Positions 1 to 64,000 of a stretch of 64,000 nt of DNA are shown one piece after another. Location of the stretch: assembly GCF_013001025.1 (NCBI RefSeq), contig NZ_CP053021.1, positions 1,178,001-1,242,000 of the forward strand, in the 5' to 3' direction. Within the stretch, counting starts at the first letter, position 1, and every line of letters starts with the position of its first letter. A program made the translations under genes and the position numbers. Below the pieces are notes generated by a model. It ran no database searches. It was given only the letters and a program-made list of their open reading frames with translations, and was not told the origin of the DNA. This DNA is from Sphingobium yanoikuyae (GTDB lineage Bacteria > Pseudomonadota > Alphaproteobacteria > Sphingomonadales > Sphingomonadaceae).

Positions 1-59
1 GGCGCGTCAGAGGGGCGTGGCGGGCGCGCCAGGCCGCCAAAACGGCTGATTTGGCGTCG

Positions 60-90
60 CACGACACTGTGAACTTTCAACTGTCGCGTC
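60..90 (+). repeat. Interspersed repeat, copy 1
   Basis: A 17-bp core CACGACACTGTGAACTT (60-76) followed by TCAACTGTCGCGTC. A second copy lies inverted at 19524-19553, with the identical 17-bp core and a downstream part differing by one indel and one substitution. This copy sits at the stop codon of the TonB receptor; the other is in an intergenic stretch. The function is unknown; it looks like a dispersed REP-type element. Confidence 0.5.
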
Positions 91-2923
91 AGAATTCCAG
101 GTTCAGCCGGCCATAATAGAAGCCGCCGCTGATCCCATAGGGGGCATAGGCATTATAGAGGCTCCCGGCCGTCCGGTTTACGGGCTTCAATTTGTTGGGA
201 TAGGTGTTGAGCAGATTATTGGCGCCGACCGACAGCTTGACGCCCTTCGCCAGCCGGTAGCCCAGTTCGAGGTCGAGGATCGTCTTGGGGCTCAGCTTCT
301 CGTCGACATAGCCCAGGGTACAGCCGGCACTGCCGGCGGTGCAGGCGGCAAAATCCTCGGTATGATAAACGGCGGCGCTCGCCCGCTGATAGATTTTACC
401 ATAGCGGGTGGCACGCAGGTTCAGGTTGAAATCGCCCTTTTCCCACAGGATGTTGCCGATCAGCTTGTCGCGCGGCGTACCTTCGGAAAGGTCGCCCTGC
501 TTGGCCCGGCCGATCAGCACCAGCCCGGATGCGGCAATTTCGTCGGGGACCGGGTCGATATGAGTGAAGATCGTCTTGTTGAAATTGGCCGACAGGCTGA
601 TCGTCGCGGTGCCAAGGTCGCCCAGCCCCGCCCGATAGGTGCTGACGATGTCGAGGCCGCGGGTGCGGGTGTCGGCCGCGTTGGAGAAGATGAGGCCGCC
701 GGCAATGCCCTGGATGCCGGCCGCCGCCAGCGCGTTCATGACCACCGGGCCGCTCAGCGTTTCGGACAGCAGGATGCGGTCCCTGACCTTGATCTGATAG
801 GCGTCGACCGTGACGTTGAAATTGGGCGCCGGGGTCAGGACGATGCCGGCGGAGAAGTTGGTCGACTTTTCCGGCTTCAGCGGCTGCGCGCCCAGCGCCC
901 GCGCGGCAACCCCGTCGACCGGCAGCGCCTGCACCGGCAGCAACTGGTTCACGCCGTTGACGGTGACGTTGATCGTGGAGGAGGAGGCATAATGTTGCTG
1001 CTGCAGCGTCGGCGCGCGAAAGCCGGTGCTGGCGGTGCCGCGAATGGCAAAGCCGCGAAACGGCTCGATGCGCAGCGACGCCTTGCCGGTATCGGTGGTG
1101 CCGAAGTCGGAATAATCCTCGTGCCGTCCGGCAAGGCCGAACTCCAGCCCCTCGACGATCTGGCCTTCCAGATTGATATAGGCGCTCCAGTTTTCGCGGC
1201 TCCAGCTACCCGATCCTTCCGGCAGGAAGCCGGTGACGCCCTGCGACCCGACCCCGGTCCGCGTCGCCCCCGCGAGCCAGCTGCCGGCCGGCGAAACATA
1301 GCCGCCATCGATATAGGATTCCGGGTCGCCCGGACCGATCAGGAATTTGTTCTTCTTATATTCGGCGCCAACCGCGACCGACAGCGGCCCGGCGAGGCCG
1401 ATGTCGAGCTCCTTGCTGAAGTCGAGATTGCTGGTCCATTCGTCGAAGCGGATCTTGCCCAGATAGAAATGGGTCGGGCTGGCCGGCCCCATGGACGGGT
1501 TGAGCGACGTGGTCTGCGCATATTTGACCTCGTCCTGCGCATAGCTGCTCGACAGGTCGACATGGATGCCGCCGCCAATCTCGCCGCGCAGGCCGCCGGC
1601 GACCTGAAAATCCTCGTCATAGACGTGGATGCGCGGGATATAGCCTTCGGGGTAGATCTCCAGGATGTTGTTGAGCGCCGCGGGGTTGCGATAGGTCAGC
1701 CAGCCGGCCGCATGGCGCTTGGAGTAGGTGCCGAAACTGTACAGCTCCATGTCGCCGCCTACGGGCATCATCGCGTCATAGCTGGCATTGCCGCCGATCA
1801 CCTGCGGCTGGCCATATCTGGCGCGGATGCGGTCCGGGTCGGCATTGCGCGCGTCGCCGGTGGGGTAGAAGGGATTGCTGGTGATCGGACTGCTGTCTAC
1901 CACCGTATTGTCCTGCAGCACGCCTTCGCCTGCCAGGTGGATATAGCCGCCGTCCGGCCCGATCGCGAAGCCCTTGTCGATCTGCCAGCGGCCCTGCCAG
2001 CCGCCATTGTCGGCGGTGCTGCCCATGGTCAGCGCCGCGCCGCCCTGCGTGTCGTTCTTCAGGATGATGTTGACGACGCCGGCGATCGCATCCGACCCAT
2101 ATTGCGCCGACGCGCCGTCGCGCAGCACTTCGATCCGCTGGATCGCATTGCCGGGGATCAGGTCCAGATCCGGCGGCGACTGGCCATTCTGGACCGACCC
2201 GTTGATGAACAGGGTGGCGGTATTATGCCGCCGCTTGCCGTTGACCAGCACCAGCAACTGGTCGCCGCCCAGGCCGCGCAGCGACAAAGTGCGCACCGCC
2301 CAGCTGGCGCCCGCGCCGTTGTTCGACACATTGATCGACGGCACCAGCGTACCCAGCAGGTCGCGCACCGACTGCTTGCCGCTGGCTTCCAGATCCTTTT
2401 CGCCCAGCACGTCGATCGGCGCCAGGCTTTCGGCGACGGTGCGGGTCGTCTGGCGGGTGCCGGTGACGATGATGGGCGCGGATTCGGCGGCCGGCTCCGG
2501 CGCAGGCGCCATGGCGAGGCCATCGAGCGTAGCGGTGCCGCTCGCCTGCGCGAACTGGATCGCCAGCGGGCGGCGGCGCACCGCGCTGCGGTTGGGCGCG
2601 GTGATAAGGGCGATGACGCCGGCGCCGGCCGGGGATCGGCGCAATTCGGTGCCGGCCAGCAACTGGCTGAGCGCATCGTCGGTGCTCAGCCATCCTTCGA
2701 CCCGGCGGCTGCGGATATTGGCGACTTCATCATAGGGGAACAGGATGCGAATGCCGGCCTGCGCCGACAGCGCCCGCAGCGCGCCGCTCAGGGGCTGCGA
2801 CGGGATGGAGAATTTGTGCCGCTGCGACAGGCTGGTGTCCGGCGCAGGGGCGGCAAGCAGTTGGGTCGGCACAACAAGGCATGTGGCGAGCGAAAGCCCC
2901 GCCAGAACATGGCGTTTCTGCAT
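89..2923 (-). CDS. TonB-dependent receptor with N-terminal STN domain
   Basis: Outer-membrane active transporter of about 944 aa, presumably for a siderophore or another large ligand. Residues 1-25 form a signal peptide. An STN (secretin/TonB N-terminal) domain spans about 36-105 and is used by transducing receptors to talk to an anti-sigma partner. A long linker follows, then the plug (about 165-290, containing VLRDGASAQYGSDAIAG), then the barrel, ending in the aromatic terminus LNLEF. The start MQKRHVLAG is preferred over an ATG 8 codons upstream because AGGGGA lies just before it. No FecI/FecR pair is adjacent, so the signalling partner, if any, is elsewhere. The substrate is not evident. 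Confidence 0.9.
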   Translation of the reverse strand: MQKRHVLAGLSLATCLVVPTQLLAAPAPDTSLSQRHKFSIPSQPLSGALRALSAQAGIRILFPYDEVANIRSRRVEGWLSTDDALSQLLAGTELRRSPAGAGVIALITAPNRSAVRRRPLAIQFAQASGTATLDGLAMAPAPEPAAESAPIIVTGTRQTTRTVAESLAPIDVLGEKDLEASGKQSVRDLLGTLVPSINVSNNGAGASWAVRTLSLRGLGGDQLLVLVNGKRRHNTATLFINGSVQNGQSPPDLDLIPGNAIQRIEVLRDGASAQYGSDAIAGVVNIILKNDTQGGAALTMGSTADNGGWQGRWQIDKGFAIGPDGGYIHLAGEGVLQDNTVVDSSPITSNPFYPTGDARNADPDRIRARYGQPQVIGGNASYDAMMPVGGDMELYSFGTYSKRHAAGWLTYRNPAALNNILEIYPEGYIPRIHVYDEDFQVAGGLRGEIGGGIHVDLSSSYAQDEVKYAQTTSLNPSMGPASPTHFYLGKIRFDEWTSNLDFSKELDIGLAGPLSVAVGAEYKKNKFLIGPGDPESYIDGGYVSPAGSWLAGATRTGVGSQGVTGFLPEGSGSWSRENWSAYINLEGQIVEGLEFGLAGRHEDYSDFGTTDTGKASLRIEPFRGFAIRGTASTGFRAPTLQQQHYASSSTINVTVNGVNQLLPVQALPVDGVAARALGAQPLKPEKSTNFSAGIVLTPAPNFNVTVDAYQIKVRDRILLSETLSGPVVMNALAAAGIQGIAGGLIFSNAADTRTRGLDIVSTYRAGLGDLGTATISLSANFNKTIFTHIDPVPDEIAASGLVLIGRAKQGDLSEGTPRDKLIGNILWEKGDFNLNLRATRYGKIYQRASAAVYHTEDFAACTAGSAGCTLGYVDEKLSPKTILDLELGYRLAKGVKLSVGANNLLNTYPNKLKPVNRTAGSLYNAYAPYGISGGFYYGRLNLEF

Positions 2924-3040
2924 GATATGTCCCCTGCTGATCGGCATTTTTGCCGTTGGTCATGGGAACGAAATATGGCGGGCGATCCGCCATGGACCGG
3001 CAACAAAAGCGCCAGGCCATGGCTCTCGCTCAGGAAGGAC

Positions 3041-3817
3041 TCAGGTTTCGCCGGTCTGAAGGAACCAGCGATCCGCGCCCTCTAGGCCGATCGCGGTCAG
3101 CCGGCCGGAATAATAGGCCCCGGTGTCGATGCCGATGCGGTTGGCGAGATTCTCGACCTCGGGCGTGATGCTGTGGCCATGGACCACCATCTTGTCATGC
3201 CGTCCGCCATGGTTGAGGAAATCGCCGCGTATCCAGCGCAGATCGGACGGTCGCTGCTCGGCCATCGGCACCCTGGGGCGGATGCCGGCATGGACGAACA
3301 GATAGTCGCCGACCGTCAGATGATCGACGAAGCTGTCGAGGAAATCGACATCCGCGCGCGGAATATAGTTCATCATCCAGTGGGCGATCGCCCCATCATC
3401 CATGTCGGCGCTCAGCGAAAGCGGCAGGCCGTAGCTGGCGAGCGTTTCCATGCCGCCGATGCGCCGGAAGAAGCCGACCGCGCCCTGATCGCCGCGCGCA
3501 GCCATGACAAAAATCTCTTCATGATTGCCCTTGAGCAGCCGGATGTCGCTGCCCGATCCATGCAGCGCCCGGACCCGCTCGATCACCTGCGCCGAATGCG
3601 GCCCACGATCAATCAGATCACCGAGCAGGATGAGGCCCCGGCGCTTTCCAGGCCGCAGCGCATCGTCGGCCGAAAGCATGCCGAGCAACTGGTCGAGCAG
3701 GTCGAGCCGGCCATGAATGTCGCCGATCGCATAGATGCGCCAGTCATCCCCCACGCTTGGAGGCAGCCCGCCCTCGTCATTGGATCGGCGCAGGAATTTC
3801 AGCATCGGGAGGGCCAT
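3041..3817 (-). CDS. PPP-family serine/threonine-type metallophosphatase
   Basis: Calcineurin-like phosphoesterase of 258 aa. The dimetal site motifs are all visible: GDIHG (32-36), GDLIDRG, GNHE, HAG and a late HGH. This is the layout of bacterial PrpA-like protein phosphatases, which hydrolyse phosphoprotein or dinucleoside polyphosphate substrates; the actual substrate cannot be read from the sequence. It is the last gene of a minus-strand run (UPF0262, GH25, cdd, dcd), 33 bp downstream of dcd. An internal ATG at codon 5 is an alternative start. Confidence 0.85.
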   Translation of the reverse strand: MALPMLKFLRRSNDEGGLPPSVGDDWRIYAIGDIHGRLDLLDQLLGMLSADDALRPGKRRGLILLGDLIDRGPHSAQVIERVRALHGSGSDIRLLKGNHEEIFVMAARGDQGAVGFFRRIGGMETLASYGLPLSLSADMDDGAIAHWMMNYIPRADVDFLDSFVDHLTVGDYLFVHAGIRPRVPMAEQRPSDLRWIRGDFLNHGGRHDKMVVHGHSITPEVENLANRIGIDTGAYYSGRLTAIGLEGADRWFLQTGET

Positions 3818-3850
3818 GTGCGCTTCATGGCCCGCGATGCTGCCACAGCG

Positions 3851-4405
3851 TCACAGGCGCGGCAATGTCACGCCCTGCTGTCCCATATATTTTCCGGCCC
3901 GGTCGGCATAGCTGACCTCGCAAGGCTCGTTGCCCTGCAGGAACAGGAACTGGCAGGCGCCTTCATTGGCGTAGATCTTGGCGGGCAGCGGCGTGGTATT
4001 GGAAAATTCCAGCGTCACATGGCCTTCCCAGCCCGGTTCCAGCGGCGTGACGTTCACGATGATTCCGCAACGGGCATAGGTGGATTTGCCGAGGCAGATC
4101 ACCAGCACGTCGCGCGGCACGCGGAAATATTCGACCGTGCGGGCAAGGGCGAAGCTGTTGGGCGGGATGATGCAGACGTCGGTCTTGCGGTCGACGAAGC
4201 TGTTGGCGGCGAAATCCTTGGGGTCGACCACGGCGCTGTCGACATTGGTGAAGATCTTGAACTCGTCGGCGACGCGCGCGTCATAGCCATAGGAGGACAG
4301 GCCATAGCTGATGCAGCCATCACGGCGCTGATTCTCCACGAACGGCTCGATCATGCGGTTCGACTGGGCCTGCTTGCGGATCCAGCGGTCGGAAAGGATG
4401 GACAT
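3851..4405 (-). CDS. dcd: dCTP deaminase
   Basis: Converts dCTP to dUTP and ammonia, feeding dTMP synthesis. The 184-aa length matches the trimeric Dcd family. Visible signatures are SSYGYDAR near the N-terminus, [12 protein letters not shown], and the conserved [17 protein letters not shown] segment around the nucleotide site. The start MSILSDRW was chosen because it matches the usual Dcd N-terminus; the frame stays open upstream but overlaps cdd. It lies 7 bp after the cytidine deaminase stop, so the two pyrimidine-deamination genes are almost certainly cotranscribed. Confidence 0.95.
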
Positions 4406-4412
4406 GGGTCTG

Positions 4413-4886
4413 TCAGCTCTTCTGTGCAGGGGTGATGCCAAGGTCGGCCGGGCCGAAGGCGTGGGGCAGCAGGTCGGCAACGCGATGTTCGACCAGGCCG
4501 TCGCCTTCGGGCGCGACGCAATAGATGGCCAAGGTGCGGCCGGCGATCTGTTCGGCCTCGTTGATGACCTGGCGGCATCGGCCACAGGGACTGACGATCG
4601 CCTCGCCGCCGACGCTGCCGTCGGCCGCCATGCCGCCACCGACGACCGCGATCTCGGCGACATCGGCGAGGCGGCCCTGCGCGTTGACGGTCGCCAGCGC
4701 GACGGTTTCGGCACAGAGCGACAGGCCATAACTCGCATTTTCGAAATTGCTGCCGGTGACGATGCTGCCATCGGTCAGGCGCACGGCGGCGCCCACGGCA
4801 AAGCGGCTATAGGGCGCATGGGCGTGGGCCAGTGCGCCGCGTGCTGCCGCGACCAGCGCGGCGATATTCTTGTCTTCTGCACTCAT
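4413..4886 (-). CDS. cdd: Cytidine deaminase
   Basis: Zinc enzyme of 157 aa that deaminates cytidine and deoxycytidine for pyrimidine salvage. The catalytic CAE motif (SLCAETVAL) and the second zinc motif SPCGRCRQV are intact. The start MSAEDKN overlaps the stop of the upstream GH25-like gene as ATGA, indicating translational coupling. It precedes dcd, a related deaminase acting on the nucleotide pool. Confidence 0.95.
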
Positions 4887-5566
4887 GGTGCCACCACATC
4901 CCATCTGATCGGTCCGTCGACGCCGTCGATATGCCGCATGTCGCTGGCTGTCCACATCACCCAGGGCCGTTTGGCATAATCGGGCGCGAAGAAATTGCCG
5001 TCGACCCACAAGGTCCGGTTGATGCCGCTGGCAATGTCATATTGGGCGTCGAAATCGGCGCTGATGTTGAGCAGGGCAGGCTTGCCGGCATGGCTTTCGA
5101 CCAGATTGACCAGCGTGTTGAGTTCCGACAATACCTGATCGCGGCCCGGCCGCGTGGAGCAGGACGGATCGAACCCCAGTCGGATGACCGGGGGCAGGGC
5201 GGCATTGTCGCGCGGCACGGTGGTCATGAACTGGGTCGCCTGATCGACAGCCTTGGCGCACAGGCTATAGTCCAGCGCCGCGCCATAGCGCATGCCCGCG
5301 CCGCGTGCGCCGCGCCAGTTGGCGGCGAACAGCGGGTCGCGCAGGCTGGCGCCCCTGGCCGCGCGAATATAGGCGAAATCCGCCCCCTGCGCCGCCAGCG
5401 TGCCCCATTCGACCAGGCCGGTATCGGATGTCACCGATACGCCCTGGGTCGGATATTCGTCACGGTTCGGAGCCCACCCGCGTGCATAGATCCACAGTGC
5501 CGAACCCAGCACCATGATGATTGCCAGAACCGCCCCCAAGCGGACCAGCAAGCCCCCCAAAGTCAA
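4883..5566 (-). CDS. GH25 (lysozyme-like) family membrane-anchored protein
   Basis: A 227-aa protein with one N-terminal hydrophobic segment (about 8-27) and a GH25-like fold outside. The repeat-like landmarks of the family are recognisable: GVSVTSDTGLVEW near the start, FAYIRAARG, GAALDYSLC, an LGFDPS strand and a C-terminal HIDGVDGPIRWD. The acidic residues of the family motifs GxDVS and LDVE appear replaced (GVSVT, LGFD), so hydrolase activity is doubtful and a binding role is possible. It lies 13 bp after UPF0262 and overlaps cdd by 4 bp. Confidence 0.7.
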   Translation of the reverse strand: MTLGGLLVRLGAVLAIIMVLGSALWIYARGWAPNRDEYPTQGVSVTSDTGLVEWGTLAAQGADFAYIRAARGASLRDPLFAANWRGARGAGMRYGAALDYSLCAKAVDQATQFMTTVPRDNAALPPVIRLGFDPSCSTRPGRDQVLSELNTLVNLVESHAGKPALLNISADFDAQYDIASGINRTLWVDGNFFAPDYAKRPWVMWTASDMRHIDGVDGPIRWDVVAP

Positions 5567-5579
5567 ACGCCCGATGATA

Positions 5580-6062
5580 TTACCCCTTGATGTGCAGGAC
5601 GCAGATAAGTGTGAACAGGCGGCGCGCGGTGTCGAAATCGACCGCGATCTTCCCCTCCAGCCGCTCCTTCAGCATGTCCGCTGCGTCGTTGTGAATGCCC
5701 CGCCGGGCCATGTCGACGGTTTCGATCTGCGCTGGCGAGGCATTGCTGATCGCCTGATAATAACTGTCGCAGATCGCGAAATATTCGCGGATCGGCCGGC
5801 GGAAACGGCCCAGGCCCAGGATGATCGCCTCCAGCGGGCTGTCGTCCGCGCGATTGATCTCGATGACCAGGCGCCCCTCCTCGACCCGCAGCACCACCTT
5901 GTAGGGGCCGGCATAGCCGTCGGCATGGACGCGCTCCGGCGCGAAATGATTGTCCTCCAGCAGGTCGAAAATGGCGATGCGCCGTTCCTGCTCGACATCC
6001 GCGTTGCGCCACAAGATGGTGCGCTCGTCGAGCTTGATGTCTATGATGCGCGGATCGGCCAT
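5580..6062 (-). CDS. UPF0262 family protein
   Basis: A 160-aa protein recognised from its opening MADPRIIDIKLDE and the LEDNHFAP segment, both typical of the alphaproteobacterial UPF0262 family. No biochemical function is established for the family as far as I know. It is acidic, has no membrane segment and is probably cytosolic. It is the first gene of the minus-strand run GH25/cdd/dcd/phosphatase and diverges from dnaB across about 120 bp, which must hold both promoters. Confidence 0.85.
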   Translation of the reverse strand: MADPRIIDIKLDERTILWRNADVEQERRIAIFDLLEDNHFAPERVHADGYAGPYKVVLRVEEGRLVIEINRADDSPLEAIILGLGRFRRPIREYFAICDSYYQAISNASPAQIETVDMARRGIHNDAADMLKERLEGKIAVDFDTARRLFTLICVLHIKG

Positions 6063-6183
6063 GGCGGGTCTGCTGTCAGTGCGGCGACGGGCCACGAAAA
6101 GCAAGCGGGACTTGTGGCGGGGGAGATGTGGTTGTTTCAACCTTCGCCCTTGCGCGACCCGCGTCGTGGCGCGATGAGGGCCC

Positions 6184-7671
6184 ATGGTCGAACTCGTGAA
6201 ACTCAATGCCGCTCCCGAAGAGGGCGGGCTGGAACTGCCGCGCAACGTCGAAGCGGAAGCTGCGCTGCTCGGCGCGCTGATGATTGACAACCGCATCGCG
6301 GAGGATGTGCAGCTCAAGCTGAAGCCCGAACATTTCTTCGAGCCACTACATGGCCGCATCTATGAGGCGGTGATGCGCCTGATCGAGCGCGACATGATCG
6401 CCAATCCGGTGACGCTCAAGCCGATGCTGGAACAGGATCCGGCGCTCAAGGAACTGGGCGGCGCGGCCTATCTGGCGCAACTCACCGGCAGCGGCGCGGC
6501 GCTGCTGGGGGCGCGCGACTTCGCGACCCAGATCTATGACCTTGCCCTACTTCGTCAACTTGTGAACGTTGGTCGAGAACTGGTTGATAATGCTCTGGAT
6601 ACCAGTGAGGATGTCAATCCGCGCGAGCAGATCGAGCTGGCCGAAGTCGCGCTTTACAAAGTGTCGGAAGGCGAGGGCGAGAGCGGGTCGGTCAAGAGCT
6701 TCCTTTCGGCCTCCACCATGGCGGTACAGGTGGCTGAACGTGCGCTCAACAGCGGCGGCCATGTGTCGGGTATCACCACCGGCATCAACAGCCTCAACGA
6801 GAAGATCGGTGGTCTGCACAATTCCGACTTGATGATCCTGGCCGGTCGTCCGGGCATGGGCAAGACGTCGCTGGCGACCAATATCGCCTATAATGCGGCG
6901 TCGCGCTGGCTGCGCGACCATAATGACGGCATCCCGCCGGAAAAGAATATGGGCGCCAAGACCGCCTTCTTCAGCCTCGAAATGTCCGCCGACCAGCTCG
7001 CCACCCGCGTTCTGGCCGAACAGTCGGGCATCAGCGGCGAAGCGCTGCGCATGGGCAAGATCAGCCGGGCGGACTTCCAGAACCTGTCGCGCGCCGCGCG
7101 CGATCTGCAGGAACTGCCGCTGTTCATCGACGACACGCCGGGCCTGACGATCGCCGCGCTGCGCACCCGCGCCCGTCGCCTCAAGCGCCGTCACGATGTC
7201 GGCTTCATCGTCGTCGACTATCTCCAGCTGCTGCAGGGCAGCGGCAAGGCGGGCGATAGCCGCGTCAATGAAATTTCGGAAATTTCCCGTGGTTTGAAGA
7301 CGTTGGCGAAGGAACTTCATGTCCCTGTGCTGGCGCTGTCGCAGCTCAGCCGTGCGGTGGAACAGCGCGAGGACAAGCGTCCGCAGCTGTCCGACCTTCG
7401 CGAATCGGGCTCGATCGAGCAGGACGCGGACATGGTCTGGTTCGTGTTCCGCGAGGATTATTATGTCGCCGCCAAGGAGCCGGGCAACAAGGAAGGCCCC
7501 GAGCATCAGGAATGGGTGCAGGAGATGGAGCGCATCTACGGCCTGGCTGAAGTGATCGTCGCCAAGCAGCGTCACGGTTCGACCGGCCGTATCCGCATGA
7601 AGTTCGACGCCAAGATCACGCGCTTCTCGGATCTGGCTGAGGGCAGCTCTTACCTCGAAGACCTCGAATAA
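6184..7671 (+). CDS. dnaB: Replicative DNA helicase DnaB
   Basis: Hexameric 5'-3' helicase at the replication fork, 495 aa, the normal length. The N-terminal DnaB domain (about 15-115) is followed by the RecA-like core. Walker A is GRPGMGKTS at about residues 221-229 and Walker B is FIVVDYLQLL. Also present are the DLRESGSIEQDAD segment and the C-terminal KQRHGSTG arginine-finger region. Met-Val-Glu at 6184 is the first in-frame start. No intein or insertion is seen. Confidence 0.97.
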   Translation: MVELVKLNAAPEEGGLELPRNVEAEAALLGALMIDNRIAEDVQLKLKPEHFFEPLHGRIYEAVMRLIERDMIANPVTLKPMLEQDPALKELGGAAYLAQLTGSGAALLGARDFATQIYDLALLRQLVNVGRELVDNALDTSEDVNPREQIELAEVALYKVSEGEGESGSVKSFLSASTMAVQVAERALNSGGHVSGITTGINSLNEKIGGLHNSDLMILAGRPGMGKTSLATNIAYNAASRWLRDHNDGIPPEKNMGAKTAFFSLEMSADQLATRVLAEQSGISGEALRMGKISRADFQNLSRAARDLQELPLFIDDTPGLTIAALRTRARRLKRRHDVGFIVVDYLQLLQGSGKAGDSRVNEISEISRGLKTLAKELHVPVLALSQLSRAVEQREDKRPQLSDLRESGSIEQDADMVWFVFREDYYVAAKEPGNKEGPEHQEWVQEMERIYGLAEVIVAKQRHGSTGRIRMKFDAKITRFSDLAEGSSYLEDLE

Positions 7672-7679
7672 GAAGGCAT

Positions 7680-7701
7680 GGCGGCGGATATATCCGCCGC
7701 C
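7680..7701. terminator. Perfect palindrome between convergent dnaB and MAPEG genes
   Basis: A 22-bp perfect palindrome (arm GGCGGCGGATA) sits between the stops of two convergent genes. It can form a strong hairpin in either transcript. No long T-run follows, so its terminator role is inferred from position. Confidence 0.5.
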
Positions 7702-7708
7702 ACCCGGT

Positions 7709-8107
7709 TCAGCCGGCGACGAACGCCTTGAAGACGATGCACAGGCCGACCATGCTGGCGAGATAGGCGAGCGAGCGGACCACCGGCACGCCCAGCCCAT
7801 AGAGCGGCAGGTAGAGCGCGCGCGACACCAGCCACAGCCAGCCGCCGATCGCCGTCCATTCGCTGGTGCGGCCGGCCACCACCACGCCGAACAGGACGAT
7901 GATCGCGATCGGGAAGGTTTCCAGGAAATTGGCCTGGGCGCGGACCAGCCGGCCGCCGACCGGATCGAGCGGGGGCAGGTTTTCGTCCCGCGCCCCGGTA
8001 TTCCATTTCAAGCCATATTGTTTCGTCTTGAGATGCGCCGCCGCGAAGATATGGACCAGCAGCAGGACGCAGGCCCAGGCAAGGATCTTCAGTTCAACCG
8101 CCATCAT
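7709..8107 (-). CDS. MAPEG family membrane protein
   Basis: A 132-aa protein with four hydrophobic segments, recognised as MAPEG (the eicosanoid and glutathione metabolism membrane family) from the early helix, the GARDE segment and RAQANFLETFPI. Bacterial members are small trimeric inner-membrane proteins; some have glutathione transferase or peroxidase activity, but the role here is not shown by context. Two adjacent ATG codons (8107 and 8104) are possible starts. Confidence 0.85.
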   Translation of the reverse strand: MMAVELKILAWACVLLLVHIFAAAHLKTKQYGLKWNTGARDENLPPLDPVGGRLVRAQANFLETFPIAIIVLFGVVVAGRTSEWTAIGGWLWLVSRALYLPLYGLGVPVVRSLAYLASMVGLCIVFKAFVAG

Positions 8108-8143
8108 ACCCTCCCTTTATCGCGGCGGCGTCACGCCATCCGC

Positions 8144-10033
8144 TTATTTGACGATTGGCAACCATATCGCGCTGGCGCCCGCCGCGCCATATTGCACGCT
8201 CTGGGTCGCTGGCTTGTAGTCGCCCGGCTTCGCGTCGAAGATCGACGGCACATAGGTCTGCGGATTGCGGTCATAGACCGGGAACAGGCTGGACTGGATC
8301 TGCACCATGATGCGGTGGCCCGGCTTGAACACATGGTTCACATTGGGCAGGCCGAACTTGTAATTTTCCGCCTTGCCCGGAGTCAGCGCCTGCGGCTTGT
8401 CGAAGCCATGGGCGTAGCGGCCCCGGAAAATGTCGATGCCGATCGGCAGTTCATAGCCGGCCATCACCGGATTGGCGGTGTTCTCTTCCGGATAGACGTC
8501 GATCAGCTTCACCACCCAATCGCTGTCAGTGCCACTGGTGGCGGCGAACAGGTCGACCATCGGCTGGCCGGCGATATGCACCTCCTTGTCCAGCACCGGC
8601 GTCACATAGGTCAGCACGTCGGGGCGGCCATCGACGAAACGCTGGTCCTTCACCAGCCAGGTGCGCCAGGCCTCATTCTGGTCCTGATGGATCGGGCGGG
8701 GCAGATAGGGGACCGGCTTGGCCGGATCGGAGACATAGGAGTCGCTGCCCGCTGCTGCCGGCTTGGCCCAGGACAGGCTGTAGCTGGCGCCCAGATAGAG
8801 CGGGGTTGGCGTGCCGCCCGGCCATTTGGCGCGGGTTTCCCATTTGTCGATGCCGGTCGCGTAGCTGAGCGAACCGGGCATGGTGTAGCCGGCGGGCGGA
8901 TTGTCCTTGAGATAATGGTCGAGGAAGGGCTTCATCGTGCCGACGCGGAACTGGCGGCCGGTATCGCCCTCGAACTGCAGATCGTCCAGGCTGCGGCCCT
9001 CATAATTGACGCCGCTATGGCGCCAGGGACCGATCACTAGGCTGACCATGTCATTCTTCTTGTCCTGCGGTTCCAGCGCCTTGTAGACCGCCGGGGCGCC
9101 ATAGCTGTCCTCCTGGTCCCACTGGCCCACGACCAGCATGGTCGGCACGGTCAGGGTGCGCTTGGCCAGCAGCTTGTCGACCGCCTGTTCCTGCCAATAG
9201 GCGTCATAGGCCGGATGTTCGAGCAGCTTGCGGACCGAGGGGAAGGCATCGAGGCCATAGGCGCGGGCGAAGTCGCCGGCCGATCCGGCGTTCAGCATCG
9301 TCGTATATTCGTCGCCATTGCCCATCGGGATGGCGCCGCCGCCCTTCTTGGCGGTCTGCGACAGGCTGTAGCCGAAGCCGAAATTGCGGAACGCGCCATT
9401 GTGGAACCAGTCGTCGCCCATCCAGCCATCGACCATCGGGCTCTGCGGCACGGCGGCCTTCAGGGCCGGGTGCGGATCGATCAGCGCCGTCAGCGAGGTG
9501 AAGCCGGGATAGGAGGAGCCGGTGATCGCGACCTTGCCGTTGGTTTCCGGCACATTCTTCACCAGCCAGTCGATCGTGTCATAGGCGTCGGTGCTATTGT
9601 CGACGTCGGTCTTGTTGAGCGGGCCACGCAGCGGGCGGGTCATGACATAGTCGCCCTCCGACCCGTGCAGGCCGCGCACGTCCTGATAGACGCGGATATA
9701 GCCGTCATTGACGAAATCGGCATCCATGACCGGCAGGATCTCCTCGATCTTCTGGCTGCGGTTGCGGCTGGTCGCCTTGCCCGCATCATAGGGGGTGCGG
9801 GTCAGCAGGATCGGGCCATGTCTCGTGCCCTTGCGCATGACGATGACGGTGAACAGCTTCACCCCGTCGCGCATCGGGATCATCACTTCCTTGCGCACAT
9901 AGTCCGCCTGCGGCCGGGCCGGATCATAGACATCGACCTTGTCCGGGGTCATCGGATCGGTCTGGGCGGCGATCGGCGCGGCAAGCGCAGCGATCATCAG
10001 GGCGGCAGCGGAAATCTGTGCGGCACGAAGCAT
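8144..10033 (-). CDS. CocE/NonD hydrolase resembling alpha-amino-acid ester hydrolase
   Basis: Secreted serine hydrolase of about 629 aa, signal peptide to about residue 24. The nucleophile elbow is GSSYPGF (Ser about 174). The GDYVMTRPLRGPLN region, WDQEDSYGA, GPWRHSGVNYEG and the C-terminal jelly-roll stretch (SSLFPVYDRNPQTYVP) resemble, from memory, the Acetobacter/Xanthomonas alpha-amino-acid ester hydrolases. Those act on amino acid esters and beta-lactam side chains. AAAGGGG before the codon-10 ATG of the open frame fixes this start. The upstream neighbour is a DUF885 peptidase-like gene on the same strand, but a strong hairpin separates them. Peptide or ester scavenging is a reasonable inference. 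Confidence 0.85.
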   Translation of the reverse strand: MLRAAQISAAALMIAALAAPIAAQTDPMTPDKVDVYDPARPQADYVRKEVMIPMRDGVKLFTVIVMRKGTRHGPILLTRTPYDAGKATSRNRSQKIEEILPVMDADFVNDGYIRVYQDVRGLHGSEGDYVMTRPLRGPLNKTDVDNSTDAYDTIDWLVKNVPETNGKVAITGSSYPGFTSLTALIDPHPALKAAVPQSPMVDGWMGDDWFHNGAFRNFGFGYSLSQTAKKGGGAIPMGNGDEYTTMLNAGSAGDFARAYGLDAFPSVRKLLEHPAYDAYWQEQAVDKLLAKRTLTVPTMLVVGQWDQEDSYGAPAVYKALEPQDKKNDMVSLVIGPWRHSGVNYEGRSLDDLQFEGDTGRQFRVGTMKPFLDHYLKDNPPAGYTMPGSLSYATGIDKWETRAKWPGGTPTPLYLGASYSLSWAKPAAAGSDSYVSDPAKPVPYLPRPIHQDQNEAWRTWLVKDQRFVDGRPDVLTYVTPVLDKEVHIAGQPMVDLFAATSGTDSDWVVKLIDVYPEENTANPVMAGYELPIGIDIFRGRYAHGFDKPQALTPGKAENYKFGLPNVNHVFKPGHRIMVQIQSSLFPVYDRNPQTYVPSIFDAKPGDYKPATQSVQYGAAGASAIWLPIVK

Positions 10034-10068
10034 GGCGATACCCCTTTGTTCTTTTGTAATCATGCAAC

Positions 10069-10097
10069 GGGTCCGGCCTTGAGGAAAGGCCGGACCC
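10069..10097 (-). terminator. Hairpin after the DUF885 gene
   Basis: A 12-bp perfect stem (GGGTCCGGCCTT with its complement) and a 5-nt loop lie just after the DUF885 stop and before the next minus-strand gene. No clear T-run follows. A terminator or processing hairpin is inferred. Confidence 0.5.
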
Positions 10098-10109
10098 ACT
10101 TGTCCTTTG

Positions 10110-11921
10110 TCAGGCCTGCGCGAGGGCGCGGGCGCGATCCTCGATCCGCTTTTCCAGGATCGACAGCGGCATCGCGCCTTCCTCAAGAACGGCGTGGAAC
10201 TGCTTGATATCGAACTTGTCGCCCAGCAGCGCCTGCGCCTTTTCGCGGGCCTTGGTCCAGCTGCCATGGCCGACCTTGTAGCTGGTCGCCTGGCCCGGCT
10301 GGGTGCAGTAGCGTTCGACCTCGCGCTGGCAGCGGGGGCGGGCAAAGCCGGTCTTCTCGACCATGTAATCGGTCGCCTGCTTGACGCTCCACTGCTTGGA
10401 ATGGATGCCGGTGTCGACCACCAGGCGGGCGGCGCGGAACAGGAAGGACTGGAGATAGCCGGCACGGTCGATCGGCGTCGCATAGCCGCCCAGTTCGTCG
10501 GCCAGCTGCTCGGCATAGAGCGCCCAGCCTTCGCTATAGGCGCTCATGAAGGCGACCTTGCGCAGCATCGGCACGTCACCGGCGGTCTGCGCGGTCGAGA
10601 TCTGGAGGTGATGGCCGGGCACGCCTTCATGATAGGTCAGGGCAGGCAGGCCATATTTCGGCCAGTCGCCGACGTCCTTCAGGTTGATGAAATAGATGGC
10701 CGGGCGCGAGCCGTCGAGCGCGGCGCGGTTATAATAGCCGTTGGAGGCGCCATCCTGGATCTCGACCGGCACCGCGCGGATTTCGAGCGGGGTGTTGGGT
10801 ATGGTCGTGAACGCCTGGGGCAGCTTCGCCTTCATGGCGTCGAGGTCGCGGTTGAGCTGGGCGAGCAGGGCAGCCCGGCCGTCCGGGCTGTCGGCATAGA
10901 GCTGGGCCGGGTCGACATTGAGCGCGGCGAGCTTTTCGCCGACGCTGCCATTGGTGAAGCCGGCGCCGTTCAGGATCACGTCCAGCTTGGCGCTGATGTC
11001 GGCGACCTGCTCCAGCCCCATGGCGTGGATCTGATCGGCGCTAAGGTCGGTGGTGGTCGCCTGCTTGAGGGCGGCAGCGTAGATTTCGTCGCCGCGCGGG
11101 GTGCGCCATACGCCGTCGCCGGCGGCGGTCTTGGGCTTCAACGCCTCGATCGCGGCGATCTGTTCGTCGAGCGCGGGATAGATCGACTTTTCGACGATCG
11201 CGGTGGCCTGCGCCTGCCAGTCGCCGGTCACGCCCTTGGCGGCGGCGCGCTTCACCAGCGACTGGACCAGGCTGCTGGTTGCGGCAGGCTGGCCGCGTAG
11301 CTTCTTCATCTGGCCAAGCGTCAGGTCGAGCGACCAGCCGGGGGCGAGATAGCCGCGCGCGGCCTCGTCCCGCTGCAGCGCGGTATCGGTCCGCAGGTTG
11401 CGGGCGAAGGCGTCGAGCCGGGCGACATAGGCCTCGCAATCGCCGGCCGTGTTGATGGTGTGCGCGGTGTTCAGGAAATCGGGCGTCTGGAAATAGCTGC
11501 CGCCTTGCTGGAAGATGCGATAGGGGCGCTGGACGCTGTTGAGGCCGAACTTGGCCGGCGCGACCGTCTGCTGGTCGAGCGAATAGAGGATGACCTCCAG
11601 GTTCAGGCGCTGCGCATCCGACAGGGCGGCGCCCTCATAGCCCTTGAACTCCTTGATCGCGGCCTGGGTGGCGGCCAGCTTCTTCATGGTGCCGGACTTG
11701 CTGTTGTCGTCGAGCTGGCTCTTGGCGGCGGAACGGGCGCCCTTGTCGAGGCCGAGGCTGGTGACCATGGCGGGCGACAGGTCGAGCTGGCGCTCGAAGG
11801 CGGTGGCGAAGGCGGCCGACAGGCGGGCATCATCGGCGCCGGCCGCCTGGGCCAGGGCGCGTGGCGCGGCGGTGGCGAGCGCGACCGCGCCCGAGGAAAG
11901 CAGGAATTGACGACGATCCAT
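10110..11921 (-). CDS. DUF885 family metallopeptidase-like protein, Tat-exported
   Basis: A 603-aa protein with an N-terminal twin-arginine signal (DRRQFLLSSGAVALA). The C-terminal half carries the zinc-peptidase-like motif YHEGVPGHHLQ and, downstream, SEGWALYAE, the HExxH-like signature of the DUF885 family. Characterised relatives are few, so peptidase activity is inferred from the motif. It has the full length typical of the family. Tat export suggests folding, and possibly metal loading, before translocation to the periplasm. Confidence 0.85.
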   Translation of the reverse strand: MDRRQFLLSSGAVALATAAPRALAQAAGADDARLSAAFATAFERQLDLSPAMVTSLGLDKGARSAAKSQLDDNSKSGTMKKLAATQAAIKEFKGYEGAALSDAQRLNLEVILYSLDQQTVAPAKFGLNSVQRPYRIFQQGGSYFQTPDFLNTAHTINTAGDCEAYVARLDAFARNLRTDTALQRDEAARGYLAPGWSLDLTLGQMKKLRGQPAATSSLVQSLVKRAAAKGVTGDWQAQATAIVEKSIYPALDEQIAAIEALKPKTAAGDGVWRTPRGDEIYAAALKQATTTDLSADQIHAMGLEQVADISAKLDVILNGAGFTNGSVGEKLAALNVDPAQLYADSPDGRAALLAQLNRDLDAMKAKLPQAFTTIPNTPLEIRAVPVEIQDGASNGYYNRAALDGSRPAIYFINLKDVGDWPKYGLPALTYHEGVPGHHLQISTAQTAGDVPMLRKVAFMSAYSEGWALYAEQLADELGGYATPIDRAGYLQSFLFRAARLVVDTGIHSKQWSVKQATDYMVEKTGFARPRCQREVERYCTQPGQATSYKVGHGSWTKAREKAQALLGDKFDIKQFHAVLEEGAMPLSILEKRIEDRARALAQA

Positions 11922-12060
11922 GGGGCGACTCCCTTAAGTCCCGTTGGAAAGGGGGGAGTGTATTGCGCTGCTGACACGACAGGTCCAGCGCGCGCCCGCG
12001 CTTGTTACGCAATGTTACAATAAGATAAGGGGCGGGCACCCCGCAGGGCGCCCGGTGTGA

Positions 12061-12846
12061 TCAGAAGGCGGGCAGGTTTGCCGGGTCTTCCGGATCGATG
12101 ACGGGGATCGGCGTTACCGGCGAATGGATGCCGCATTCCACTTTGTCCCATCCGCGCCATCGACCGGCGCGCGGGTCTTCGCCCGGCAGCACCTTGGACG
12201 TGCAGGGTTCGCAGCCGATCGACAGATATCCCTGCGCCTCCAGCGGGTGACGCGGCAGTTGTTCGGCCTCGAAATAGGCTTCCAGATCGGTCTTGGTCCA
12301 GTCGCCCAACGGATTGATCTTCAGTCGGCCGTCCTCGACTTCGAAGCGCGGCAGGTTCTGGCGCGTCACCGACTGAAACGCCTTGCGACCCGAAATCCAG
12401 GCATCCAGGCTCGCCTTGGCACGCTTCATCGGCTCGACCTTGCGGATTTCGCAGCAGCCGTCGGGATCATAGGACCAGCGCAGGCCGGTCTCGTCCTTCT
12501 TGGCCAGCACCGCCGCGTCGGGCGCGACTACGCTGCTGTTGGTGAAGCCCAGCCGCGCGATGAGTGTGTCACGATAGTTGAGCGTCTCGGCGAACATCTT
12601 CTGCGTGTCGACGAAGATCACCGGGATGGCCTTGTCGGCCTTGGCCACCAGATCGAGCAGCACCGCGCTTTCCGTGCCGAAGGAGGAGACGACGCCGACA
12701 TTGCCGGCGAGGCCTTCCGCGAACACGGTCTTGAGCATGGTCAGCGTATCGACGCCCTCGAAACGCGCGTTGAGCGCATCGGCATCCCCCTGGGTAAAGA
12801 CGGGGCGGGCATCGATCACATCGATCTGGCGGGCAGGTTCAGCCAT
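12061..12846 (-). CDS. cysH: Assimilatory adenylyl-sulfate (APS) reductase, CysH
   Basis: A 261-aa PP-loop family reductase that makes sulfite from activated sulfate with thioredoxin or glutathione. The substrate loop SSFGTESAVLL is near the N-terminus. The cysteine pairs CC (in PDGCCEIRK) and CxxC (GCEPCTSK) predict a 4Fe-4S cluster, the mark of APS-type rather than PAPS-type enzymes. ECGIH carries the catalytic cysteine. The start MAEPARQ overlaps the DUF934 gene by 8 bp. It is the last gene of the cobA/DUF2849/cysI/DUF934/cysH operon. Confidence 0.92.
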   Translation of the reverse strand: MAEPARQIDVIDARPVFTQGDADALNARFEGVDTLTMLKTVFAEGLAGNVGVVSSFGTESAVLLDLVAKADKAIPVIFVDTQKMFAETLNYRDTLIARLGFTNSSVVAPDAAVLAKKDETGLRWSYDPDGCCEIRKVEPMKRAKASLDAWISGRKAFQSVTRQNLPRFEVEDGRLKINPLGDWTKTDLEAYFEAEQLPRHPLEAQGYLSIGCEPCTSKVLPGEDPRAGRWRGWDKVECGIHSPVTPIPVIDPEDPANLPAF

Positions 12847-13279
12847 CAATTTTCTCCGGATGCCGTTTCGCCCAGACGGGCTGACGGCCATCGATCGTCT
12901 TCTGATAGACGTCGGCATAGCGGGTGAGCGCGCGCTCCACGGCGGCGTCATCCAGGGCTTTTGCGGGGTGGAAACTGTCGAAGCCGCAGCGGCGCATGGC
13001 GTTGATCTGGTCGACCAGCACGTCGCCCACCGCGCGCAATTCGCCCTGATAGCCCGATTCCCGCAGGATGCGCGCGGCCGAATAGCCGCGCCCGTCGCCA
13101 TATGCGGGGAAATTCACCTCGACCAGCGAGAGGCGATCGAGATGCGGCAGCAGTTCGCGCGCATCCTCGCCCGGCTCGATGCGGACGGCGGTGGCGTTGG
13201 ACTGGCCGGTGAAGGATTCGACCGTGACGGCCGGCTCCTGCGCGGCTTCACCGTCGCGGAAGGAGAGGAACTCAACCAT
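12839..13279 (-). CDS. DUF934 family protein of the sulfite reduction operon
   Basis: A 146-aa protein that in many proteobacteria lies between cysI and cysH. It is often annotated as an oxidoreductase involved in sulfite reduction, without direct biochemical proof that I know of. Recognisable segments include GRGYSAARILRE and the central GxxR-type stretch. It overlaps cysI by 8 bp at its start and cysH by 8 bp at its end, so translation is coupled across the operon. Confidence 0.85.
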   Translation of the reverse strand: MVEFLSFRDGEAAQEPAVTVESFTGQSNATAVRIEPGEDARELLPHLDRLSLVEVNFPAYGDGRGYSAARILRESGYQGELRAVGDVLVDQINAMRRCGFDSFHPAKALDDAAVERALTRYADVYQKTIDGRQPVWAKRHPEKIDG

Positions 13280-14903
13280 AGATCGCCTCCTTGAAGGGCT
13301 TCATGCCGATACGGCGATAGGTGTCGAGGAAGCGCTCCCCGTCGGTGCGTTCGGCGAGGTAGATGTCGGTGACCTTCTCGATCGCGTCGACCACGCCGTC
13401 TTCGGAGAAGCCGGGGCCGGTGATCTGGCCGAGCGACGCATCCTCCGCGCCCGATCCGCCGAGCAGCAGCTGGAAATTCTCCACGCCCTTACGGTCGACG
13501 CCCAAAATGCCGATATGGCCGGCATGATGGTGGCCGCAGGCGTTGATGCAGCCCGAAATCTTCAGCTTCAGTTCGCCCAGTTCGGCCTGACGCGCATTGT
13601 CGGCGAAGCGCTGCGCGATCTTCTGCGCCAGCGGGATCGAACGGGCATTGGCCAGCGCGCAATAATCAAGGCCAGGGCAGGCGATGATGTCGGTGATCAG
13701 GTCGAGATTGGCCTCGGCCAGTCCCGCTTCGTCCAGCTTCTGCCAGATGGCGTAGAGATCGGCCTTCTTCACATGCGGCAGGACCAGGTTCTGCGCATGG
13801 GTGACGCGCAGTTCGTCGAGCGAATATTGCTCGGCCAGCGACGCGACCAGTTCGATCTGTTCGGCCGACGCGTCGCCCGGAATGCCGGTCAACGGCTTCA
13901 GGCTGATATTGACGATGGCATAGCCGGGCTGCTTGTGGGCCGCGACCTGACGGTCGACCCACAGGGCGAAGGCCGGATCGGCACGGTCGATCTCTTCGCT
14001 CAGGCCCGTTTCATAGGCCGGGTTGGCGAAGAAGGCGCGGATGCGGTCCAGTTCCTCGGTCGGCGGGTTGAGGCCAAGCTCGCGCATATGGGCGAACTCT
14101 TCCTCGACCTGGCGCTTATATTCCTCGACGCCGATCTCATGGACCAGGATCTTGATCCGGGCCTTGTACTTGTTGTCGCGGCGACCGTAGCGATTATAGA
14201 CGCGCAGGCAGGCCTCCAGATAGGAGACGATCTCCTCTTCGGCCACGAAATCCCTGATCTGCGGCGCGACCATCGGGGTGCGGCCCATGCCGCCGCCGGC
14301 ATAGACTTCGGCGCCAATGATGCCATCCTTCGACACCAGCTTCAGGCCGATATCGTGCAGGCGCATCGCCGCGCGATCGTCGTCGCTGGCAATCACGCAA
14401 ATCTTGAACTTGCGCGGCAGATAGGTGAATTCCGGGTGGAAGCTCGACCATTGGCGCAGCAGCTCGGCCCAGGGGCGGGGGTCCGCCACCTCGTCGGCGC
14501 TAACGCCGGCATATTGGTCGGAACTGATGTTGCGGATGCAATTGCCGCTGGTCTGGATGGCGTGCATCTCCACCGTCGCCAGTTCGGCGAGGATGTCGGG
14601 CGCATCGGCCAGCTTGATCCAGTTATATTGCAGGTTCTGGCGCGTGGTGAAGTGGCCATAGCCCTTGTCATATTTCGCCGCGATCTCGCCCAGCTTGCGC
14701 ATCTGCTTGCCCGACAGCGTGCCATAGGGAATGGCGACGCGCAGCATATAGGCGTGGAGCTGGAGATAGAGGCCGTTCATCAGCCGCAGCGGCTTGAACT
14801 GATCCTCGGTCAGGGCGCCGGTCAGGCGGCGCTGCACCTGGTCGCGAAATTCATCGACGCGGGCGTCGACGATGGACTGGTCATAGCTGTCGTAGCGATA
14901 CAT
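13272..14903 (-). CDS. cysI: Sulfite reductase hemoprotein (nitrite/sulfite reductase family)
   Basis: Six-electron reductase of 543 aa turning sulfite into sulfide. The siroheme/4Fe-4S ligands are seen as CPGLDYC and CINACGHHH, and the N-terminal ferredoxin-like half carries HFTTRQNLQYNW. A nitrite reductase of the same family is the alternative, but neighbours cobA (siroheme supply), DUF934 and cysH point to sulfite. No flavoprotein CysJ is adjacent, so ferredoxin may be the electron donor. It follows the DUF2849 gene by 1 bp. Confidence 0.92.
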   Translation of the reverse strand: MYRYDSYDQSIVDARVDEFRDQVQRRLTGALTEDQFKPLRLMNGLYLQLHAYMLRVAIPYGTLSGKQMRKLGEIAAKYDKGYGHFTTRQNLQYNWIKLADAPDILAELATVEMHAIQTSGNCIRNISSDQYAGVSADEVADPRPWAELLRQWSSFHPEFTYLPRKFKICVIASDDDRAAMRLHDIGLKLVSKDGIIGAEVYAGGGMGRTPMVAPQIRDFVAEEEIVSYLEACLRVYNRYGRRDNKYKARIKILVHEIGVEEYKRQVEEEFAHMRELGLNPPTEELDRIRAFFANPAYETGLSEEIDRADPAFALWVDRQVAAHKQPGYAIVNISLKPLTGIPGDASAEQIELVASLAEQYSLDELRVTHAQNLVLPHVKKADLYAIWQKLDEAGLAEANLDLITDIIACPGLDYCALANARSIPLAQKIAQRFADNARQAELGELKLKISGCINACGHHHAGHIGILGVDRKGVENFQLLLGGSGAEDASLGQITGPGFSEDGVVDAIEKVTDIYLAERTDGERFLDTYRRIGMKPFKEAIYG

Positions 14904-14904
14904 G

Positions 14905-15201
14905 TCAGATCACCCAGTTGCCGGCGTCGGCGTCATTCGGTTTCAAATTGAGGTCGGGGCGGACCGTGGGGCCAAGGGCGCGGATACGGTCCTTGATATG
15001 GGCCGGGCGCACGCCCTCGTCAGTGACGGTCGCGTCGATCACATAAGCGCCGACGACGCGCAGCGCCGCTTCCTCGGTGCGGACGAGGTCGTCGCCCTGT
15101 TCGCCGACATCGGCGCTATCGCCGACCTGGCGCGACCAGCCATCGCCGGCCCACCAGATGACATCACCGGTCACCAGATCATTGCCCGTCAGGATCTTCA
15201 C
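14905..15201 (-). CDS. DUF2849 family protein
   Basis: A 98-aa acidic protein placed between cobA and cysI, the usual position of DUF2849 genes in alphaproteobacteria. It starts MKILTGNDLVTGDVIWW and has no membrane segment or cofactor motif. Its start overlaps the cobA stop by 4 bp, and its stop is 1 bp before cysI. A helper role in sulfite reduction is inferred only from this conserved placement. Confidence 0.8.
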   Translation of the reverse strand: MKILTGNDLVTGDVIWWAGDGWSRQVGDSADVGEQGDDLVRTEEAALRVVGAYVIDATVTDEGVRPAHIKDRIRALGPTVRPDLNLKPNDADAGNWVI

Positions 15202-15986
15202 GAACGCATCTCCGAAATACTCTCCCCTTTTGCCGCCCAGTCCGCCAGCACATCGCGTGCCAGGGCATGGGCTGCCACGTCGCCGACCACGATCAGGGCC
15301 GGGCTTTTGACTTCTTCACGCGCCACCATGTCGCCCAGATCGGCGAGCAGGGTGCGCAGGCTGCGCATATCGGCGCGCGTGCCATTTTCCAGCACCGCGA
15401 CCGGGATCGCCGGCGACACGCCGTCGGCCATCAGCTTGTCGGCGATGTCGGAGGCGGTCGCGACGCCCATATAGATGACGAGCGTGCGGCCTTTTCCCGC
15501 AAGGCCCGACCAGTCCTGTGTCGTGAGACCCTTGCACTGGCCGGCAACGAAGCTGACCGCGCTCGACGCCTCGCGATGGGTCAGCGGCAGTTGCGCCTGG
15601 GCGGCGGCGCCGATCGCGGCGCTGATGCCCGGCACGACCTCGACCGGTACGTCGGCGGCGCGGCAGGCATCCACTTCCTCGCCACCACGGCCGAAGATGA
15701 ATGGGTCGCCACCCTTCAGACGGACGACCGGCTCGCCAGCCAGGGCGAAGCGGACCAGCAGGGCGTTGATCGCCTCCTGCGGCATGGAATGGCGGCTGCG
15801 CTGCTTGGCGACCGAGACCAGTTCCGTCTGCGGCCCGGCCAGCGCCAATATGTCGTCAGACACCAGCCCGTCATGCACGATCAGGCGCGCGTCGCGGATC
15901 AGGCGCACGGCCTTGATGGTCAGCAGTTCCGGGTCGCCCGGTCCCGCGCCCACCAGGTGGACGGTAGCAGGTGCAATGTCAGCCAT
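15198..15986 (-). CDS. cobA: Uroporphyrinogen-III C-methyltransferase (SUMT)
   Basis: SAM-dependent methyltransferase of 262 aa that makes precorrin-2, the siroheme precursor needed by CysI. Signatures are VGAGPGDPELLT at the N-terminus, RLKGGDPFIFGRGGEE in the middle and VVPGIS. It is a stand-alone methylase, lacking the CysG dehydrogenase/ferrochelatase half. ATG at 15986 is preferred; a GTG three codons upstream is possible. It is the promoter-proximal gene of the sulfur operon. Confidence 0.9.
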   Translation of the reverse strand: MADIAPATVHLVGAGPGDPELLTIKAVRLIRDARLIVHDGLVSDDILALAGPQTELVSVAKQRSRHSMPQEAINALLVRFALAGEPVVRLKGGDPFIFGRGGEEVDACRAADVPVEVVPGISAAIGAAAQAQLPLTHREASSAVSFVAGQCKGLTTQDWSGLAGKGRTLVIYMGVATASDIADKLMADGVSPAIPVAVLENGTRADMRSLRTLLADLGDMVAREEVKSPALIVVGDVAAHALARDVLADWAAKGESISEMRS

Positions 15987-16074
15987 GCTCGCCACATGGC
16001 GAAAGGGCGACGGAGTTTCAATTCAGAATGGATATGGAGGGGCTTAGGAAAAGTTTTGTCCAGTAGCCGGGTTG

Positions 16075-17508
16075 TCAATCGCCCATGGCGCTGACGTCTA
16101 TGTCCTTGAGCCCGATGCCGATGGTGGCGCGGGGCTGTTCGATCTCGGCCGATGCGACCGGATAGGCGCAATAATCGGCGGCATAATAGGCGCTGGGCCG
16201 GTGGTTGCCGGATACGCCGACGCCGCCGAACGGGGCGATGCCCGACGCGCCATTGGTGGGCCGGTTCCAGTTGATCACGCCGGCGCGGACATTGCCCCAG
16301 AATTGCGCATATTGTTCGGGACTGCCGCCGACGAGCGAGGCGGACAGGCCGTAGCGGCTGCTATTGGCTTCGGCGATGGCGGTTTCGAAATCGGGCACGC
16401 GCACGATCTGGAGCAGCGGGCCGAACAGTTCGACATCGGGCCGTTCCTTCATCGCCGTCACGTCGATGATTGCGGGCGTCAGGAAGGGCAGGCCCTTTTG
16501 CGGCCGGACCATATGCTTGATCGGCCGGCCGCCATGGCTCATCAGATAGAGGAAGCTTTCGGTCAGGCCATCGGCGGTCGGATTGTCGATGACCGGCCCC
16601 ATATAGGGCTGCGGATCGGCATGGGGGTGATCGACGATCAGCCGGTCGGCAAGCTTCTTGACCTCCGCGATCAGGGCGTCGGCCATCGCGTCGCGCACGA
16701 TCAGCCGGCTGGCGGCGGTGCAGCGCTGGCCGCTCGACAGGAAGGCGGACTGGATGACCAGCGCGGCGGCGGCGCCGATTTCCGGCGTGTCCCAGACGAC
16801 CAGCGGATTGTTGCCACCCATTTCGAGCGCGAGGATCTTGCCCGGCTGGGTCGCGAACTGGCGGTTGATGGCGATGCCGGTCTGGGCCGATCCGGTGAAC
16901 AATATGCCCGCGACATCGGCATGGGCGGCGAGTGCCTTGCCTTCCTCCGCGCCGCCGAGCAGCAACTGGACGGCATCGGTCGGGACGCCTGCCTCATGAT
17001 AGAAGCGCACCAGCATCTCGCCGACCGCCGGGGTCTTTTCCGACGGCTTGAAGATGACGGCATTGCCCGCCAGCAGCGCGGGGATGATGTGGCCATTGGG
17101 CAGGTGGGCCGGAAAATTATAGGGGCCAAGCACCGCCATCACGCCATGGGGCTTGTGCCGCACCGACTGGCGGGCGCCCAGATTGGCTTCCAGCCGGCGC
17201 TGGCCGGTGCGTTCGGAATAGGCGGCGACCGATGTGTCGATCTTGGCCATGACCGCCGTCACCTCGGTCCGGGCGTCCCATAGCGGCTTTCCGGTTTCGC
17301 GGGCGATCAGGTCGGCCAGTTCCTCCTCATGGGCGCGCACAACATTGACGAAGCGGCGCAGCGTCTCGATGCGGAAGGCGACCGGCTGTGCGGCCCAGCG
17401 CGGCCAGCCGGAGCGGGCGCGGGCGACGATATCGTCCACGTCGCCGCTTTCGCCCTGCCATAGCAGGGCGCCGGTCGCGGGTTCATGGGACGTCAGCGCG
17501 GCGGACAT
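16075..17508 (-). CDS. astD: N-succinylglutamate 5-semialdehyde dehydrogenase
   Basis: NAD-dependent aldehyde dehydrogenase of 477 aa acting in the arginine succinyltransferase pathway. The N-terminal FEPATGALLWQG-like opening (here HEPATGALLWQG), GPYNFPAHLPNGHI and the KPSEKTP cofactor segment are typical of AstD. The catalytic Glu (LEMGGNNPL) and Cys (SSGQRCTAA) are present. No other ast gene is adjacent, so the rest of the pathway must lie outside the window. The flanks are intergenic on both sides. Confidence 0.88.
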   Translation of the reverse strand: MSAALTSHEPATGALLWQGESGDVDDIVARARSGWPRWAAQPVAFRIETLRRFVNVVRAHEEELADLIARETGKPLWDARTEVTAVMAKIDTSVAAYSERTGQRRLEANLGARQSVRHKPHGVMAVLGPYNFPAHLPNGHIIPALLAGNAVIFKPSEKTPAVGEMLVRFYHEAGVPTDAVQLLLGGAEEGKALAAHADVAGILFTGSAQTGIAINRQFATQPGKILALEMGGNNPLVVWDTPEIGAAAALVIQSAFLSSGQRCTAASRLIVRDAMADALIAEVKKLADRLIVDHPHADPQPYMGPVIDNPTADGLTESFLYLMSHGGRPIKHMVRPQKGLPFLTPAIIDVTAMKERPDVELFGPLLQIVRVPDFETAIAEANSSRYGLSASLVGGSPEQYAQFWGNVRAGVINWNRPTNGASGIAPFGGVGVSGNHRPSAYYAADYCAYPVASAEIEQPRATIGIGLKDIDVSAMGD

Positions 17509-17662
17509 GGTGCAGGATATGGCCGAAAATGGTTAACGAAGGAAGAGCGGGGCATGGAGGGTGCTCTTCTACGTTCGGCCAATAGGAAATGTTCCGCTTA
17601 ACTTCCCATATTTCCCGCATATTTCGACATTTAAGAACCGAAGTTGGAAATTTTATGATGCT

Positions 17663-17704
17663 GGGTCGATCCGGTCAGGGCGGGCGCCCATGCCGGATCG
17701 ATCC
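17663..17704. repeat. Inverted repeat between astD and the hydrolase gene
   Basis: GGGTCGATCCGG (17663-17674) pairs with CCGGATCGATCC (17693-17704), a 12-bp stem with one G-T wobble around an 18-nt loop. It sits downstream of the minus-strand astD promoter region and after the stop of the next gene upstream. A terminator or REP role is possible. Confidence 0.4.
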
Positions 17705-17754
17705 TGTATCATCCTGCCGTCGAATAGGACAGCGCAGCTGCCTGACGGCGGCGA

Positions 17755-18405
17755 TCAGAAGCCGTAGCGGATCGACATTTCGGCGCTGCGCCGGGCTTCT
17801 TCGTTGCGGACTGCTGCAAGATCGCTCGGCGCCGTCCGATCGGTCAGCCGGTGGAGCAAGAACTGGCCGAAATTCCATTCGCCCAGATCCGACGCGGCGT
17901 TGATATGGCCGCTTTCGCCCGCGTCGGCGAACTGACTGCCCCAGAATTGGGCGAGCCGCCGGGCGCTGGCAAAGTCGATATAGGGATCGTTGCGGCTGGC
18001 GACGACGATCGAGGGGAAGGGGAGTAGCCCCTTGGGCGTGGGGCCGAAGCCGACGAGGCGGCGGTCGACCGCGCCGCTGTCCACTTCCGGCGGCGCCACC
18101 AGCAGGGTGCCGGCCACCTTGTCCCGCAACTGTCCGGTTTCGAACGCTGCCCACCAGGCGACCGCATGGCAGCCAAGGCTGTGCGCGGCCAGGATCACCG
18201 GCCCGTTTACCTGGGCGATGGCATGGCCCAGATTGGTGATCCAGGCATTGCGATGGGGCGCGTCCCAGCTGCCCAGTTCGACCCGATGGCAGTCGGGAAG
18301 CGACTGTTCCCAAAGGCTTTGCCAATGGCCAGGGCCGCTGTTCATCAGGCCGGGCACGGTCAGGATGGTGGGGGTCTGGTCATCCGACAGGGTGTGAATC
18401 GTCAT
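17755..18405 (-). CDS. RBBP9/YdeN-type alpha/beta hydrolase
   Basis: A 216-aa serine hydrolase. The opening TILTVPGLMNSGPGHWQ and the nucleophile AAHSLGCHA are characteristic of the RBBP9/YdeN family. The acidic residue in SRNDPYI and the late histidine in ESGHINA complete the triad. The start is fixed by GGAGG six bases before the ATG at 18405. The natural substrate is unknown. It is monocistronic. Confidence 0.82.
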   Translation of the reverse strand: MTIHTLSDDQTPTILTVPGLMNSGPGHWQSLWEQSLPDCHRVELGSWDAPHRNAWITNLGHAIAQVNGPVILAAHSLGCHAVAWWAAFETGQLRDKVAGTLLVAPPEVDSGAVDRRLVGFGPTPKGLLPFPSIVVASRNDPYIDFASARRLAQFWGSQFADAGESGHINAASDLGEWNFGQFLLHRLTDRTAPSDLAAVRNEEARRSAEMSIRYGF

Positions 18406-18686
18406 CTGCACCTCCAAATCTATGGGGTGATTTTATCACTACTGATTTGATTGACAATAAAGCTTTCCTGATGCGTGGCGAAGCTGTGGTGGATTGCGTT
18501 GCGCGAAAAATGCCAAATATAAAAATATAACGCCGACTGTTGGTGTAATTTTCGTGCGATAAATATGATCTGCGCGAACTGGAGTCCGATTTTCCGGGCT
18601 TTCGGCAAATTGGCACGGCCCCTGCAATGCTCCTGGCACGACCCGATCGGGGTCGCGGAACGAGATTTCAGGGAAGGAATTTGCTC

Positions 18687-18935
18687 ATGAAGACCATCGC
18701 CATCATCGCCGCTGCTGCCGCCATGACCGTTGCTGCCGCGCCGGCCTTCGCCCAGCCGGAAGGCAAGTTTGGCAACGCCAAGGTCAGCTATGAAGAAAAG
18801 ACCGACCGCTACTGCTTCCGCGAAACGCGCGCCAATTCACGCATCCCGCTGGTCGATTGCCGCAGCAAGCAGGACTGGGCCGACGCGGGCCTGACCATCA
18901 GCCGCAAGCCGGCCGTCCAGTTGGCCCAGCGCTGA
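18687..18935 (+). CDS. Small exported protein, duplicate A
   Basis: An 82-aa protein with a clear Sec signal peptide cut near AFAQ, leaving about 59 residues. The mature part has two cysteines (YCFRE and VDCRSKQDW) that could form a disulfide. AGGGAAGGAA precedes the start. The next gene is a close tandem copy, matching also in the ribosome-binding region. I do not recognise the family; periplasmic location is the only firm prediction. Confidence 0.75.
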   Translation: MKTIAIIAAAAAMTVAAAPAFAQPEGKFGNAKVSYEEKTDRYCFRETRANSRIPLVDCRSKQDWADAGLTISRKPAVQLAQR

Positions 18936-18980
18936 GCGCCGGCACCACCGATCCATCAAAATCAGGGAAGGAATTTGCTC

Positions 18981-19223
18981 ATGAAGACCATCGCCATCAT
19001 CGCCGCCGCTGCCGCCATGACCGTTGCCGCCACGCCGGCCTTCGCCCAGCCCGTGGGCAAGTTTGGCAACGTCAGCTATGAAGAGAAAACCGACCGCTAC
19101 TGCTTCCGCGAAGTGCAGCCGAGCACGCTGGTGCCGCGCGTCGATTGCCGCAGCAGGCAGGATTGGGCCGACGCGGGCCTGACCATCAGCCGCAAGTCGG
19201 CCGTCCAGCTTGCCCGGCGCTGA
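18981..19223 (+). CDS. Small exported protein, duplicate B
   Basis: An 80-aa paralogue of the preceding gene: same signal peptide apart from one residue, same two cysteines, same ending (AGLTISRKSAVQLARR versus KPAVQLAQR). It lacks two residues after the signal peptide and differs most in the segment between the cysteines. The 5' leader and RBS are duplicated too, so the unit of duplication included the translation signals. Function unknown. Confidence 0.75.
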   Translation: MKTIAIIAAAAAMTVAATPAFAQPVGKFGNVSYEEKTDRYCFREVQPSTLVPRVDCRSRQDWADAGLTISRKSAVQLARR

Positions 19224-19231
19224 GGCGCAGT

Positions 19232-19259
19232 GCCTCCCGGCGAGAGGAAGCCGGGAGGC
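19232..19259 (+). terminator. Hairpin after the duplicated small genes
   Basis: A perfect 10-bp stem GCCTCCCGGC / GCCGGGAGGC with an 8-nt loop starts 9 bp after the second small gene. No T-run follows; it may stabilise the transcript end. Confidence 0.5.
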
Positions 19260-19400
19260 TGCCCAGATGGGGCGGATTTTGCGGCAGGTCGCGCCAGACC
19301 CGCGATCAACGCCGGAACGGCGTCGCCCCGATGTCGTTGGTTCGACGGACGCGGCCCGCGCATGGTTATCACGGGGCGGCCTGCGACCGATGGAGCGTCC

Positions 19401-19437
19401 CGTCCCGCCTTCCGGGGCAAAGGCGGGACGCTTTTTC
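19401..19437 (+). terminator. Rho-independent terminator
   Basis: An 11-bp perfect stem (CGTCCCGCCTT and its complement) with an 8-nt loop is followed directly by CTTTTTCC. This is a standard intrinsic terminator on the plus strand, downstream of the duplicated small exported proteins. Confidence 0.7.
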
Positions 19438-19942
19438 CGTGTTACGCTGCTGCGAGCTGCGGTAATTGGCCGGACCGATCCGGATTCTTTCTGAAAATTG
19501 ATGGCGGGTCTCGACCGGAAATCGACGCGACAGTCGAAGTTCACAGTGTCGTGAGGCTGATTTCGGGGAAAAGCACCGGTGATGCTCCTGCGACGCGCCG
19601 ACGGCGCGCCTGTGAAGCGACACGCGCATCGAAATCGGGTCATCACCACGCCTCGGTGACGCGACAGTGGGGCGACAGTGAAGCGACGCCCGTGCGCCAG
19701 CAGGCGGTTGCGGAGCGACCGCGAGATGGCGTGAAGATCGTGTGATTGATCCATTTCCAAGGGTAGATCAGAGAAAGGCGGAGTAGGACAGCTGAGTTAG
19801 GCGGTCTGGAAGCGACCATTCTTGGCCACTCCCCAAAATCTTCCGTATCGCTGAAACCGGACACTCATTCAGGTGGCACATTGAAGGCTGCATCACCAAA
19901 TCTAGCCAATAAAGCTTATTGAGGGATCGCAACAGCCGGGCG
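19438..19942. other. Intergenic stretch without a recognisable gene
   Basis: About 500 bp between the terminator and the next gene's stop. It contains repeat copy 2 (19524-19553) and several scattered GCGACAGT words (19526-19680). I see no coding region with plausible composition or RBS. Confidence 0.5.
19524..19553 (-). repeat. Interspersed repeat, copy 2
   Basis: Inverted copy of the element at 60-90: the same 17-bp core (19537-19553, minus strand) followed by CGACTGTCGCGTC. Neighbouring GCGACAGT words suggest further decayed copies. Confidence 0.5.
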
Positions 19943-20821
19943 TTACTTGTCCTGCTTACATGCAAGATCGGCGGCGAAGACCCTCCAGCCGGCAACCAAT
20001 GCGTCGCGTTGACGACTCGAGCCGCCGTTCACAATTGATCCGAAGCTCTCGCCGGTGATTTGATTGAGCACCGCATCAAGTCCATCCACGACCTGCTCTG
20101 GCCCGTAGTGACGCATCCCCTCGAACGCGTCTGGGGCGTGGTTCACGAGGGAGATCGCCTGCGTGCGTAGATGGCGACGATCATCCATCTGCGCAATGAT
20201 AGCAGGCACTGCTACATTACCCAACGCTTCAAGCTGGTCGAATACATGCTGTTGCCGATCGCCATCGACTTGACCGAGACTGGCGATGAGCGCGCGCACC
20301 TTCGCGAAGTGGGGAAGCGTGGTATTGGCCCGCCACGATGCGACGATCTTCGCCTGCCGTGAAGCTTCGGCGCGTGTAGCGGCGACCGTCAGGTCAGTCG
20401 CCCGCTTCAATGCGTCCGGCGTATAGCCAGCGAAGTATAGGCTAACAGGACCATCATCTCCTCGGTTAAGAAATAGGATGGCCGGTTCGCCCGCTAAGCC
20501 AAGCATTGCAGCATTAGATGGCTTGTATGTGGCATCCTGCGGATAGAAGCGGACAGTCGCACTGCTCATGCCTTCGCCTTTCACGACGCTCTCGACCTTT
20601 ATAGGGATGTCCAGATACCCCGGTGACGGCTTTGCCGCTTCCTCGGTAAGTCGTTGCTTCGACACATCCATCTTGCCGATAAGCACAATGCTGGACCCAG
20701 CGAGCAGCGTGGCGAGCTTTGGGTCCGATGGGCAGAGGCGCGCTGAGGTAGGCGAGGAGTTGGAGATTGGAGAGACGCCGAATCCAAAAACAATCGCGAG
20801 AAGTGTAATCCGCATGATCAT
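19943..20821 (-). CDS. Hypothetical exported protein
   Basis: A 292-aa protein with an N-terminal hydrophobic signal (ITLLAIVFGFGVS). The N-terminal half after the signal resembles the beta-rich segments of proteins that carry a KVESVVKG-type stretch, and the C-terminal half is helical (FDQLEALGNVAVPAIIAQMDD), reminiscent of a HEAT-like repeat. I do not recognise a named family. Base composition is lower in GC than the neighbours, and it sits between repeat-rich intergenic regions, which suggests relatively recent acquisition. ATG at 20815 is an alternative start. Confidence 0.6.
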   Translation of the reverse strand: MIMRITLLAIVFGFGVSPISNSSPTSARLCPSDPKLATLLAGSSIVLIGKMDVSKQRLTEEAAKPSPGYLDIPIKVESVVKGEGMSSATVRFYPQDATYKPSNAAMLGLAGEPAILFLNRGDDGPVSLYFAGYTPDALKRATDLTVAATRAEASRQAKIVASWRANTTLPHFAKVRALIASLGQVDGDRQQHVFDQLEALGNVAVPAIIAQMDDRRHLRTQAISLVNHAPDAFEGMRHYGPEQVVDGLDAVLNQITGESFGSIVNGGSSRQRDALVAGWRVFAADLACKQDK

Positions 20822-20960
20822 GATGATGACGATGCCACTTCCGGCGCACGCTCGCTATCGACGATTGTTGCCGCTTGATTTTTACTGTCCAAGGTAAGCT
20901 ATCGTCGCTCCTCTCTCCAAAAGCTGACTGTCGCAAATCCACCCGCAGCGGACGTTTCTA

Positions 20961-21107
20961 ATTCCTCCCCAAGCTTGCCTTGGGGAGTTCAATGGAGACA
21001 CGTGTCTCCATTGAACAGTGCGCAGCGCTGACGGAGGGGCTATGCCGCAAACGCACCTCTCTCGCCTTCGGCGGTCGCCCTCCCCAAGCAAGCTTGGGGA
21101 GGATTAT
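20961..21107. repeat. REP/MITE-like element: nested inverted repeats with a 30-bp palindrome
   Basis: Outer inverted arms (about 26 bp, beginning CCTCCCCAAGCTTG, at 20961-20987 and 21082-21107) enclose a 30-bp perfect palindrome at 20987-21016 (half-site GTTCAATGGAGACAC) and about 65 bp of GC-rich spacer. No gene lies inside. This layout suggests a non-coding mobile repeat. Confidence 0.6.
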
Positions 21108-21184
21108 CGGGCAGTCCGCTCTCCACCCCATTCCGCCACGCGATCAGGTGTGGTGACACTTGCTTTGCCGGGTCTGGGCCTTTC

Positions 21185-22582
21185 TCACGGCAGCGCCGGC
21201 GCTGCCCCATGCGCTTCGCCCATGCGGCGGATGGCGGTGACCTTGGCGTGGAGCGGGGACCAGTCGTCGGACTGGTCGATCGCGCTCCAGATCGCTTCCA
21301 CCTCGTCGATATGCATGGAGCAGGGCGCCGCGTCCGACCAATAGGCGTGGTCGCGGGCGCCAGGGACGGGCGGGTGGTCGGCCAGCGTGTCGCGCAGTTC
21401 GGCCCAGATGGGTTCGCTGTAACGCGCCGGATTGCGGGGCGTGCCGCCGCGCCAGTCGTGAAAGAATGTATCGATCGGCGTCGCGGTGGTCATCATCGCG
21501 CGCACGGCGGTTTCGGTCATGGCGGCACTGTCCGCACCCGGCAGGACGCCGAGGCGCCAGCAGAAGCGGCGCTGCATCGCCTGCGCATAGAGGGCGGGGA
21601 AGCGTTCGAGCTGTTCGATCAGCGGCGGGCCTTCGGTAAGCGGCCGCAGCGACACGGCGAGCTGGGCGACGTCCCAGTGGATCGCCTCGGCCTGGCGGGC
21701 GAAGGCGTAGAGGCCGGCATGGTCGAAATAGGCGGCGGTGAAGCCCGCGTCCCAGAGCGGCGTGAAGCGCCAGGGGCCATAGTCGAAGCTTTCGCCGGTC
21801 ACATTGATATTGTCGCTGTTGAGTACGCCATGGACGAAGCCGGCGACCATGTAGCTGGCGGCCAGGTCGGCGGTGCGATCGACTACGCGGCCGAGCAGTT
21901 GGGCGGGCGGGTTGTCGCCGGGTTGTTCCCCATAGAGGCGGGTGAGGGCATAGTCGGTCAATTTTTCGAGCAGCCCATTATCCTCGATATAGGCGGCGCG
22001 CTGGAAGCTGCCGATGCGGATATGCGAATGGCTGAGGCGGACCATCGCCGCGCCGCGCGTGGGCGAGGGTTCGTCATTGCGCTCCAGCGCTTCGCCGGTC
22101 TCGATGATCGAGAAGGTCTTCGACGTGTTGGCGCCCAGCGCCTCCAGCATCTCGGTCGCCAAAATCTCGCGCACGCCGCCCTTGAGCGTCAGGCGCCCAT
22201 CGCCGAAGCGGCTATAGGGGGTCTGGCCCGATCCCTTGGTGCCAAGGTCGAGCAGGCGGCCGTCCGCGTCGCGCATCTGGGCGAAGAGGAAGCCGCGGCC
22301 GTCGCCGATATCGGGATTATAATGGCGGAACTGATGGCCATGGTAACGCAGGGCAAGCGGCTGGGGGAGCGTGTCGGGCAGGGGCGCGAAGCGGCCGAAA
22401 TGGGCGATCCATTCGGCGTCGCTCAGATGATCGAGGCCGACGGTGGCGGCGGCGCGGTCATTGCGGAACCGCAACAGGGTCTGTGGAAAGTCCGCAGCAT
22501 GCACCGGATCGGCGATGTCGGGCATCAGCGCGGTGATTTCCGTGGCGGGGTGGTAATTGGCGGCTTGCGGCTTGTTGTCCAT
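21185..22582 (-). CDS. selO: Protein adenylyltransferase SelO (YdiU)
   Basis: Pseudokinase-fold enzyme of 465 aa that transfers AMP from ATP to protein hydroxyls, linked to redox stress in characterised members. The family signatures are present: YHGHQF, GDGRGFLFAQ, LGTKGSGQTPYSR with the nucleotide-binding lysine, and HGVLNSDNINVTGESFDYGP with the metal-binding residues. It is slightly shorter than the E. coli protein at the C-terminus. It is divergent from an alpha/beta hydrolase gene, with starts only 38 bp apart. Confidence 0.92.
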   Translation of the reverse strand: MDNKPQAANYHPATEITALMPDIADPVHAADFPQTLLRFRNDRAAATVGLDHLSDAEWIAHFGRFAPLPDTLPQPLALRYHGHQFRHYNPDIGDGRGFLFAQMRDADGRLLDLGTKGSGQTPYSRFGDGRLTLKGGVREILATEMLEALGANTSKTFSIIETGEALERNDEPSPTRGAAMVRLSHSHIRIGSFQRAAYIEDNGLLEKLTDYALTRLYGEQPGDNPPAQLLGRVVDRTADLAASYMVAGFVHGVLNSDNINVTGESFDYGPWRFTPLWDAGFTAAYFDHAGLYAFARQAEAIHWDVAQLAVSLRPLTEGPPLIEQLERFPALYAQAMQRRFCWRLGVLPGADSAAMTETAVRAMMTTATPIDTFFHDWRGGTPRNPARYSEPIWAELRDTLADHPPVPGARDHAYWSDAAPCSMHIDEVEAIWSAIDQSDDWSPLHAKVTAIRRMGEAHGAAPALP

Positions 22583-22619
22583 GCGGCGATATGGGGGAGC
22601 ATGGGCGGAAGGATCAAGC

Positions 22620-23489
22620 TTGACCGGCTATAGTGACGCATATTGGTGGTCCCCGGATGGACTGCGGCTGCATTATCGCGACTATGCGGGCGGCGAGGAC
22701 GGGCGGCCGCCCGTGCTGTGCCTGCCGGGGCTGACCCGCAATGCGCGCGATTTCGAGCCGCTGGCGCAGCGGCTGGCGGGCGAGTGGCGGGTGATCTGCC
22801 CGGATATGCGGGGGCGCGCGGAAAGCGCCTACGCCAAGGATCCGATGAGCTATGTGCCGCTCACCTATTTGCAGGATATCGGCCGGTTGCTGGCGGATCT
22901 GGCGATCACCCGCTTCGTGGCGGTCGGCACGTCGCTGGGCGGGATCATCACGATGCTGATCGCGGCGACCCATCGCGAATGGCTGGCGGGCGCGGTGCTG
23001 AACGATGTCGGCCCGACGCTGGACGAGGCGGGGCTGGAGCGGATTCGCGGCTATGTCGGCGTCGGCCAGTCGCACCCGAGCTGGGTCCATGCGGCCCGCG
23101 CGCTGGAGGAGGCGAATGGCGATGTCTATCCGGCCTATGGGCTGGAGCAGTGGCTGGCGATGGCCAAGCGGCTCTATCGGCTGAACAGCGGCGGGCGGAT
23201 CGTGCTCGACTATGACATGCGCATCGCCGAGCCGCTGCGCGCGCCGGGCGGCGAGGCCGGTGTCGACATGTGGCCGGTGATGGCGGCGTTTCAGGGCATT
23301 CCGACCCTGTTGCTGCGTGGCGGCCGATCGGACCTGCTGAGTGCGTCGACGGCGGAGCGGATGGCGCGCGAGGTGGGGCCAAGCGCGGAACTGGTGACGG
23401 TGCCCGATGTCGGCCATGCGCCGGCACTGGACGAGCCGGAGGCCGCGGCCGGGATCGACCGTTTGCTGGAGCGCGTGCTGCGTGGTTGA
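22620..23489 (+). CDS. Alpha/beta hydrolase
   Basis: About 289 aa. The oxyanion segment CLPGLTRNARDF, the elbow VGTSLGG, the acid in LRGGRSDLL and the final VGHAP histidine make a complete catalytic triad. TTG at 22620 is preferred as start because GGAAGGA precedes it and no plausible ATG lies nearby except one that would overlap the selO start (22581). The substrate is unknown. Its end overlaps the glycosyltransferase start by 8 bp, so the pair is cotranscribed. Confidence 0.8.
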   Translation: MTGYSDAYWWSPDGLRLHYRDYAGGEDGRPPVLCLPGLTRNARDFEPLAQRLAGEWRVICPDMRGRAESAYAKDPMSYVPLTYLQDIGRLLADLAITRFVAVGTSLGGIITMLIAATHREWLAGAVLNDVGPTLDEAGLERIRGYVGVGQSHPSWVHAARALEEANGDVYPAYGLEQWLAMAKRLYRLNSGGRIVLDYDMRIAEPLRAPGGEAGVDMWPVMAAFQGIPTLLLRGGRSDLLSASTAERMAREVGPSAELVTVPDVGHAPALDEPEAAAGIDRLLERVLRG

Positions 23490-24636
23490 TGGCGGCGGCG
23501 TGAGGCGGGGCGATCCGCCGCGCATCCTGCATATCCATGGCAGCTTCACGCTGGGCGGCAAGGAAGCCCGCGCGATCCGGCTGATGAACATCTGGGGCGA
23601 CAAGGCGCGGCACAGCATCGTCAGCGCCGCGCCCGAGGCGCTCGGTGCCCGCAGCGCGATCGCGCCGCAGGTGCCGGTCGATTTTCCCCAAGCGCCGCCC
23701 TTTGCCGGGCGGCCGGGGCTGGCGCGGTTCCGCGCGATCGCGCAGTTCCTGTCCGGCTATGACCTGGTGCTGGGCTATAATTGGGGGGCGATGGACGGGG
23801 TGATGGCGCACCGGCTGTTCGCCCGGTCGATGCGCCTGCCGCCGCTGATCCATCATGAGGATGGCTTCAACGCCGATGAGGCGGCGGGGCTGAAGCCGCA
23901 GCGCAATCTCTATCGGCGCATGGCGCTGGGGCGGGCGCAGGCGCTGGTCGTGCCCTCGGCCCGGCTGGAGCAGATCGCGCATCAGGCGTGGAAGCAGCCG
24001 GCCGGCAAGGTGCATCTGATCCGCAACGGCATCGATGTGGCGCGCTATGCGCAGGCGCCGGCACCGGATGCGATACCGGGGCTGGTGCGCACGCCGGGCA
24101 AGCTGCTGGTCGGCACGCTGGCGGGGTTGCGCGCGGTTAAGAATATCCCGCGACTGGTGCGCGCGGTGGCGGCCCATCGCGAACGGCTGCAACTGGTGGT
24201 GGTGGGCGAGGGGCCGGAGCGCGACGCGATCCTGGCCGAGGCCGCGGCGCAGGGGCTGGACGATATCTGCCTGGCCGGGTTCATGACCGATCCCTGGCGC
24301 TTCGTCGGCCTGTTCGACATTTTTGCCTTGTCGTCGGACAGCGAGCAGTTCCCGATCTCGCTGGTGGAGGCAATGGCGGCCGGGCTGCCGGTGGCGTCCA
24401 CCGATGTCGGCGATGTCGCCAATATGGTGGCGCCGGCCAATCGTCCCTTTGTCGTGGCGGACGAGAGGGGGCTGGCCGACGCGCTGGGGACGCTGGCCGC
24501 CGACCCGGAATTGCGCGCCGCATTGGGGGCGGCAAACCGGGCGCGGGCGCAGCGCGATTATGACGAAAAGACCATGGTCGACGCCTATGCCGCATTATAT
24601 GGCGAGGCTCTGGCCAGCCCCCACATTTTGCGCTAG
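23482..24636 (+). CDS. Family 4 (GT-B) glycosyltransferase
   Basis: A 384-aa sugar transferase. The N-terminal acceptor domain opens ILHIHGSFTLGGKEARA. The C-terminal donor domain has VGTLAGLRAVKN, VVVGEGPERD and the EX7E-type block SSDSEQFPISLVEAMAAG. The GTG start at 23482 overlaps the hydrolase stop. No other envelope-polysaccharide genes are adjacent, so the acceptor is unknown; a lipid- or exopolysaccharide role is the usual inference for this family. Confidence 0.85.
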   Translation: MVDGGGVRRGDPPRILHIHGSFTLGGKEARAIRLMNIWGDKARHSIVSAAPEALGARSAIAPQVPVDFPQAPPFAGRPGLARFRAIAQFLSGYDLVLGYNWGAMDGVMAHRLFARSMRLPPLIHHEDGFNADEAAGLKPQRNLYRRMALGRAQALVVPSARLEQIAHQAWKQPAGKVHLIRNGIDVARYAQAPAPDAIPGLVRTPGKLLVGTLAGLRAVKNIPRLVRAVAAHRERLQLVVVGEGPERDAILAEAAAQGLDDICLAGFMTDPWRFVGLFDIFALSSDSEQFPISLVEAMAAGLPVASTDVGDVANMVAPANRPFVVADERGLADALGTLAADPELRAALGAANRARAQRDYDEKTMVDAYAALYGEALASPHILR

Positions 24637-24729
24637 GGCGCCCTACAGTTCGTCATCCCTGACAAAAACTGTTATAGGACGACATTTCAACCGGTCTGGG
24701 GAGGCCGGTTCATTTCGCGGGAGAAGTCG

Positions 24730-26133
24730 TTGTTCAAGGGTTTGAAACCCATCGTCTATGGTGGCCGTGAAGTCTGGCCGCTGGTCGAAGGTGGCAAGGG
24801 TGTTGCTGTTTCCAACCATGCCAGTTCGGGCGCCTGGGCGGCTGCCGGGGGCATCGGCACGGTATCTGCGGTCAATGCCGACAGCTATGACTCCATGGGC
24901 AATATCATCCCGCAAATCTATCATGGCCGCACCCGCCGCGACCGCCATGAGGAACTGATCGCCTATGCCATCGATGGTGCCGTCGAGCAGGTGAAGCGCG
25001 CCTATGAGATTGCCGGCGGCAAGGGTGCGATCAACATCAACGTGCTGTGGGAAATGGGCGGTGCGCAGCGCGTGCTGCACGGCGTGCTGGAAAAGACCAA
25101 GGGCATGGTCGCCGGCGTCACCTGTGGCGCGGGCATGCCCTACAAGCTCAGCGAAATCGCTGCCTCCTACAATGTCAGCTATCTGCCGATCGTGTCGTCG
25201 GGCCGGGCCTTCCGTGCGCTGTGGAAGCGCGCATATTCCAAGGCGTCGGAATGGCTGGGCGCGGTGGTCTATGAAGATCCCTGGCTGGCCGGCGGCCACA
25301 ACGGCCTGTCCAACGCGGAAGATCCGCGCGCGCCGCAGGACCCCTATCCGCGCGTTCGCGACCTGCGCGCCACGATGCGCGAAGGTGGCATTTCCGACGA
25401 CGTGCCGATCGTCATGGCCGGCGGCGTCTGGGCGCTCAAGGACTGGAACGACTGGATCGACAATCCCGAGCTGGGCGCGATCATGTTCCAGTTCGGCACC
25501 CGTCCGCTGCTGACCCAGGAAAGCCCGATCCCGCAGGACTGGAAGGACCGGCTGATGCAGCTGGAACCGGGCGACGTGCTGCTGCACAAATTCTCGCCCA
25601 CCGGCTTCTACAGCTCGGCGATCCGCAATCCCTTCCTGCGCTCGCTCGAAGCGCGGTCGGACCGCCAGATCCCGTTCAGCACCGAGCAGGCGGGCGATCA
25701 TACCCATCAGCTCGACGCGGGCGTGAAGGGCAAGAATTTCTGGGTGACGGTCGGCGACCTGCTGCGTGCGCGCGAATGGGTGGGCCAAGGCTTCACCTCC
25801 GCGCTCAAGACGCCGGACAACACGCTCGTCTTCGTGACCGAGGAAGAGAAGGCGGAAATCCGCAAGGACCAGACCGACTGCATGGGCTGCCTGTCGCAGT
25901 GCAGCTTCTCCAGCTGGATGGACAGCGAAACCAACTCCACCGGTCGCCTGGCTGATCCGCGCAGCTTCTGCATCCAGAAGTCGCTGCAGGAATCGGTCCA
26001 TGGCGGCGACCTGGACAAGAATCTGCTGTTCGCCGGCCATGCCGCCTATCGCTTCAAGCAGGATCCCTTCTATTCGAACGGGTTCGTGCCGACCGTGAAG
26101 CAGCTGGTCGACCGCATCCTGACCGGCGACTGA
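24730..26133 (+). CDS. Nitronate monooxygenase-family flavin oxidoreductase
   Basis: A 467-aa TIM-barrel flavoprotein of the 2-nitropropane dioxygenase/NMO superfamily. The FMN-binding glycines (VAGVTCGAGMPY, VPIVMAGGVWALKDW) are visible. A C-terminal DCMGCLSQCSF cluster (three Cys) is unusual for plain NMOs and may bind a metal or FeS centre. The TTG start follows GGGAGAAG. The downstream DUF2093 gene overlaps by one base. The real substrate is unclear; nitronate oxidation is family-level knowledge only. Confidence 0.78.
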   Translation: MFKGLKPIVYGGREVWPLVEGGKGVAVSNHASSGAWAAAGGIGTVSAVNADSYDSMGNIIPQIYHGRTRRDRHEELIAYAIDGAVEQVKRAYEIAGGKGAININVLWEMGGAQRVLHGVLEKTKGMVAGVTCGAGMPYKLSEIAASYNVSYLPIVSSGRAFRALWKRAYSKASEWLGAVVYEDPWLAGGHNGLSNAEDPRAPQDPYPRVRDLRATMREGGISDDVPIVMAGGVWALKDWNDWIDNPELGAIMFQFGTRPLLTQESPIPQDWKDRLMQLEPGDVLLHKFSPTGFYSSAIRNPFLRSLEARSDRQIPFSTEQAGDHTHQLDAGVKGKNFWVTVGDLLRAREWVGQGFTSALKTPDNTLVFVTEEEKAEIRKDQTDCMGCLSQCSFSSWMDSETNSTGRLADPRSFCIQKSLQESVHGGDLDKNLLFAGHAAYRFKQDPFYSNGFVPTVKQLVDRILTGD

Positions 26134-26348
26134 TGGCGGCGGATATTCAAGGGCTGGCGGTGCTGCAATATGACACGCCGCATTTCGACGTGGTACGGCC
26201 GGGGCAGTTCGTGCTCTGCGCCGTATCGGGCGCGCGAATCGACCTCGACGACCTGAAATATTGGAGCGCCGAGTTTCAGGAAGCCTATCGCGGGCCGGAG
26301 GAGGCGACGGCCTCCTTCCTGCGCCACCGCGGTGCAGCATTTCGCTGA
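26133..26348 (+). CDS. DUF2093 family protein
   Basis: A 71-aa alphaproteobacterial small protein. LKYWSAEFQEAY and the VLCAVSGARIDLDDL segment are typical of DUF2093. Its ATG overlaps the upstream TGA (TGATG), so it is translationally coupled to the flavoprotein gene. Function unknown. Confidence 0.8.
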   Translation: MAADIQGLAVLQYDTPHFDVVRPGQFVLCAVSGARIDLDDLKYWSAEFQEAYRGPEEATASFLRHRGAAFR

Positions 26349-26565
26349 GCCGCGGTAAGTGCCTGCCACTATTCGGCTTTTTGGCATCGTTCGATTAGTT
26401 GAATGATCGCTGTGCGCTGCAGCGAAAATTTCAAGATGTTGCGATTTCCATTGATCGCCCTGGCGGCACGTTTTGTCGTGAGATTGCTGTTCCCACGTCC
26501 ATTTATCTGATGTATTCTTCCTCAACAGGCGGCGCAGATCGTCTTTTGGGTGAAGGATGTGTCAG

Positions 26566-26655
26566 ATGTCTCGAATTGATGTCTTCGGCGATCGTATCTG
26601 TCTGGTGAGCAGCCTGTTGATCCTGGGCTGGTTCATTTACAACGTGTCCTTCTAA
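26566..26655 (+). CDS. Possible 29-aa membrane peptide
   Basis: In the 518-bp gap between the DUF2093 gene and frmA there is a 29-codon frame beginning MSRIDVFGDRICL. It contains one hydrophobic helix (LVSSLLILGWFIYNV), with GAAGGA about 9 bases before the ATG. It is too short to recognise by family. The rest of the gap shows no gene. Confidence 0.35.
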   Translation: MSRIDVFGDRICLVSSLLILGWFIYNVSF

Positions 26656-26866
26656 ACAGGGCGCGACCGGGAAAGGCAGGGCGATCCATTTGGCGATGCA
26701 AGTCGCTGTATGCGCTTTGTTTTTTTCGGATCCTGCTGGATTTTCCTCTCCTTTTGACAGCGGTATCGGCTGGCAATTGCTGCCGGAACCGATATGAACG
26801 CCGGGAATGCTTTTAACAGGGCGTCCTCGGGGCGCCCGTTCACGCCAGTCATGGGAGTTGCCCGCC

Positions 26867-27979
<1,113 letters not shown>

Positions 27980-28005
27980 CCCGATAACCCAACTGGAGAG
28001 TGACC

Positions 28006-28386
28006 ATGTTCAGCCATGTGATGGTGGGATCGAATGATCTCGACGTTTCGCGCGCCTTTTATGACGCGTTGTTCGGTGCGGTCGGCGGCAAGCCGGCGAT
28101 GCAGGACGACAAGGGGCGGCTGATCTACATGCATGACGGCGCGCTGTTCATGGTCACAAAACCGATCGACGGGGAGCCGGCCTGCCACGCCAATGGCGGC
28201 ACGATCGGTTTCCGCATGACATCGACCGAGCAGGCCGATGCCTGGCATGCGGCCGGGGTCGCGGCGGGCGGCACGGCTTGCGAAGATCCGCCGGGCGTGC
28301 GCGAGGGCGGCTTCGGCAAGCTCTATCTCGCCTATCTGCGCGATCCCGCCGGCAACAAGCTGTGCGGCCTGCATCGGATCGGCTGA
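28006..28386 (+). CDS. VOC (glyoxalase/bleomycin-resistance) family protein
   Basis: A 126-aa protein opening FSHVMVGSNDLDVSRAFYDAL and ending YLRDPAGNKLCGLHR, the two halves of a vicinal-oxygen-chelate fold. The start is set by GGAGAG five bases before the ATG. It lies between frmA and fghA, so a role in glutathione-adduct or aldehyde handling is likely but unproven. Confidence 0.82.
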   Translation: MFSHVMVGSNDLDVSRAFYDALFGAVGGKPAMQDDKGRLIYMHDGALFMVTKPIDGEPACHANGGTIGFRMTSTEQADAWHAAGVAAGGTACEDPPGVREGGFGKLYLAYLRDPAGNKLCGLHRIG

Positions 28387-28400
28387 GGAAGGAAATACGG

Positions 28401-29237
28401 GTGGAAACGGTTTCGACCAACAGGGCCTTTGGCGGCGTCCAGGGCGTCTATCGCCATGCCTCGCGCGAGACGGGGACGGAGATGACCTTTTCCGTCTTCG
28501 TGCCGCCGCATGCACCCGGCGCGAAGCTGCCGGTGGTCTGGTATCTGTCCGGCCTCACCTGCACCCATGCCAATGTGACCGAAAAGGGCGAGTTCCGCCG
28601 GGCCTGCGCGGAACTGGGCCTGATCTTCGTCGCGCCCGATACCTCACCGCGGGGTGAGGGCGTGGCCGACGATCCGGACGGCGCCTGGGACTTTGGCCTG
28701 GGCGCGGGCTTCTATGTCGACGCGACGCAGGCGCCCTATGCCGCCCATTATCGCATGTGGTCCTATGTGACGCAGGAATTGCCGGCCTTGGTCGCCGAGC
28801 AGTTCCCCGCCGACATGGATCGCCAGTCGATCATGGGGCACAGCATGGGCGGCCATGGCGCGCTGACCGTCGGGCTGACCTATCCCGATCGTTATCGTGC
28901 CGTGTCGGCCTTCGCGCCGATCGTGGCGCCGGGGCAGGTGCCCTGGGGCGAGAAGGCGCTGGGCGGCTATCTGGGCGCGGACCGGGCCGCGTGGCGCAAG
29001 CATGACGCGGTCGCGCTGATCGAGGATGGAGCGCGGATCGATGCGCTGCTGGTGGATCAGGGCGCGGGAGACAGCTTCCTGGAGGGGCAGCTACGCCCCG
29101 AATTGCTGCGCACGGCCTGCGACGCGGCGGGCATCGACCTGATGCTCCATCTGCGCGACGGCTATGACCATAGCTATTATTTCATCTCCAGCTTCATGGA
29201 CGATCATCTGCGCTGGCATGCCGCGCGGCTGGGCTGA
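28401..29237 (+). CDS. fghA: S-formylglutathione hydrolase
   Basis: Serine esterase of 278 aa releasing formate and glutathione, completing formaldehyde oxidation after frmA. The family landmarks are WYLSGLTCTHANVTEK, the nucleophile GHSMGGHGAL, and the C-terminal RDGYDHSYYF histidine. The GTG start is 14 bp after the VOC stop, preceded by GGAAGGAAA. A hairpin (29252-29285) follows the stop. Confidence 0.95.
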   Translation: METVSTNRAFGGVQGVYRHASRETGTEMTFSVFVPPHAPGAKLPVVWYLSGLTCTHANVTEKGEFRRACAELGLIFVAPDTSPRGEGVADDPDGAWDFGLGAGFYVDATQAPYAAHYRMWSYVTQELPALVAEQFPADMDRQSIMGHSMGGHGALTVGLTYPDRYRAVSAFAPIVAPGQVPWGEKALGGYLGADRAAWRKHDAVALIEDGARIDALLVDQGAGDSFLEGQLRPELLRTACDAAGIDLMLHLRDGYDHSYYFISSFMDDHLRWHAARLG

Positions 29238-29251
29238 GCAATTGGGCTGAT

Positions 29252-29285
29252 CGCGGACCGTCCGGGCAAAGCCCGGATGGTCGCG
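29252..29285 (+). terminator. Hairpin after fghA
   Basis: TCCGGGC and GCCCGGA close a 3-nt loop, with outer GACC/GGTC pairing extending the stem. It lies 15 bp after the fghA stop. No clean T-run follows, so termination is probable but not certain. Confidence 0.5.
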
Positions 29286-29458
29286 GCACAAGATAAGCTA
29301 TTTTGCCTTTCTCTATTTGATAGGTAGATAGAGTGCCGAGCGTTTCGCTCCGCGGCTTTTGAAGGATGTCAGCTTGCTCCGCGTTACCAACGGCTAAAGC
29401 GCACGGTACCCAAGCGACAACGCCCGGTTTCGTGTTCCTCCCGCAAAAGGAGAAGACG

Positions 29459-29611
29459 ATGACCCATAAGCAAGACCGTGTCCGCCAGCAGCGGCAGGAC
29501 CAGACCCCGCAAATCCATATACCCCATAGCAGCTGGTCGCGCGTCGAGCGCAACCGCAGCGCTGAGGCTGTGCTGGCGCCGGGCGATTTCTGGGCGCGGC
29601 TGGGGCTTTAA
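29459..29611 (+). CDS. Small hypothetical protein (50 aa)
   Basis: A 50-codon gene with a strong ribosome-binding site (AAAAGGAGA seven bases upstream). The product is hydrophilic and glutamine/arginine-rich at the start (MTHKQDRVRQQRQDQTP) and ends FWARLGL. No domain is recognised. The upstream 200 bp carry two small hairpins, so it may have its own promoter. Confidence 0.6.
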   Translation: MTHKQDRVRQQRQDQTPQIHIPHSSWSRVERNRSAEAVLAPGDFWARLGL

Positions 29612-29630
29612 CGGCCGTTGGCTTCGCGCT

Positions 29631-29661
29631 TGTCGAGAAGGGCCGTGTAGGGTTCTCGACA
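29631..29661. repeat. Short inverted repeat of the TTCTCGACA type
   Basis: TGTCGAGAA (29631-29639) and TTCTCGACA (29653-29661) form a 9-bp stem between the small gene and the convergent purU. The flanking CAGGCTCGAACCGAACGG word resembles dispersed repeats I associate with sphingomonad genomes. A terminator role for either gene is possible. Confidence 0.4.
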
Positions 29662-29698
29662 GGCTCGAACCGAACGGATGTTGGGCCGCTCGGCCTTT

Positions 29699-30568
29699 CT
29701 AGCGGAACACCACCGTCTTGCCGCCATTGCGCAGCACGCGCCGGTCGGCGAGCCAGCCAACGGCGCGGGCGAGAACCTGGGCCTCGATATCGCGGCCGAT
29801 GCGGATCATGTCGACGGCGGTGGCGCGATGGTCGACGCGCTCGACCGCCTGTTCGATGATCGGGCCTTCGTCGAGGTCGGCGGTGACGAAATGGGCGGTT
29901 GCGCCGATCAGCTTGACGCCGCGCTCATGGGCGCGGTGATAGGGGCGGGCGCCCTTGAAGCCGGGCAGGAAGCTGTGATGGATATTGACGCAGCGGCCGG
30001 CCAGCCGATCGACCAGATTTTCCGACAAAACCTGCATATAGCGGGCCAGGATCAGATATTCCGACCGGCTGCGATCGAACAGGTCGAGCAGAGCGGCCTC
30101 CTGCGCGGCCTTGTCGCCATTGGGCGGCAGCTCATGATAGGGGATGCCGTGCCATTCGGTGATGCGGCGCATGTCGGGATGGTTGGACACCACCCCCATG
30201 ATGTCGACCGCCAACGTGCCGGTCTGCCAGCGATGAAGCAGGTCGGCGAGGCAGTGCGACCCCTTCGACACGGCGATCAGCATGCGCGGGCGTTCGGCCG
30301 CTTCGGTCAGGCGCCAGTCCATGGCGAAGCGGGTGCCGATGTCGGCAAATTCGTCGCGCAGGCCGGCTGTGTCGAAGCGCATGCCGGTTTCGGTCGCCTC
30401 GAACGCGACGCGCATGAAGAAGAGGCCGGCCTCGCGATCGGCATATTGCTGGCTGTCGGTGATGAAGCCGCCCCGTTCGGCGAGGAACTGGCTGACCGCG
30501 GCGACGATGCCGACGCGATCGGCGCAGACCAGGGTCAATATCCAGGACGGGATGGTCTTGTCGTTCAC
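29699..30568 (-). CDS. purU: Formyltetrahydrofolate deformylase
   Basis: Hydrolyses 10-formyl-THF to formate and THF, 289 aa. The N-terminal ACT domain (WILTLVCADRVGIVAAVSQF) is followed by the formyltransferase-like catalytic domain. Catalytic residues sit in VNIHHSFLPGFKGARPYHRA and the late LDEGPIIEQ. The GTG start at 30568 gives the family's usual length. It is convergent with the formaldehyde oxidation cluster; both release formate, so the region handles one-carbon balance. Confidence 0.93.
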   Translation of the reverse strand: MNDKTIPSWILTLVCADRVGIVAAVSQFLAERGGFITDSQQYADREAGLFFMRVAFEATETGMRFDTAGLRDEFADIGTRFAMDWRLTEAAERPRMLIAVSKGSHCLADLLHRWQTGTLAVDIMGVVSNHPDMRRITEWHGIPYHELPPNGDKAAQEAALLDLFDRSRSEYLILARYMQVLSENLVDRLAGRCVNIHHSFLPGFKGARPYHRAHERGVKLIGATAHFVTADLDEGPIIEQAVERVDHRATAVDMIRIGRDIEAQVLARAVGWLADRRVLRNGGKTVVFR

Positions 30569-30620
30569 TCTGCGGCTCCCAGCGATTCTGCCGAGGCGTT
30601 GCCTCAAGCCGGGGCCGCGA

Positions 30621-31637
30621 TCAAGCCTTGGCGCTGGTCATGGCGAAGATGCCGGTGGCGTTGCCGGTGTCGAAGGCGAGGTCCAGCCGGCCGGTATCCG
30701 GGTCGATATCGCGGCTGATGAATTCGTAGAAGGAGCCGGGAACCGTGCGCAGATCGCGATCTGCAAAGAGACGCTCGACGCTGTCGGCGCGGAAGGCGGT
30801 CTGGCGGACGCGGCCGGTGGCGGAGATTTCGAGCTTGGGCTTCATCGGCCGGTCTTCCGCCTTCAGCCGATCGGCCAGCGCCGCGACATCGGGCACGCGG
30901 TCGGTCGCATGGTTGAAGGCATTGCCCTCGGTCGCGATCCAGGCGGCTTCGTTGGAGCGGGAGAGGAGCAGCTCATAATCGGCAAAGGCCGGCGGTTCAT
31001 GCTGGCGGTCGAAGGCCGAGACGATGACGGGCAGGGCGGCGGCGGCGTCATCGAAGCCGACTGGTTCGCCGGCGGCATAGCGGTCGAGCAGGGCGATGGT
31101 CGGGGCATCGAGCGGATCGCGCGAGGTGCCGAAGATGCGGGTCGCGGCCGCGCCAAATTCCGCGTCGAACCGGTCGACATGCAGTTCGGACAGGAAGAAT
31201 TGCGGGATCGCCTCGGGCGCGTCGACATGGGCATAGGCGCGGCCGGTCATCTTGAGGCGATCGAGCGGATAGAGGGCGGCCATGCGATAGCCCAAGGGCA
31301 GGAAGATGCGGGTGAAGGCATCCTCACCGGCGGGCAGGGCGCCGGTCGGCCCATCGGCAAAGCGGATGGTGCGCAGCGCGCCATGGTCGAAGACCACCCG
31401 GCCGCCGCGCGCCAGCGTGTCGGCGACATAGGCCGCGCCGCTCGGCACCCGTTCCAGCAGGTCGTGGAACAGGATGACGTTCATCGCCATGGCAAAGGCG
31501 GCGCGGCTGACGGTCGGGCCGCTTTGCGCGAGCAGTGCGGAATCGATCGCCAGCGCGTCCAGTGCGGCCTTGCCGGCGTCTTCGCCCAGCACCGACTGAA
31601 CCAGGGCGACGATGCTTCCTTCATTCTGCGACGACAT
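30621..31637 (-). CDS. DUF1338 (HglS-like) 2-oxoadipate dioxygenase/decarboxylase
   Basis: A 338-aa protein of the DUF1338 family, whose characterised member HglS converts 2-oxoadipate to D-2-hydroxyglutarate in lysine catabolism with non-heme iron. Recognisable segments are FHDLLERVPSGAAYV, the histidine in VVFDHGALRT, and FFLSELHVDRF with a further histidine. It is divergent from a LysR regulator, a common arrangement for catabolic genes. The substrate assignment is by family; no other lysine-catabolism genes are in the window. Confidence 0.75.
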   Translation of the reverse strand: MSSQNEGSIVALVQSVLGEDAGKAALDALAIDSALLAQSGPTVSRAAFAMAMNVILFHDLLERVPSGAAYVADTLARGGRVVFDHGALRTIRFADGPTGALPAGEDAFTRIFLPLGYRMAALYPLDRLKMTGRAYAHVDAPEAIPQFFLSELHVDRFDAEFGAAATRIFGTSRDPLDAPTIALLDRYAAGEPVGFDDAAAALPVIVSAFDRQHEPPAFADYELLLSRSNEAAWIATEGNAFNHATDRVPDVAALADRLKAEDRPMKPKLEISATGRVRQTAFRADSVERLFADRDLRTVPGSFYEFISRDIDPDTGRLDLAFDTGNATGIFAMTSAKA

Positions 31638-31650
31638 AAGAACGCTCCAC

Positions 31651-31707
31651 GATGACAGCGCCCTTATCGCAGGATAGGGTGGGTCGCGCAAATAGGGAGC
31701 TGTCATC
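31651..31707. promoter_or_regulatory. Inverted repeat in the divergent hglS-like/lysR promoter
   Basis: GATGACAGC (31651-31659) and GCTGTCATC (31699-31707) are perfect inverted 9-mers, 48 bp apart, within the 88-bp divergent promoter. A paired operator for the neighbouring LysR protein is the simplest reading. Confidence 0.45.
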
Positions 31708-31725
31708 ACTTGATGCGGAACGGGA

Positions 31726-32625
31726 ATGGATAGGGCGCGCAAATGGCTGCCGCCGATGAGCGCGCTCAACAGTTTCGATGCGGCCGCGACCCATGGCAGC
31801 TTCTCGCGCGCCGGGGTGGAGGTGGGGCTGACCCAGAGCGCGGTCAGCCGCCAGATCGCACTGCTGGAGGATTGGTTGCAGACGCCTTTGTTCGACCGGG
31901 TCGGACGGCGAGTGCAACTGAACGAGGCAGGGCAGGCCTATGCCGAGGAGATCCGCCCGGCGCTCGATAGGATCCGGCGGGCGACCCGGCGGGTGGCGGC
32001 GCGGCGGGCGCAGGGGGCGCTGCGGATTGCGACCCTGCCCAGTTTCGGCATGCGCTGGCTTGCGCCGCGCCTGCCGGGCCTCAGCGCGCTGCATCCCGAT
32101 CTGGTGGTGGATTTCGCATCGCGATCCGACCCGTTCGATTTCGCGCAGGAGGAGTTCGACGCGGCGATCCATTATGGCCTGCCGGAGGAATGGCCCGGCG
32201 TGGCGCAGGATTATCTGTTTCGCGAACAGATGGTGCCGGTCTGCGCGCCGGACTGGCTGGCGGCCAATGTGCTGCGGTCGCCGGCTGATCTGCTGGGCAA
32301 GCCGCTGCTGAGCCAAAGTTCGCGGCGGGACGCCTGGGCGCGCTGGTTCGTGGCAGCGGGCGTCGAGGCGGGGCCATTGCCGCCGGGGCCTGCGTTCGAG
32401 CATTTCCTGATGCTGGCGCAGGCGGTCGTGGCGGGGGCGGGCGTCGCGCTGATCCCCAGCTTCCTGATCCGGCCGGAACTGGAGGCGGGCAGCCTGGTCA
32501 TCCCGTTCGATCGCCCCTTGTCGAGCGAGCAGGCCTATTATCTGGTCTATCCCACGGGGCTTGGCGGCCATCCGGGACTGGCGCGCTTTCGCGCCTGGAT
32601 GCTGGCGAGCGCGGGCGCGGATTAG
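31726..32625 (+). CDS. LysR-type (GcvA-like) transcriptional regulator
   Basis: A 299-aa regulator: winged HTH at about 10-70 (ALNSFDAAATHGSFSRAG, LTQSAVSRQIALLE), then a periplasmic-binding-like effector domain (LRIATLPSFGMRWLAPRL) typical of the GcvA subgroup. It is divergent from the HglS-like gene, which it most likely controls in response to a lysine-pathway intermediate. ATG at 31726 follows GGAACGGG. Confidence 0.88.
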   Translation: MDRARKWLPPMSALNSFDAAATHGSFSRAGVEVGLTQSAVSRQIALLEDWLQTPLFDRVGRRVQLNEAGQAYAEEIRPALDRIRRATRRVAARRAQGALRIATLPSFGMRWLAPRLPGLSALHPDLVVDFASRSDPFDFAQEEFDAAIHYGLPEEWPGVAQDYLFREQMVPVCAPDWLAANVLRSPADLLGKPLLSQSSRRDAWARWFVAAGVEAGPLPPGPAFEHFLMLAQAVVAGAGVALIPSFLIRPELEAGSLVIPFDRPLSSEQAYYLVYPTGLGGHPGLARFRAWMLASAGAD

Positions 32626-32643
32626 GCGCCCGCGCTAGGGTGC

Positions 32644-33678
32644 CTAATTCTTCTTCGGCATGCAGTCCGCGCCAGCGGCCTTGATGCTGCTGCACAGGCG
32701 CGAGGCGTCGGCGCTGCTGGCGATCGGTCCGGCCTGAAGGCGGGTGATGCTGCCGGCCTTGACCAGATAGGGCTGATAGCCGGAGAGGCCGCTGACCTTG
32801 CGGGTCAACTGGCTCCACAACGCACGGGCGCGGCCTTCGTCGCCGAACGCGCCAAGCTGGACGCGCCAGTCGCCGCCGGCGGCCGGTGCCGGCATCTTGG
32901 ACGGCGCGGGCTTGGGTGGCGCGGGCTTGGAGGGGGCCGGTTTGGCTGCCTCCGGCGCGGGCTTGGGCGCGGCCGGCTGCGGCTTGGCAACCGCGACCTG
33001 CGTTACCACGGGTGCGGGCGCTGGCTTTGCTGGAGCCGGGGCGGGAGAAGCCGAGCGGGGCTGTGCCGCTGTCGCCGGCAGGGTCAGGCTGGCGCTGGCC
33101 AGGCTCTTTTCCTGCGCTTCCATCGACGAAGCCAGGGCTAGGCCCTGCTTGCGCTGGTCGGCGGGGATATATTTGTCCATCTGCTGCAGGCTGGTGGTTG
33201 CCTGTGGCAGGCCGGAGGCGGAGGCGCGCGTCATCATCGCATAGGCGCGGACCCAGTCCTTGCCGACCATGTCGCCGTTGAACAGGGCGGTGCCGACAAT
33301 ATATTGCGCGCGGGTTTCGCCGCGGGCGGCTGCATGCTGCAGATAGGGCATGGCCCCGGCGCGATCGCCCTGCTGGAACATCAGCAGGCCCAGATTATCC
33401 TCGGCGCGGGCATGGCCCTGCGCCGTCGCCTTGCGATACCAGTCGACCGCACTGCTGAGGTCGGCCGGAACACCGCGGCCAAGCTTGTAGGCCTGACCCA
33501 GATTGAACTGCGCATCGGGATCGCCGGCATTGGCGAGCGGGCGCCATTCGGCGATCGCCTTGGCATAATCGCCCTGCTGCCAGGCATCGACGCCGGCCTT
33601 CACATCGGCAAGCGCCGGCAAGGCGGCCGTCAATAGCGTGCCGAACGCAACGGCTCCCCAGATAGGCTTCATATCCAT
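32644..33678 (-). CDS. Sel1-repeat and SPOR-domain exported protein
   Basis: A 344-aa protein with a signal peptide (to about 24), three to four Sel1/TPR-like repeats (GDYAKAIAEWRPLANAGDP, DLSSAVDWYRKATAQGHA), a long Ala-Pro-Lys linker (about 210-265) and a C-terminal SPOR domain (DWRVQLGAFGDEGRA to the end). SPOR domains bind denuded septal peptidoglycan, so a division-site role in the periplasm is inferred. It is divergent from parA and resembles in plan the lipoprotein at 35230. Confidence 0.85.
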   Translation of the reverse strand: MDMKPIWGAVAFGTLLTAALPALADVKAGVDAWQQGDYAKAIAEWRPLANAGDPDAQFNLGQAYKLGRGVPADLSSAVDWYRKATAQGHARAEDNLGLLMFQQGDRAGAMPYLQHAAARGETRAQYIVGTALFNGDMVGKDWVRAYAMMTRASASGLPQATTSLQQMDKYIPADQRKQGLALASSMEAQEKSLASASLTLPATAAQPRSASPAPAPAKPAPAPVVTQVAVAKPQPAAPKPAPEAAKPAPSKPAPPKPAPSKMPAPAAGGDWRVQLGAFGDEGRARALWSQLTRKVSGLSGYQPYLVKAGSITRLQAGPIASSADASRLCSSIKAAGADCMPKKN

Positions 33679-33864
33679 GCTCCAGACCGGAATATTCGTC
33701 CGGCACTATCGTCAAACAAGGTTAACGTCTTCTTAGCATTGCCGGATCCATGATGTGAAACCGGGGATAGGTGATCCTCAACAAGGTTGCCAGACCAGTT
33801 AACCGAATTTTAGGCGGCGCCATGCCAAATCGTTTCGGAACTGGATTTACCTGGGGGAAGGCGC

Positions 33865-34584
33865 GTGCGCATATTGGCATTGGCATCGCAAAAAGGCGGA
33901 TCGGGCAAGACGACCCTGTCCGGTCATCTGGCCGTACAGGCCCAGTTGGCCGGGGCCGGTCCGGTCGTGCTGATCGACATCGATCCCCAGGGTTCGCTGG
34001 CTGACTGGTGGAACGAGCGCGAGGCCGAATATCCCGCCTTTGCCCAGACCACGGTTGCGCGGCTGGCCGCCGACCTCGAAATCCTGCGCCAGCAGGGGTT
34101 CAAGCTGGCCGTGATCGATACGCCGCCGGCGATTACCATGGCGATCCAGAGCGTGATTTCGGTTGCCGAACTGATCGTCGTGCCGACCCGTCCGAGCCCG
34201 CATGACCTGCGCGCCGTCGGTGCCACGGTCGACCTGTGCGAGCGCGCCGGCAAGCCGCTGATCTTCGTCGTCAATGCCGCGACGCCCAAGGCGCGCATCA
34301 CCTCCGAAGCCGCTGTCGCTTTGTCGCAGCATGGTACGGTGGCGCCGGTGACGCTGCACCATCGCACCGATTTCGCAGCCTCGATGATCGACGGCCGCAC
34401 GGTGATGGAGGTCGATCCCAAGGGCAAGTCGGCCGCCGAAGTGACCGGGCTGTGGAGCTATATCTCCGATCGCCTGGAAAAGAATTTCCGCCGCACGGTC
34501 TTTTCCGTGCCCCAGAACAGCGTCGGCACCGCCGCTGCTTCGCGTCCCGCCGGTGGTGGCTTCGGCCGCCGCGTCGTGCAGTAA
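33865..34584 (+). CDS. ParA-family ATPase
   Basis: A 239-aa deviant Walker ATPase: QKGGSGKTTLSGHLA at residues 9-23, the aspartate strand VVLIDIDPQGSLADWW, and AVIDTPPAITMA. It is the short orphan type rather than the plasmid type with an N-terminal HTH. GTG at 33865 follows GGGGGAAG. The next gene, 15 bp away, encodes a small partner, and two SPOR proteins flank the pair, so positioning of a cell-envelope or chromosome cargo is plausible. Confidence 0.88.
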   Translation: MRILALASQKGGSGKTTLSGHLAVQAQLAGAGPVVLIDIDPQGSLADWWNEREAEYPAFAQTTVARLAADLEILRQQGFKLAVIDTPPAITMAIQSVISVAELIVVPTRPSPHDLRAVGATVDLCERAGKPLIFVVNAATPKARITSEAAVALSQHGTVAPVTLHHRTDFAASMIDGRTVMEVDPKGKSAAEVTGLWSYISDRLEKNFRRTVFSVPQNSVGTAAASRPAGGGFGRRVVQ

Positions 34585-34599
34585 GATAAGGGGGCTATC

Positions 34600-35196
34600 A
34601 TGGCTGAAGCCAAACCGATCGCTTCCCTGACGTCTGGCCTGCTGGCGCGTAAGGGCGCCGCCACGCCGGCGATGCGACGCCCGATGCTGGGCTTTGGCCG
34701 CCCGACCAATGGCGGCATGGTGTCCGACGATCTGGGCTGGAACGACATGGGTTTCGACGTGCCGATGCACGATGACGAGCCTGCCGCGCCGACCGCGCCC
34801 GTTGCCACCGGCCTGACGCCGATGAGCGCGGTGCTTGCGCCGGTTCCGGTGCCGGCGGTCGTGACCGAACGCGAGGAACTGGCCGAGCGCGTGGCGCAGG
34901 TCGTTCTGCCGGAGACGGTGGAAGCCGAGCCGGAACCGGCAGAACTGGTGATGGCTGCCAAGCCGATGCGGGCAAAGCCGGCGCCGGTGCGCGCCGCGCC
35001 GTCCAAGGCGATGGCGGTCGACAACGCACGCAAGGCGGCTTTCACGCTGCGGCTGGACGCGGGCCGTCATCTCAAGCTGCGTCTGGCGGCGGCGGTGACC
35101 GGCCGGTCGGCGCAACAGGTTGTTACCGAAGCACTGGATGCTTTCCTCGAAGGGCTGCCCGAGATTGATCGGCTCGCCCAGCAATTGCCGCACTGA
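34600..35196 (+). CDS. Hypothetical partner of the ParA-like ATPase
   Basis: A 198-aa protein with a low-complexity Ala/Pro/Glu centre (about 55-135) and a C-terminal segment beginning RKAAFTLRLDAGRHLKLRL that looks like a ribbon-helix-helix, suggesting DNA binding or dimerisation. The N-terminus (LTSGLLARKGAATPAM) could contact the ATPase, as short basic N-termini of ParA partners do. This is inference; the family is not recognised by name. Confidence 0.7.
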   Translation: MAEAKPIASLTSGLLARKGAATPAMRRPMLGFGRPTNGGMVSDDLGWNDMGFDVPMHDDEPAAPTAPVATGLTPMSAVLAPVPVPAVVTEREELAERVAQVVLPETVEAEPEPAELVMAAKPMRAKPAPVRAAPSKAMAVDNARKAAFTLRLDAGRHLKLRLAAAVTGRSAQQVVTEALDAFLEGLPEIDRLAQQLPH

Positions 35197-35229
35197 CGCG
35201 GCGATCTTTGATTATAGGTGGGTAAGGTC

Positions 35230-36627
35230 ATGAAACGAACGGCATTTGGCAAGGCGGCCGTTTCCTCCTTGATGGTGGCGACGACGATGGTCGGCTGCAC
35301 CGGCGCGGCATTCCATCCGCGATCGGCGGCGGTCAAGCACGCCAATCCCGGCAAGCCGGCCGAGGCGGCAGAAAAGGCGCTGGCCGCTCGCGACGGCGCA
35401 AAGGCCGTGCAGGCAGCGGAAGCGGCCGTGCAGGCGGCGCCCGACAATGCGCAATATCGCCAGCTGCTGGGCCGTGCCTATGTGCTGGATGGCCGCTTCG
35501 TTTCGGCGGAGACGGCCTTCACCGACGCGATGACGCTGGGCAACCGCGATTCGCGTACCATCGTCAGCCTGGCGCTGGTCGAGGTGGCGCTGGCCAAGAA
35601 TGACGCCGCGCGCGATCTGCTGGCGGCCAATACCGACAATGTGCCGGCGGGCGATTATGGCCTGGCGCTGGCGATGGCCGGTGATCCGACCGAAGGCGTC
35701 CGCATCCTGTCCGCCGCGATCCAGGATCCGTCGGCCAATGCCCGCACCCGCCAGAACCTGGCCTATGCCTATGCGCTGGCCGGTCGCTGGAAGGATGCGC
35801 GGCTGGTCGCCGGGCTGGATCTGGCGCCGCTTGCCGCCAATCAGCGTATCGCCCAATGGGCTGGCATGGCCGACCCGGCACTGGCGCCGCAGCGCGTCGC
35901 CGCGCTGATGGGCGTTACCGTCAACGGCGCCGATCAGGGCCAGCCGGCGGTGCTGGCGCTGGCGCCCGCTGCGCCGGATGCCGCACCGGTGGCTTTGGCA
36001 GCCGCATCGACCGAGCCGGCACCGGTGCTGGACCTGCCGAGCGGTTCGCCGATCGAGATGGCGGCGGCTGAGCCGGCGCCTGCCGCATCCGCGCTCAACA
36101 CCCGGATCATCGAAACCGCCGTGCCGGCGTCCACGCCCGCACCCGCGGTCAAGGCTGCGCCCAAGCCGGCGCCGGTGCGCGTCGCCGCCAAGCGCGACTT
36201 CGTCGTCGAAGGCCCGGCGGCCAAGGCCAAGCCGGCCAAGGGCAAGGCTACCCCGCTCGCCAGCCCGGCGGCGCGGATGCAGCAGGTTGCCTATATCAAG
36301 CCGGTGACCACAGGGGCGAGCGCCTGGGTCGTCCAGCTTGGTGCTTTCGATTCGCCGGCCGTCGCCAAGGAAAAATGGACGAGCATGGCGCGCGTCAACG
36401 GACGCATCGCTGCCTTCCCGGTGCTGACCAGCCAGGCGACCGTCAATGGCCGGACCTTCCACCGGATCGCGATCAGCGGCTTTGGCAGCCGTGCGGATGC
36501 GCAGACTTTGTGCCAGTCGATCAAGGCGCAGCACGGCCAGTGTTTCGTGCGGGAAGGCGCGCCGAACGCGACGCCGCAGCGCTGGGCCGTGGCATCGACG
36601 CGCGGCCGTCAGTTCGCATCGCGCTGA
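35230..36627 (+). CDS. TPR and SPOR-domain lipoprotein
   Basis: A 465-aa protein with a lipoprotein signal ending TTMVGC, TPR-like repeats (about 45-200; VLDGRFVSAETAFTDAM), an Ala/Pro-rich linker and a C-terminal SPOR domain (AWVVQLGAFDSPAVAKE onward). ATG at 35230 is preferred to a GTG four codons upstream. It probably tethers the outer membrane to septal peptidoglycan. It ends the parA/partner operon and is followed by a strong hairpin. Confidence 0.85.
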   Translation: MKRTAFGKAAVSSLMVATTMVGCTGAAFHPRSAAVKHANPGKPAEAAEKALAARDGAKAVQAAEAAVQAAPDNAQYRQLLGRAYVLDGRFVSAETAFTDAMTLGNRDSRTIVSLALVEVALAKNDAARDLLAANTDNVPAGDYGLALAMAGDPTEGVRILSAAIQDPSANARTRQNLAYAYALAGRWKDARLVAGLDLAPLAANQRIAQWAGMADPALAPQRVAALMGVTVNGADQGQPAVLALAPAAPDAAPVALAAASTEPAPVLDLPSGSPIEMAAAEPAPAASALNTRIIETAVPASTPAPAVKAAPKPAPVRVAAKRDFVVEGPAAKAKPAKGKATPLASPAARMQQVAYIKPVTTGASAWVVQLGAFDSPAVAKEKWTSMARVNGRIAAFPVLTSQATVNGRTFHRIAISGFGSRADAQTLCQSIKAQHGQCFVREGAPNATPQRWAVASTRGRQFASR

Positions 36628-36661
36628 TCGCACGGCGCCTTCGGGCGTGACCATGACTTCA

Positions 36662-36692
36662 TGCGGGCCGGGCCGAGAGGTTCCGGCCCGCA
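36662..36692 (+). terminator. Hairpin after the SPOR lipoprotein gene
   Basis: A 10-bp perfect stem (TGCGGGCCGG and its complement) with an 11-nt loop, 34 bp after the stop. Only a weak T-rich tail (ATGCATTTG) follows. Confidence 0.55.
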
Positions 36693-36796
36693 ATGCATTT
36701 GTGCGCTGTGCGTGCCGCAATCGTGCGATGCGCTGAATTTCGGATTGTCTGGAGCCAGCCCGGCCTTGCCAAGGGCTGAAATAGTGGCTCCCCGGA

Positions 36797-37195
36797 TTGG
36801 ACACATTCCCACCGGCTTTGTGGCTTTCTTCACAAGAGGCCCGGAAAACGATTTCCTTCTATCGGGCTTTGAATTCTGGGGAATCTACTGCGGAAAAGGT
36901 GGAGGAAGAGATTTTCGCTAAAGACGCTCCGTTGGCTCCGCCAAGACCGCCAACTTATGGAATTCGGAAAAGTGTTCGCGACCGTGCTGAGCGGATTCGC
37001 TTGGCTGGTGGTCCGAAGCCTTCGCTTAGGGATCGCGCCCTAGCGTTTGCTCAAGGAAAAGACGAAGTGCGCGCTAAAGAGTTCACGGATATCGGTGTCC
37101 CGCGGCAATATTTGGCGTGGATGTGCGAGGAGGGCATGCTCGAAAAAGTGGCTTATGGCAGGTACCGTGTCAGACAGTCGGGCAGGGCTACTTGA
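36797..37195 (+). CDS. Orphan AbiEi-like winged-helix protein
   Basis: A frame of 132 codons opening with TTG; the true start is uncertain. The last 60 residues (RDRALAFAQGKDEVRAKEF, RQYLAWMCEEGMLEKV, YGRYRVR) resemble the N-terminal winged helix of AbiEi-type antitoxins, in which a short DNA-binding domain ends in a GxYR turn. No nucleotidyltransferase toxin gene is adjacent. GC and codon use drop relative to the upstream genes, marking the start of accessory DNA. Confidence 0.5.
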   Translation: MDTFPPALWLSSQEARKTISFYRALNSGESTAEKVEEEIFAKDAPLAPPRPPTYGIRKSVRDRAERIRLAGGPKPSLRDRALAFAQGKDEVRAKEFTDIGVPRQYLAWMCEEGMLEKVAYGRYRVRQSGRAT

Positions 37196-37291
37196 GATAG
37201 CCAGCTAGGGTGTAAGCGGATGGTACAGGGGGAAGGGTCTTGGGACTTAGCCGCCGGTCTGATTAGGGGCGCCACAGTTGATAAGCTGACC

Positions 37292-37475
37292 TCAGGCAGC
37301 CATCGAGTGTGCCCCAAATATAGCGATGCACACGCCCGCGAAGGAAACCGCAGCACCCACGATGACGTGTCGGACGGGCCTGACGCCCTCCATCAGCCAT
37401 AACATACAAGCGAGGAGCAGATATAGATGGCGCCATAAGCCGCATAAGCGCGTCCTGCAGTAGCGCTGTCGATGC
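37292..37475 (-). pseudogene. Remnant of a YnfA/UPF0060 membrane protein
   Basis: On the minus strand, two frames together give the C-terminal half of UPF0060. The first encodes RIDSATAGRAYAAYGAIYI; the second, after a one-base deletion near 37401-37405, encodes LWLMEGVRPVRHVIVGAA followed by FAGVCIAIFG and the stop (37292-37294). The expected consensus is GRAYAAYGGIYI then LWLWLVDGVRP. The N-terminal helices are missing, replaced by the junction with the truncated TonB receptor. It is non-functional as it stands. Confidence 0.7.
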
Positions 37476-37487
37476 GGCGCTTACGGC

Positions 37488-39041
37488 CTATGAACGCCGT
37501 CTCTGCCTGTGCGACGAGGCGTGCGCGCGCCAAACCGTGAAGAACCACCGGCTGTTCTCCGGCAGTATTGCCGTTGGAGCGTGGCGGCTGAACTTGTACT
37601 GGGGAACGACCAGGAAAGTGATGGCATGGTCCTTGGACGATGCCGAGGTAACGAAGGGCACGCCGGGGGCAGCCTCGCCGAGCGGGCCGGTGTCGACCTC
37701 GTCATAGCCCTGCTTGTTGTGGCTGTAACGTGCGCCGACCTGGACGTTGAACGCCTGGGTCACATGATAGGTCACGTCGCCGAAGACCGAGATTTCATTA
37801 TAGGTGGTCGGGAAATAGGCGGTCAGGAGATTTGACGCGGTCGCGGCCGTGGTGCCGTCGACCGCGTCGAGAATCTGGGTCACGGGGCTGCGTTCATGGG
37901 TGTAGAAGCCTCCGACCAGCCATTCGAGCGTCTGGTCCGCAGGGGACGACAGGCGGATTTCCTGGGTGAACTTGCGGGTCTTCATGTCGTTGTAGAGCAC
38001 CGAACTCGGCGTGAACGACGCGTAGAGGCGCGAGTAATCTGAGCCTGAGAAATAGCTGTTCCGACCATAGCCGGTCACGGACTTGAGGTCGGCCCAGTCG
38101 AGGTCGAGGTCGATATTGCCGGTGAACAGCGTGCTCTTCGATTTGAACGAACCGCTGCCGGGCAGGAGCGACTGGTTCAGATCGCCGAGGGTCAGCCGCT
38201 TGTTGACGTCAGTGGTGACGAGCGAAGCACCATGGCCATGGCTATACTGGTGGAGTGCACCGAGCTTGATCGACAGTGTCTCCGTCGGTTTCCAGAGCAG
38301 CGAGATCCGGCCCCCGCGTGCGTCGAGGGCGTTGACGTCATCCTTGCCGGTGAAGACATTGTCGACATAGCCGGCGGTGCGGCGGGAGAAGCCGGTGGCA
38401 CGCAGGGCGAACTTCTCGTTGATCGGCACATTGACCGAATCGCGCACGCCATAACCGATGCCGCCGTCCTGCGTCGCGTTGAAGTCGCCCTGGACCCGGC
38501 CCGAAAGCTCCGTGGTCGATGGATCGGTGGTGACATATTTGATCAGGCCGCCGAGGCTGCTGGCGCCGTAAAGCGTGCCCTGGGGGCCGCGCAGCACTTC
38601 GATCCGTTGCAGGTCCGCGGGGTCAAGGTCGGGTTGGAGCAACTGGCCGCCAGCGAGCGCTGTGCTGCTGCCATAGGGCACGTCATCGACAGAAACGGCG
38701 ACCGTCGGGTTGCCGAAATTGGCGGTCGCGATGCCGCGCAGGATAATGACGGTCGTACCGTCGCCCTGGGCGTTCAGGCTGAGACCCGGAACCTGAGCAA
38801 AATAGTCCTGCAGACGGGTCTGATTGCGTTCGACCAGCGCGCTGGCGCTGAGCGCAGTGACCGGTACCGGCGTATCCTGCAGCCGCTCGACGCGCTTCTG
38901 CGCGGTCACGATGATCTCACCGTCATTGTCGGCATCGGCTGTCGCCGCAGCATAGGCCGGCATGTCGGCAATCGTTAGTGTCGCGACCGAGCAGGTCAGC
39001 AGCGACATGGAAATCGTCTTCAGCGTAAATGCGCGTATCAT
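37488..39041 (-). pseudogene. C-terminally truncated TonB-dependent receptor
   Basis: Signal peptide (to about 31), a TonB-box-like EIIVTAQKR, a plug (about 50-165, with VLRGPQGTLYGASSLGG) and part of the barrel are present. Homology breaks after PQYKFS (about 37586), where receptors normally continue for 200 or more residues and end in an aromatic. The last 30 codons are unrelated sequence running towards the ynfA remnant. A protein without half its barrel cannot fold, so this is called a pseudogene created by a deletion or recombination. Confidence 0.75.
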
Positions 39042-39362
39042 CGATGCCCCTTTTTCCGGTTACGACGCGCTCAGCCTTGATGTGCTTAGATTTTGCGCGT
39101 CTCAACCCATCGACGCGCGACACTTTGCGATCGTCATGGGGAAGGTCACAGTTTTGACGAGACCGTGATTGATCGAAGGCAGTCGACGCGAGCAGTTCAG
39201 GAATGACAGCTTGCAGGAAGCCCGACTTGGCCGCTGAACGTCTTGGAAGGGTCGAGGTCGGAAGCGGCCGACCATGTTGCCTTGGCGGCCTATGTGGCGC
39301 CGTGGAAGAAATCCACTCCTCCATTATTGCGAGTCAGTCGCACAAACTCTATGCGCGGGCTC
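39042..39362. other. Divergent intergenic region, truncated receptor / fecI
   Basis: About 320 bp without a supported gene between divergent starts. It contains the Fur-box-like site at 39328-39342 next to the sigma factor start; otherwise I see no clear repeats. Confidence 0.5.
39328..39342. promoter_or_regulatory. Fur-box-like operator before fecI
   Basis: TGCGAGTCAGTCGCA is a perfect 5-5-5 inverted repeat, 20 bp before the chosen sigma-factor start. It shares 11 of 15 bases with the site at 41005-41019 before the receptor. The form fits alphaproteobacterial iron-regulator boxes; assignment to Fur is inference. Confidence 0.5.
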
Positions 39363-39875
39363 ATGTCCTCGAACGCGACAGCACTGACACGCCTGCTGCT
39401 GGCAGAACGTCCGTCGCTATTACGATTAGCGAAACGTATCGTCGGCAGCGAGCCAGCGGCCGAGGATGTGGCGCAAAGCCTGTGGTTTCGGGTGCAGAAG
39501 GTCGAAGATGATCCACCTATTCTGAATAAGCGGGCCTATCTGTTCCGACTGACAGCCAATCTTGCGCGGGATCATCGCAAGAATGAGGCCCGGCGGCTTG
39601 CCCTCCATGCTGAGGCGCATTCGACATTGTGGGATGAGGACAACGAGCCTTCGCTCGAGGATGCCCTGGTGTCGGTGGATGCGCTTCGCCGTGTTGCAGA
39701 CGCAGCTGAGCGGCTGCCTGAGCCTACGCGCCGGATATTCAGGATGAACCGGTTCGAGGCTATTCCCCAGAGGGCAATCGCTGATCGGCTGGGGATCAGT
39801 AGCACGACGGTCGAAAATCACATCAAGAGGGCCCTGGCCATATTGGCCGCTGCTCGCGACGGTCGGGTCGAATGA
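39363..39875 (+). CDS. FecI-type ECF RNA polymerase sigma factor
   Basis: A 170-aa sigma factor. Region 2 is recognisable in LLRLAKRIVGSEPAAEDVAQ, and region 4 in AIPQRAIADRLGISSTTVENHIKRAL. ATG at 39363 is preferred over earlier starts because it gives the usual FecI length. It precedes a FecR anti-sigma gene and an STN-type TonB receptor, the classical cell-surface signalling triad in which ligand binding outside activates transcription of the receptor gene. Confidence 0.88.
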   Translation: MSSNATALTRLLLAERPSLLRLAKRIVGSEPAAEDVAQSLWFRVQKVEDDPPILNKRAYLFRLTANLARDHRKNEARRLALHAEAHSTLWDEDNEPSLEDALVSVDALRRVADAAERLPEPTRRIFRMNRFEAIPQRAIADRLGISSTTVENHIKRALAILAAARDGRVE

Positions 39876-39957
39876 CGTTTTTTTTATGCACACCTTGGGC
39901 AAAGGGCGCCGCGATCAGTCATACTGTCGAGCCGCATGAGATGGCTCTGGAGACCCG

Positions 39958-40941
39958 ATGATCGATCCGCAAACTCCTATGCTTCCTGATGAGGCTGGCG
40001 CGCAGGCGCATCACTGGATCGCACGACTGGCATCGGGAGAAATCACTGAGACGGAAATGGCGGACTTCCGGCAGTGGCGGAGCTTGTCCGACAATGAGCA
40101 GATATTCCGTCGCGAGCGGGCCCTCTGGCGACGGCTTGATGGCGTCGAAGGTGCGTTCTCCGTACGCGCAATGCCACGTAGGCGGAATGGAAGACCTGTA
40201 CGCCGGCTGCATTTTGGGAAGAGGCGTATGCTCGTCGGCGCGGTTGCAGCATCGTTGATTGCGCTCATGGCGGGGCCGCAACTGGCTCTCATGATGCGCG
40301 CCGATCATCGTACCAGCACTGGCGAAATACGCCGTGTAGCATTGGTAGATGGGTCGGAAGCGGTGCTGGATAGCGGCTCTGCCATCGCGGTTGATTTCAA
40401 AGCATCGGGGCGTGATGTCACGCTGTTGGCAGGGCGGGCATGGTTTAACGTGCGTCATGATGATGCAAGGCCGTTTCGCGTGGCTGCCCTGGGCGGGGTT
40501 ACACAGGATATCGGCACAGCGTTCGAGGTCGAACGGGGCGATGACGGCGTCAATGTTGGTGTGACCGATGGTTCGGTCAAGCTGACCTCATCGATCCAGG
40601 GAACGCCGCTGGTTCTGAAGGCGGGCCAGCACGCCCACTATGATAGTGGAGTGGCAGTTCAGCAGACCGCAGGCTTGCCAACGGACGACATAGCTGCCTG
40701 GCGCACAGGAGAATTGTTGATACGCGACATGGAGGTATCTGCGGCGATCCGGGCAATTGCTCGCTATCGCAAGACTCCAGTCTTCATTTGGAGCACCATG
40801 GATCGACTGGAGCCGGTCAGCGGCACATTCACCACCGATCAACCTGACGATGCACTTACGACCCTCGCCCAAATGCGTGGACTGGAAATTACGCGCCTCC
40901 CTGGCGGAGTGTTGTTTGTGCGGGGCGCATCGGCCGACTGA
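39958..40941 (+). CDS. FecR-type anti-sigma regulator
   Basis: A 327-aa inner-membrane protein: an N-terminal cytoplasmic domain (AGAQAHHWIARLASGEIT, then the FRQWRSLSDNEQIF motif that binds sigma), a single membrane helix (about 93-112), and a periplasmic FecR domain (EIRRVALVDGSEAVLDSGS) with a C-terminal STN-like tail (SAAIRAIARYRKTPVF). It relays the receptor state to the FecI factor. The spacing and direction match a three-gene iron operon. Confidence 0.9.
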   Translation: MIDPQTPMLPDEAGAQAHHWIARLASGEITETEMADFRQWRSLSDNEQIFRRERALWRRLDGVEGAFSVRAMPRRRNGRPVRRLHFGKRRMLVGAVAASLIALMAGPQLALMMRADHRTSTGEIRRVALVDGSEAVLDSGSAIAVDFKASGRDVTLLAGRAWFNVRHDDARPFRVAALGGVTQDIGTAFEVERGDDGVNVGVTDGSVKLTSSIQGTPLVLKAGQHAHYDSGVAVQQTAGLPTDDIAAWRTGELLIRDMEVSAAIRAIARYRKTPVFIWSTMDRLEPVSGTFTTDQPDDALTTLAQMRGLEITRLPGGVLFVRGASAD

Positions 40942-41004
40942 AATTTTTTCAGGCATCGCTGGGGCAAGCCGCTCCGAGAAAAGTCATAGCTGCAACCATG
41001 TGAT

Positions 41005-41019
41005 GCAAATGCGTCGCAA
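41005..41019. promoter_or_regulatory. Second Fur-box-like site before the receptor
   Basis: TGCAAATGCGTCGCA, 57 bp before the receptor start, matches the site at 39328 in 11 of 15 positions including both TGC/GCA ends. An iron-regulated internal promoter is inferred. Confidence 0.4.
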
Positions 41020-41075
41020 GGGCATGTACGGGCAGCCGCGGGGGCAGCCCATTTTGACTGTCTCGGGGGAATCCC

Positions 41076-43574
41076 ATGTCGCTTACGCCATCCGTCGCTC
41101 GCTCTTGCCGCGCGATTGCGCACTCAATTCTTCTGGCCGGGACGACGCTGGGCGTGACCTTGGTCCCAAGCGCAGCGCAGGCGCAAGCCGAAGGTCGCAG
41201 TTTTCAGATCACGGCGGGGCCGCTGGAAGACGCGCTTCGCCAATTTACCCGTCAGTCTGGTGTACAGGTTGGCTACGATTCTGCCGACGTGCGCGGCCGC
41301 ACCGCCACTGCGGTCTCCGGCGGGATGAGTGCCCCCGAAGCCCTGTCGAAGCTTCTGACCGGTACAGGCCTTACCTTCCGCTTTACCGCGACTACATCCG
41401 TGCGTCTGGAGCCCGCCCCGCGATCGGCAGATGGCGCAATCGCGCTCGGTCCAGTACGCGTTGCCGGCGAAGGATCAGGGGGCGACGGTGTGCCAGTCAG
41501 CCTGACGAGCGATTCCGGAGCAACCGAAGGCACCCGTTCCTATGCGATGAAGGGGCCGAGCAACACCGCAACCCGCCTCAACCTGACCACACGTGAAACG
41601 CCCCAGAGCATCAGTGTGCTCACCCGTCAGCAGATCGAGGACCAGCAACTCACCAGTGTTGCAGAAATGCTGGAGCAGACGCCAGGCATTTCCGTCCAGC
41701 CTTTGGGCAGTGAGCGGTTCACCATCTACGCGCGCGGTTACACTGTCGAAAACTATCAGTATGATGGCATCCCCACGACGCTCGACATTGTCAGCCAGGT
41801 CTCCCCGCAGGGACTGGGCGATGCTGTCACCTATGACCGGATCGAGGTGCTGCGCGGCGCGGTCGGCCTGATGACTGGGGCGGGTGATCCTTCTGCTACC
41901 GTCAATCTGGTCCGCAAGCGGCCGACGTCCGAATTCCAGGGGCATGTAGCGCTGAGCGGCGGGTCCTGGGAACGGCTGCGTGGTGAGGTAGACATTTCCT
42001 CTCCCCTGAATTCTGCCGGGACGATCCGCGCTCGCGCCGTCCTGGCGCATGATCAGGGCGAGAGCTTCACCGACTATTACAAGCACAAGAAGCAGGTCGC
42101 ATATGGCGTCATAGAGGCGGATGTCACGCCGTCCACGCTGGTCACGATCGGCGCCGATTTTCAGCGGAATGACCCGACCGCATTTTCCGCAACGGGCCTG
42201 CCGCTCTGGAACAGTGACGGATCGCGAACCGTTTTTGCTCGTTCCGCCAATTCCGCCGCCAAGTGGAGCTACAACAAGCAGGATGTGCTCAATGCTTTCG
42301 GTTCAATCCGGCAGGAACTGGGCGGTGACTGGGTCATGCGTCTTGCCGGCAATTATCTCCATACCGACCGCAACTATATGGCGGCCTATGCCAGCTGGGG
42401 TTTCCCCGACAAGACTACCGGCGAAGGCGTTCGCCTCTATGGCGGATCGGGACAGACCCGGCAGCGGCAGCTTGGCCTCGACCTTATGGTGCAGGGTTCC
42501 TTCGAACTTCTCGGTGGCCAGCATGAGATGGTCGCGGGCCTGAGCTATTCGGACTATCGGAACTATCATCAGCCCAATCGCGGTACAGGCATCGAGGGGC
42601 GCTACGTCAATGTCTATACGTGGGACAATTATACGGCGGAACCAACATCGCCTGGTACGCTCTATGACGGCGATACCGTCATCAAGCAGAAGGCTGGCTA
42701 CGCAACCTTCCGTTTCAAGCCACTGGATGGCCTGTCGCTGCTGGCTGGCGCACGCCTGAGCAATTATGATTACAGCTATGACCTGCAATATACCCTGCCC
42801 GCGTCGCAGGGAAACAACCGCCTCACCACCTACAAGGAAAGCGCGATCCTGACGCCCTATGCCGGGATCGTCTATGATGTGGCGCGGGACCACTCCGTCT
42901 ACGCCAGCATCACCTCCATCTATCGTGCGCAAAGCACCCGGGACCGCAATGGCGAAACGCTGAAGCCGCGCGAAGGCATGCAATATGAGGTGGGCTTCAA
43001 GAGCGCCTTGTTCGACGGGGCGCTGAATACCAGCATCGCCTTGTTCGCCATCGATCAAGATAATTTTGCGGTGGTCGATACCGGCTATACCGTGCCTGGT
43101 ACGACAACGGCTGCCTATCAGGCCGTCCAGGGTGCGCGCACGCGAGGCTTTGACCTTGAGGCGACGGGCGAGATCATTCCGGGGTGGAATGTCAGCACAA
43201 GCTTCAGCCACAGCGTCACACGCCGGAATAGTACACGGCTGACCACGACCGCACCCAAGGACATGTTCAAGCTGTGGACCAGCTATCGCTTCGCCGACGA
43301 CCGAATGACAGTGGGCGGGGGCGTGAACTGGCAGAGCGCCTTCTATCTGACCACTACGCCCTCTACCACTCTGGGGCAGGTTACGGCGCGCCAGGGCAGT
43401 TATGCGCTCGTCAATCTGATGGGACGCTATTCCTTCACGGATGATCTGTCCTTGTCGGTCAATGTCAACAATCTGTTCGACAAGGACTATCTCAGCTCGA
43501 TCGACCAGACCTTCTACGGCTATTATCGCGGCGACCCGCGAAATTTCCTCGCTACCTTGCGTTATAATTTCTGA
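41076..43574 (+). CDS. TonB-dependent siderophore receptor with STN domain
   Basis: An 832-aa transducing receptor. Signal peptide ends near AQAQA; STN domain about 43-110 (FQITAGPLEDALRQFTRQSG); plug about 165-280 (RETPQSISVLTRQQIEDQQ, VLRGAVGLMTGAGDPSATV); barrel to the terminal LRYNF. The RETPQSISV block is typical of ferric-siderophore receptors such as FpvA/FoxA. It lies downstream of FecI/FecR, which it should signal to, and overlaps the DUF3649 gene by one base. Confidence 0.93.
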   Translation: MSLTPSVARSCRAIAHSILLAGTTLGVTLVPSAAQAQAEGRSFQITAGPLEDALRQFTRQSGVQVGYDSADVRGRTATAVSGGMSAPEALSKLLTGTGLTFRFTATTSVRLEPAPRSADGAIALGPVRVAGEGSGGDGVPVSLTSDSGATEGTRSYAMKGPSNTATRLNLTTRETPQSISVLTRQQIEDQQLTSVAEMLEQTPGISVQPLGSERFTIYARGYTVENYQYDGIPTTLDIVSQVSPQGLGDAVTYDRIEVLRGAVGLMTGAGDPSATVNLVRKRPTSEFQGHVALSGGSWERLRGEVDISSPLNSAGTIRARAVLAHDQGESFTDYYKHKKQVAYGVIEADVTPSTLVTIGADFQRNDPTAFSATGLPLWNSDGSRTVFARSANSAAKWSYNKQDVLNAFGSIRQELGGDWVMRLAGNYLHTDRNYMAAYASWGFPDKTTGEGVRLYGGSGQTRQRQLGLDLMVQGSFELLGGQHEMVAGLSYSDYRNYHQPNRGTGIEGRYVNVYTWDNYTAEPTSPGTLYDGDTVIKQKAGYATFRFKPLDGLSLLAGARLSNYDYSYDLQYTLPASQGNNRLTTYKESAILTPYAGIVYDVARDHSVYASITSIYRAQSTRDRNGETLKPREGMQYEVGFKSALFDGALNTSIALFAIDQDNFAVVDTGYTVPGTTTAAYQAVQGARTRGFDLEATGEIIPGWNVSTSFSHSVTRRNSTRLTTTAPKDMFKLWTSYRFADDRMTVGGGVNWQSAFYLTTTPSTTLGQVTARQGSYALVNLMGRYSFTDDLSLSVNVNNLFDKDYLSSIDQTFYGYYRGDPRNFLATLRYNF

Positions 43575-43861
43575 TGGTCGGGCTGCGTCATGAGGCGATC
43601 GGCAAAGCTGGCCGGCTCATGACCGCTCTGCTGGGCGGTTATCTCTTCGCTTGCGCCTGGGCGGTGTTCGTGGCGGCGGTTCTTCCGTTGCCGCGACCAC
43701 AGGCCGTGCTGATGGCGACTTTGACCAGCTTCGTCGCCTTCCTGGCGATCATCATCCTGTCGTTCGCCTTCGGCAGCCTTTGGCGCTGGGTGATGATCCT
43801 TTCGGTAGTGACCCTCGCACTTGCCGGGAGCGGGCTGGCCTTGTCCGAGGTTGGCGCATGA
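43574..43861 (+). CDS. DUF3649 family small membrane protein
   Basis: A 95-aa protein with three hydrophobic segments (LLGGYLFACAWAVFVAAVL and two more). Proteins of this type sit between siderophore receptors and PepSY reductases in iron-uptake operons. The start overlaps the receptor stop (TGATG) and its stop overlaps the next start (ATGA), so all three are translationally coupled. Its role in iron uptake is not established. Confidence 0.75.
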   Translation: MVGLRHEAIGKAGRLMTALLGGYLFACAWAVFVAAVLPLPRPQAVLMATLTSFVAFLAIIILSFAFGSLWRWVMILSVVTLALAGSGLALSEVGA

Positions 43862-44286
43862 AAAACCAGATGCTCGACCGTCCTCACTCACTCCGACAGT
43901 CTATGGCATGGCTCCACACATGGGGCGGCCTGATGGTCTGCTGGGCGCTCTTCGCTATCTTTCTGACCGGTACGATCTGCCTGTTCGAGGGACCGATCAC
44001 CCAATGGATGAAACCCGAGCGGACCGCACGAATGATCGGCCATGACGGCGACTATAGCACAGGCCGAGCGGTTGCCTTTGCCCAGAACGAGTTGGCGAAG
44101 GTCGCGCGCGGCGCCCATTATTGGACGATTGGCCTTCCCAATGAAGATGATCCCGACATCCGCATTTACTGGCTGGACAATGGCCGTCGCGAAGGGCTCC
44201 GGCTCGATCCTGTCAATGGAGCGCGCATTCCGCCGGGGGCTGACCGGCAGACCGAAGGCGGCTTGTTGATTTCCACTGAGAAGTGA
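43858..44286 (+). pseudogene. PepSY-TM protein truncated by an IS21-family element
   Basis: The first about 135 residues of a PepSY-associated membrane reductase: MKNQMLDRPHSLRQSMAWLH, a membrane helix (TWGGLMVCWALFAIFLTGT) and the beginning of the periplasmic region up to RQTEGG. At 44264 the insertion sequence begins, and the frame runs a few codons into it to a stop. Full proteins are around 500 aa, so the rest is gone; the sequence after the element does not resume PepSY. Loss probably impairs reductive iron release for this cassette. Confidence 0.8.
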
Positions 44287-44375
44287 CCCGGGTAGGGCGT
44301 AAATTTCCACTAAGAATTGACCCATGTTGAACTCGTCCCTGGCTTTGGCAAGCGAGGGTATATGGAGTGTTGGAC

Positions 44376-45899
44376 ATGGCGTTATTGAGCGTTATCCGGC
44401 GCTGGCATTTTCGCGATCATCTACCGATCCGGGAGATAGCGCGGCGCACCGGACTATCACGCAACACGATCCGCAAATATTTGCGGTCCGAGACGATCGA
44501 TCCGCGATTCAAGGTGCCTGATCGACCAAGCAAACTGGATCCATTTGCTGAGCATCTGGCGGCCTGGCTGCGGCGCGAGATGGGCCGATCGCGCAAGCAG
44601 AAGCGCACGATCAAGCAGTTTCACGCCGATCTGGTGAGCCTGGGTTATGAAGGATCCTACAACCGGGTTGCCGCTTTTGCTCGGGACTGGCGCGAAGATT
44701 ATCGGCGCCAGCAACAGATTGGCGGGCGTGGGACATTCGTGCCCCTGTCGTTCGCGCCGGGGGAAGCTTTCCAGTTTGATTGGAGTGAGGACTGGGCAAT
44801 CATTGCCGGGGTTCGGACCAAGCTGCAGGTCGCGCACTTCAAGCTCAGTTACAGCCGGGCATTCATCGTGCGCGCCTACCTTCTGCAAACCCATGAGATG
44901 CTGTTCGACGCCCATAATCACGCCTTCCGCGTGCTGGGCGGCGTGCCGCGCCGGGGTATCTATGACAATATGCGCACGGCCGTCGACAAGGTCGGGCGTG
45001 GCAAGGAACGCACCGTCAACGCACGCTTTCTGACGATGGTCAGCCACTATCTGTTCGAAGCCGAGTTCTGTAACCCGGCTGCGGGATGGGAAAAGGGGCA
45101 GGTCGAGAAGAATGTCCAGGATGCGCGGCACCGTCTGTGGCAACCCACGCCGCAGGCCGAGAGCCTTGATGCGCTGAACCTGTGGCTGGAGGAGCGCTGC
45201 AAGGCGTTATGGGAGGACATCTCTCACGGGATCGAACCCGGGTCGGTTGCCAATGCCTGGGCCGATGAATCTGAGTGTCTGATGGTTGCGGGCAGGCCCT
45301 TCGATGGTTTTGTGGAATATCGCAAACGGGTATCGCCGACCTGCCTCATCCACTTTGAGCGCAATCGCTACAGCGTACCGGCCTCTTTCGCCAATCGCAC
45401 TGTCAGCCTGCGCGTCTATCCTGATCGCTTCCAGGTCGTCGCCGAGGGGCAGCCAATCTGCGCACATCAGCGCATCATCAACCGCTCTCACGACGGTCCA
45501 GGTCATACGGTTTATGACTGGCGCCATTATCTGGCGGTCGTGCAGCGCAAACCCGGCGCCCTGCGCAACGGAGCGCCCTTCCTTGAGCTACCCGATGCGT
45601 TCCAGCGTCTGCAGCGACATCTGTTGCGCAATCCCGGCGGCGACAGGGAAATGGTCGAAATACTGGCGCTGGTTCTTCATCATGATGAGCAACTGGTGCT
45701 GACGGCGGTCACCATGGCGCTGGAGGCTGGCGTTCCGACCAAGACCCATATCCTCAATCTGCTCTATAGGCTGGTCGACGGAAAACCGATCTCCACGCCG
45801 CCGGTGACGGCGCCCCAGGCGCTCAAACTGGTCAGCGAGCCGATGGCCAATGTCGAACGCTATGATGATCTGCGCAAGGAGAAGCGTCATGCGTCATGA
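44376..45899 (+). CDS. istA: IS21-family transposase IstA
   Basis: A DDE transposase of 507 aa. An N-terminal HTH ([20 protein letters not shown]) binds the ends, and the catalytic core has aspartates in FQFDWSEDW and YDNMRTAV and the glutamate region [11 protein letters not shown]. The ATG at 44376 follows GGAG; a GTG three codons earlier is an alternative. It overlaps istB by 11 bp. It appears intact. Confidence 0.93.
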
Positions 45900-46695
45900 C
45901 CCTGCCAGCGGCGCCATCGTCGTCATGCTCCGCAGCCTCAAGATGCATGGCATGGCGCAGGCCGTCACCGATCTCATGGAACAGGGATCTCCAGCCTTCG
46001 AAGCCGCCATCCCGATCCTCTCCCAGTTGCTCAAAGCCGAGACAGCAGAACGGGAGGTTCGGTCTGTGGCCTATCAGCTCAAGATCGCGCGCTTCCCTGT
46101 CTATCGCGATCTGGCCGGCTTCGACTTTACCAGTAGCGAGGTCAATGAAGCTCTAGTGCGTCAGTTGCATCGCTGCGACTTCATCGACATCGCCGACAAT
46201 ATCGTGCTGGTCGGCGGTCCTGGCACCGGCAAGAGCCATGTGGCAACGGCGCTGGGCATCCAGGCCATCGAACATCATCGAAAGCGCGTCCGCTTCTTCT
46301 CGACGGTCGAACTGGTCAATGCGCTCGAGCAGGAAAAAGCACAGGGCAAGGCCGGTCAGATCGCCAATCGCCTCCTGCACTCCGATCTCGTTATCCTGGA
46401 TGAGCTTGGATATCTGCCGTTCAGTGCTTCAGGTGGCGCGCTGCTCTTCCATCTACTGAGCAAACTCTACGAGCGCACCAGCGTCATCATCACCACAAAC
46501 CTGAGCTTCAGCGAATGGGCCACCGTGTTCGGCGACGCCAAAATGACCACGGCGCTTCTCGATCGGCTTACCCATCACTGCCACATCCTGGAGACCGGCA
46601 ACGATAGCTTCCGCTTCAAAAACAGCTCTGCCAAGCAGGCCAGAACCCAAAGGAGAAAACCACGGGTTGACCCACCCATGACACCCGAAACATAA
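45889..46695 (+). CDS. istB: IS21-family transposition helper ATPase IstB
   Basis: A 268-aa AAA+ ATPase that directs target choice for IstA. Walker A is [11 protein letters not shown], Walker [14 protein letters not shown], and the sensor stretch [14 protein letters not shown] is present. ATG at 45889 follows AAGGAGA. It is full length, so the element may be active. Confidence 0.93.
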
Positions 46696-46820
46696 TCCGC
46701 AGACGGGTCACTTCTCGATGGAAAACCCGGGTCACTTCTCAGTGGAAATCAACAAACCGGATTATCAGACGTTGAAAGTGCATCTCGGCTTGGGATGAAA
46801 ACAGGACGAAGAGCGGCCGA

Positions 46821-47003
46821 TTACCAGCTGCCACCTGCTTTGGTGATTTGGTCTAGTAGCGCGGTTTTGGAAGCTGTGCGGCGCGCGCCAGCATTCCGTT
46901 GAGGACTGACGTCGCCCACGACGTTACGACGCGTTGCGATCTTTTCGCCTAATGCGTCGAGGGTGATGGGCTCACGCTTGGTCTTCAAGGTCTTGAATGC
47001 CAT
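46821..47003 (-). CDS. Small basic protein overlapping a nucleotidyltransferase gene
   Basis: A 60-aa protein starting MAFKTLKTKREPITLDALGE and rich in Lys/Arg/Thr. Its start lies 32 bp inside the end of the upstream nucleotidyltransferase gene, in another frame, so the two form a compact two-gene unit. The family is not recognised. The arrangement resembles toxin-antitoxin or regulator pairs, but that is inference. Confidence 0.5.
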   Translation of the reverse strand: MAFKTLKTKREPITLDALGEKIATRRNVVGDVSPQRNAGARRTASKTALLDQITKAGGSW

Positions 47004-47526
47004 AATCTTGAGCCGTCTCTTCTCGGATCCTCCGTTCCATATAATCGCGATCCAATCCTTGAGAAAGCTTGAATAGCGCCTTCGCCTGACCGAGCATTTC
47101 GTCTGCGGACCCCGATGCATATTGCCCCATACGATCAGCAATTAGGTCTTCGGCGGAAATGACGGCAACAGCGCCGTGCTCGCCAATCTCGATCACTTGC
47201 AAAAAATCTTGATCGGCAAAGCCATCGAGCAATCGACTGCCAACTACCTCAAAACCGAGTTTGAGATCGGGGTGAATCCAGCCTCTCAAAGAGAGCCCGG
47301 CTCCCTTTGGTCGAACAAAGCCGTGATCGACCATCACCGATTCCAGGGCCATCTGCTGCGATGAGACAAGATCAAAATCACCGGTGCTGATTGCACTTTG
47401 AGTGTATAGCTCGACAGCGCCACCGCCAACAAGAACGGGCGGCCTATATCCCTTTGCATCCATCGCCGCGCTGATCTGCGCCAACATGGTTAAAGCCGCT
47501 TCGAATTGTGGGCGCCAGCGAGACAT
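46972..47526 (-). CDS. Nucleotidyltransferase-fold protein (DUF6036/AbiEii-like)
   Basis: A 184-aa protein with the minimal polymerase-beta signature: a VGGGAVELYTQ helix-turn followed by STGDFDLVS, corresponding to the GG...T.D.D nucleotide-metal motif. A C-terminal helical part (ADEMLGQAKALFKLSQGLD) follows. Relatives include toxin nucleotidyltransferases that modify tRNA or protein. It lies just beyond rtcR in the same direction, with a 60-aa partner overlapping its end. The link with RNA repair is suggestive only. Confidence 0.65.
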   Translation of the reverse strand: MSRWRPQFEAALTMLAQISAAMDAKGYRPPVLVGGGAVELYTQSAISTGDFDLVSSQQMALESVMVDHGFVRPKGAGLSLRGWIHPDLKLGFEVVGSRLLDGFADQDFLQVIEIGEHGAVAVISAEDLIADRMGQYASGSADEMLGQAKALFKLSQGLDRDYMERRIREETAQDYGIQDLEDQA

Positions 47527-47619
47527 GAGGTTCAGCTTTTATTCGAGTGCAAAGCCGCACCATGTAGCATCTCGCTGTCCTCAGCAAACCGCAGGCTACC
47601 GAATTGCATGGACGATGCC

Positions 47620-49221
47620 TCAGCGTTGATTGCTTACTACGGACCATTCCAGCTCGAAGCGTCCCAAATACTTTCGCAAGCGATCCGCATCATTCGAGCT
47701 GCTGCGGCGTGCGCGCGAGGCGTTGAAGAGGGTTCGCCCTGCTTCGGAAAGCGAGCGGCTGCCACGGCATATCCTGATCGTCTCGGCGAGTTGGACGCGA
47801 TCAAACAGGTCGAGTTCGGCAATCTGCTCGTCGCTCAATATCTCGGACAGAATGTCTGCGGCGTTGTCAGCCTGACCTGACCATAGCCGTCGCAGTCGCT
47901 CGATTTCCTTGTCGACGCAGTCCACATCGATCCGCCCCTTCGGGCTGAGCGTCGCCATTCGCGTCACACTGGCGGCAAGGTCCCGGAAATTGCCCGGCCA
48001 GCTTGCCTCCCCGGACGTCGCAAAGGTCAGATAGCGTTGGCGTGCTTCCTTGTTGAAACTGGCCTGATCGCCTTCGCGCTCGGCGAACCTATCAAGCTCA
48101 TAGTCGAGATTAGGCTCGATATCCTCTCGTCGGTCAGCGAGGCCGGGCAGACGGAAGGTCCAAAGATTTAGGCGCGCGTACAGGTCGTCGCGGAATGCCC
48201 CCGCTGCCACTGCTTCGCCCAGATCGCGATTGGTGCCGGCGATCAGCTGGAAATCCGACGCGACCTCCTTGTCCGCACCCACGGGGAGGAAGCGCTTGTC
48301 CTCAATGGCGCGGAGGATCATCGCCTGCTCATCGAGGCCCAGTTCACCGATCTCGTCGAGGAACAGCATGCCCTTGTCAGCGGAACGGAGCAGACCCGGC
48401 CGGTCGGCAACCGCGCCGGTGAAGGCGCCCTTTCTGTGGCCAAACAGGGCCGACATGGCGCTATCGCCCTTCAGGGTTGCGCAGTTTACCTCCACGAACG
48501 AGCCGGCAATCTGGTGCTTGGCCTTCTTCAGTTCATAGATCCGACGCGCGAGCTGGCTCTTGCCCGCGCCAGTCGGCCCCATGAGCAACACGGGCGCGCG
48601 GGACCGCAGCGCGACTTGCTCGATCTCGTCTATCATGCCGTTGAAGGCGGCGTTGCGCGTGTCGATGCCGGATTTGAGGAACGACGTGCTCTCGGCGCTC
48701 GCGACAGCGAAGCGGGTGGCGATGCTGTCATAGCGCGACAGATCGAGATCGATGATGCTCCAGCGGCCAGGCGCTCCGCTATCTTCGGCGCGCTTGGCCG
48801 GCTGAGTCTGGAGAAGGCGCCCCGGCAAATAGCGGGCCTCGGTCAGCAGGAAGAGGCAGATCTGTGCGACGTGCGTGCCGGTGGTGATGTGGAGGAGGTA
48901 ATCCTGCTCGTCCGGATCGAACGGCTCGGCCCGTGCGAAATCGAGCAGCTTTCCATAGACCTCCTCGAAGTCCCACGGATCGCGGAAGTCGAGTACGCGC
49001 ATATCGACCTGGGTCTCGGGTGAGACCGAGGCGATATCCTCCGCGACATATTCAGCAAGGCGCCGGTGGGCTGTGCCATGAAGCAGCACCAGTCGATCGA
49101 CCCGCAAATCTTCATGCATGGTGAGTGCGACCGTCGGTCGCCACTTGTTCCAGCGCGAAGGCCCGAATTTGCTCGCATCGAGCGTGGAGCCAAGGAATCC
49201 GATCACGGTCAGCGGTTTCAT
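47620..49221 (-). CDS. rtcR: RtcR, sigma-54-dependent activator of the RNA repair operon
   Basis: A 533-aa activator: an N-terminal CARF-like ligand-sensing domain (about 1-185; VIGFLGSTLDAS, VLLHGTAHRRLAEYV, HITTGTHVAQICLFLL), an AAA+ domain (Walker A GPTGAGKS at about 214, the sigma-54 contact loop GAFTGA, LFLDEIGELGLD) and a C-terminal Fis-type HTH (EAGRTLFNASRA). RtcR of enterobacteria responds to damaged tRNA and turns on rsr-rtcBA from a sigma-54 promoter. Here it is divergent from exactly such an operon. Confidence 0.95.
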   Translation of the reverse strand: MKPLTVIGFLGSTLDASKFGPSRWNKWRPTVALTMHEDLRVDRLVLLHGTAHRRLAEYVAEDIASVSPETQVDMRVLDFRDPWDFEEVYGKLLDFARAEPFDPDEQDYLLHITTGTHVAQICLFLLTEARYLPGRLLQTQPAKRAEDSGAPGRWSIIDLDLSRYDSIATRFAVASAESTSFLKSGIDTRNAAFNGMIDEIEQVALRSRAPVLLMGPTGAGKSQLARRIYELKKAKHQIAGSFVEVNCATLKGDSAMSALFGHRKGAFTGAVADRPGLLRSADKGMLFLDEIGELGLDEQAMILRAIEDKRFLPVGADKEVASDFQLIAGTNRDLGEAVAAGAFRDDLYARLNLWTFRLPGLADRREDIEPNLDYELDRFAEREGDQASFNKEARQRYLTFATSGEASWPGNFRDLAASVTRMATLSPKGRIDVDCVDKEIERLRRLWSGQADNAADILSEILSDEQIAELDLFDRVQLAETIRICRGSRSLSEAGRTLFNASRARRSSSNDADRLRKYLGRFELEWSVVSNQR

Positions 49222-49358
49222 TCTTATACCATAGGATAAAAGAGTATCTTTTTCGATATGAAATTTGATCGCTATTGAGCGGACTGTATTGCGCCAAAAG
49301 AAAATATATCTATATATATCAATGATATGTGAATTTCCTTCGCCCCCCTCCTGCGGAT
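49222..49358 (+). promoter_or_regulatory. AT-rich upstream region of the sigma-54 promoter
   Basis: About 135 bp between rtcR and the -24 element, strikingly AT-rich around 49300-49330. Upstream activator sites for RtcR and an IHF-type bend are expected here; I see no clean palindrome to call an operator. Confidence 0.4.
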
Positions 49359-49374
49359 TGGCACACCTCCTGCA
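49359..49374 (+). promoter_or_regulatory. Sigma-54 (-24/-12) promoter of the rsr-rtcBA operon
   Basis: TGGCACACCTCCTGCA matches the consensus TGGCAC-N5-TTGCA closely, with GG at 49360-49361 and GC at 49372-49373, exactly 12 bp apart. It reads away from rtcR into the tRNA-Pro-like element and rsr. The start site is expected near 49385. Confidence 0.9.
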
Positions 49375-49406
49375 AATTGGATTGGTGTCGGCAGAGGCGG
49401 ATTACT

Positions 49407-49460
49407 CGGCCAGCAGGCGGAACTGGGGCGGTCGGAATGGGCTGGCCGCCCCAAGGGCCG
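49407..49460 (+). other. Leader hairpin ahead of the tRNA-like element
   Basis: TGGGGCGG (49424-49431) and CCGCCCCA (49446-49453) form an 8-bp perfect stem, enclosed by CGGCC/GGCCG (49407-49411, 49456-49460). It lies between the expected transcription start and the tRNA-Pro look-alike, and may be part of a structured leader. Confidence 0.5.
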
Positions 49461-49468
49461 GAAATTCA

Positions 49469-49546
49469 CAGGGCGTAGCTCAGTCTGCGCAGAGCGCCTG
49501 CCTTGGGAGCAGGAGGCCGCAGGTTCAAATCCTGCCGCCCTGACCA
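49469..49546 (+). tRNA. tRNA-Pro(TGG)-like element in the leader of the Ro60 operon
   Basis: A full cloverleaf can be drawn: acceptor CAGGGCG/CGCCCTG, D stem GCTC/GAGC, anticodon stem CCTGC/GCAGG with loop CTTGGGA (anticodon TGG, proline), T stem GCAGG/CCTGC with loop TTCAAAT, then A73 and encoded CCA. The C1-G72 pair and A73 are proline-tRNA identity features. The D loop (AGTCTGCGCA) lacks the G18-G19 pair needed to dock with the T loop, and the element sits after the sigma-54 promoter and 17 bp before rsr. A regulatory or decoy mimic is more likely than a housekeeping tRNA. Confidence 0.8.
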
Positions 49547-49562
49547 GATGAGGAGTTGGACG

Positions 49563-51110
49563 ATGGCCAACAAGGGACTGTTTGCGAGCGCCGTGGCGAA
49601 GCTGCTGCCGCCCGCCGATACGTTGAACCGGGAGGGTGCGCCGGCCTACGCCTATGTGCCGAAGGCGAAGCTCGCCCAGTTGGCGGCAACCGGCACACTG
49701 GCCGATGATTTCTATGGCGCGGCGGAGACGCAGCTTGCCGATGTGCTGGATGCGGCCCGCGCGGTTGATCCATATTTCGTCGCCCAGGCTGCGGTCTATG
49801 CCCGCACGTCCGGCGCGATGAAGGACATGCCGGCTTTGCTGGCGGCCTATCTGACGGTTGCGGATCCCGACCTCGCGGTTCGGGTGTTCGGCAAGGTCGT
49901 GAACAACGGCCGCATGCTGCGCAGCTTCGTTCAGATTATGCGGTCAGGTCAGGTCGGGCGGACGTCGCTCGGCACGCGGCCGAAGCGCTTGGTGCAGCAG
50001 TGGCTGGAGCAGGCGTCGATCCGTGACCTGATGCACGCTGCGACCGGCGCTGCGCCGAGCCTGGCGGACATCGTCAAGATGGTCCACCCGCGCCCAGCGG
50101 GTGCGGAGCGCAAAGCTTTCTATGGCTGGCTGATCGGTCGTCCCTATGACGTCGCCGCTCTGCCCGTCGAGATCGCCGCGTTCGAGGCTTGGAAGCAGGA
50201 TCAGGCGCTGCCGCTGCCGCAGGTGCCCTTCGAGTGGCTGACCGCTCATTCGCTGAGCGCGGAGCAGTGGGCGGAGCTTGCCGGCCGTATGGGCTGGCAG
50301 GCGTTGCGGATGAACCTTAACACGCTGGCGCGCAACCGTGCGTTCGGGGTGGAAGGGCTCACCGATCAGGTCGCGGCCCGGCTTGCCGACTGCGATGCAC
50401 TCCGTGCCGTGCGGCCCATGCCCTATCAGTTGATGGTGGCATTAGGTCAGGTCGGCGACGGCGTGCTGCTCAAGGTACAGGCGGCGCTGGAGGAGGCGCT
50501 GGAGTTCTCTCTGGCGTGCGTACCGAAGGTGCCGGGCCGCGTGGTCGTCTGCCCCGATGTGTCTGGGTCGATGCAATCGCCGGTGACGGGCTACCGCAAG
50601 GGCGCTTCGTCCATGGTTCGCTGCATCGATGTCGCGGCTCTGGTCGCGGCGGCGATGTTGCGGTCAAACCGTAAGGCGCGGGTTATTCCGTTCGAGCAGG
50701 CGGTCGTGCCGGTGACGCTGAAAGCTACCGACCGGATCGGGGCGAATGCGGCGAAGCTGGCAGCGGTCGGCGGTGGCGGGACGAATGTCTCGGCGCCTCT
50801 CGCACTCCTCAACAAGGAAAAGGCGGCGGTCGATCTGGTGGTTATCGTCTCGGACAATGAGTCTTGGGTCGATGCGCAGCGGATCGGCTCGACGGCGACG
50901 ATGCAGGAATGGACGAAACTGGCGAAGCGCAACCCGCAAGCTAAACTCGTCTGCATCGACATCGCGCCCTACGGTACCACGCAGGCGGCTAGCCGGCGGG
51001 ACATATTGAATGTCGGAGGCTTCTCCGACGCGGTGTTCGACACCATTGCGCGCTTCGTCTCCGGCGAGACGCGCGACTGGGTGAGCATCGTCGAACAAGT
51101 GGAGGTCTAA
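49563..51110 (+). CDS. rsr: Ro60-family protein (TROVE and vWA domains), Rsr
   Basis: A 515-aa ring-shaped RNA-binding protein. An N-terminal TROVE domain of HEAT-like helices (about 15-320) is followed by a von Willebrand A domain (about 325-515) with the MIDAS motif DVSGSMQS near 332. Ro60 proteins bind Y RNAs and misfolded or damaged RNAs and hand them to nucleases. The start MANKGLF follows GAGGAG. It lies between a tRNA-like leader and four Y-RNA-like genes, in the order promoter-rsr-YRNA-rtcB-rtcA. Confidence 0.94.
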   Translation: MANKGLFASAVAKLLPPADTLNREGAPAYAYVPKAKLAQLAATGTLADDFYGAAETQLADVLDAARAVDPYFVAQAAVYARTSGAMKDMPALLAAYLTVADPDLAVRVFGKVVNNGRMLRSFVQIMRSGQVGRTSLGTRPKRLVQQWLEQASIRDLMHAATGAAPSLADIVKMVHPRPAGAERKAFYGWLIGRPYDVAALPVEIAAFEAWKQDQALPLPQVPFEWLTAHSLSAEQWAELAGRMGWQALRMNLNTLARNRAFGVEGLTDQVAARLADCDALRAVRPMPYQLMVALGQVGDGVLLKVQAALEEALEFSLACVPKVPGRVVVCPDVSGSMQSPVTGYRKGASSMVRCIDVAALVAAAMLRSNRKARVIPFEQAVVPVTLKATDRIGANAAKLAAVGGGGTNVSAPLALLNKEKAAVDLVVIVSDNESWVDAQRIGSTATMQEWTKLAKRNPQAKLVCIDIAPYGTTQAASRRDILNVGGFSDAVFDTIARFVSGETRDWVSIVEQVEV

Positions 51111-51117
51111 ACAAACA

Positions 51118-51277
51118 GGGTCGTGGCGAATGCTGGCAGGACTACATGTCACCAGAGGAGGCCCGACGAGTAAAGCACCCGGAAGGCAGTTGTGCCGAAA
51201 GGGAGATGCGGGTTCGAACCCCGCCGCCGACACGTAGCTTAAGGGCCGCGTCTTGCCGAACCTCGTCGCCACGACCC
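51118..51277 (+). ncRNA. Y RNA 1
   Basis: The ends pair over 12 bp: GGGTCGTGGCGA (51118-51129) with TCGCCACGACCC (51266-51277). The conserved box GGCGAATGC (51125) and an inner stem GGCAGGA/TCTTGCC (51235... paired at 51135-51141 and 51251-51257) follow, then GACTACAT (51140). Inside is a tRNA-like T arm (GCGGG, loop TTCGAAC, CCCGC at 51208-51224). The acceptor/D-arm part (GTAGCTTAA) is less regular than in the other units. Y RNAs bind Ro60 through the GGCGAA stem. Confidence 0.8.
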
Positions 51278-51287
51278 AACCAGATTA

Positions 51288-51430
51288 TCACGGCGAATGC
51301 CGAGAAGGACTACATTGGTAATGTGGTTGTCGCGGGTTTAAGTCCCGCCTGTATCGGCAACGATACAGTAGCTCAGCTGGATAGAGCGCCGGTCCCTCGG
51401 GACGGTCTTTCTCACTTCTCGTCGCCGTGA
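51288..51430 (+). ncRNA. Y RNA 2 with permuted tRNA module
   Basis: Outer stem TCACGGCGA/TCGCCGTGA (9 bp, 51288-51296 and 51422-51430); inner stem GAGAAGGAC/GTCTTTCTC (51302, 51405). The module runs T arm (GCGGG, TTTAAGT, CCCGC), acceptor 3' strand CTGTATC (51349), a 6-nt cap GGCAAC, acceptor 5' strand GATACAG (51362), then D arm GCTC/GAGC. The order T-acceptor-D is a circularly permuted tRNA with its natural ends joined, opened in the anticodon region. Confidence 0.88.
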
Positions 51431-51446
51431 CCGAAATGCAAAAAAA

Positions 51447-51596
51447 CATGGCGAATGCCTGACAGACTACATGGCCTATCACGCCCCAGATGCGGGTTCG
51501 AATCCCGCCGGACCGCCCAATCGGTCCGTAGTGTAACGGTAGCACAGGGACCGTCCGCAAGGATGGAGAGAAGTCTGTCAAAACCTCGTCGCCATG
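51447..51596 (+). ncRNA. Y RNA 3 with permuted tRNA module
   Basis: Outer stem CATGGCGA/TCGCCATG (51447, 51589) and inner stem TGACAGACT/AGTCTGTCA (9 bp, 51460, 51572). The module has a T arm (GCGGG, TTCGAAT, CCCGC at 51492-51508), a 7-bp acceptor CGGACCG/CGGTCCG (51509, 51522) capped by CCCAAT, and a D arm GTGT/GCAC. Stem sequences differ from unit 2 while pairing is kept, so the structure is supported by covariation. Confidence 0.88.
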
Positions 51597-51610
51597 GCAC
51601 AGAAATTTGA

Positions 51611-51736
51611 GCTGGCGAATGCCGGCGGGACTACATGGTCAGAGCGCCTGCCCACGGGCAGGAGGTCGGCGGTCCGACCCCGCCTCCGGGAAACCGGATA
51701 GCTCAGGGAAATGTCTCGCCACATCTGGTCGCCGGC
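51611..51736 (+). ncRNA. Y RNA 4, permuted through the D loop
   Basis: Outer stem GCTGGCGA/TCGCCGGC (one G-T, 51611 and 51729), inner stem GGCGGGAC/GTCTCGCC (51624, 51713). The tRNA-like body is almost complete: GAGC (51642), an anticodon-type hairpin CCTGCC..GGCAGG, variable part, T arm GGCGG/CCGCC with loop TCCGACC, acceptor TCCGG capped by a GAAA tetraloop with CCGGA (51694), then GCTC (51701) pairing back to GAGC. Unlike units 2-3 it is opened in the D loop, keeping the anticodon arm. Confidence 0.85.
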
Positions 51737-51761
51737 ACCATTACTATACAGGGAGGTCGCT

Positions 51762-53000
51762 ATGACCGAGAGCAGGACTTACGATATTCAGCACGTCGAG
51801 GGCGGCAAGCCGATCAAGCTGTGGACGCGCGGCGTGCCGGTCGACGAGAAGGCGCACGAGCAGCTCCGCAAGGCGGCGCAGATGCCCTTCGTGTTCAAGC
51901 ATGTGGCGGCCATGCCGGATGTGCATGTCGGCATCGGTGCGACCGTTGGCTCGGTGATCCCGACCAAGGGCGCGGTGATCCCGGCGGCGGTGGGCGTCGA
52001 CATCGGCTGCGGCATGATGGCGACGCGCACCTCGCTGATGGCGAGCGATCTTCCGGACAATCTGGAGGGCATCCGCTCGGCGATCGAGCAGGCGGTGCCG
52101 CATGGCCGTTCGGTTGGTCGTGGCCAGCGCGATCATGGCTCGTGGGGGGCACCGCCGGTCGAGATCGTGGACGCCTGGGCGACGCTCGTGGAACGGTTCG
52201 ACCGGATCACGGTGAAATATCCGCGGTTCAAGAACACGAACCAGCTAACCCATCTGGGAACGCTGGGAACGCTGGGGACGGGCAACCACTTCATCGAGCT
52301 TTGCCTCGATACCGAGCAGCGCGTGTGGATCATGCTCCACTCGGGTTCGCGCGGCGTGGGGAATGCGATCGGCACGTTCTTCATCGAGCTGGCCAAGCAG
52401 GACATGCGCAAGTGGTTCATCAACCTGCCCGACGAGGATCTGGCCTACTTTCCGGAAGGGACCGATCATTTCGATGACTATGTCGAGGCGGTCAAGTGGG
52501 CGCAGGACTTCGCGGCGCTGAACCGGCGGATGATGATGACCAATGTGATCCGGGCGCTGCGCGGACAGATCGCCAAACCTTTTGACGCTGAACTGGAAGC
52601 GGTGAACTGCCATCACAACTATGTGACGCGGGAGAACCATTTCGGCCAGAATGTGCTCGTGACCCGCAAGGGCGCGGTGCGCGCGGCGAAGGGCACGATG
52701 GGCATCATCCCGGGTTCGATGGGCGCGAAATCGTTCATCGTGCGCGGTCTCGGCAATGCGGAATCGTTCGAGAGCTGCAGCCATGGTGCGGGGCGCGTGA
52801 TGTCGCGCACTCAAGCCAAGAAGCTGGTCTCGCTCGACGAGCATATCGCCGATACGGCGGGCGTCGAATGCCGCAAGGACGAGAGCGTCATCGACGAGAC
52901 GCCCAAGGCCTACAAGCCGATCGAAGCCGTGATGGCCGCCCAGGCCGATCTGGTGGAGATCGTCCATACGTTGAAACAGGTGGTGTGCGTGAAGGGGTAA
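51762..53000 (+). CDS. rtcB: RNA-splicing ligase RtcB
   Basis: A 412-aa GTP- and Mn-dependent ligase that joins 2',3'-cyclic phosphate (or 3'-phosphate) RNA ends to 5'-OH ends, repairing cleaved tRNA. The metal-site cysteine is in AVGVDIGCGM (about residue 83), further ligands in GTGNHFIE and HSGSRGVGN, and the guanylylated histidine in SCSHGAGRVMSR (about 341). The start MTESRTYD follows GGGAGG. It lies directly after the four Y RNAs. Confidence 0.96.
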   Translation: MTESRTYDIQHVEGGKPIKLWTRGVPVDEKAHEQLRKAAQMPFVFKHVAAMPDVHVGIGATVGSVIPTKGAVIPAAVGVDIGCGMMATRTSLMASDLPDNLEGIRSAIEQAVPHGRSVGRGQRDHGSWGAPPVEIVDAWATLVERFDRITVKYPRFKNTNQLTHLGTLGTLGTGNHFIELCLDTEQRVWIMLHSGSRGVGNAIGTFFIELAKQDMRKWFINLPDEDLAYFPEGTDHFDDYVEAVKWAQDFAALNRRMMMTNVIRALRGQIAKPFDAELEAVNCHHNYVTRENHFGQNVLVTRKGAVRAAKGTMGIIPGSMGAKSFIVRGLGNAESFESCSHGAGRVMSRTQAKKLVSLDEHIADTAGVECRKDESVIDETPKAYKPIEAVMAAQADLVEIVHTLKQVVCVKG

Positions 53001-53009
53001 CCCTTCACG
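52988..53009 (+). other. GNRA-capped hairpin over the rtcB stop codon
   Basis: A 9-bp perfect stem CGTGAAGGG/CCCTTCACG with a GTAA tetraloop, which contains the rtcB stop. It lies between rtcB and rtcA and could attenuate or protect the transcript at the junction. Confidence 0.6.
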
Positions 53010-53026
53010 TATATCCAGGGGGAATT

Positions 53027-54040
53027 ATGATCATCATTGACGGATCGGAAGGTGAAGGTGGCGGGCAGGTGGTGCGCAATGCGTGCGCGCTTTCTCTCGT
53101 CACCGGCAAGGCCGTCCGTATCGAGAATGTCCGCGGCAAACGCTCCAAGCCGGGGCTCATGCGTCAGCATGTGACCGCGGTTGAGGCTTCGTGCACCATC
53201 GGCAATGCCGAATGCCAGGGGCTTCATGTTGGCTCGTCCGCGCTCAGCTTCGTGCCGGGCCGCGTTGTGCCGGGCGAGTATCGCTTCGCCGTCGGCACCG
53301 CAGGTTCGACGGGGCTTGTCCTGCAGACGGTGCTGATGCCGCTGCTGCTCGTCGATGAACCGTCACGGCTGGTGCTGGAAGGTGGGACGCACAACATGCT
53401 CGCGCCGCCGTTCGACTTCATTGCGAAATGCTTCCTGCCGATCATCAATCGTATGGGTCCGAAGGTGGAGGCCCGGCTTGTCCGGCACGGCTTCTACCCG
53501 CGCGGTGGCGGTCGGATCGAGGTTGATATCAATCCGGCGCCGTTGCGGCCCATCGACTGTCTGGAGCGCGGAGCTCTGATGGGCGTCAGCGGTCAGGCGC
53601 TGTTTGCCGGCCTGCCGTTCGAGATTGCGGAGCGCGAGATCAATGTCGTGCGCCGCGATCTCGGTTGGTCGGAGCGAGAAGCCTGCGTGCGCGAACTGCC
53701 GGACGATCAGGGGCCGGGCAACATCCTGTTGCTTGAGGCGCAGTTCGAGCATGGAACCGAAATCGTCAGTGGCTTCGGCCAACTGGGCGTAACAGCCGAG
53801 CGGGTGTCCAAGAAGGCTGTCGGGCGTATGCTTGGGTTCCTAGAATCCAATGCCTTTGCCGGCCCCTATCTGGCCGATCAGCTGCTGCTACCCTTCGCGC
53901 TTGCAGGCGGCGGCAGCTTCACAACGGTCAAGCCGAGCCAGCATAGCCTCACCGCGATCGAGGTGATGGGGCGTTTTCTGGATCGACGCCTTGGGTTTGC
54001 TCAGCAGCCGGGAGGGACGCATCTGCTGACCGTTCGATGA
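53027..54040 (+). CDS. rtcA: RNA 3'-terminal phosphate cyclase RtcA
   Basis: A 337-aa enzyme converting RNA 3'-phosphates to 2',3'-cyclic phosphates, which RtcB can ligate. The opening IDGSEGEGGGQVVRNA and LRxxHV-type RSKPGLMRQHVTAV are family hallmarks, with the adenylylated histidine near 306 in VKPSQHSLTAIE. ATG at 53027 follows CAGGGGG. It is the last gene of the RtcR regulon here. Confidence 0.94.
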   Translation: MIIIDGSEGEGGGQVVRNACALSLVTGKAVRIENVRGKRSKPGLMRQHVTAVEASCTIGNAECQGLHVGSSALSFVPGRVVPGEYRFAVGTAGSTGLVLQTVLMPLLLVDEPSRLVLEGGTHNMLAPPFDFIAKCFLPIINRMGPKVEARLVRHGFYPRGGGRIEVDINPAPLRPIDCLERGALMGVSGQALFAGLPFEIAEREINVVRRDLGWSEREACVRELPDDQGPGNILLLEAQFEHGTEIVSGFGQLGVTAERVSKKAVGRMLGFLESNAFAGPYLADQLLLPFALAGGGSFTTVKPSQHSLTAIEVMGRFLDRRLGFAQQPGGTHLLTVR

Positions 54041-54044
54041 ACGG

Positions 54045-54076
54045 GTGGCCATGCCATGTTCCGCATGTCTGGCCAC
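54045..54076 (+). terminator. Hairpin after rtcA
   Basis: GTGGCCA (54045) and TGGCCAC (54070) form a 7-bp stem with an 18-nt loop, five bases after the stop. No T-run follows, so this is a weak terminator candidate. Confidence 0.35.
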
Positions 54077-54241
54077 AAAGCTGAAGCTAGCAATATTGAT
54101 ACTGGGGTAACGAGCTCTTTCTGAAGTGAAAATCCGGCGTACGTAGTAGCGACCCCAAGATGCATGAGAGCCAGGGAGGTGTGAAAACGTGTTCAGGGAT
54201 TCGTCATTTCATTTTGGCTTTATATATGTAAAAATCGATAA

Positions 54242-54594
54242 TTATTTATCTGAATTTGGTTTCATATTTAATCTTATATAAGAAGAATGCTTTGAACAGA
54301 TCGGCGATGGCAATGAATTGTCTTCAATAAACTGCAATTTTGCTACGCAATGTTCGATATGGTACTGGATGTTGATAAAAGTTTCTATGCTGCGAGTAAT
54401 TCGTTCTGCTCTTGGGGAAACAAAAATATCACGAGATTCAAGCATATTTAATGCGATGTCTAGTTTTGGATGATCGTCGATAAACCACTGGTACACTCAG
54501 TAAAAATCTCGTCACAGCCGAAATCAGCCAGTGATTTTTTGCAATCTTTTAGAGTGTCTGGGGAATTTGCCCGGGCGTATCCAATAGCTTTCAT
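54242..54594 (-). pseudogene. Frameshifted serine-recombinase (resolvase) fragment
   Basis: A strong RBS (GGAGG) and ATG at 54594 begin MKAIGYARANSPDTLKDC, the N-terminus of a small resolvase with the catalytic serine in YARANS. The frame breaks near 54487; the next frame continues with FIDDHPKLDIALNMLE, SRDIFVSPRAERITRS and a helix (FINIQYHIEH), matching the rest of a resolvase catalytic domain (RPxLDxAL...RLxRS). No C-terminal DNA-binding HTH is present. It is a decayed remnant in AT-rich DNA. Confidence 0.6.
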
Positions 54595-54740
54595 CGATTG
54601 CCTCCATTTGAATTGGGGCAATGGTAAATCGTGGACGATGGTGCTGGAATCCGCAAAATTGCTGATGCGGTTAAAGAAAATAAATTGAAAAATCAGTCTG
54701 TTATGAGTTTTGTTTCTACTGGCGGGAATGAGGCATCTTT

Positions 54741-55043
54741 TTATTTGAGTTCGTCCAACAGAATGATGTCTCGTTTGCTTCGGTTCAGCAGGCGATAGCG
54801 GGTGTTACATGTCTGCACGATCGCCCCTTCTACGAGGCGGCTCCGTGCGGTTCGAACAGCGGAAGTGCAGATAGATCGACCGTTTGGGTATCGCCCCAGC
54901 CGGTCCCCGTATATTTTGCCTACCATACGGATCTCAGTTAGGGCAGGTTCGAACGTACATGTCGAAACGACCGGCGTCCATTCGTCGAGTTCAGCGTCAA
55001 ATTCTGTACATTTGTGGCGGGACGGCTTTGCTGTCCTATCCAT
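54741..55043 (-). CDS. Hypothetical protein, third gene of an island operon
   Basis: A 100-aa protein starting MDRTAKPSRHKC. The C-terminal part (RMVGKIYGDRLGRYPNGRSI, TSAVRTARSRLVEGAIVQT, NTRYRLL) looks like a small beta-rich domain found in mobile-element proteins with an YGD...DG...TS pattern. It overlaps the upstream gene by 8 bp. Function unknown; conservation of the trio as an operon is suggested by the overlaps. Confidence 0.6.
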   Translation of the reverse strand: MDRTAKPSRHKCTEFDAELDEWTPVVSTCTFEPALTEIRMVGKIYGDRLGRYPNGRSICTSAVRTARSRLVEGAIVQTCNTRYRLLNRSKRDIILLDELK

Positions 55044-55320
55044 CGGATTGCTTCCCGCCCCGGCGGCGGCCAACATGAGGCAATTGGTCGAGTACTTTCG
55101 CGACCAGGGCCCATGGTCCGTTCCGACGAGGATGCGATGCTACGGTCGTATTGATATCGAAGCTGGGAACGCCGAGTGGCGTCGCGGGCGCCTGCATTAC
55201 GCGTACGGAATAATTACTGACGTCAGCAAGCGCACTGACGTTCGTTATCTCCATGCGAGCGATTTCGAAGGCCGCATCACTTTGCCCATTTGGCCATATT
55301 TCGACCTTAACGACCATCAT
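55036..55320 (-). CDS. Hypothetical protein, second gene of an island operon
   Basis: A 94-aa protein: VVKVEIWPNGQSDAAFEIAR, then MEITNVSALADVSNYSVRV, and HPRRNGPWALVAKVLDQL at the end. This pattern recurs, from memory, in accessory genes of alphaproteobacterial mobile elements; no function is known to me. It starts within the upstream stop (ATGA) and overlaps the next gene by 8 bp. Confidence 0.65.
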   Translation of the reverse strand: MMVVKVEIWPNGQSDAAFEIARMEITNVSALADVSNYSVRVMQAPATPLGVPSFDINTTVASHPRRNGPWALVAKVLDQLPHVGRRRGGKQSDG

Positions 55321-55958
55321 CCCGGTATGACATCCTCATATCGTTTATGCTGATATTTTGGACTCGTGGGGTGCTCATCGATGGTGTTCGTCATTCGCCG
55401 ATGGAATAAGCGCAAGGCGCGATAGGCCGCAAGTTGTGAGGCAATCCGTTCTTCGGCGTTGTCAGCCTGCCAGGGGCGCAAATAGGGCGCAAAACCTACC
55501 CCCTTTGCCACGTCGAGCCGAAGTTCGCGGAGGACAGCGTAAGCATCACCATGAATGCGCTTCCAACTGGGCTTGATCTGAGCCTCTTCGTAAAAGCTTG
55601 TTTCGCGACTGCGGGTTGGGCTGAATTCGATCTTCTCCACAATCACATCTTTCAGCCGACGGTTGAGCGCGCGAGCTGCATTGGCATAAATCCTCAGCTT
55701 CTCTTTATCGCTTAGTTCTGCTGGTTCTTGGCCGCGCCATTGGATGCGGACTATTCCAGTGCGCAGGCTTCCAGAGGCATCAAGCGTTCCCCAACAAATT
55801 TGGCTGACCAAAGAGTGGTGTCTTCGACCGAAAAGGATCAGTCCGATTTTGTCATCAGGGCCTGATGAATCCACAAAATCCGGTTTGTGCGTGGAATCGA
55901 GCGTGTCGAGATAAGGGTATTCGGTCGACATGAATGGGGCCGCAAACTTCCGATGCAT
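55317..55958 (-). CDS. Hypothetical protein, first gene of an island operon
   Basis: A 213-aa protein with a beta-rich middle (DDKIGLILFGRRHHSLVSQICWGTL) and a helical C-terminal half (EERIASQLAAYRALRLFHRR). No catalytic motif is recognised. ATG at 55931 is an alternative start. It diverges from an XRE regulator across about 150 bp, which may control it. Confidence 0.6.
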   Translation of the reverse strand: MHRKFAAPFMSTEYPYLDTLDSTHKPDFVDSSGPDDKIGLILFGRRHHSLVSQICWGTLDASGSLRTGIVRIQWRGQEPAELSDKEKLRIYANAARALNRRLKDVIVEKIEFSPTRSRETSFYEEAQIKPSWKRIHGDAYAVLRELRLDVAKGVGFAPYLRPWQADNAEERIASQLAAYRALRLFHRRMTNTIDEHPTSPKYQHKRYEDVIPG

Positions 55959-56109
55959 CTGGGTCTCCTAGTGCCGAGGAGCGCCAACATTCGACGCACA
56001 CGCAAAGCGCGTCGATGATCAGCTGGCGATATCTGGCAGTGAGTCTGAGTGTTCCTGTCTCTGCATATCAAAAATCTAAAGGTTCTTAAAAGCCGTGTTC
56101 TTATGAACC

Positions 56110-56391
56110 GTGGACGAATTTTCCGTGGGCGCGCAAGTATCGCCTGTGACTGAGGATGTAGTGCAGACAGTTGGCCGGACGATCCGGCGTTTTCGGGAGC
56201 AGCAAGGCTATTCTCAGGAAGCCTTCGCCCAAAAGGCACGGCTGGATCGTTCATACTTTGGACGGATTGAGCGCGGCACGCAGAACTTAGCACTTCGGAC
56301 CCTTTGCGTTATTGCGATAGCGCTAGAGGTGCATCCGGCCGAATTGCTTGCTGATGTAGAGGTCACGTTCCCGCCTCCATCGGGCCAATAG
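56110..56391 (+). CDS. XRE-family helix-turn-helix regulator
   Basis: A 93-aa repressor-like protein. The HTH is TIRRFREQQGYSQEAFAQ, ARLDRSYFGRIERGTQN and LALRTLCVIAIAL, a standard Cro/C1 fold. The start is GTG. It is divergent from the three-gene operon and upstream of the recombinase, so it probably governs element genes. Confidence 0.8.
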   Translation: MDEFSVGAQVSPVTEDVVQTVGRTIRRFREQQGYSQEAFAQKARLDRSYFGRIERGTQNLALRTLCVIAIALEVHPAELLADVEVTFPPPSGQ

Positions 56392-56427
56392 AGCGGTCAA
56401 TCTGTCTCGTGAAACGCGGTTCATCCC

Positions 56428-56447
56428 GTCGCGAATCGATTCGCGAC
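56428..56447. repeat. 20-bp perfect palindrome
   Basis: GTCGCGAATCGATTCGCGAC lies 37 bp after the XRE gene. The flanking CCC and CGGG bases extend the symmetry imperfectly. It could be a terminator stem or a protein-binding site. Confidence 0.45.
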
Positions 56448-56884
56448 TCGGGAGGATCGGCGTGCAGGTCTGGGTGGCCCTTAACCCAAGCATTCACCTT
56501 GTCTCTCAAAGAATAAGATTTAATACTTATAATTACACGGCTTTTAAGAACCATTTGTTTTAGTGCTGACGGAATGGTCGTGTGTGAAAACCCGTGTGAT
56601 GGGCTTCCCATTATTTTGATGCGGACGTCCAATTTATGGCTGTAAATTATCAGGCCTATGGAAGTGCGTTCTAACACTTCGCATCTGTGCGTTTGGACAT
56701 GGATTCTGGATTTCGATCATAATTTAATCGATGACAGCATTAAGTGTTGTTGTCGATCATGGTTCAGCATGTATATCATGCTATATATATCCACAACGTC
56801 CAATTTAATTAAATTATATTCAAATCATGTCCTATTGAATTGGACGTTATTCTGTTATTTTACTAGATCTATACTTGGTTATAA
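56448..56884. other. AT-rich intergenic stretch
   Basis: About 440 bp of low-GC sequence with no frame that has an RBS and plausible composition. It contrasts sharply with the core chromosome and belongs to the integrated element. Confidence 0.5.
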
Positions 56885-56925
56885 ATGAGGATCCCGCAAT
56901 GCAATTCGCATGAGGGAGACGAGAT

Positions 56926-57252
56926 GTGTCGAATGATGGAGAAGGCTTCAGATCGCGATCGGTTCGTGGAGCAAAATACGTCAGGCGTCGGACCAGGGGT
57001 CACATTCGCCATCGAGATGAGCGAAGGGCGGTTCGTCGAGCGGCGTTTTCCCCAATGCTGGTGCAAGAGGCGGCCACCTGCTTCGAAGGGCGCTTAGGGC
57101 GCGCGGTCTCACATGATGAGGCGCGAAATTTTCTGGGACATCTAGCTGATTATATTTGGATGCTCGTCCGCTGGGGCGAGGTGCCTTCGGAAGCGAAGTC
57201 GTTGCCTGAGGAGCGGGGGCTGCACGCTCCTGCGAAGTTGTCCAGGCGCTGA
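56926..57252 (+). pseudogene. Small element-encoded protein, probably frameshifted
   Basis: The second half (MLVQEAATCFEGRLGRAVSH, then DEARNFLGHLADYIWMLVRW) reads as a genuine helical small protein like those found just upstream of element recombinases. The first half of this frame is Arg-rich and implausible, whereas another frame (starting MCRMMEKASDRDRF) gives FAIEMSEGRFVERRF up to a TTTTCCCC run near 57050. A one-base indel there would join the two into one gene. Confidence 0.45.
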
Positions 57253-57346
57253 CGTCGTCATCGAAGCTGAGGGTGTTTTGAGTCGGTTGGTTCGCTTCTC
57301 GCGGTGACAAAGAAGAGGCGGCTGCCGGTTGTTGTCGAGGTGATTT

Positions 57347-58921
57347 ATGGCACGGCCACGGAAAAGCAGGCGTTCGCGTAAGGTGGTGAAGCTAGAGCAG
57401 GCGACCGGCACGCGAAAGGCGTTGCTATATACGCGTGTGTCATCGCCAGAGCAGGAGCGAGAAGGGTTTTCGCTAGATGCTCAGGAGAACCTGCTTCGTG
57501 ATTACGCCGTTCGCAACGGATATCACATCGTTAGTCGGCATATTGACGTGGAAACGGCAAAATCTACTGGCCGAACAGAATTTGCAGCAATGCTAAAATA
57601 TTTCAAGGATCATCGTAGTGTTAGGATATTGCTGGTCGAGAAGGTTGATCGACTTTATCGTAATATGACAGATTATCTGGAAATTGATAATCTGGATATA
57701 GAAATACATCTAGTTAAAGGGGGTGTTATTATATCAAAAGAATCAAAATATTCGGAGAAGTTTATTCATGGAATCAAAATTTTGATGGTCAAGAATTACG
57801 TAGACAATCTATCTGAAGAAACAAAAAAGGGTCTTTTGGAAAAGGCAAGCCAAGGTATTTGGCCGACGCACGCGCCGACGGGATATATCAACGTTCTCGG
57901 TTCCGCAGGGAAAAGGATTATCATTCCTGATCCTGAAGCTGCACCACTTGTCATCAAACTTTTTGAATGGATGGAGACAGGAGAATATTAGCTTGCTGAA
58001 ATTACCGAGAAAATCCGCGATGCTGGCTTAAGAAGTAAGCTGACCAAGCAGATTGTTGGGCGCAGCTCAATTCATCACATGTTACGAAATCCGATTTACA
58101 TCGGCCGGATCGAATGGCGAGGCGAAAGCTTCCGAGGCGTCCACCAGCCTCTCGTCAGTTCCCTGACATGGAATAACGTTCAAGAGCTGCTGGATCGCCG
58201 GAGTGTAAAAAACACTCATGGCGACCAGCTGCGTTTCGCGTTCACAGGCCTCATAACTTGTGGTCATTGCGGGTGCGCGGTTGTCGCCCAAATGCAGAAG
58301 AAGCGCTATGTCTATTATCATTGTTCTGGGTTCAGGCAGAAATGCCCGGAAAAATATGTCCGGGAAGAAACGCTAGTCGAGGCTTTCGCTCAGCAACTTG
58401 CCCGCCTGCAGGTCGATGACGAGATATTCTCGTTGATCGAACGTGCGATCGTTGACGCTCAACGCGACGAGGACAAGGGGCGCAATGAAGAAATTATGCG
58501 GTTGAAGGCGGAGGCTGATCGCCTACAGGTCCGCATGGATAAGCTGTATGTTGACCACCTCGAGGGCAGGATTCCTGCGGACATGTACGACCGACTAGCC
58601 TCTGAATGGCGGGATGAGCGTATGCAGAGCTTGGAGCGGCTGGAAGGATTTCGTGAGGTTGATGATGCCTTGATAGGCGATGGCATCGAACTGCTGGATT
58701 TGGCTCGAAAGGCCCATCAAACCTTCGTTTTGCAGTCTCCAAGTGACAAAATCAGCGTTCTGAAATTGCTACTTTCGAACTGTACATGGCCCAACGGCGA
58801 ACTCACCGTCGAGTTCCGTGAACCTTTTGCAATGCTTGAGAAAATTTCCCCTGGAGCACCCGCTCTCAGCGCCCCGTCCGGAGGCTCTGAAGCAGAGTGT
58901 CCAAATTGGCTCCCCGAGTAG
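57347..58921 (+). pseudogene. Large serine recombinase interrupted by one in-frame TAG
   Basis: The 525-codon frame encodes a catalytic domain (ALLYTRVSSPEQEREGFSLD, serine in RVSS), a recombinase domain (RSSIHHMLRNPIYIGRIEW), a zinc ribbon (ITCGHCGCAVVAQ, then HCSGFRQKC) and a coiled-coil tail. A single TAG at 57989-57991 falls in the hinge (TGEY*LAEIT); the frame is otherwise intact. The last codons (PNWLPE) lie inside tRNA-Asn. The RBS is GAGG before ATG. Without suppression the enzyme would be truncated after 214 residues. Confidence 0.85.
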
Positions 58922-58981
58922 GATTCGAACCTACGGCCATTCGATTAACAGTCGAATGCTCTACCGCTGAGCTATCGGGGA
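58907..58981 (-). tRNA. tRNA-Asn(GTT)
   Basis: Acceptor TCCCCGA/TCGGGGA, D stem GCTC/GAGC with GCGGTA loop, anticodon loop CTGTTAA (GTT), T arm with loop TTCGAAT and stem GTAGG/CCTAC, discriminator G and encoded CCA. Its 3' end overlaps the last 15 bp of the serine recombinase frame, marking this tRNA as the likely integration site of the element. Confidence 0.95.
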
Positions 58982-59126
58982 GCAGCCCCGCTTGCGCCGG
59001 GCAGGCCGCGCATATGCAGCGGCTTGTCCCAAATGGCAAGCGCTGCTTTTGCCATTCCTGAAAAAAATCTGTGCATATGCATGCGCTTGCGGAACGGGCG
59101 CATTTTCGTCCTTTTCCGCCGGTTTT

Positions 59127-59477
59127 TCAGGTTTCGCCGATGTGGATGGCAAGCCAGATGGTCGGCGCGTCCGTATGGGTGACGCGGTGCGGGATGCCCG
59201 CTCGAATCAGTCGATGATCCCCCGGTTCCAGGCGATAGGTGCCGATCCCTTCCAGCAGCAGTTCGGCGGTCCCGGTCAGCACCAGCACCCATTCATCCCA
59301 ATGCTGGACATAGGGGCGCTCCGGCGGTGTGCTGTGGCCGTGGGATATAATCCGTTCGATCCGCACGCCCGGCATCGACACTATATCCTCGAACAGTTCC
59401 TCGGCCGCATGTCCGGACGGGATATCGAGCAGGTTGGTCGGCGCGTCGACCGGCAATGCAGGAGGTGGGCATGTCAT
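59127..59477 (-). CDS. Cupin-fold protein
   Basis: A 116-aa single-domain cupin. The first metal motif is QHWDEWVLVLTGTAELLLEG and the second is LEPGDHRLIRAGIPHRV. Usual small-cupin roles include sugar isomerisation or dioxygenation, but nothing here decides. It is divergent from the S9 peptidase gene. Confidence 0.8.
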   Translation of the reverse strand: MTCPPPALPVDAPTNLLDIPSGHAAEELFEDIVSMPGVRIERIISHGHSTPPERPYVQHWDEWVLVLTGTAELLLEGIGTYRLEPGDHRLIRAGIPHRVTHTDAPTIWLAIHIGET

Positions 59478-59656
59478 CGGCGCATGATGCCGATTGGCGG
59501 AAAATTGGAAATGGGGGTTTTTACCGGGGCGTCAGCCTGTGGGACGGGGCGTGCCATCTCCGTTGTCGCCGCGCTTGTTGCTTGAAATCCTGCGCTACCC
59601 GTGCTGACCATGCGGCCTGGCCGTTCGGCCCAATGTCAGAACAGGGGTTTGATACC

Positions 59657-61810
59657 GTGACAATGATATCCCGTTTGCTGCTGTCGGCGGCAATGGTGGC
59701 GGGCGCTTGCGCCGCGCCGGCAATCGCACAGCCCAGGCAGGTGCTGACCCACGAAACCTTGTGGATGATGAAGCGCGTCGGCGCGCCGGTGGCGAGCCCG
59801 GACGGCAAATGGGTGGTCTATGCGCTCAGCGAACCATCCTATGAGAAGGATGGCGCGGTCAGCGACCTGTGGATCGTGCCGGCCGACGGATCGGCTGCGC
59901 CGCGCCGCCTGACCGCGACCAAGGCGGGCGAGGGCGATCCGGCCTGGGCGCCCGACAGCCGCCGTATCGCCTTTTCCGCCAAGCGCGAGGGCGACGATGT
60001 CGCGCAAATCTATGTGCTGGACCTGGCCGGAGGTGAAGCCCGCCGCGTGACCAGCATCCCGACCGGCGCGGGCAAGCCGATCTGGCGGCCCGATGGTCAG
60101 GCGATCCTGTTCGAAAGCGCGGTCTATCCCGGCGCGATGGACGCCGCCGCCAACAAGAAGACGGCCGAGGAACGCAAGGCGCGCAAATATAATATGCGCG
60201 TCTATGAGCATTTCCCGATCCGCTACTGGAACGACTGGCTGGATGACAAGCGGCCGAGCCTGTGGATGCAGCCGCTGGCCGAGGGCGCGCCGGCGCGCGA
60301 TATATTGTCCGCCACCAAGCTGGCGCAGGCCGATGGCTTTGGCGGCAACGCCCAGAGCGACGGCGGCATGACGCTGGCGCCGGTCTGGAGCCCGGACGGC
60401 AAGGAGATCATCTTCACCGCCACCACCGAGCGCTGGAACGCGGCCCATGCCCGCGTCAATTTCGGCCTCTATCGCATGCCGGCTGATGGCGGCGAGCCGG
60501 TGCTGGTGACGCCGACGCCGGGCGAATATGGCGACATGAAGTTCACGCCGGACGGCAAGAGCCTGATCTTCCAGTTCAACACGCAGGGGCAGGAGGTCTA
60601 TGATCTGGCCAAGCTGCACCGGGTTGCCTGGCCGGCGGGCGGGGCAGCGACGCTGCTGACCGGCGGCTTCGATCGCGCGGTGGACAGCTATGCCGTGACG
60701 CCTGACAGCCGCAGCCTCTATCTGACTGTGCCGGACGCGGGGATGGAAAATCTCTATCGCGTACCCGTGAGCGGCGGCACGCCTGAACTGGTGATCGCGC
60801 CCAAGGTCGGCGGCTATGCCGGGATCGACATTCCGTCGGATGCCAAGTCGACGCAGATCATCGCCAGCTATGGCAGTTCGGTGAACCCGGCGGAAATCGT
60901 GCGGATCGACCCGGCGGCCAAGCGGCACAAGAATCTGACGAACGTCAACACCGCGCTCGCCGCGTCGATCGACTGGGCCAGCCCGGACCATTTCTGGTTC
61001 ACCACTGACAAGGGCCGGCGCATCCACAACATGATCGTCACCCCCCCGGCGTTCGACCCGGCGAAGAAATATCCGTTGATGGTGCTGATGCATGGCGGCC
61101 CGGCATCGTCCAACATGGACCAGATCGGCCTGCGCTGGAATTATCACCTGCTCGCCAGCGCCGGCTATGTCGTGCTGATGACCGACTATACTGGCTCGAC
61201 CGGCTATGGCGAGGCCTTCTCGCGGGCGATCAAGCTGGACCCGCTGCGTGGCCCGGCGAACGAGATCAACCAGGCGGTGGATGAGGCCGGCAAGCGCTAT
61301 GCCTTCATCGACACGGCCAATGCCTGTATCGGCGGCGCCAGCTATGGCGGCCATCTCGCCAACTGGATGGAGGCGACCACGACCCGCTACAAGTGCATCG
61401 TCAGCCATGCCGGCGAAGTCGACCTGCTGACCCAGTGGGGCACCAGCGATTTCAACTATGGACGCGAAGTGGCGAGCGGTGGTCCGCCCTGGGGCGACAG
61501 CCCGGTGTGGCGCGACCAGAGCCCGATCACCTATGGCAAGGACTGGAAGACGCCGATGCTGCTGACCGCTGGCGAGCGCGATTTCCGCGTGCCGCTGGCG
61601 AACACGCTGGAAACCTGGTCGACCTTGCAGCGGATGCAGGTGCCCAGCCGCCTGCTGATCTTCCCCGATGCCTGGCACTGGATCACCAAGCCGGAGGATA
61701 GCCGCCAATTCTACCGCGAGGTGCAGGGCTGGCTGGCCCATTATCTGAAGGGTGGGCCGGAAGTGAAGGGCGGCCCGATCGCGGCGCCCGAAGCGGCCAA
61801 GGCGCAATAG
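59657..61810 (+). CDS. S9 family prolyl oligopeptidase-type peptidase, exported
   Basis: A 717-aa periplasmic serine peptidase. Signal peptide (ISRLLLSAAMVAGACAAPAIA), a seven-bladed WD/beta-propeller region (about 45-440; SPDGKWVVYALSEPSYE) and the C-terminal hydrolase domain with the nucleophile GGASYGGH, acid in GERDFRVPL and histidine in DAWHWITKPED. GTG at 59657 gives the best spacing from GGGG; ATG at 59663 is possible. It probably degrades short peptides, some with proline. Confidence 0.9.
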   Translation: MTMISRLLLSAAMVAGACAAPAIAQPRQVLTHETLWMMKRVGAPVASPDGKWVVYALSEPSYEKDGAVSDLWIVPADGSAAPRRLTATKAGEGDPAWAPDSRRIAFSAKREGDDVAQIYVLDLAGGEARRVTSIPTGAGKPIWRPDGQAILFESAVYPGAMDAAANKKTAEERKARKYNMRVYEHFPIRYWNDWLDDKRPSLWMQPLAEGAPARDILSATKLAQADGFGGNAQSDGGMTLAPVWSPDGKEIIFTATTERWNAAHARVNFGLYRMPADGGEPVLVTPTPGEYGDMKFTPDGKSLIFQFNTQGQEVYDLAKLHRVAWPAGGAATLLTGGFDRAVDSYAVTPDSRSLYLTVPDAGMENLYRVPVSGGTPELVIAPKVGGYAGIDIPSDAKSTQIIASYGSSVNPAEIVRIDPAAKRHKNLTNVNTALAASIDWASPDHFWFTTDKGRRIHNMIVTPPAFDPAKKYPLMVLMHGGPASSNMDQIGLRWNYHLLASAGYVVLMTDYTGSTGYGEAFSRAIKLDPLRGPANEINQAVDEAGKRYAFIDTANACIGGASYGGHLANWMEATTTRYKCIVSHAGEVDLLTQWGTSDFNYGREVASGGPPWGDSPVWRDQSPITYGKDWKTPMLLTAGERDFRVPLANTLETWSTLQRMQVPSRLLIFPDAWHWITKPEDSRQFYREVQGWLAHYLKGGPEVKGGPIAAPEAAKAQ

Positions 61811-61815
61811 GCAAA

Positions 61816-61850
61816 AAAAAGGCCCGGTCGATCAACGACCGGGCCTTTTT
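61816..61850. terminator. Bidirectional rho-independent terminator
   Basis: A run of A, the 10-bp stem GGCCCGGTCG/CGACCGGGCC, a 5-nt loop and five T. It is symmetric and lies between the convergent S9 peptidase and ilvD, serving both strands. Confidence 0.92.
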
Positions 61851-61853
61851 CCA

Positions 61854-63707
61854 TCAGTCCTTTTCGACCTGGCTGACGTCGCGCACCGCGCCGCGCGCGG
61901 CGTTGGTGGTGAGCGCCGCATAGGCACGCAGCGCCGGCGAGACGTTGCGCTTGCGGCCGAACGGCTTCCACGCCTTCTTGCCGCGCGCGACCATCTCCTC
62001 ATGGCGCTTGGCCAGTTCTGCATCGTCGACCAGCAGCTGGATGCCGCGATTGGGGATGTCGATCAGGATCGGGTCGCCGGTCGCGACCAGCGCGATCAGG
62101 CCGCCCTCGGCCGCCTCGGGCGAGACATGGCCGATCGACAGACCCGACGTGCCGCCGGAGAAGCGCCCGTCGGTGATGAGCGCGCAGGCCTTGCCCAGCC
62201 CCTTCGACTTCAGATAGCTGGTCGGATAGAGCATTTCCTGCATGCCGGGGCCACCCTTGGGCCCTTCATAGCGGATGACGACGACGTCGTTCGCCTTGAC
62301 TTCATTGCCCAGGATGCCCGCGACCGCCGCGTCCTGGCTTTCATAGACGCGGGCCGTGCCATGGAAGGTCAGGATGCTGTCGTCGACGCCGGCGGTCTTC
62401 ACGATGCAGCCCTCGGGCGCCAGATTGCCGAACAGCACGGCCAGGCCGCCATCCTTGGAGAAGGGATGTTCGGCGCTGCGGATCACGCCGGTCTGGCGAT
62501 CCATGTCCAGTTCCTTCCAGCGGTTATTCTGGCTGAAGGCCTGGGTGGTGCGCACGCCGCCGGGCGCGGCCTTGAAGAATTCCTGCACCGCCTCGCTGTT
62601 GGTGCGGCTGATGTCCCAGCGGTTGATCGCCTCGCCCATGGTGGTGGCGTGGACGGTCGGCAGGCTGGTGTCGAGCAGGCCGGCGCGTTCGAGCTGGCCC
62701 AGGATCGCCATGATTCCGCCGGCGCGATGGACATCCTCCATATGCACGTCCTGCTTGGCCGGCGCGACCTTGCACAGGCACGGCACGCGGCGCGACAGCC
62801 GGTCGATATCGGCCATCGAGAAATCGACGCCGCCTTCATGCGCGGCGGCAAGCAGGTGCAGCACCGTGTTGGTCGATCCGCCCATCGCGATGTCCAGGCT
62901 CATCGCATTTTCGAAGGCTGCATGGCAGGCGATGTTGCGGGGCAGGGCGGATGCGTCGTCCTGCTCATACCAGCGGCGCGCGAGATCGACGATGGTGTGG
63001 CCGGCCTCGCGGAACAGCTTCTCGCGATCGGCATGGGTGGCCAGGATCGAGCCATTGCCCGGCAGCGACAGTCCCAGCGCTTCGGTCAGGCAGTTCATCG
63101 AATTGGCGGTGAACATGCCCGAGCAGCTGCCGCAGGTGGGGCAGGCCGCCTTCTCGATCGCGGCGACTTCCTCGTCGGTGTAATTTTCGTCGGCGGCGAC
63201 GACCATCGCATCGACCAGGTCGAGCGCCACGGTCTTGCCGCGAATGTCGGCCTTGCCGGCCTCCATCGGCCCGCCGGAGACGAAGATCACCGGAATGTTG
63301 AGGCGCATCGCGGCCATCAGCATGCCCGGCGTGATCTTGTCGCAGTTGGAAATGCACAGCAGCGCGTCGGCGCAATGGGCATTGACCATATATTCGACGC
63401 TGTCGGCGATCAGATCGCGGCTGGGCAGCGAATAGAGCATGCCGTCATGGCCCATGGCGATGCCGTCATCGACCGCGATGGTGTTGAATTCCTTGGCGAC
63501 GCCGCCGGCCGCCTCGATCTCGCGCGCGACCAGCTGGCCCAGATCCTTCAAATGGACATGGCCGGGCACGAACTGGGTGAATGAATTGGCAATGGCGATG
63601 ATCGGCTTGCCGAAATCCTCGTCCTTCATGCCGGTGGCGCGCCAGAGGCCGCGCGCGCCCGCCATGTTACGGCCGTGGGTGCTGGTGCGTGAACGATAAT
63701 GAGGCAT
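61854..63707 (-). CDS. ilvD: Dihydroxy-acid dehydratase
   Basis: Fe-S dehydratase of 617 aa in valine, isoleucine and leucine synthesis. The start [20 protein letters not shown] is the classical IlvD opening and follows AGGAACGG. Cluster cysteines are visible in [11 protein letters not shown] and [15 protein letters not shown]. The C-terminal [20 protein letters not shown] is intact. It is divergent from a LysR-type gene that may regulate it. Confidence 0.97.
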
Positions 63708-63762
63708 TTTACGCCGTTCCTGTAATCTTGTTTCCCTGCAATGGCTGCCCCCTACGCCTTTG

Positions 63763-63775
63763 CACAAAGGTTGTG
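63763..63775. promoter_or_regulatory. Inverted repeat in the ilvD/lysR promoter
   Basis: CACAA-AGG-TTGTG is a 13-bp perfect inverted repeat between the divergent starts. It fits a dimeric operator, possibly for the adjacent LysR protein. Confidence 0.4.
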
Positions 63776-63822
63776 AAATATATTATTGAAGCGATATAAG
63801 GTCGCAAGGAGACTTTATTGCC

Positions 63823-64000
63823 ATGGACCTTCGCCCGCTGCGTCATTTTCTGGCTGTTGCCGATACACTGCATTTCGGCCAGGCGGCGCAGCGCCTGGGC
63901 ATGACCCAGCCGCCGCTCAGCCAGTCGATCCTGGCGCTGGAGCGGGAGCTGGGGGCGCCGCTCTTTACCCGGTCGAAGCGCAATGTCGCGCTGACCGCCT
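63823..64000 (+). CDS. LysR-type regulator, truncated by the window end
   Basis: The first 59 codons encode the winged HTH ([40 protein letters not shown]). AAGGAGA precedes the ATG. It is divergent from ilvD, so it is a candidate regulator of branched-chain amino acid synthesis; the effector domain is not in the window. Confidence 0.9.

Follow-up and report, generated by a model that had tools for sequence, protein, structure and literature searches.

Four tandem Y RNAs with tRNA-like heads, seemingly of two topologies, in an RNA-repair operon of Sphingobium yanoikuyae

Genes and leader elements of the locus

In the window (i.e. the whole stretch of 64,000 nucleotides of Sphingobium yanoikuyae DNA that was analysed), four adjacent Y RNA units are encoded on the + strand between rsr, which ends at 51107, and rtcB, which starts at 51762 (Table 1). 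The parts of an RNA-repair operon of the RtcR/sigma54 type are all present, i.e. an RtcR equivalog, a sigma54-like site, rtcB and rtcA. The product of rsr scores 56.2 bits over residues 18-502 against the Rsr model NF041674, far under the cut-off of 900, and 22.2 against TROVE, just under 23. Despite the shortfall against NF041674 it is regarded as a divergent Rsr, since it lies above the cut-off of PF25045.

Table 1 Features of the operon and its surroundings (positions in the window)
Feature	Position	Strand	Basis and remarks
rtcR, sigma54-dependent activator	47620..49221	-	NF038308, 834.7 bits (cut-off 650); divergent from the operon
rtcR, sensor domain	within 47620..49221	-	PF06956, 277.7 bits
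sigma54 -24/-12 promoter-like site, TGGCACACCTCCTGCA	49359..49374	+	regex match
Leader hairpin	49425..49452	+	11 bp, loop AATGGG; found by script
tRNA-Pro(UGG)-like gene	49469..49546	+	ARAGORN and Rfam; downstream of the sigma54-like site and ahead of rsr
rsr (Ro60 relative), divergent branch	49563..51107	+	PF25045 (Ro60 vWA), 73.1 bits versus a cut-off of 27.7
Y RNA unit 1 (class A)	51118..51277	+	160 nt; read as D-loop-entry tRNA mimic; entry helix GGCCC/GGGCC, D stem AAGC/GCTT
Y RNA unit 2 (class B)	51288..51430	+	143 nt; YrlA-type, predicted to be entered from the anticodon side; D arm closed; GCAA loop on the acceptor helix
Y RNA unit 3 (class C)	51447..51596	+	150 nt; YrlA-type, predicted anticodon-side entry; acceptor loop C-CCA-AT with CCA relic
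Y RNA unit 4 (class D)	51611..51736	+	126 nt; mimic read as D-loop-entered; D stem GAGC/GCTC; arm of 6 bp with a loop of 4 nt at the anticodon position; AGGTC as variable loop; T arm; GAAA loop on the acceptor helix
rtcB, RNA ligase	51762..52997	+	PF01139, 430.9 bits
rtcA, RNA 3'-phosphate cyclase	53027..54037	+	PF01137, 243.2 bits; NF003246, 406.7 bits

For comparison, an Rsr search gave 30 loci, of which L001-L027 are alphaproteobacterial, with rsr complete or nearly so, while L028 and L029 come from other groups; L030, which is cut by a contig end, was dropped, and together with the window 30 loci were counted. Upstream of rsr, all 28 alphaproteobacterial loci contain a match to the sigma54 regex, which follows the -24/-12 consensus and was applied without a chance control. 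Between this site and rsr (or the tRNA-like gene, where present) lies the leader hairpin, with the loop pattern AATNNG, which was found in 28 of the 30 loci (all 28 alphaproteobacterial ones), with compensatory changes in its stem and one mismatch in L007. Searching the genome for the hairpin with up to two mismatches returned one match, an exact one, and the reversed control also returned one.

The tRNA-Pro(UGG)-like gene of the operon has GC in its D loop where the housekeeping Pro-UGG gene, elsewhere in the genome, has GG. In 16 of the 28 alphaproteobacterial loci, ARAGORN places a tRNA-like gene immediately in front of rsr; 12 of these genes are Pro(UGG), and by eye all 12 have the same GC for the housekeeping GG; the gene is altered in L001, L003, L011 and L022, and in L005 a tRNA-Pro(UGG)-like gene (7138-7215) comes after the array. 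A narrow pattern combining the odd D loop with the UGG anticodon arm matched two of 246 genomes of the order, i.e. that of the window (G000) and G171, both of which carry units of class A (the class of unit 1), and none of the 9 further genomes in which the class A model has a match.

Further away, an IS21-type istA/istB pair (PF22483 and PF01695) lies upstream of the operon, at 44367-46695, and a gene split over two ORFs (57347-57991 and 58079-58921), presumably that of a recombinase, ends beside a tRNA-Asn gene (58907-58981, - strand), which may mark the end of an island.

Identity of the four units and their relatives

The units start at exactly the positions given in the original prediction, i.e. 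51118, 51288, 51447 and 51611. The boxes GGCGAATGC and GACTACAT, which had been claimed to stand at fixed spacing, are indeed separated by 15 nt in units 1, 3 and 4, and by 16 nt in unit 2. With the 15-nt gap, the box pair has 3 matches in the window versus 0.00 expected (100 shuffles, at most 1 mismatch), and with the 16-nt gap it has one match, without mismatch, in a search that permitted 3 mismatches and for which 2.19 matches are expected by chance. In all four units the Y stem consists of two parts and contains the boxes AATGC and ACTACA. The outer stems differ between the units and each has its own 3' partner, as had been predicted, with 11, 8, 7 and 7 contiguous pairs in units 1-4 (by script); by script as well, an outer stem of at least 5 pairs closes around the boxes in 115 of 121 units from the 30 loci. 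Every unit folds better than the mean of its own shuffles, with MFE z-scores of -3.2, -5.1, -3.7 and -2.5 for units 1-4, and for unit 4 an equally good folding was reached by 3 of 200 shuffles.

The best Rfam family of all four units is YrlA (RF02553), with 51.2 bits for unit 2, 47.1 for unit 3, 30.5 for unit 4 and 26.8 for unit 1, all of which are below the gathering score of 69 bits; at the Rfam gathering threshold, the window contains two tRNAs only. The Rfam scores alone are not proof, since the whole-genome RF02553 search listed units 2, 3 and 4 and not unit 1, and since matches below the cut-off also occur in 7 of 14 control genomes. Taken together, the best match to RF02553, the position of rsr directly upstream (unit 1 starts at 51118, so that the array is encoded right beside the Rsr/Ro60 relative) and the gene order rtcR-rsr-Y-rtcB-rtcA back the claimed Y RNA identity. 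Judging from sequence and covariation, the four units are bacterial Y RNAs, each with a tRNA-like head.

A weak YrlA match elsewhere in the genome (G000:C1:293707-293801, L033) was rejected, as it consists of two adjacent broken tRNA halves in which no Y boxes were seen. These halves are parted by CCA and a few bases, and such junctions resemble a permuted tRNA. That the YrlA model also matches broken tRNA halves of this kind, together with the CCA relics in some acceptor loops (see below) and the tRNA-Lys(CTT) called by ARAGORN inside a class D unit of L012 (6974-7051), would agree with the array being a row of decayed tandem tRNA genes, and not Y RNAs at all. However, ARAGORN finds no tRNA in any of the window's four units, the outer stem closes around the boxes in the great majority of units (115/121) and units are found after rsr in 28/28 alphaproteobacterial loci, which makes decayed tRNA genes an extremely improbable explanation.

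The argument that sequence changes with preserved pairing reveal structured RNAs, originally made from the four units, is borne out by their relatives: in every class, the covariation score was reached by 0 of 500 shuffles (which ignore relatedness), in alignments of 28, 15, 7 and 16 sequences for the classes of units 1, 2, 3 and 4, respectively. The number of further pair types, one of five covariation measures, is not outstanding for class D, where 309 of 500 shuffles reach it, and for the class of unit 2 (82 of 500), and in the class of unit 3 the number of double-changed pairs was reached by 18 of 500 shuffles. Because MAFFT misplaced the entry helix of nine L007-like class A rows and part of the acceptor in four class D rows, the covariation of both classes is undercounted in these rows. 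The sequences used to build the models R1 and R2 are also those in which class A and class D covariation was counted.

A pattern search gave 121 units in the 30 loci, 2 to 6 per locus. All 28 alphaproteobacterial loci have 2-6 units after rsr, exactly one of which belongs to class A. Sorting by regex divided the 121 units into 28 of class A, 15 of class D, 48 with a closed D arm, 25 of class E and 5 others; one of the others (L016 7018) reads as class D and was used as such, at least 3 of the E units look anticodon-entered on reading (L007 6850, L014 7007 and L015 6858), and a pattern match that lies inside rtcB (L008 7724) was dropped. Within the arrays of three loci there are also short Y RNA units that lack a tRNA-like head and measure 76-79 nt (L011 7008, L012 6882 and L021 6992).

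With class A model matches in 11 of 246 genomes of the order, and Rsr matches in 8 of 385 genomes of the class (one weak) and 12 of 398 of the phylum (two weak), the distribution of the Rsr/Y RNA system is patchy. A plasmid search returned two Novosphingobium records, one of which is 75% identical over 65% of the query, namely its rsr part. Since DNA 75% identical to the rsr part is found on the plasmid record of Novosphingobium sp. THN1 (NZ_CP028348.1, 36465-38076, a replicon of 1.16 Mb), the operon can lie on a plasmid-class replicon. In a phage search, 23 records contained Rsr relatives, all below 60% identity; that of Myxococcus phage Mx1 (OR576727.2, 56915-58561) is 43% identical over the whole protein.

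As the four units are parted by short linkers only, the array could also be thought of as a set of cis-acting structures in a polycistronic message, where they would protect its rsr and rtcB portions or keep them apart. A search of 49200-51800 for sigma70-like promoters and terminators gave none, which agrees with such a message yet says little, since only 0.6 and 1.6, respectively, are expected by chance. The Y boxes, the T loop, the CCA relics and the occurrence of units beside rsr in distant alphaproteobacteria go beyond what a spacer would be expected to contain, and a role purely in cis is therefore considered very improbable.

Topology of the tRNA-like heads

Units 2 and 3 share one order of elements, i.e. 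inner stem, T arm, a loop-capped acceptor helix, a D arm that is closed and again the inner stem. By their predicted structure they are permuted tRNAs entered from the anticodon side, which is the known YrlA layout, and the RF02553 alignment follows their T arm and acceptor. In the class of unit 2 (15 sequences), two-sided changes are present in 3/3 pairs of the short anticodon-side stem and 5/8 acceptor pairs; in the class of unit 3 (7 sequences), they are present in 2/4 D-stem pairs and 1/7 acceptor pairs.

In unit 4, the 5' part is made up of the inner stem, GGTCA, a D strand (GAGC), the arm at the anticodon position, AGGTC and the T arm, and the 3' part of the acceptor helix with its GAAA loop, TA, the other D strand (GCTC), AGGG and the inner stem. 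Its D stem thus closes across the Y stem, from which it follows that the Y stem would enter through the D loop. The layout of class A is that of unit 4 plus an extra entry helix. Units 1 and 4, which both keep the anticodon-position arm, the T arm and a sealed acceptor arm, are best read as D-loop-entered permuted tRNAs, in which the D stem is formed by the strands that flank the Y stem. The T loop of unit 4 has a C at the position that TruB would modify, which counts against the explanation proposed below. The original prediction had been silent on tRNA-like heads, as well as on units 1 and 4 being wired unlike units 2 and 3.

For class D, RNAalifold predicts the D-loop-entry cloverleaf unaided from 16 relatives, including the D stem. 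Among the 16 loci, two-sided changes are found in 4/6 anticodon-position pairs, 3/5 acceptor pairs and 1/5 T-stem pairs, while the D stem is invariant among the 16 sequences and therefore uninformative with respect to covariation. The arm at the anticodon position has a loop of 4 nt in 17 of 27 parsed class D units (strict pairing) and of 7 nt in two (L012 and L163); the other eight have loops of other lengths, of which those in L009, L017 and L025 appear long through a mismatch. Because the acceptor strands are joined by a loop and the arm is mostly capped by 4 nt, a class D RNA would lack a free CCA end and, in most cases, a 7-nt anticodon loop. As to which tRNA is imitated by unit 4, tRNA-Ala(GGC) is the best match in the host (26), ahead of tRNA-Asp (23) and the operon tRNA-Pro (21), and the imitated tRNA was left unnamed.

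In class A (28 sequences), two-sided changes are present in 3/5 entry-helix, 2/4 D-stem and 3/3 anticodon-position pairs. The structure as a whole has 69 double-changed cells, a number reached by 0 of 500 shuffles, versus at most 10 when the partners are slid. Over 38 class A units, the D stem is AAGC/GCTT in 24, GAGC/GCTC in 8 and ATGC/GCAT in 2, with a wobble in two more (GAGC/GCTT and GAGT/GCTC, 1 each) and a mismatch of one pair in the remaining 2. On the Rsr tree of 36 rows (L095 and L096, whose class A units are identical to those of L002 and L023, were left out of the tree, though kept in the tally of 38), the AU and GC states of the D stem need 6 and 7 changes; independent compensations may nevertheless be few, since replacement or exchange of whole units may explain some of these changes. 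Over the four classes, the D stem covaries in A and C and the acceptor in B, C and D, whereas the T stem is nearly invariant, with one covarying pair (class D). RNAalifold on class A predicts neither the entry helix nor the D stem and pairs CUAC with GUAG instead, and the single-sequence MFE structure of unit 1 also differs from the D-loop-entry structure.

The CUAC/GUAG pairing is one of the points that would speak for all four units being ordinary YrlA-type RNAs, in which case a degenerate tRNA-like head would have been misread as entered through the D loop in units 1 and 4. In addition, class A has a very short acceptor arm, in which 2-3 pairs are seen by eye and one is counted in covariation, and RF02553 still gives units 1 and 4 scores of 26.8 and 30.5 bits. 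However, the RF02553 alignment leaves the core of both units mostly as unaligned stretches. CUAC/GUAG, although the choice of RNAalifold, was rejected as the class A structure because it has no two-sided change, and it is further disfavoured by the persistence of the ACTACA box in the three units without a tRNA-like head (L011 7008, L012 6882 and L021 6992). Moreover, the distant D stem covaries in class A, and the 13 distinct unit-4-like heads listed by the head parser are all without a D arm closed locally; in two tRNA-Leu-like heads the parser calls a closed D arm by means of an inner-stem strand, which is taken as spurious. It is therefore improbable that units 1 and 4 are of the ordinary type.

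Units read as D-loop-entered are also found outside the order. The class D model has matches in 70 of 398 genomes of the phylum, and the matches of at least 42 bits, in 8 of the 398, all lie within ~1.2 kb of rsr. D-loop-entry units were read in G000, G276, G434, G287 and G508 (76.9 bits or more), i.e. besides the window's genome in four genomes outside the order with similar units, and in G257, G430 and G447, where the matches have 42-51 bits, the matching units may be Y RNAs of other kinds; the match in G430 overlaps a unit with a closed D arm. The matches below 40 bits in the other 62 genomes were mostly taken for cross-matches to tRNA arrays, without one-by-one reading; at least one of them, that in G342 (39.2 bits), adjoins rsr and marks a genuine locus of Y RNAs. 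A unit resembling unit 4 has a GCGC/GCGC D stem in place of GAGC/GCTC in G434 and G508, and each of these genomes has one unit that by eye reads as a tRNA-Leu in permuted form, its variable arm being long (GTCGAAAGAC and GCCGAAAGGC). Two genomes of another alphaproteobacterial family have larger and more diverse Y RNA arrays adjoining rsr (L162 2979-3929 and L163 2979-3959, - strand), with tRNA-Leu-like D-loop-entry heads that have a long variable arm.

The acceptor loops offer a clue to the origin of the heads. CCA is found at the start of this loop in 20 of 82 distinct parsed heads, where ~1.3 would be expected at one triple in 64, a count that is descriptive only because related species are not independent, and at least 4 of the 82 heads were parsed with a wrong acceptor. 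In 19 of the 20 heads with CCA (L011 being the one without), a single discriminator-like base comes first, as at the 3' end of a mature tRNA; unit 3, with CGGACCG-C-CCA-AT-CGGTCCG, is among them. These CCA relics suggest that the heads came from real tRNA genes, with the 3' part placed ahead of the 5' part.

Possible function and relation to known systems

Overall, the explanation that fits best, and is considered probable, is that the operon encodes four Y RNAs of two wirings, whose tRNA-shaped heads would be held by Rsr and serve as docks for proteins. Transcription of the array would be driven by the sigma54 promoter and switched on by RtcR when broken tRNAs accumulate. Rsr would bind the Y stem, and the heads would dock proteins that recognise the elbow or the arms of tRNA (e.g. 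decay, modification or repair factors) onto the Rsr particle, in which case several differently wired heads in one operon would amount to several different handles. Binding of Rsr to the Y stem and docking of a partner by the head are what is to be expected from the YrlA and Deinococcus precedents (PMC8394870, PMC4726728). YrlA has been reported as a substrate of TruB and DusA (PMC8394870), and in the Deinococcus RYPER particle (Rsr, Y RNA and PNPase) the Y RNA tethers Rsr to PNPase (PMC7790460; PMC4726728). The RtcR of Salmonella oligomerises on 5' tRNA halves that end in a cyclic phosphate, and of three tested the halves of tRNA-Leu(UAG) were bound best (PMC7790460); according to the same work, the authors' own studies did not address the role of Rsr and Y RNA in RNA-repair operons (Hughes et al., PMC7790460).

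The function of the heads could in principle be that of Rsr-tethered handles or that of decoys. As decoys, tRNA bodies without an anticodon loop would occupy a tRNA-attacking nuclease, toxin or enzyme, and would not tether partners to Rsr. The 4-nt loop at the anticodon position in most class D units (17/27) and the resemblance of different heads to different tRNAs would suit such a role, and competitive inhibition of an anticodon nuclease by YrlA is raised as a possibility by Hughes et al. (PMC7790460). On the other hand, an anticodon nuclease would be expected to need precisely the loop that is missing, no nuclease is known at the locus, and the conserved Y stem argues that Rsr is part of the function, so that decoys are seen as a possible but rather unlikely alternative to handles on an Rsr particle.

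It is also conceivable, though doubtful as a whole, that the array represents a kit of tRNA mimics, made from tRNAs that were cut and rejoined at two places, i.e. the anticodon and the D loop. The D-loop set would keep a nearly complete tRNA body (in some species of type II, with a long variable arm), its anticodon loop mostly replaced and its CCA end sealed; each head held by Rsr would capture a different tRNA-handling or tRNA-attacking protein, the kit would be switched on by broken tRNAs, and the operon tRNA-Pro would be an additional member, of linear form.

The two topologies would show that there has been more than one way of grafting tRNA-like heads onto Y RNAs. With its two permutation sites and several tRNA-like bodies, the array would constitute a natural series for testing which part of the tRNA shape is recognised by a partner, because one topology is without the anticodon arm, whereas the other has retained the stem of this arm and, for the most part, lost the loop. 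The joining of two of the four units to their handle via the D loop would seem to be a new way of building a tRNA mimic: a literature search of partial coverage provisionally returned no Y RNA with D-loop entry, nor a tRNA gene in this operon.

Circular permutation in itself is already in print for YrlA, the crystal structure of which superposes on tRNA in this manner (PMC11472068), while the D, T and acceptor arms of its tRNA-like head are described in a review (PMC8394870). With Salmonella YrlA (RF02553), the window shares the Y stem, the rsr-Y-rtcBA operon and the permuted tRNA-like head, which units 2 and 3 follow. Unlike YrlA, all four units of the window score below the family cut-off and form a single array, units 1 and 4 are read as entered through the D loop and keep the anticodon-arm position, and some heads contain a CCA relic. 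The likeness to the Y RNA of Deinococcus is one of role, since tethering is proposed for the heads of the window too. With the rtcR-rtcBA RNA-repair operon, the locus has in common the divergent rtcR, the sigma54-like site, rtcB and rtcA, and it differs in the tRNA-Pro(UGG)-like gene with its odd D loop between the promoter-like site and rsr, as in 12 of 28 alphaproteobacterial loci. In the permuted tRNA genes of red algae and some archaea, the 3' part precedes the 5' part and the intervening stretch can carry CCA. The units of the window would resemble these genes in having the 3' part ahead of the 5' part, but their ends are held in the Y stem, so that release of a tRNA would not be expected.
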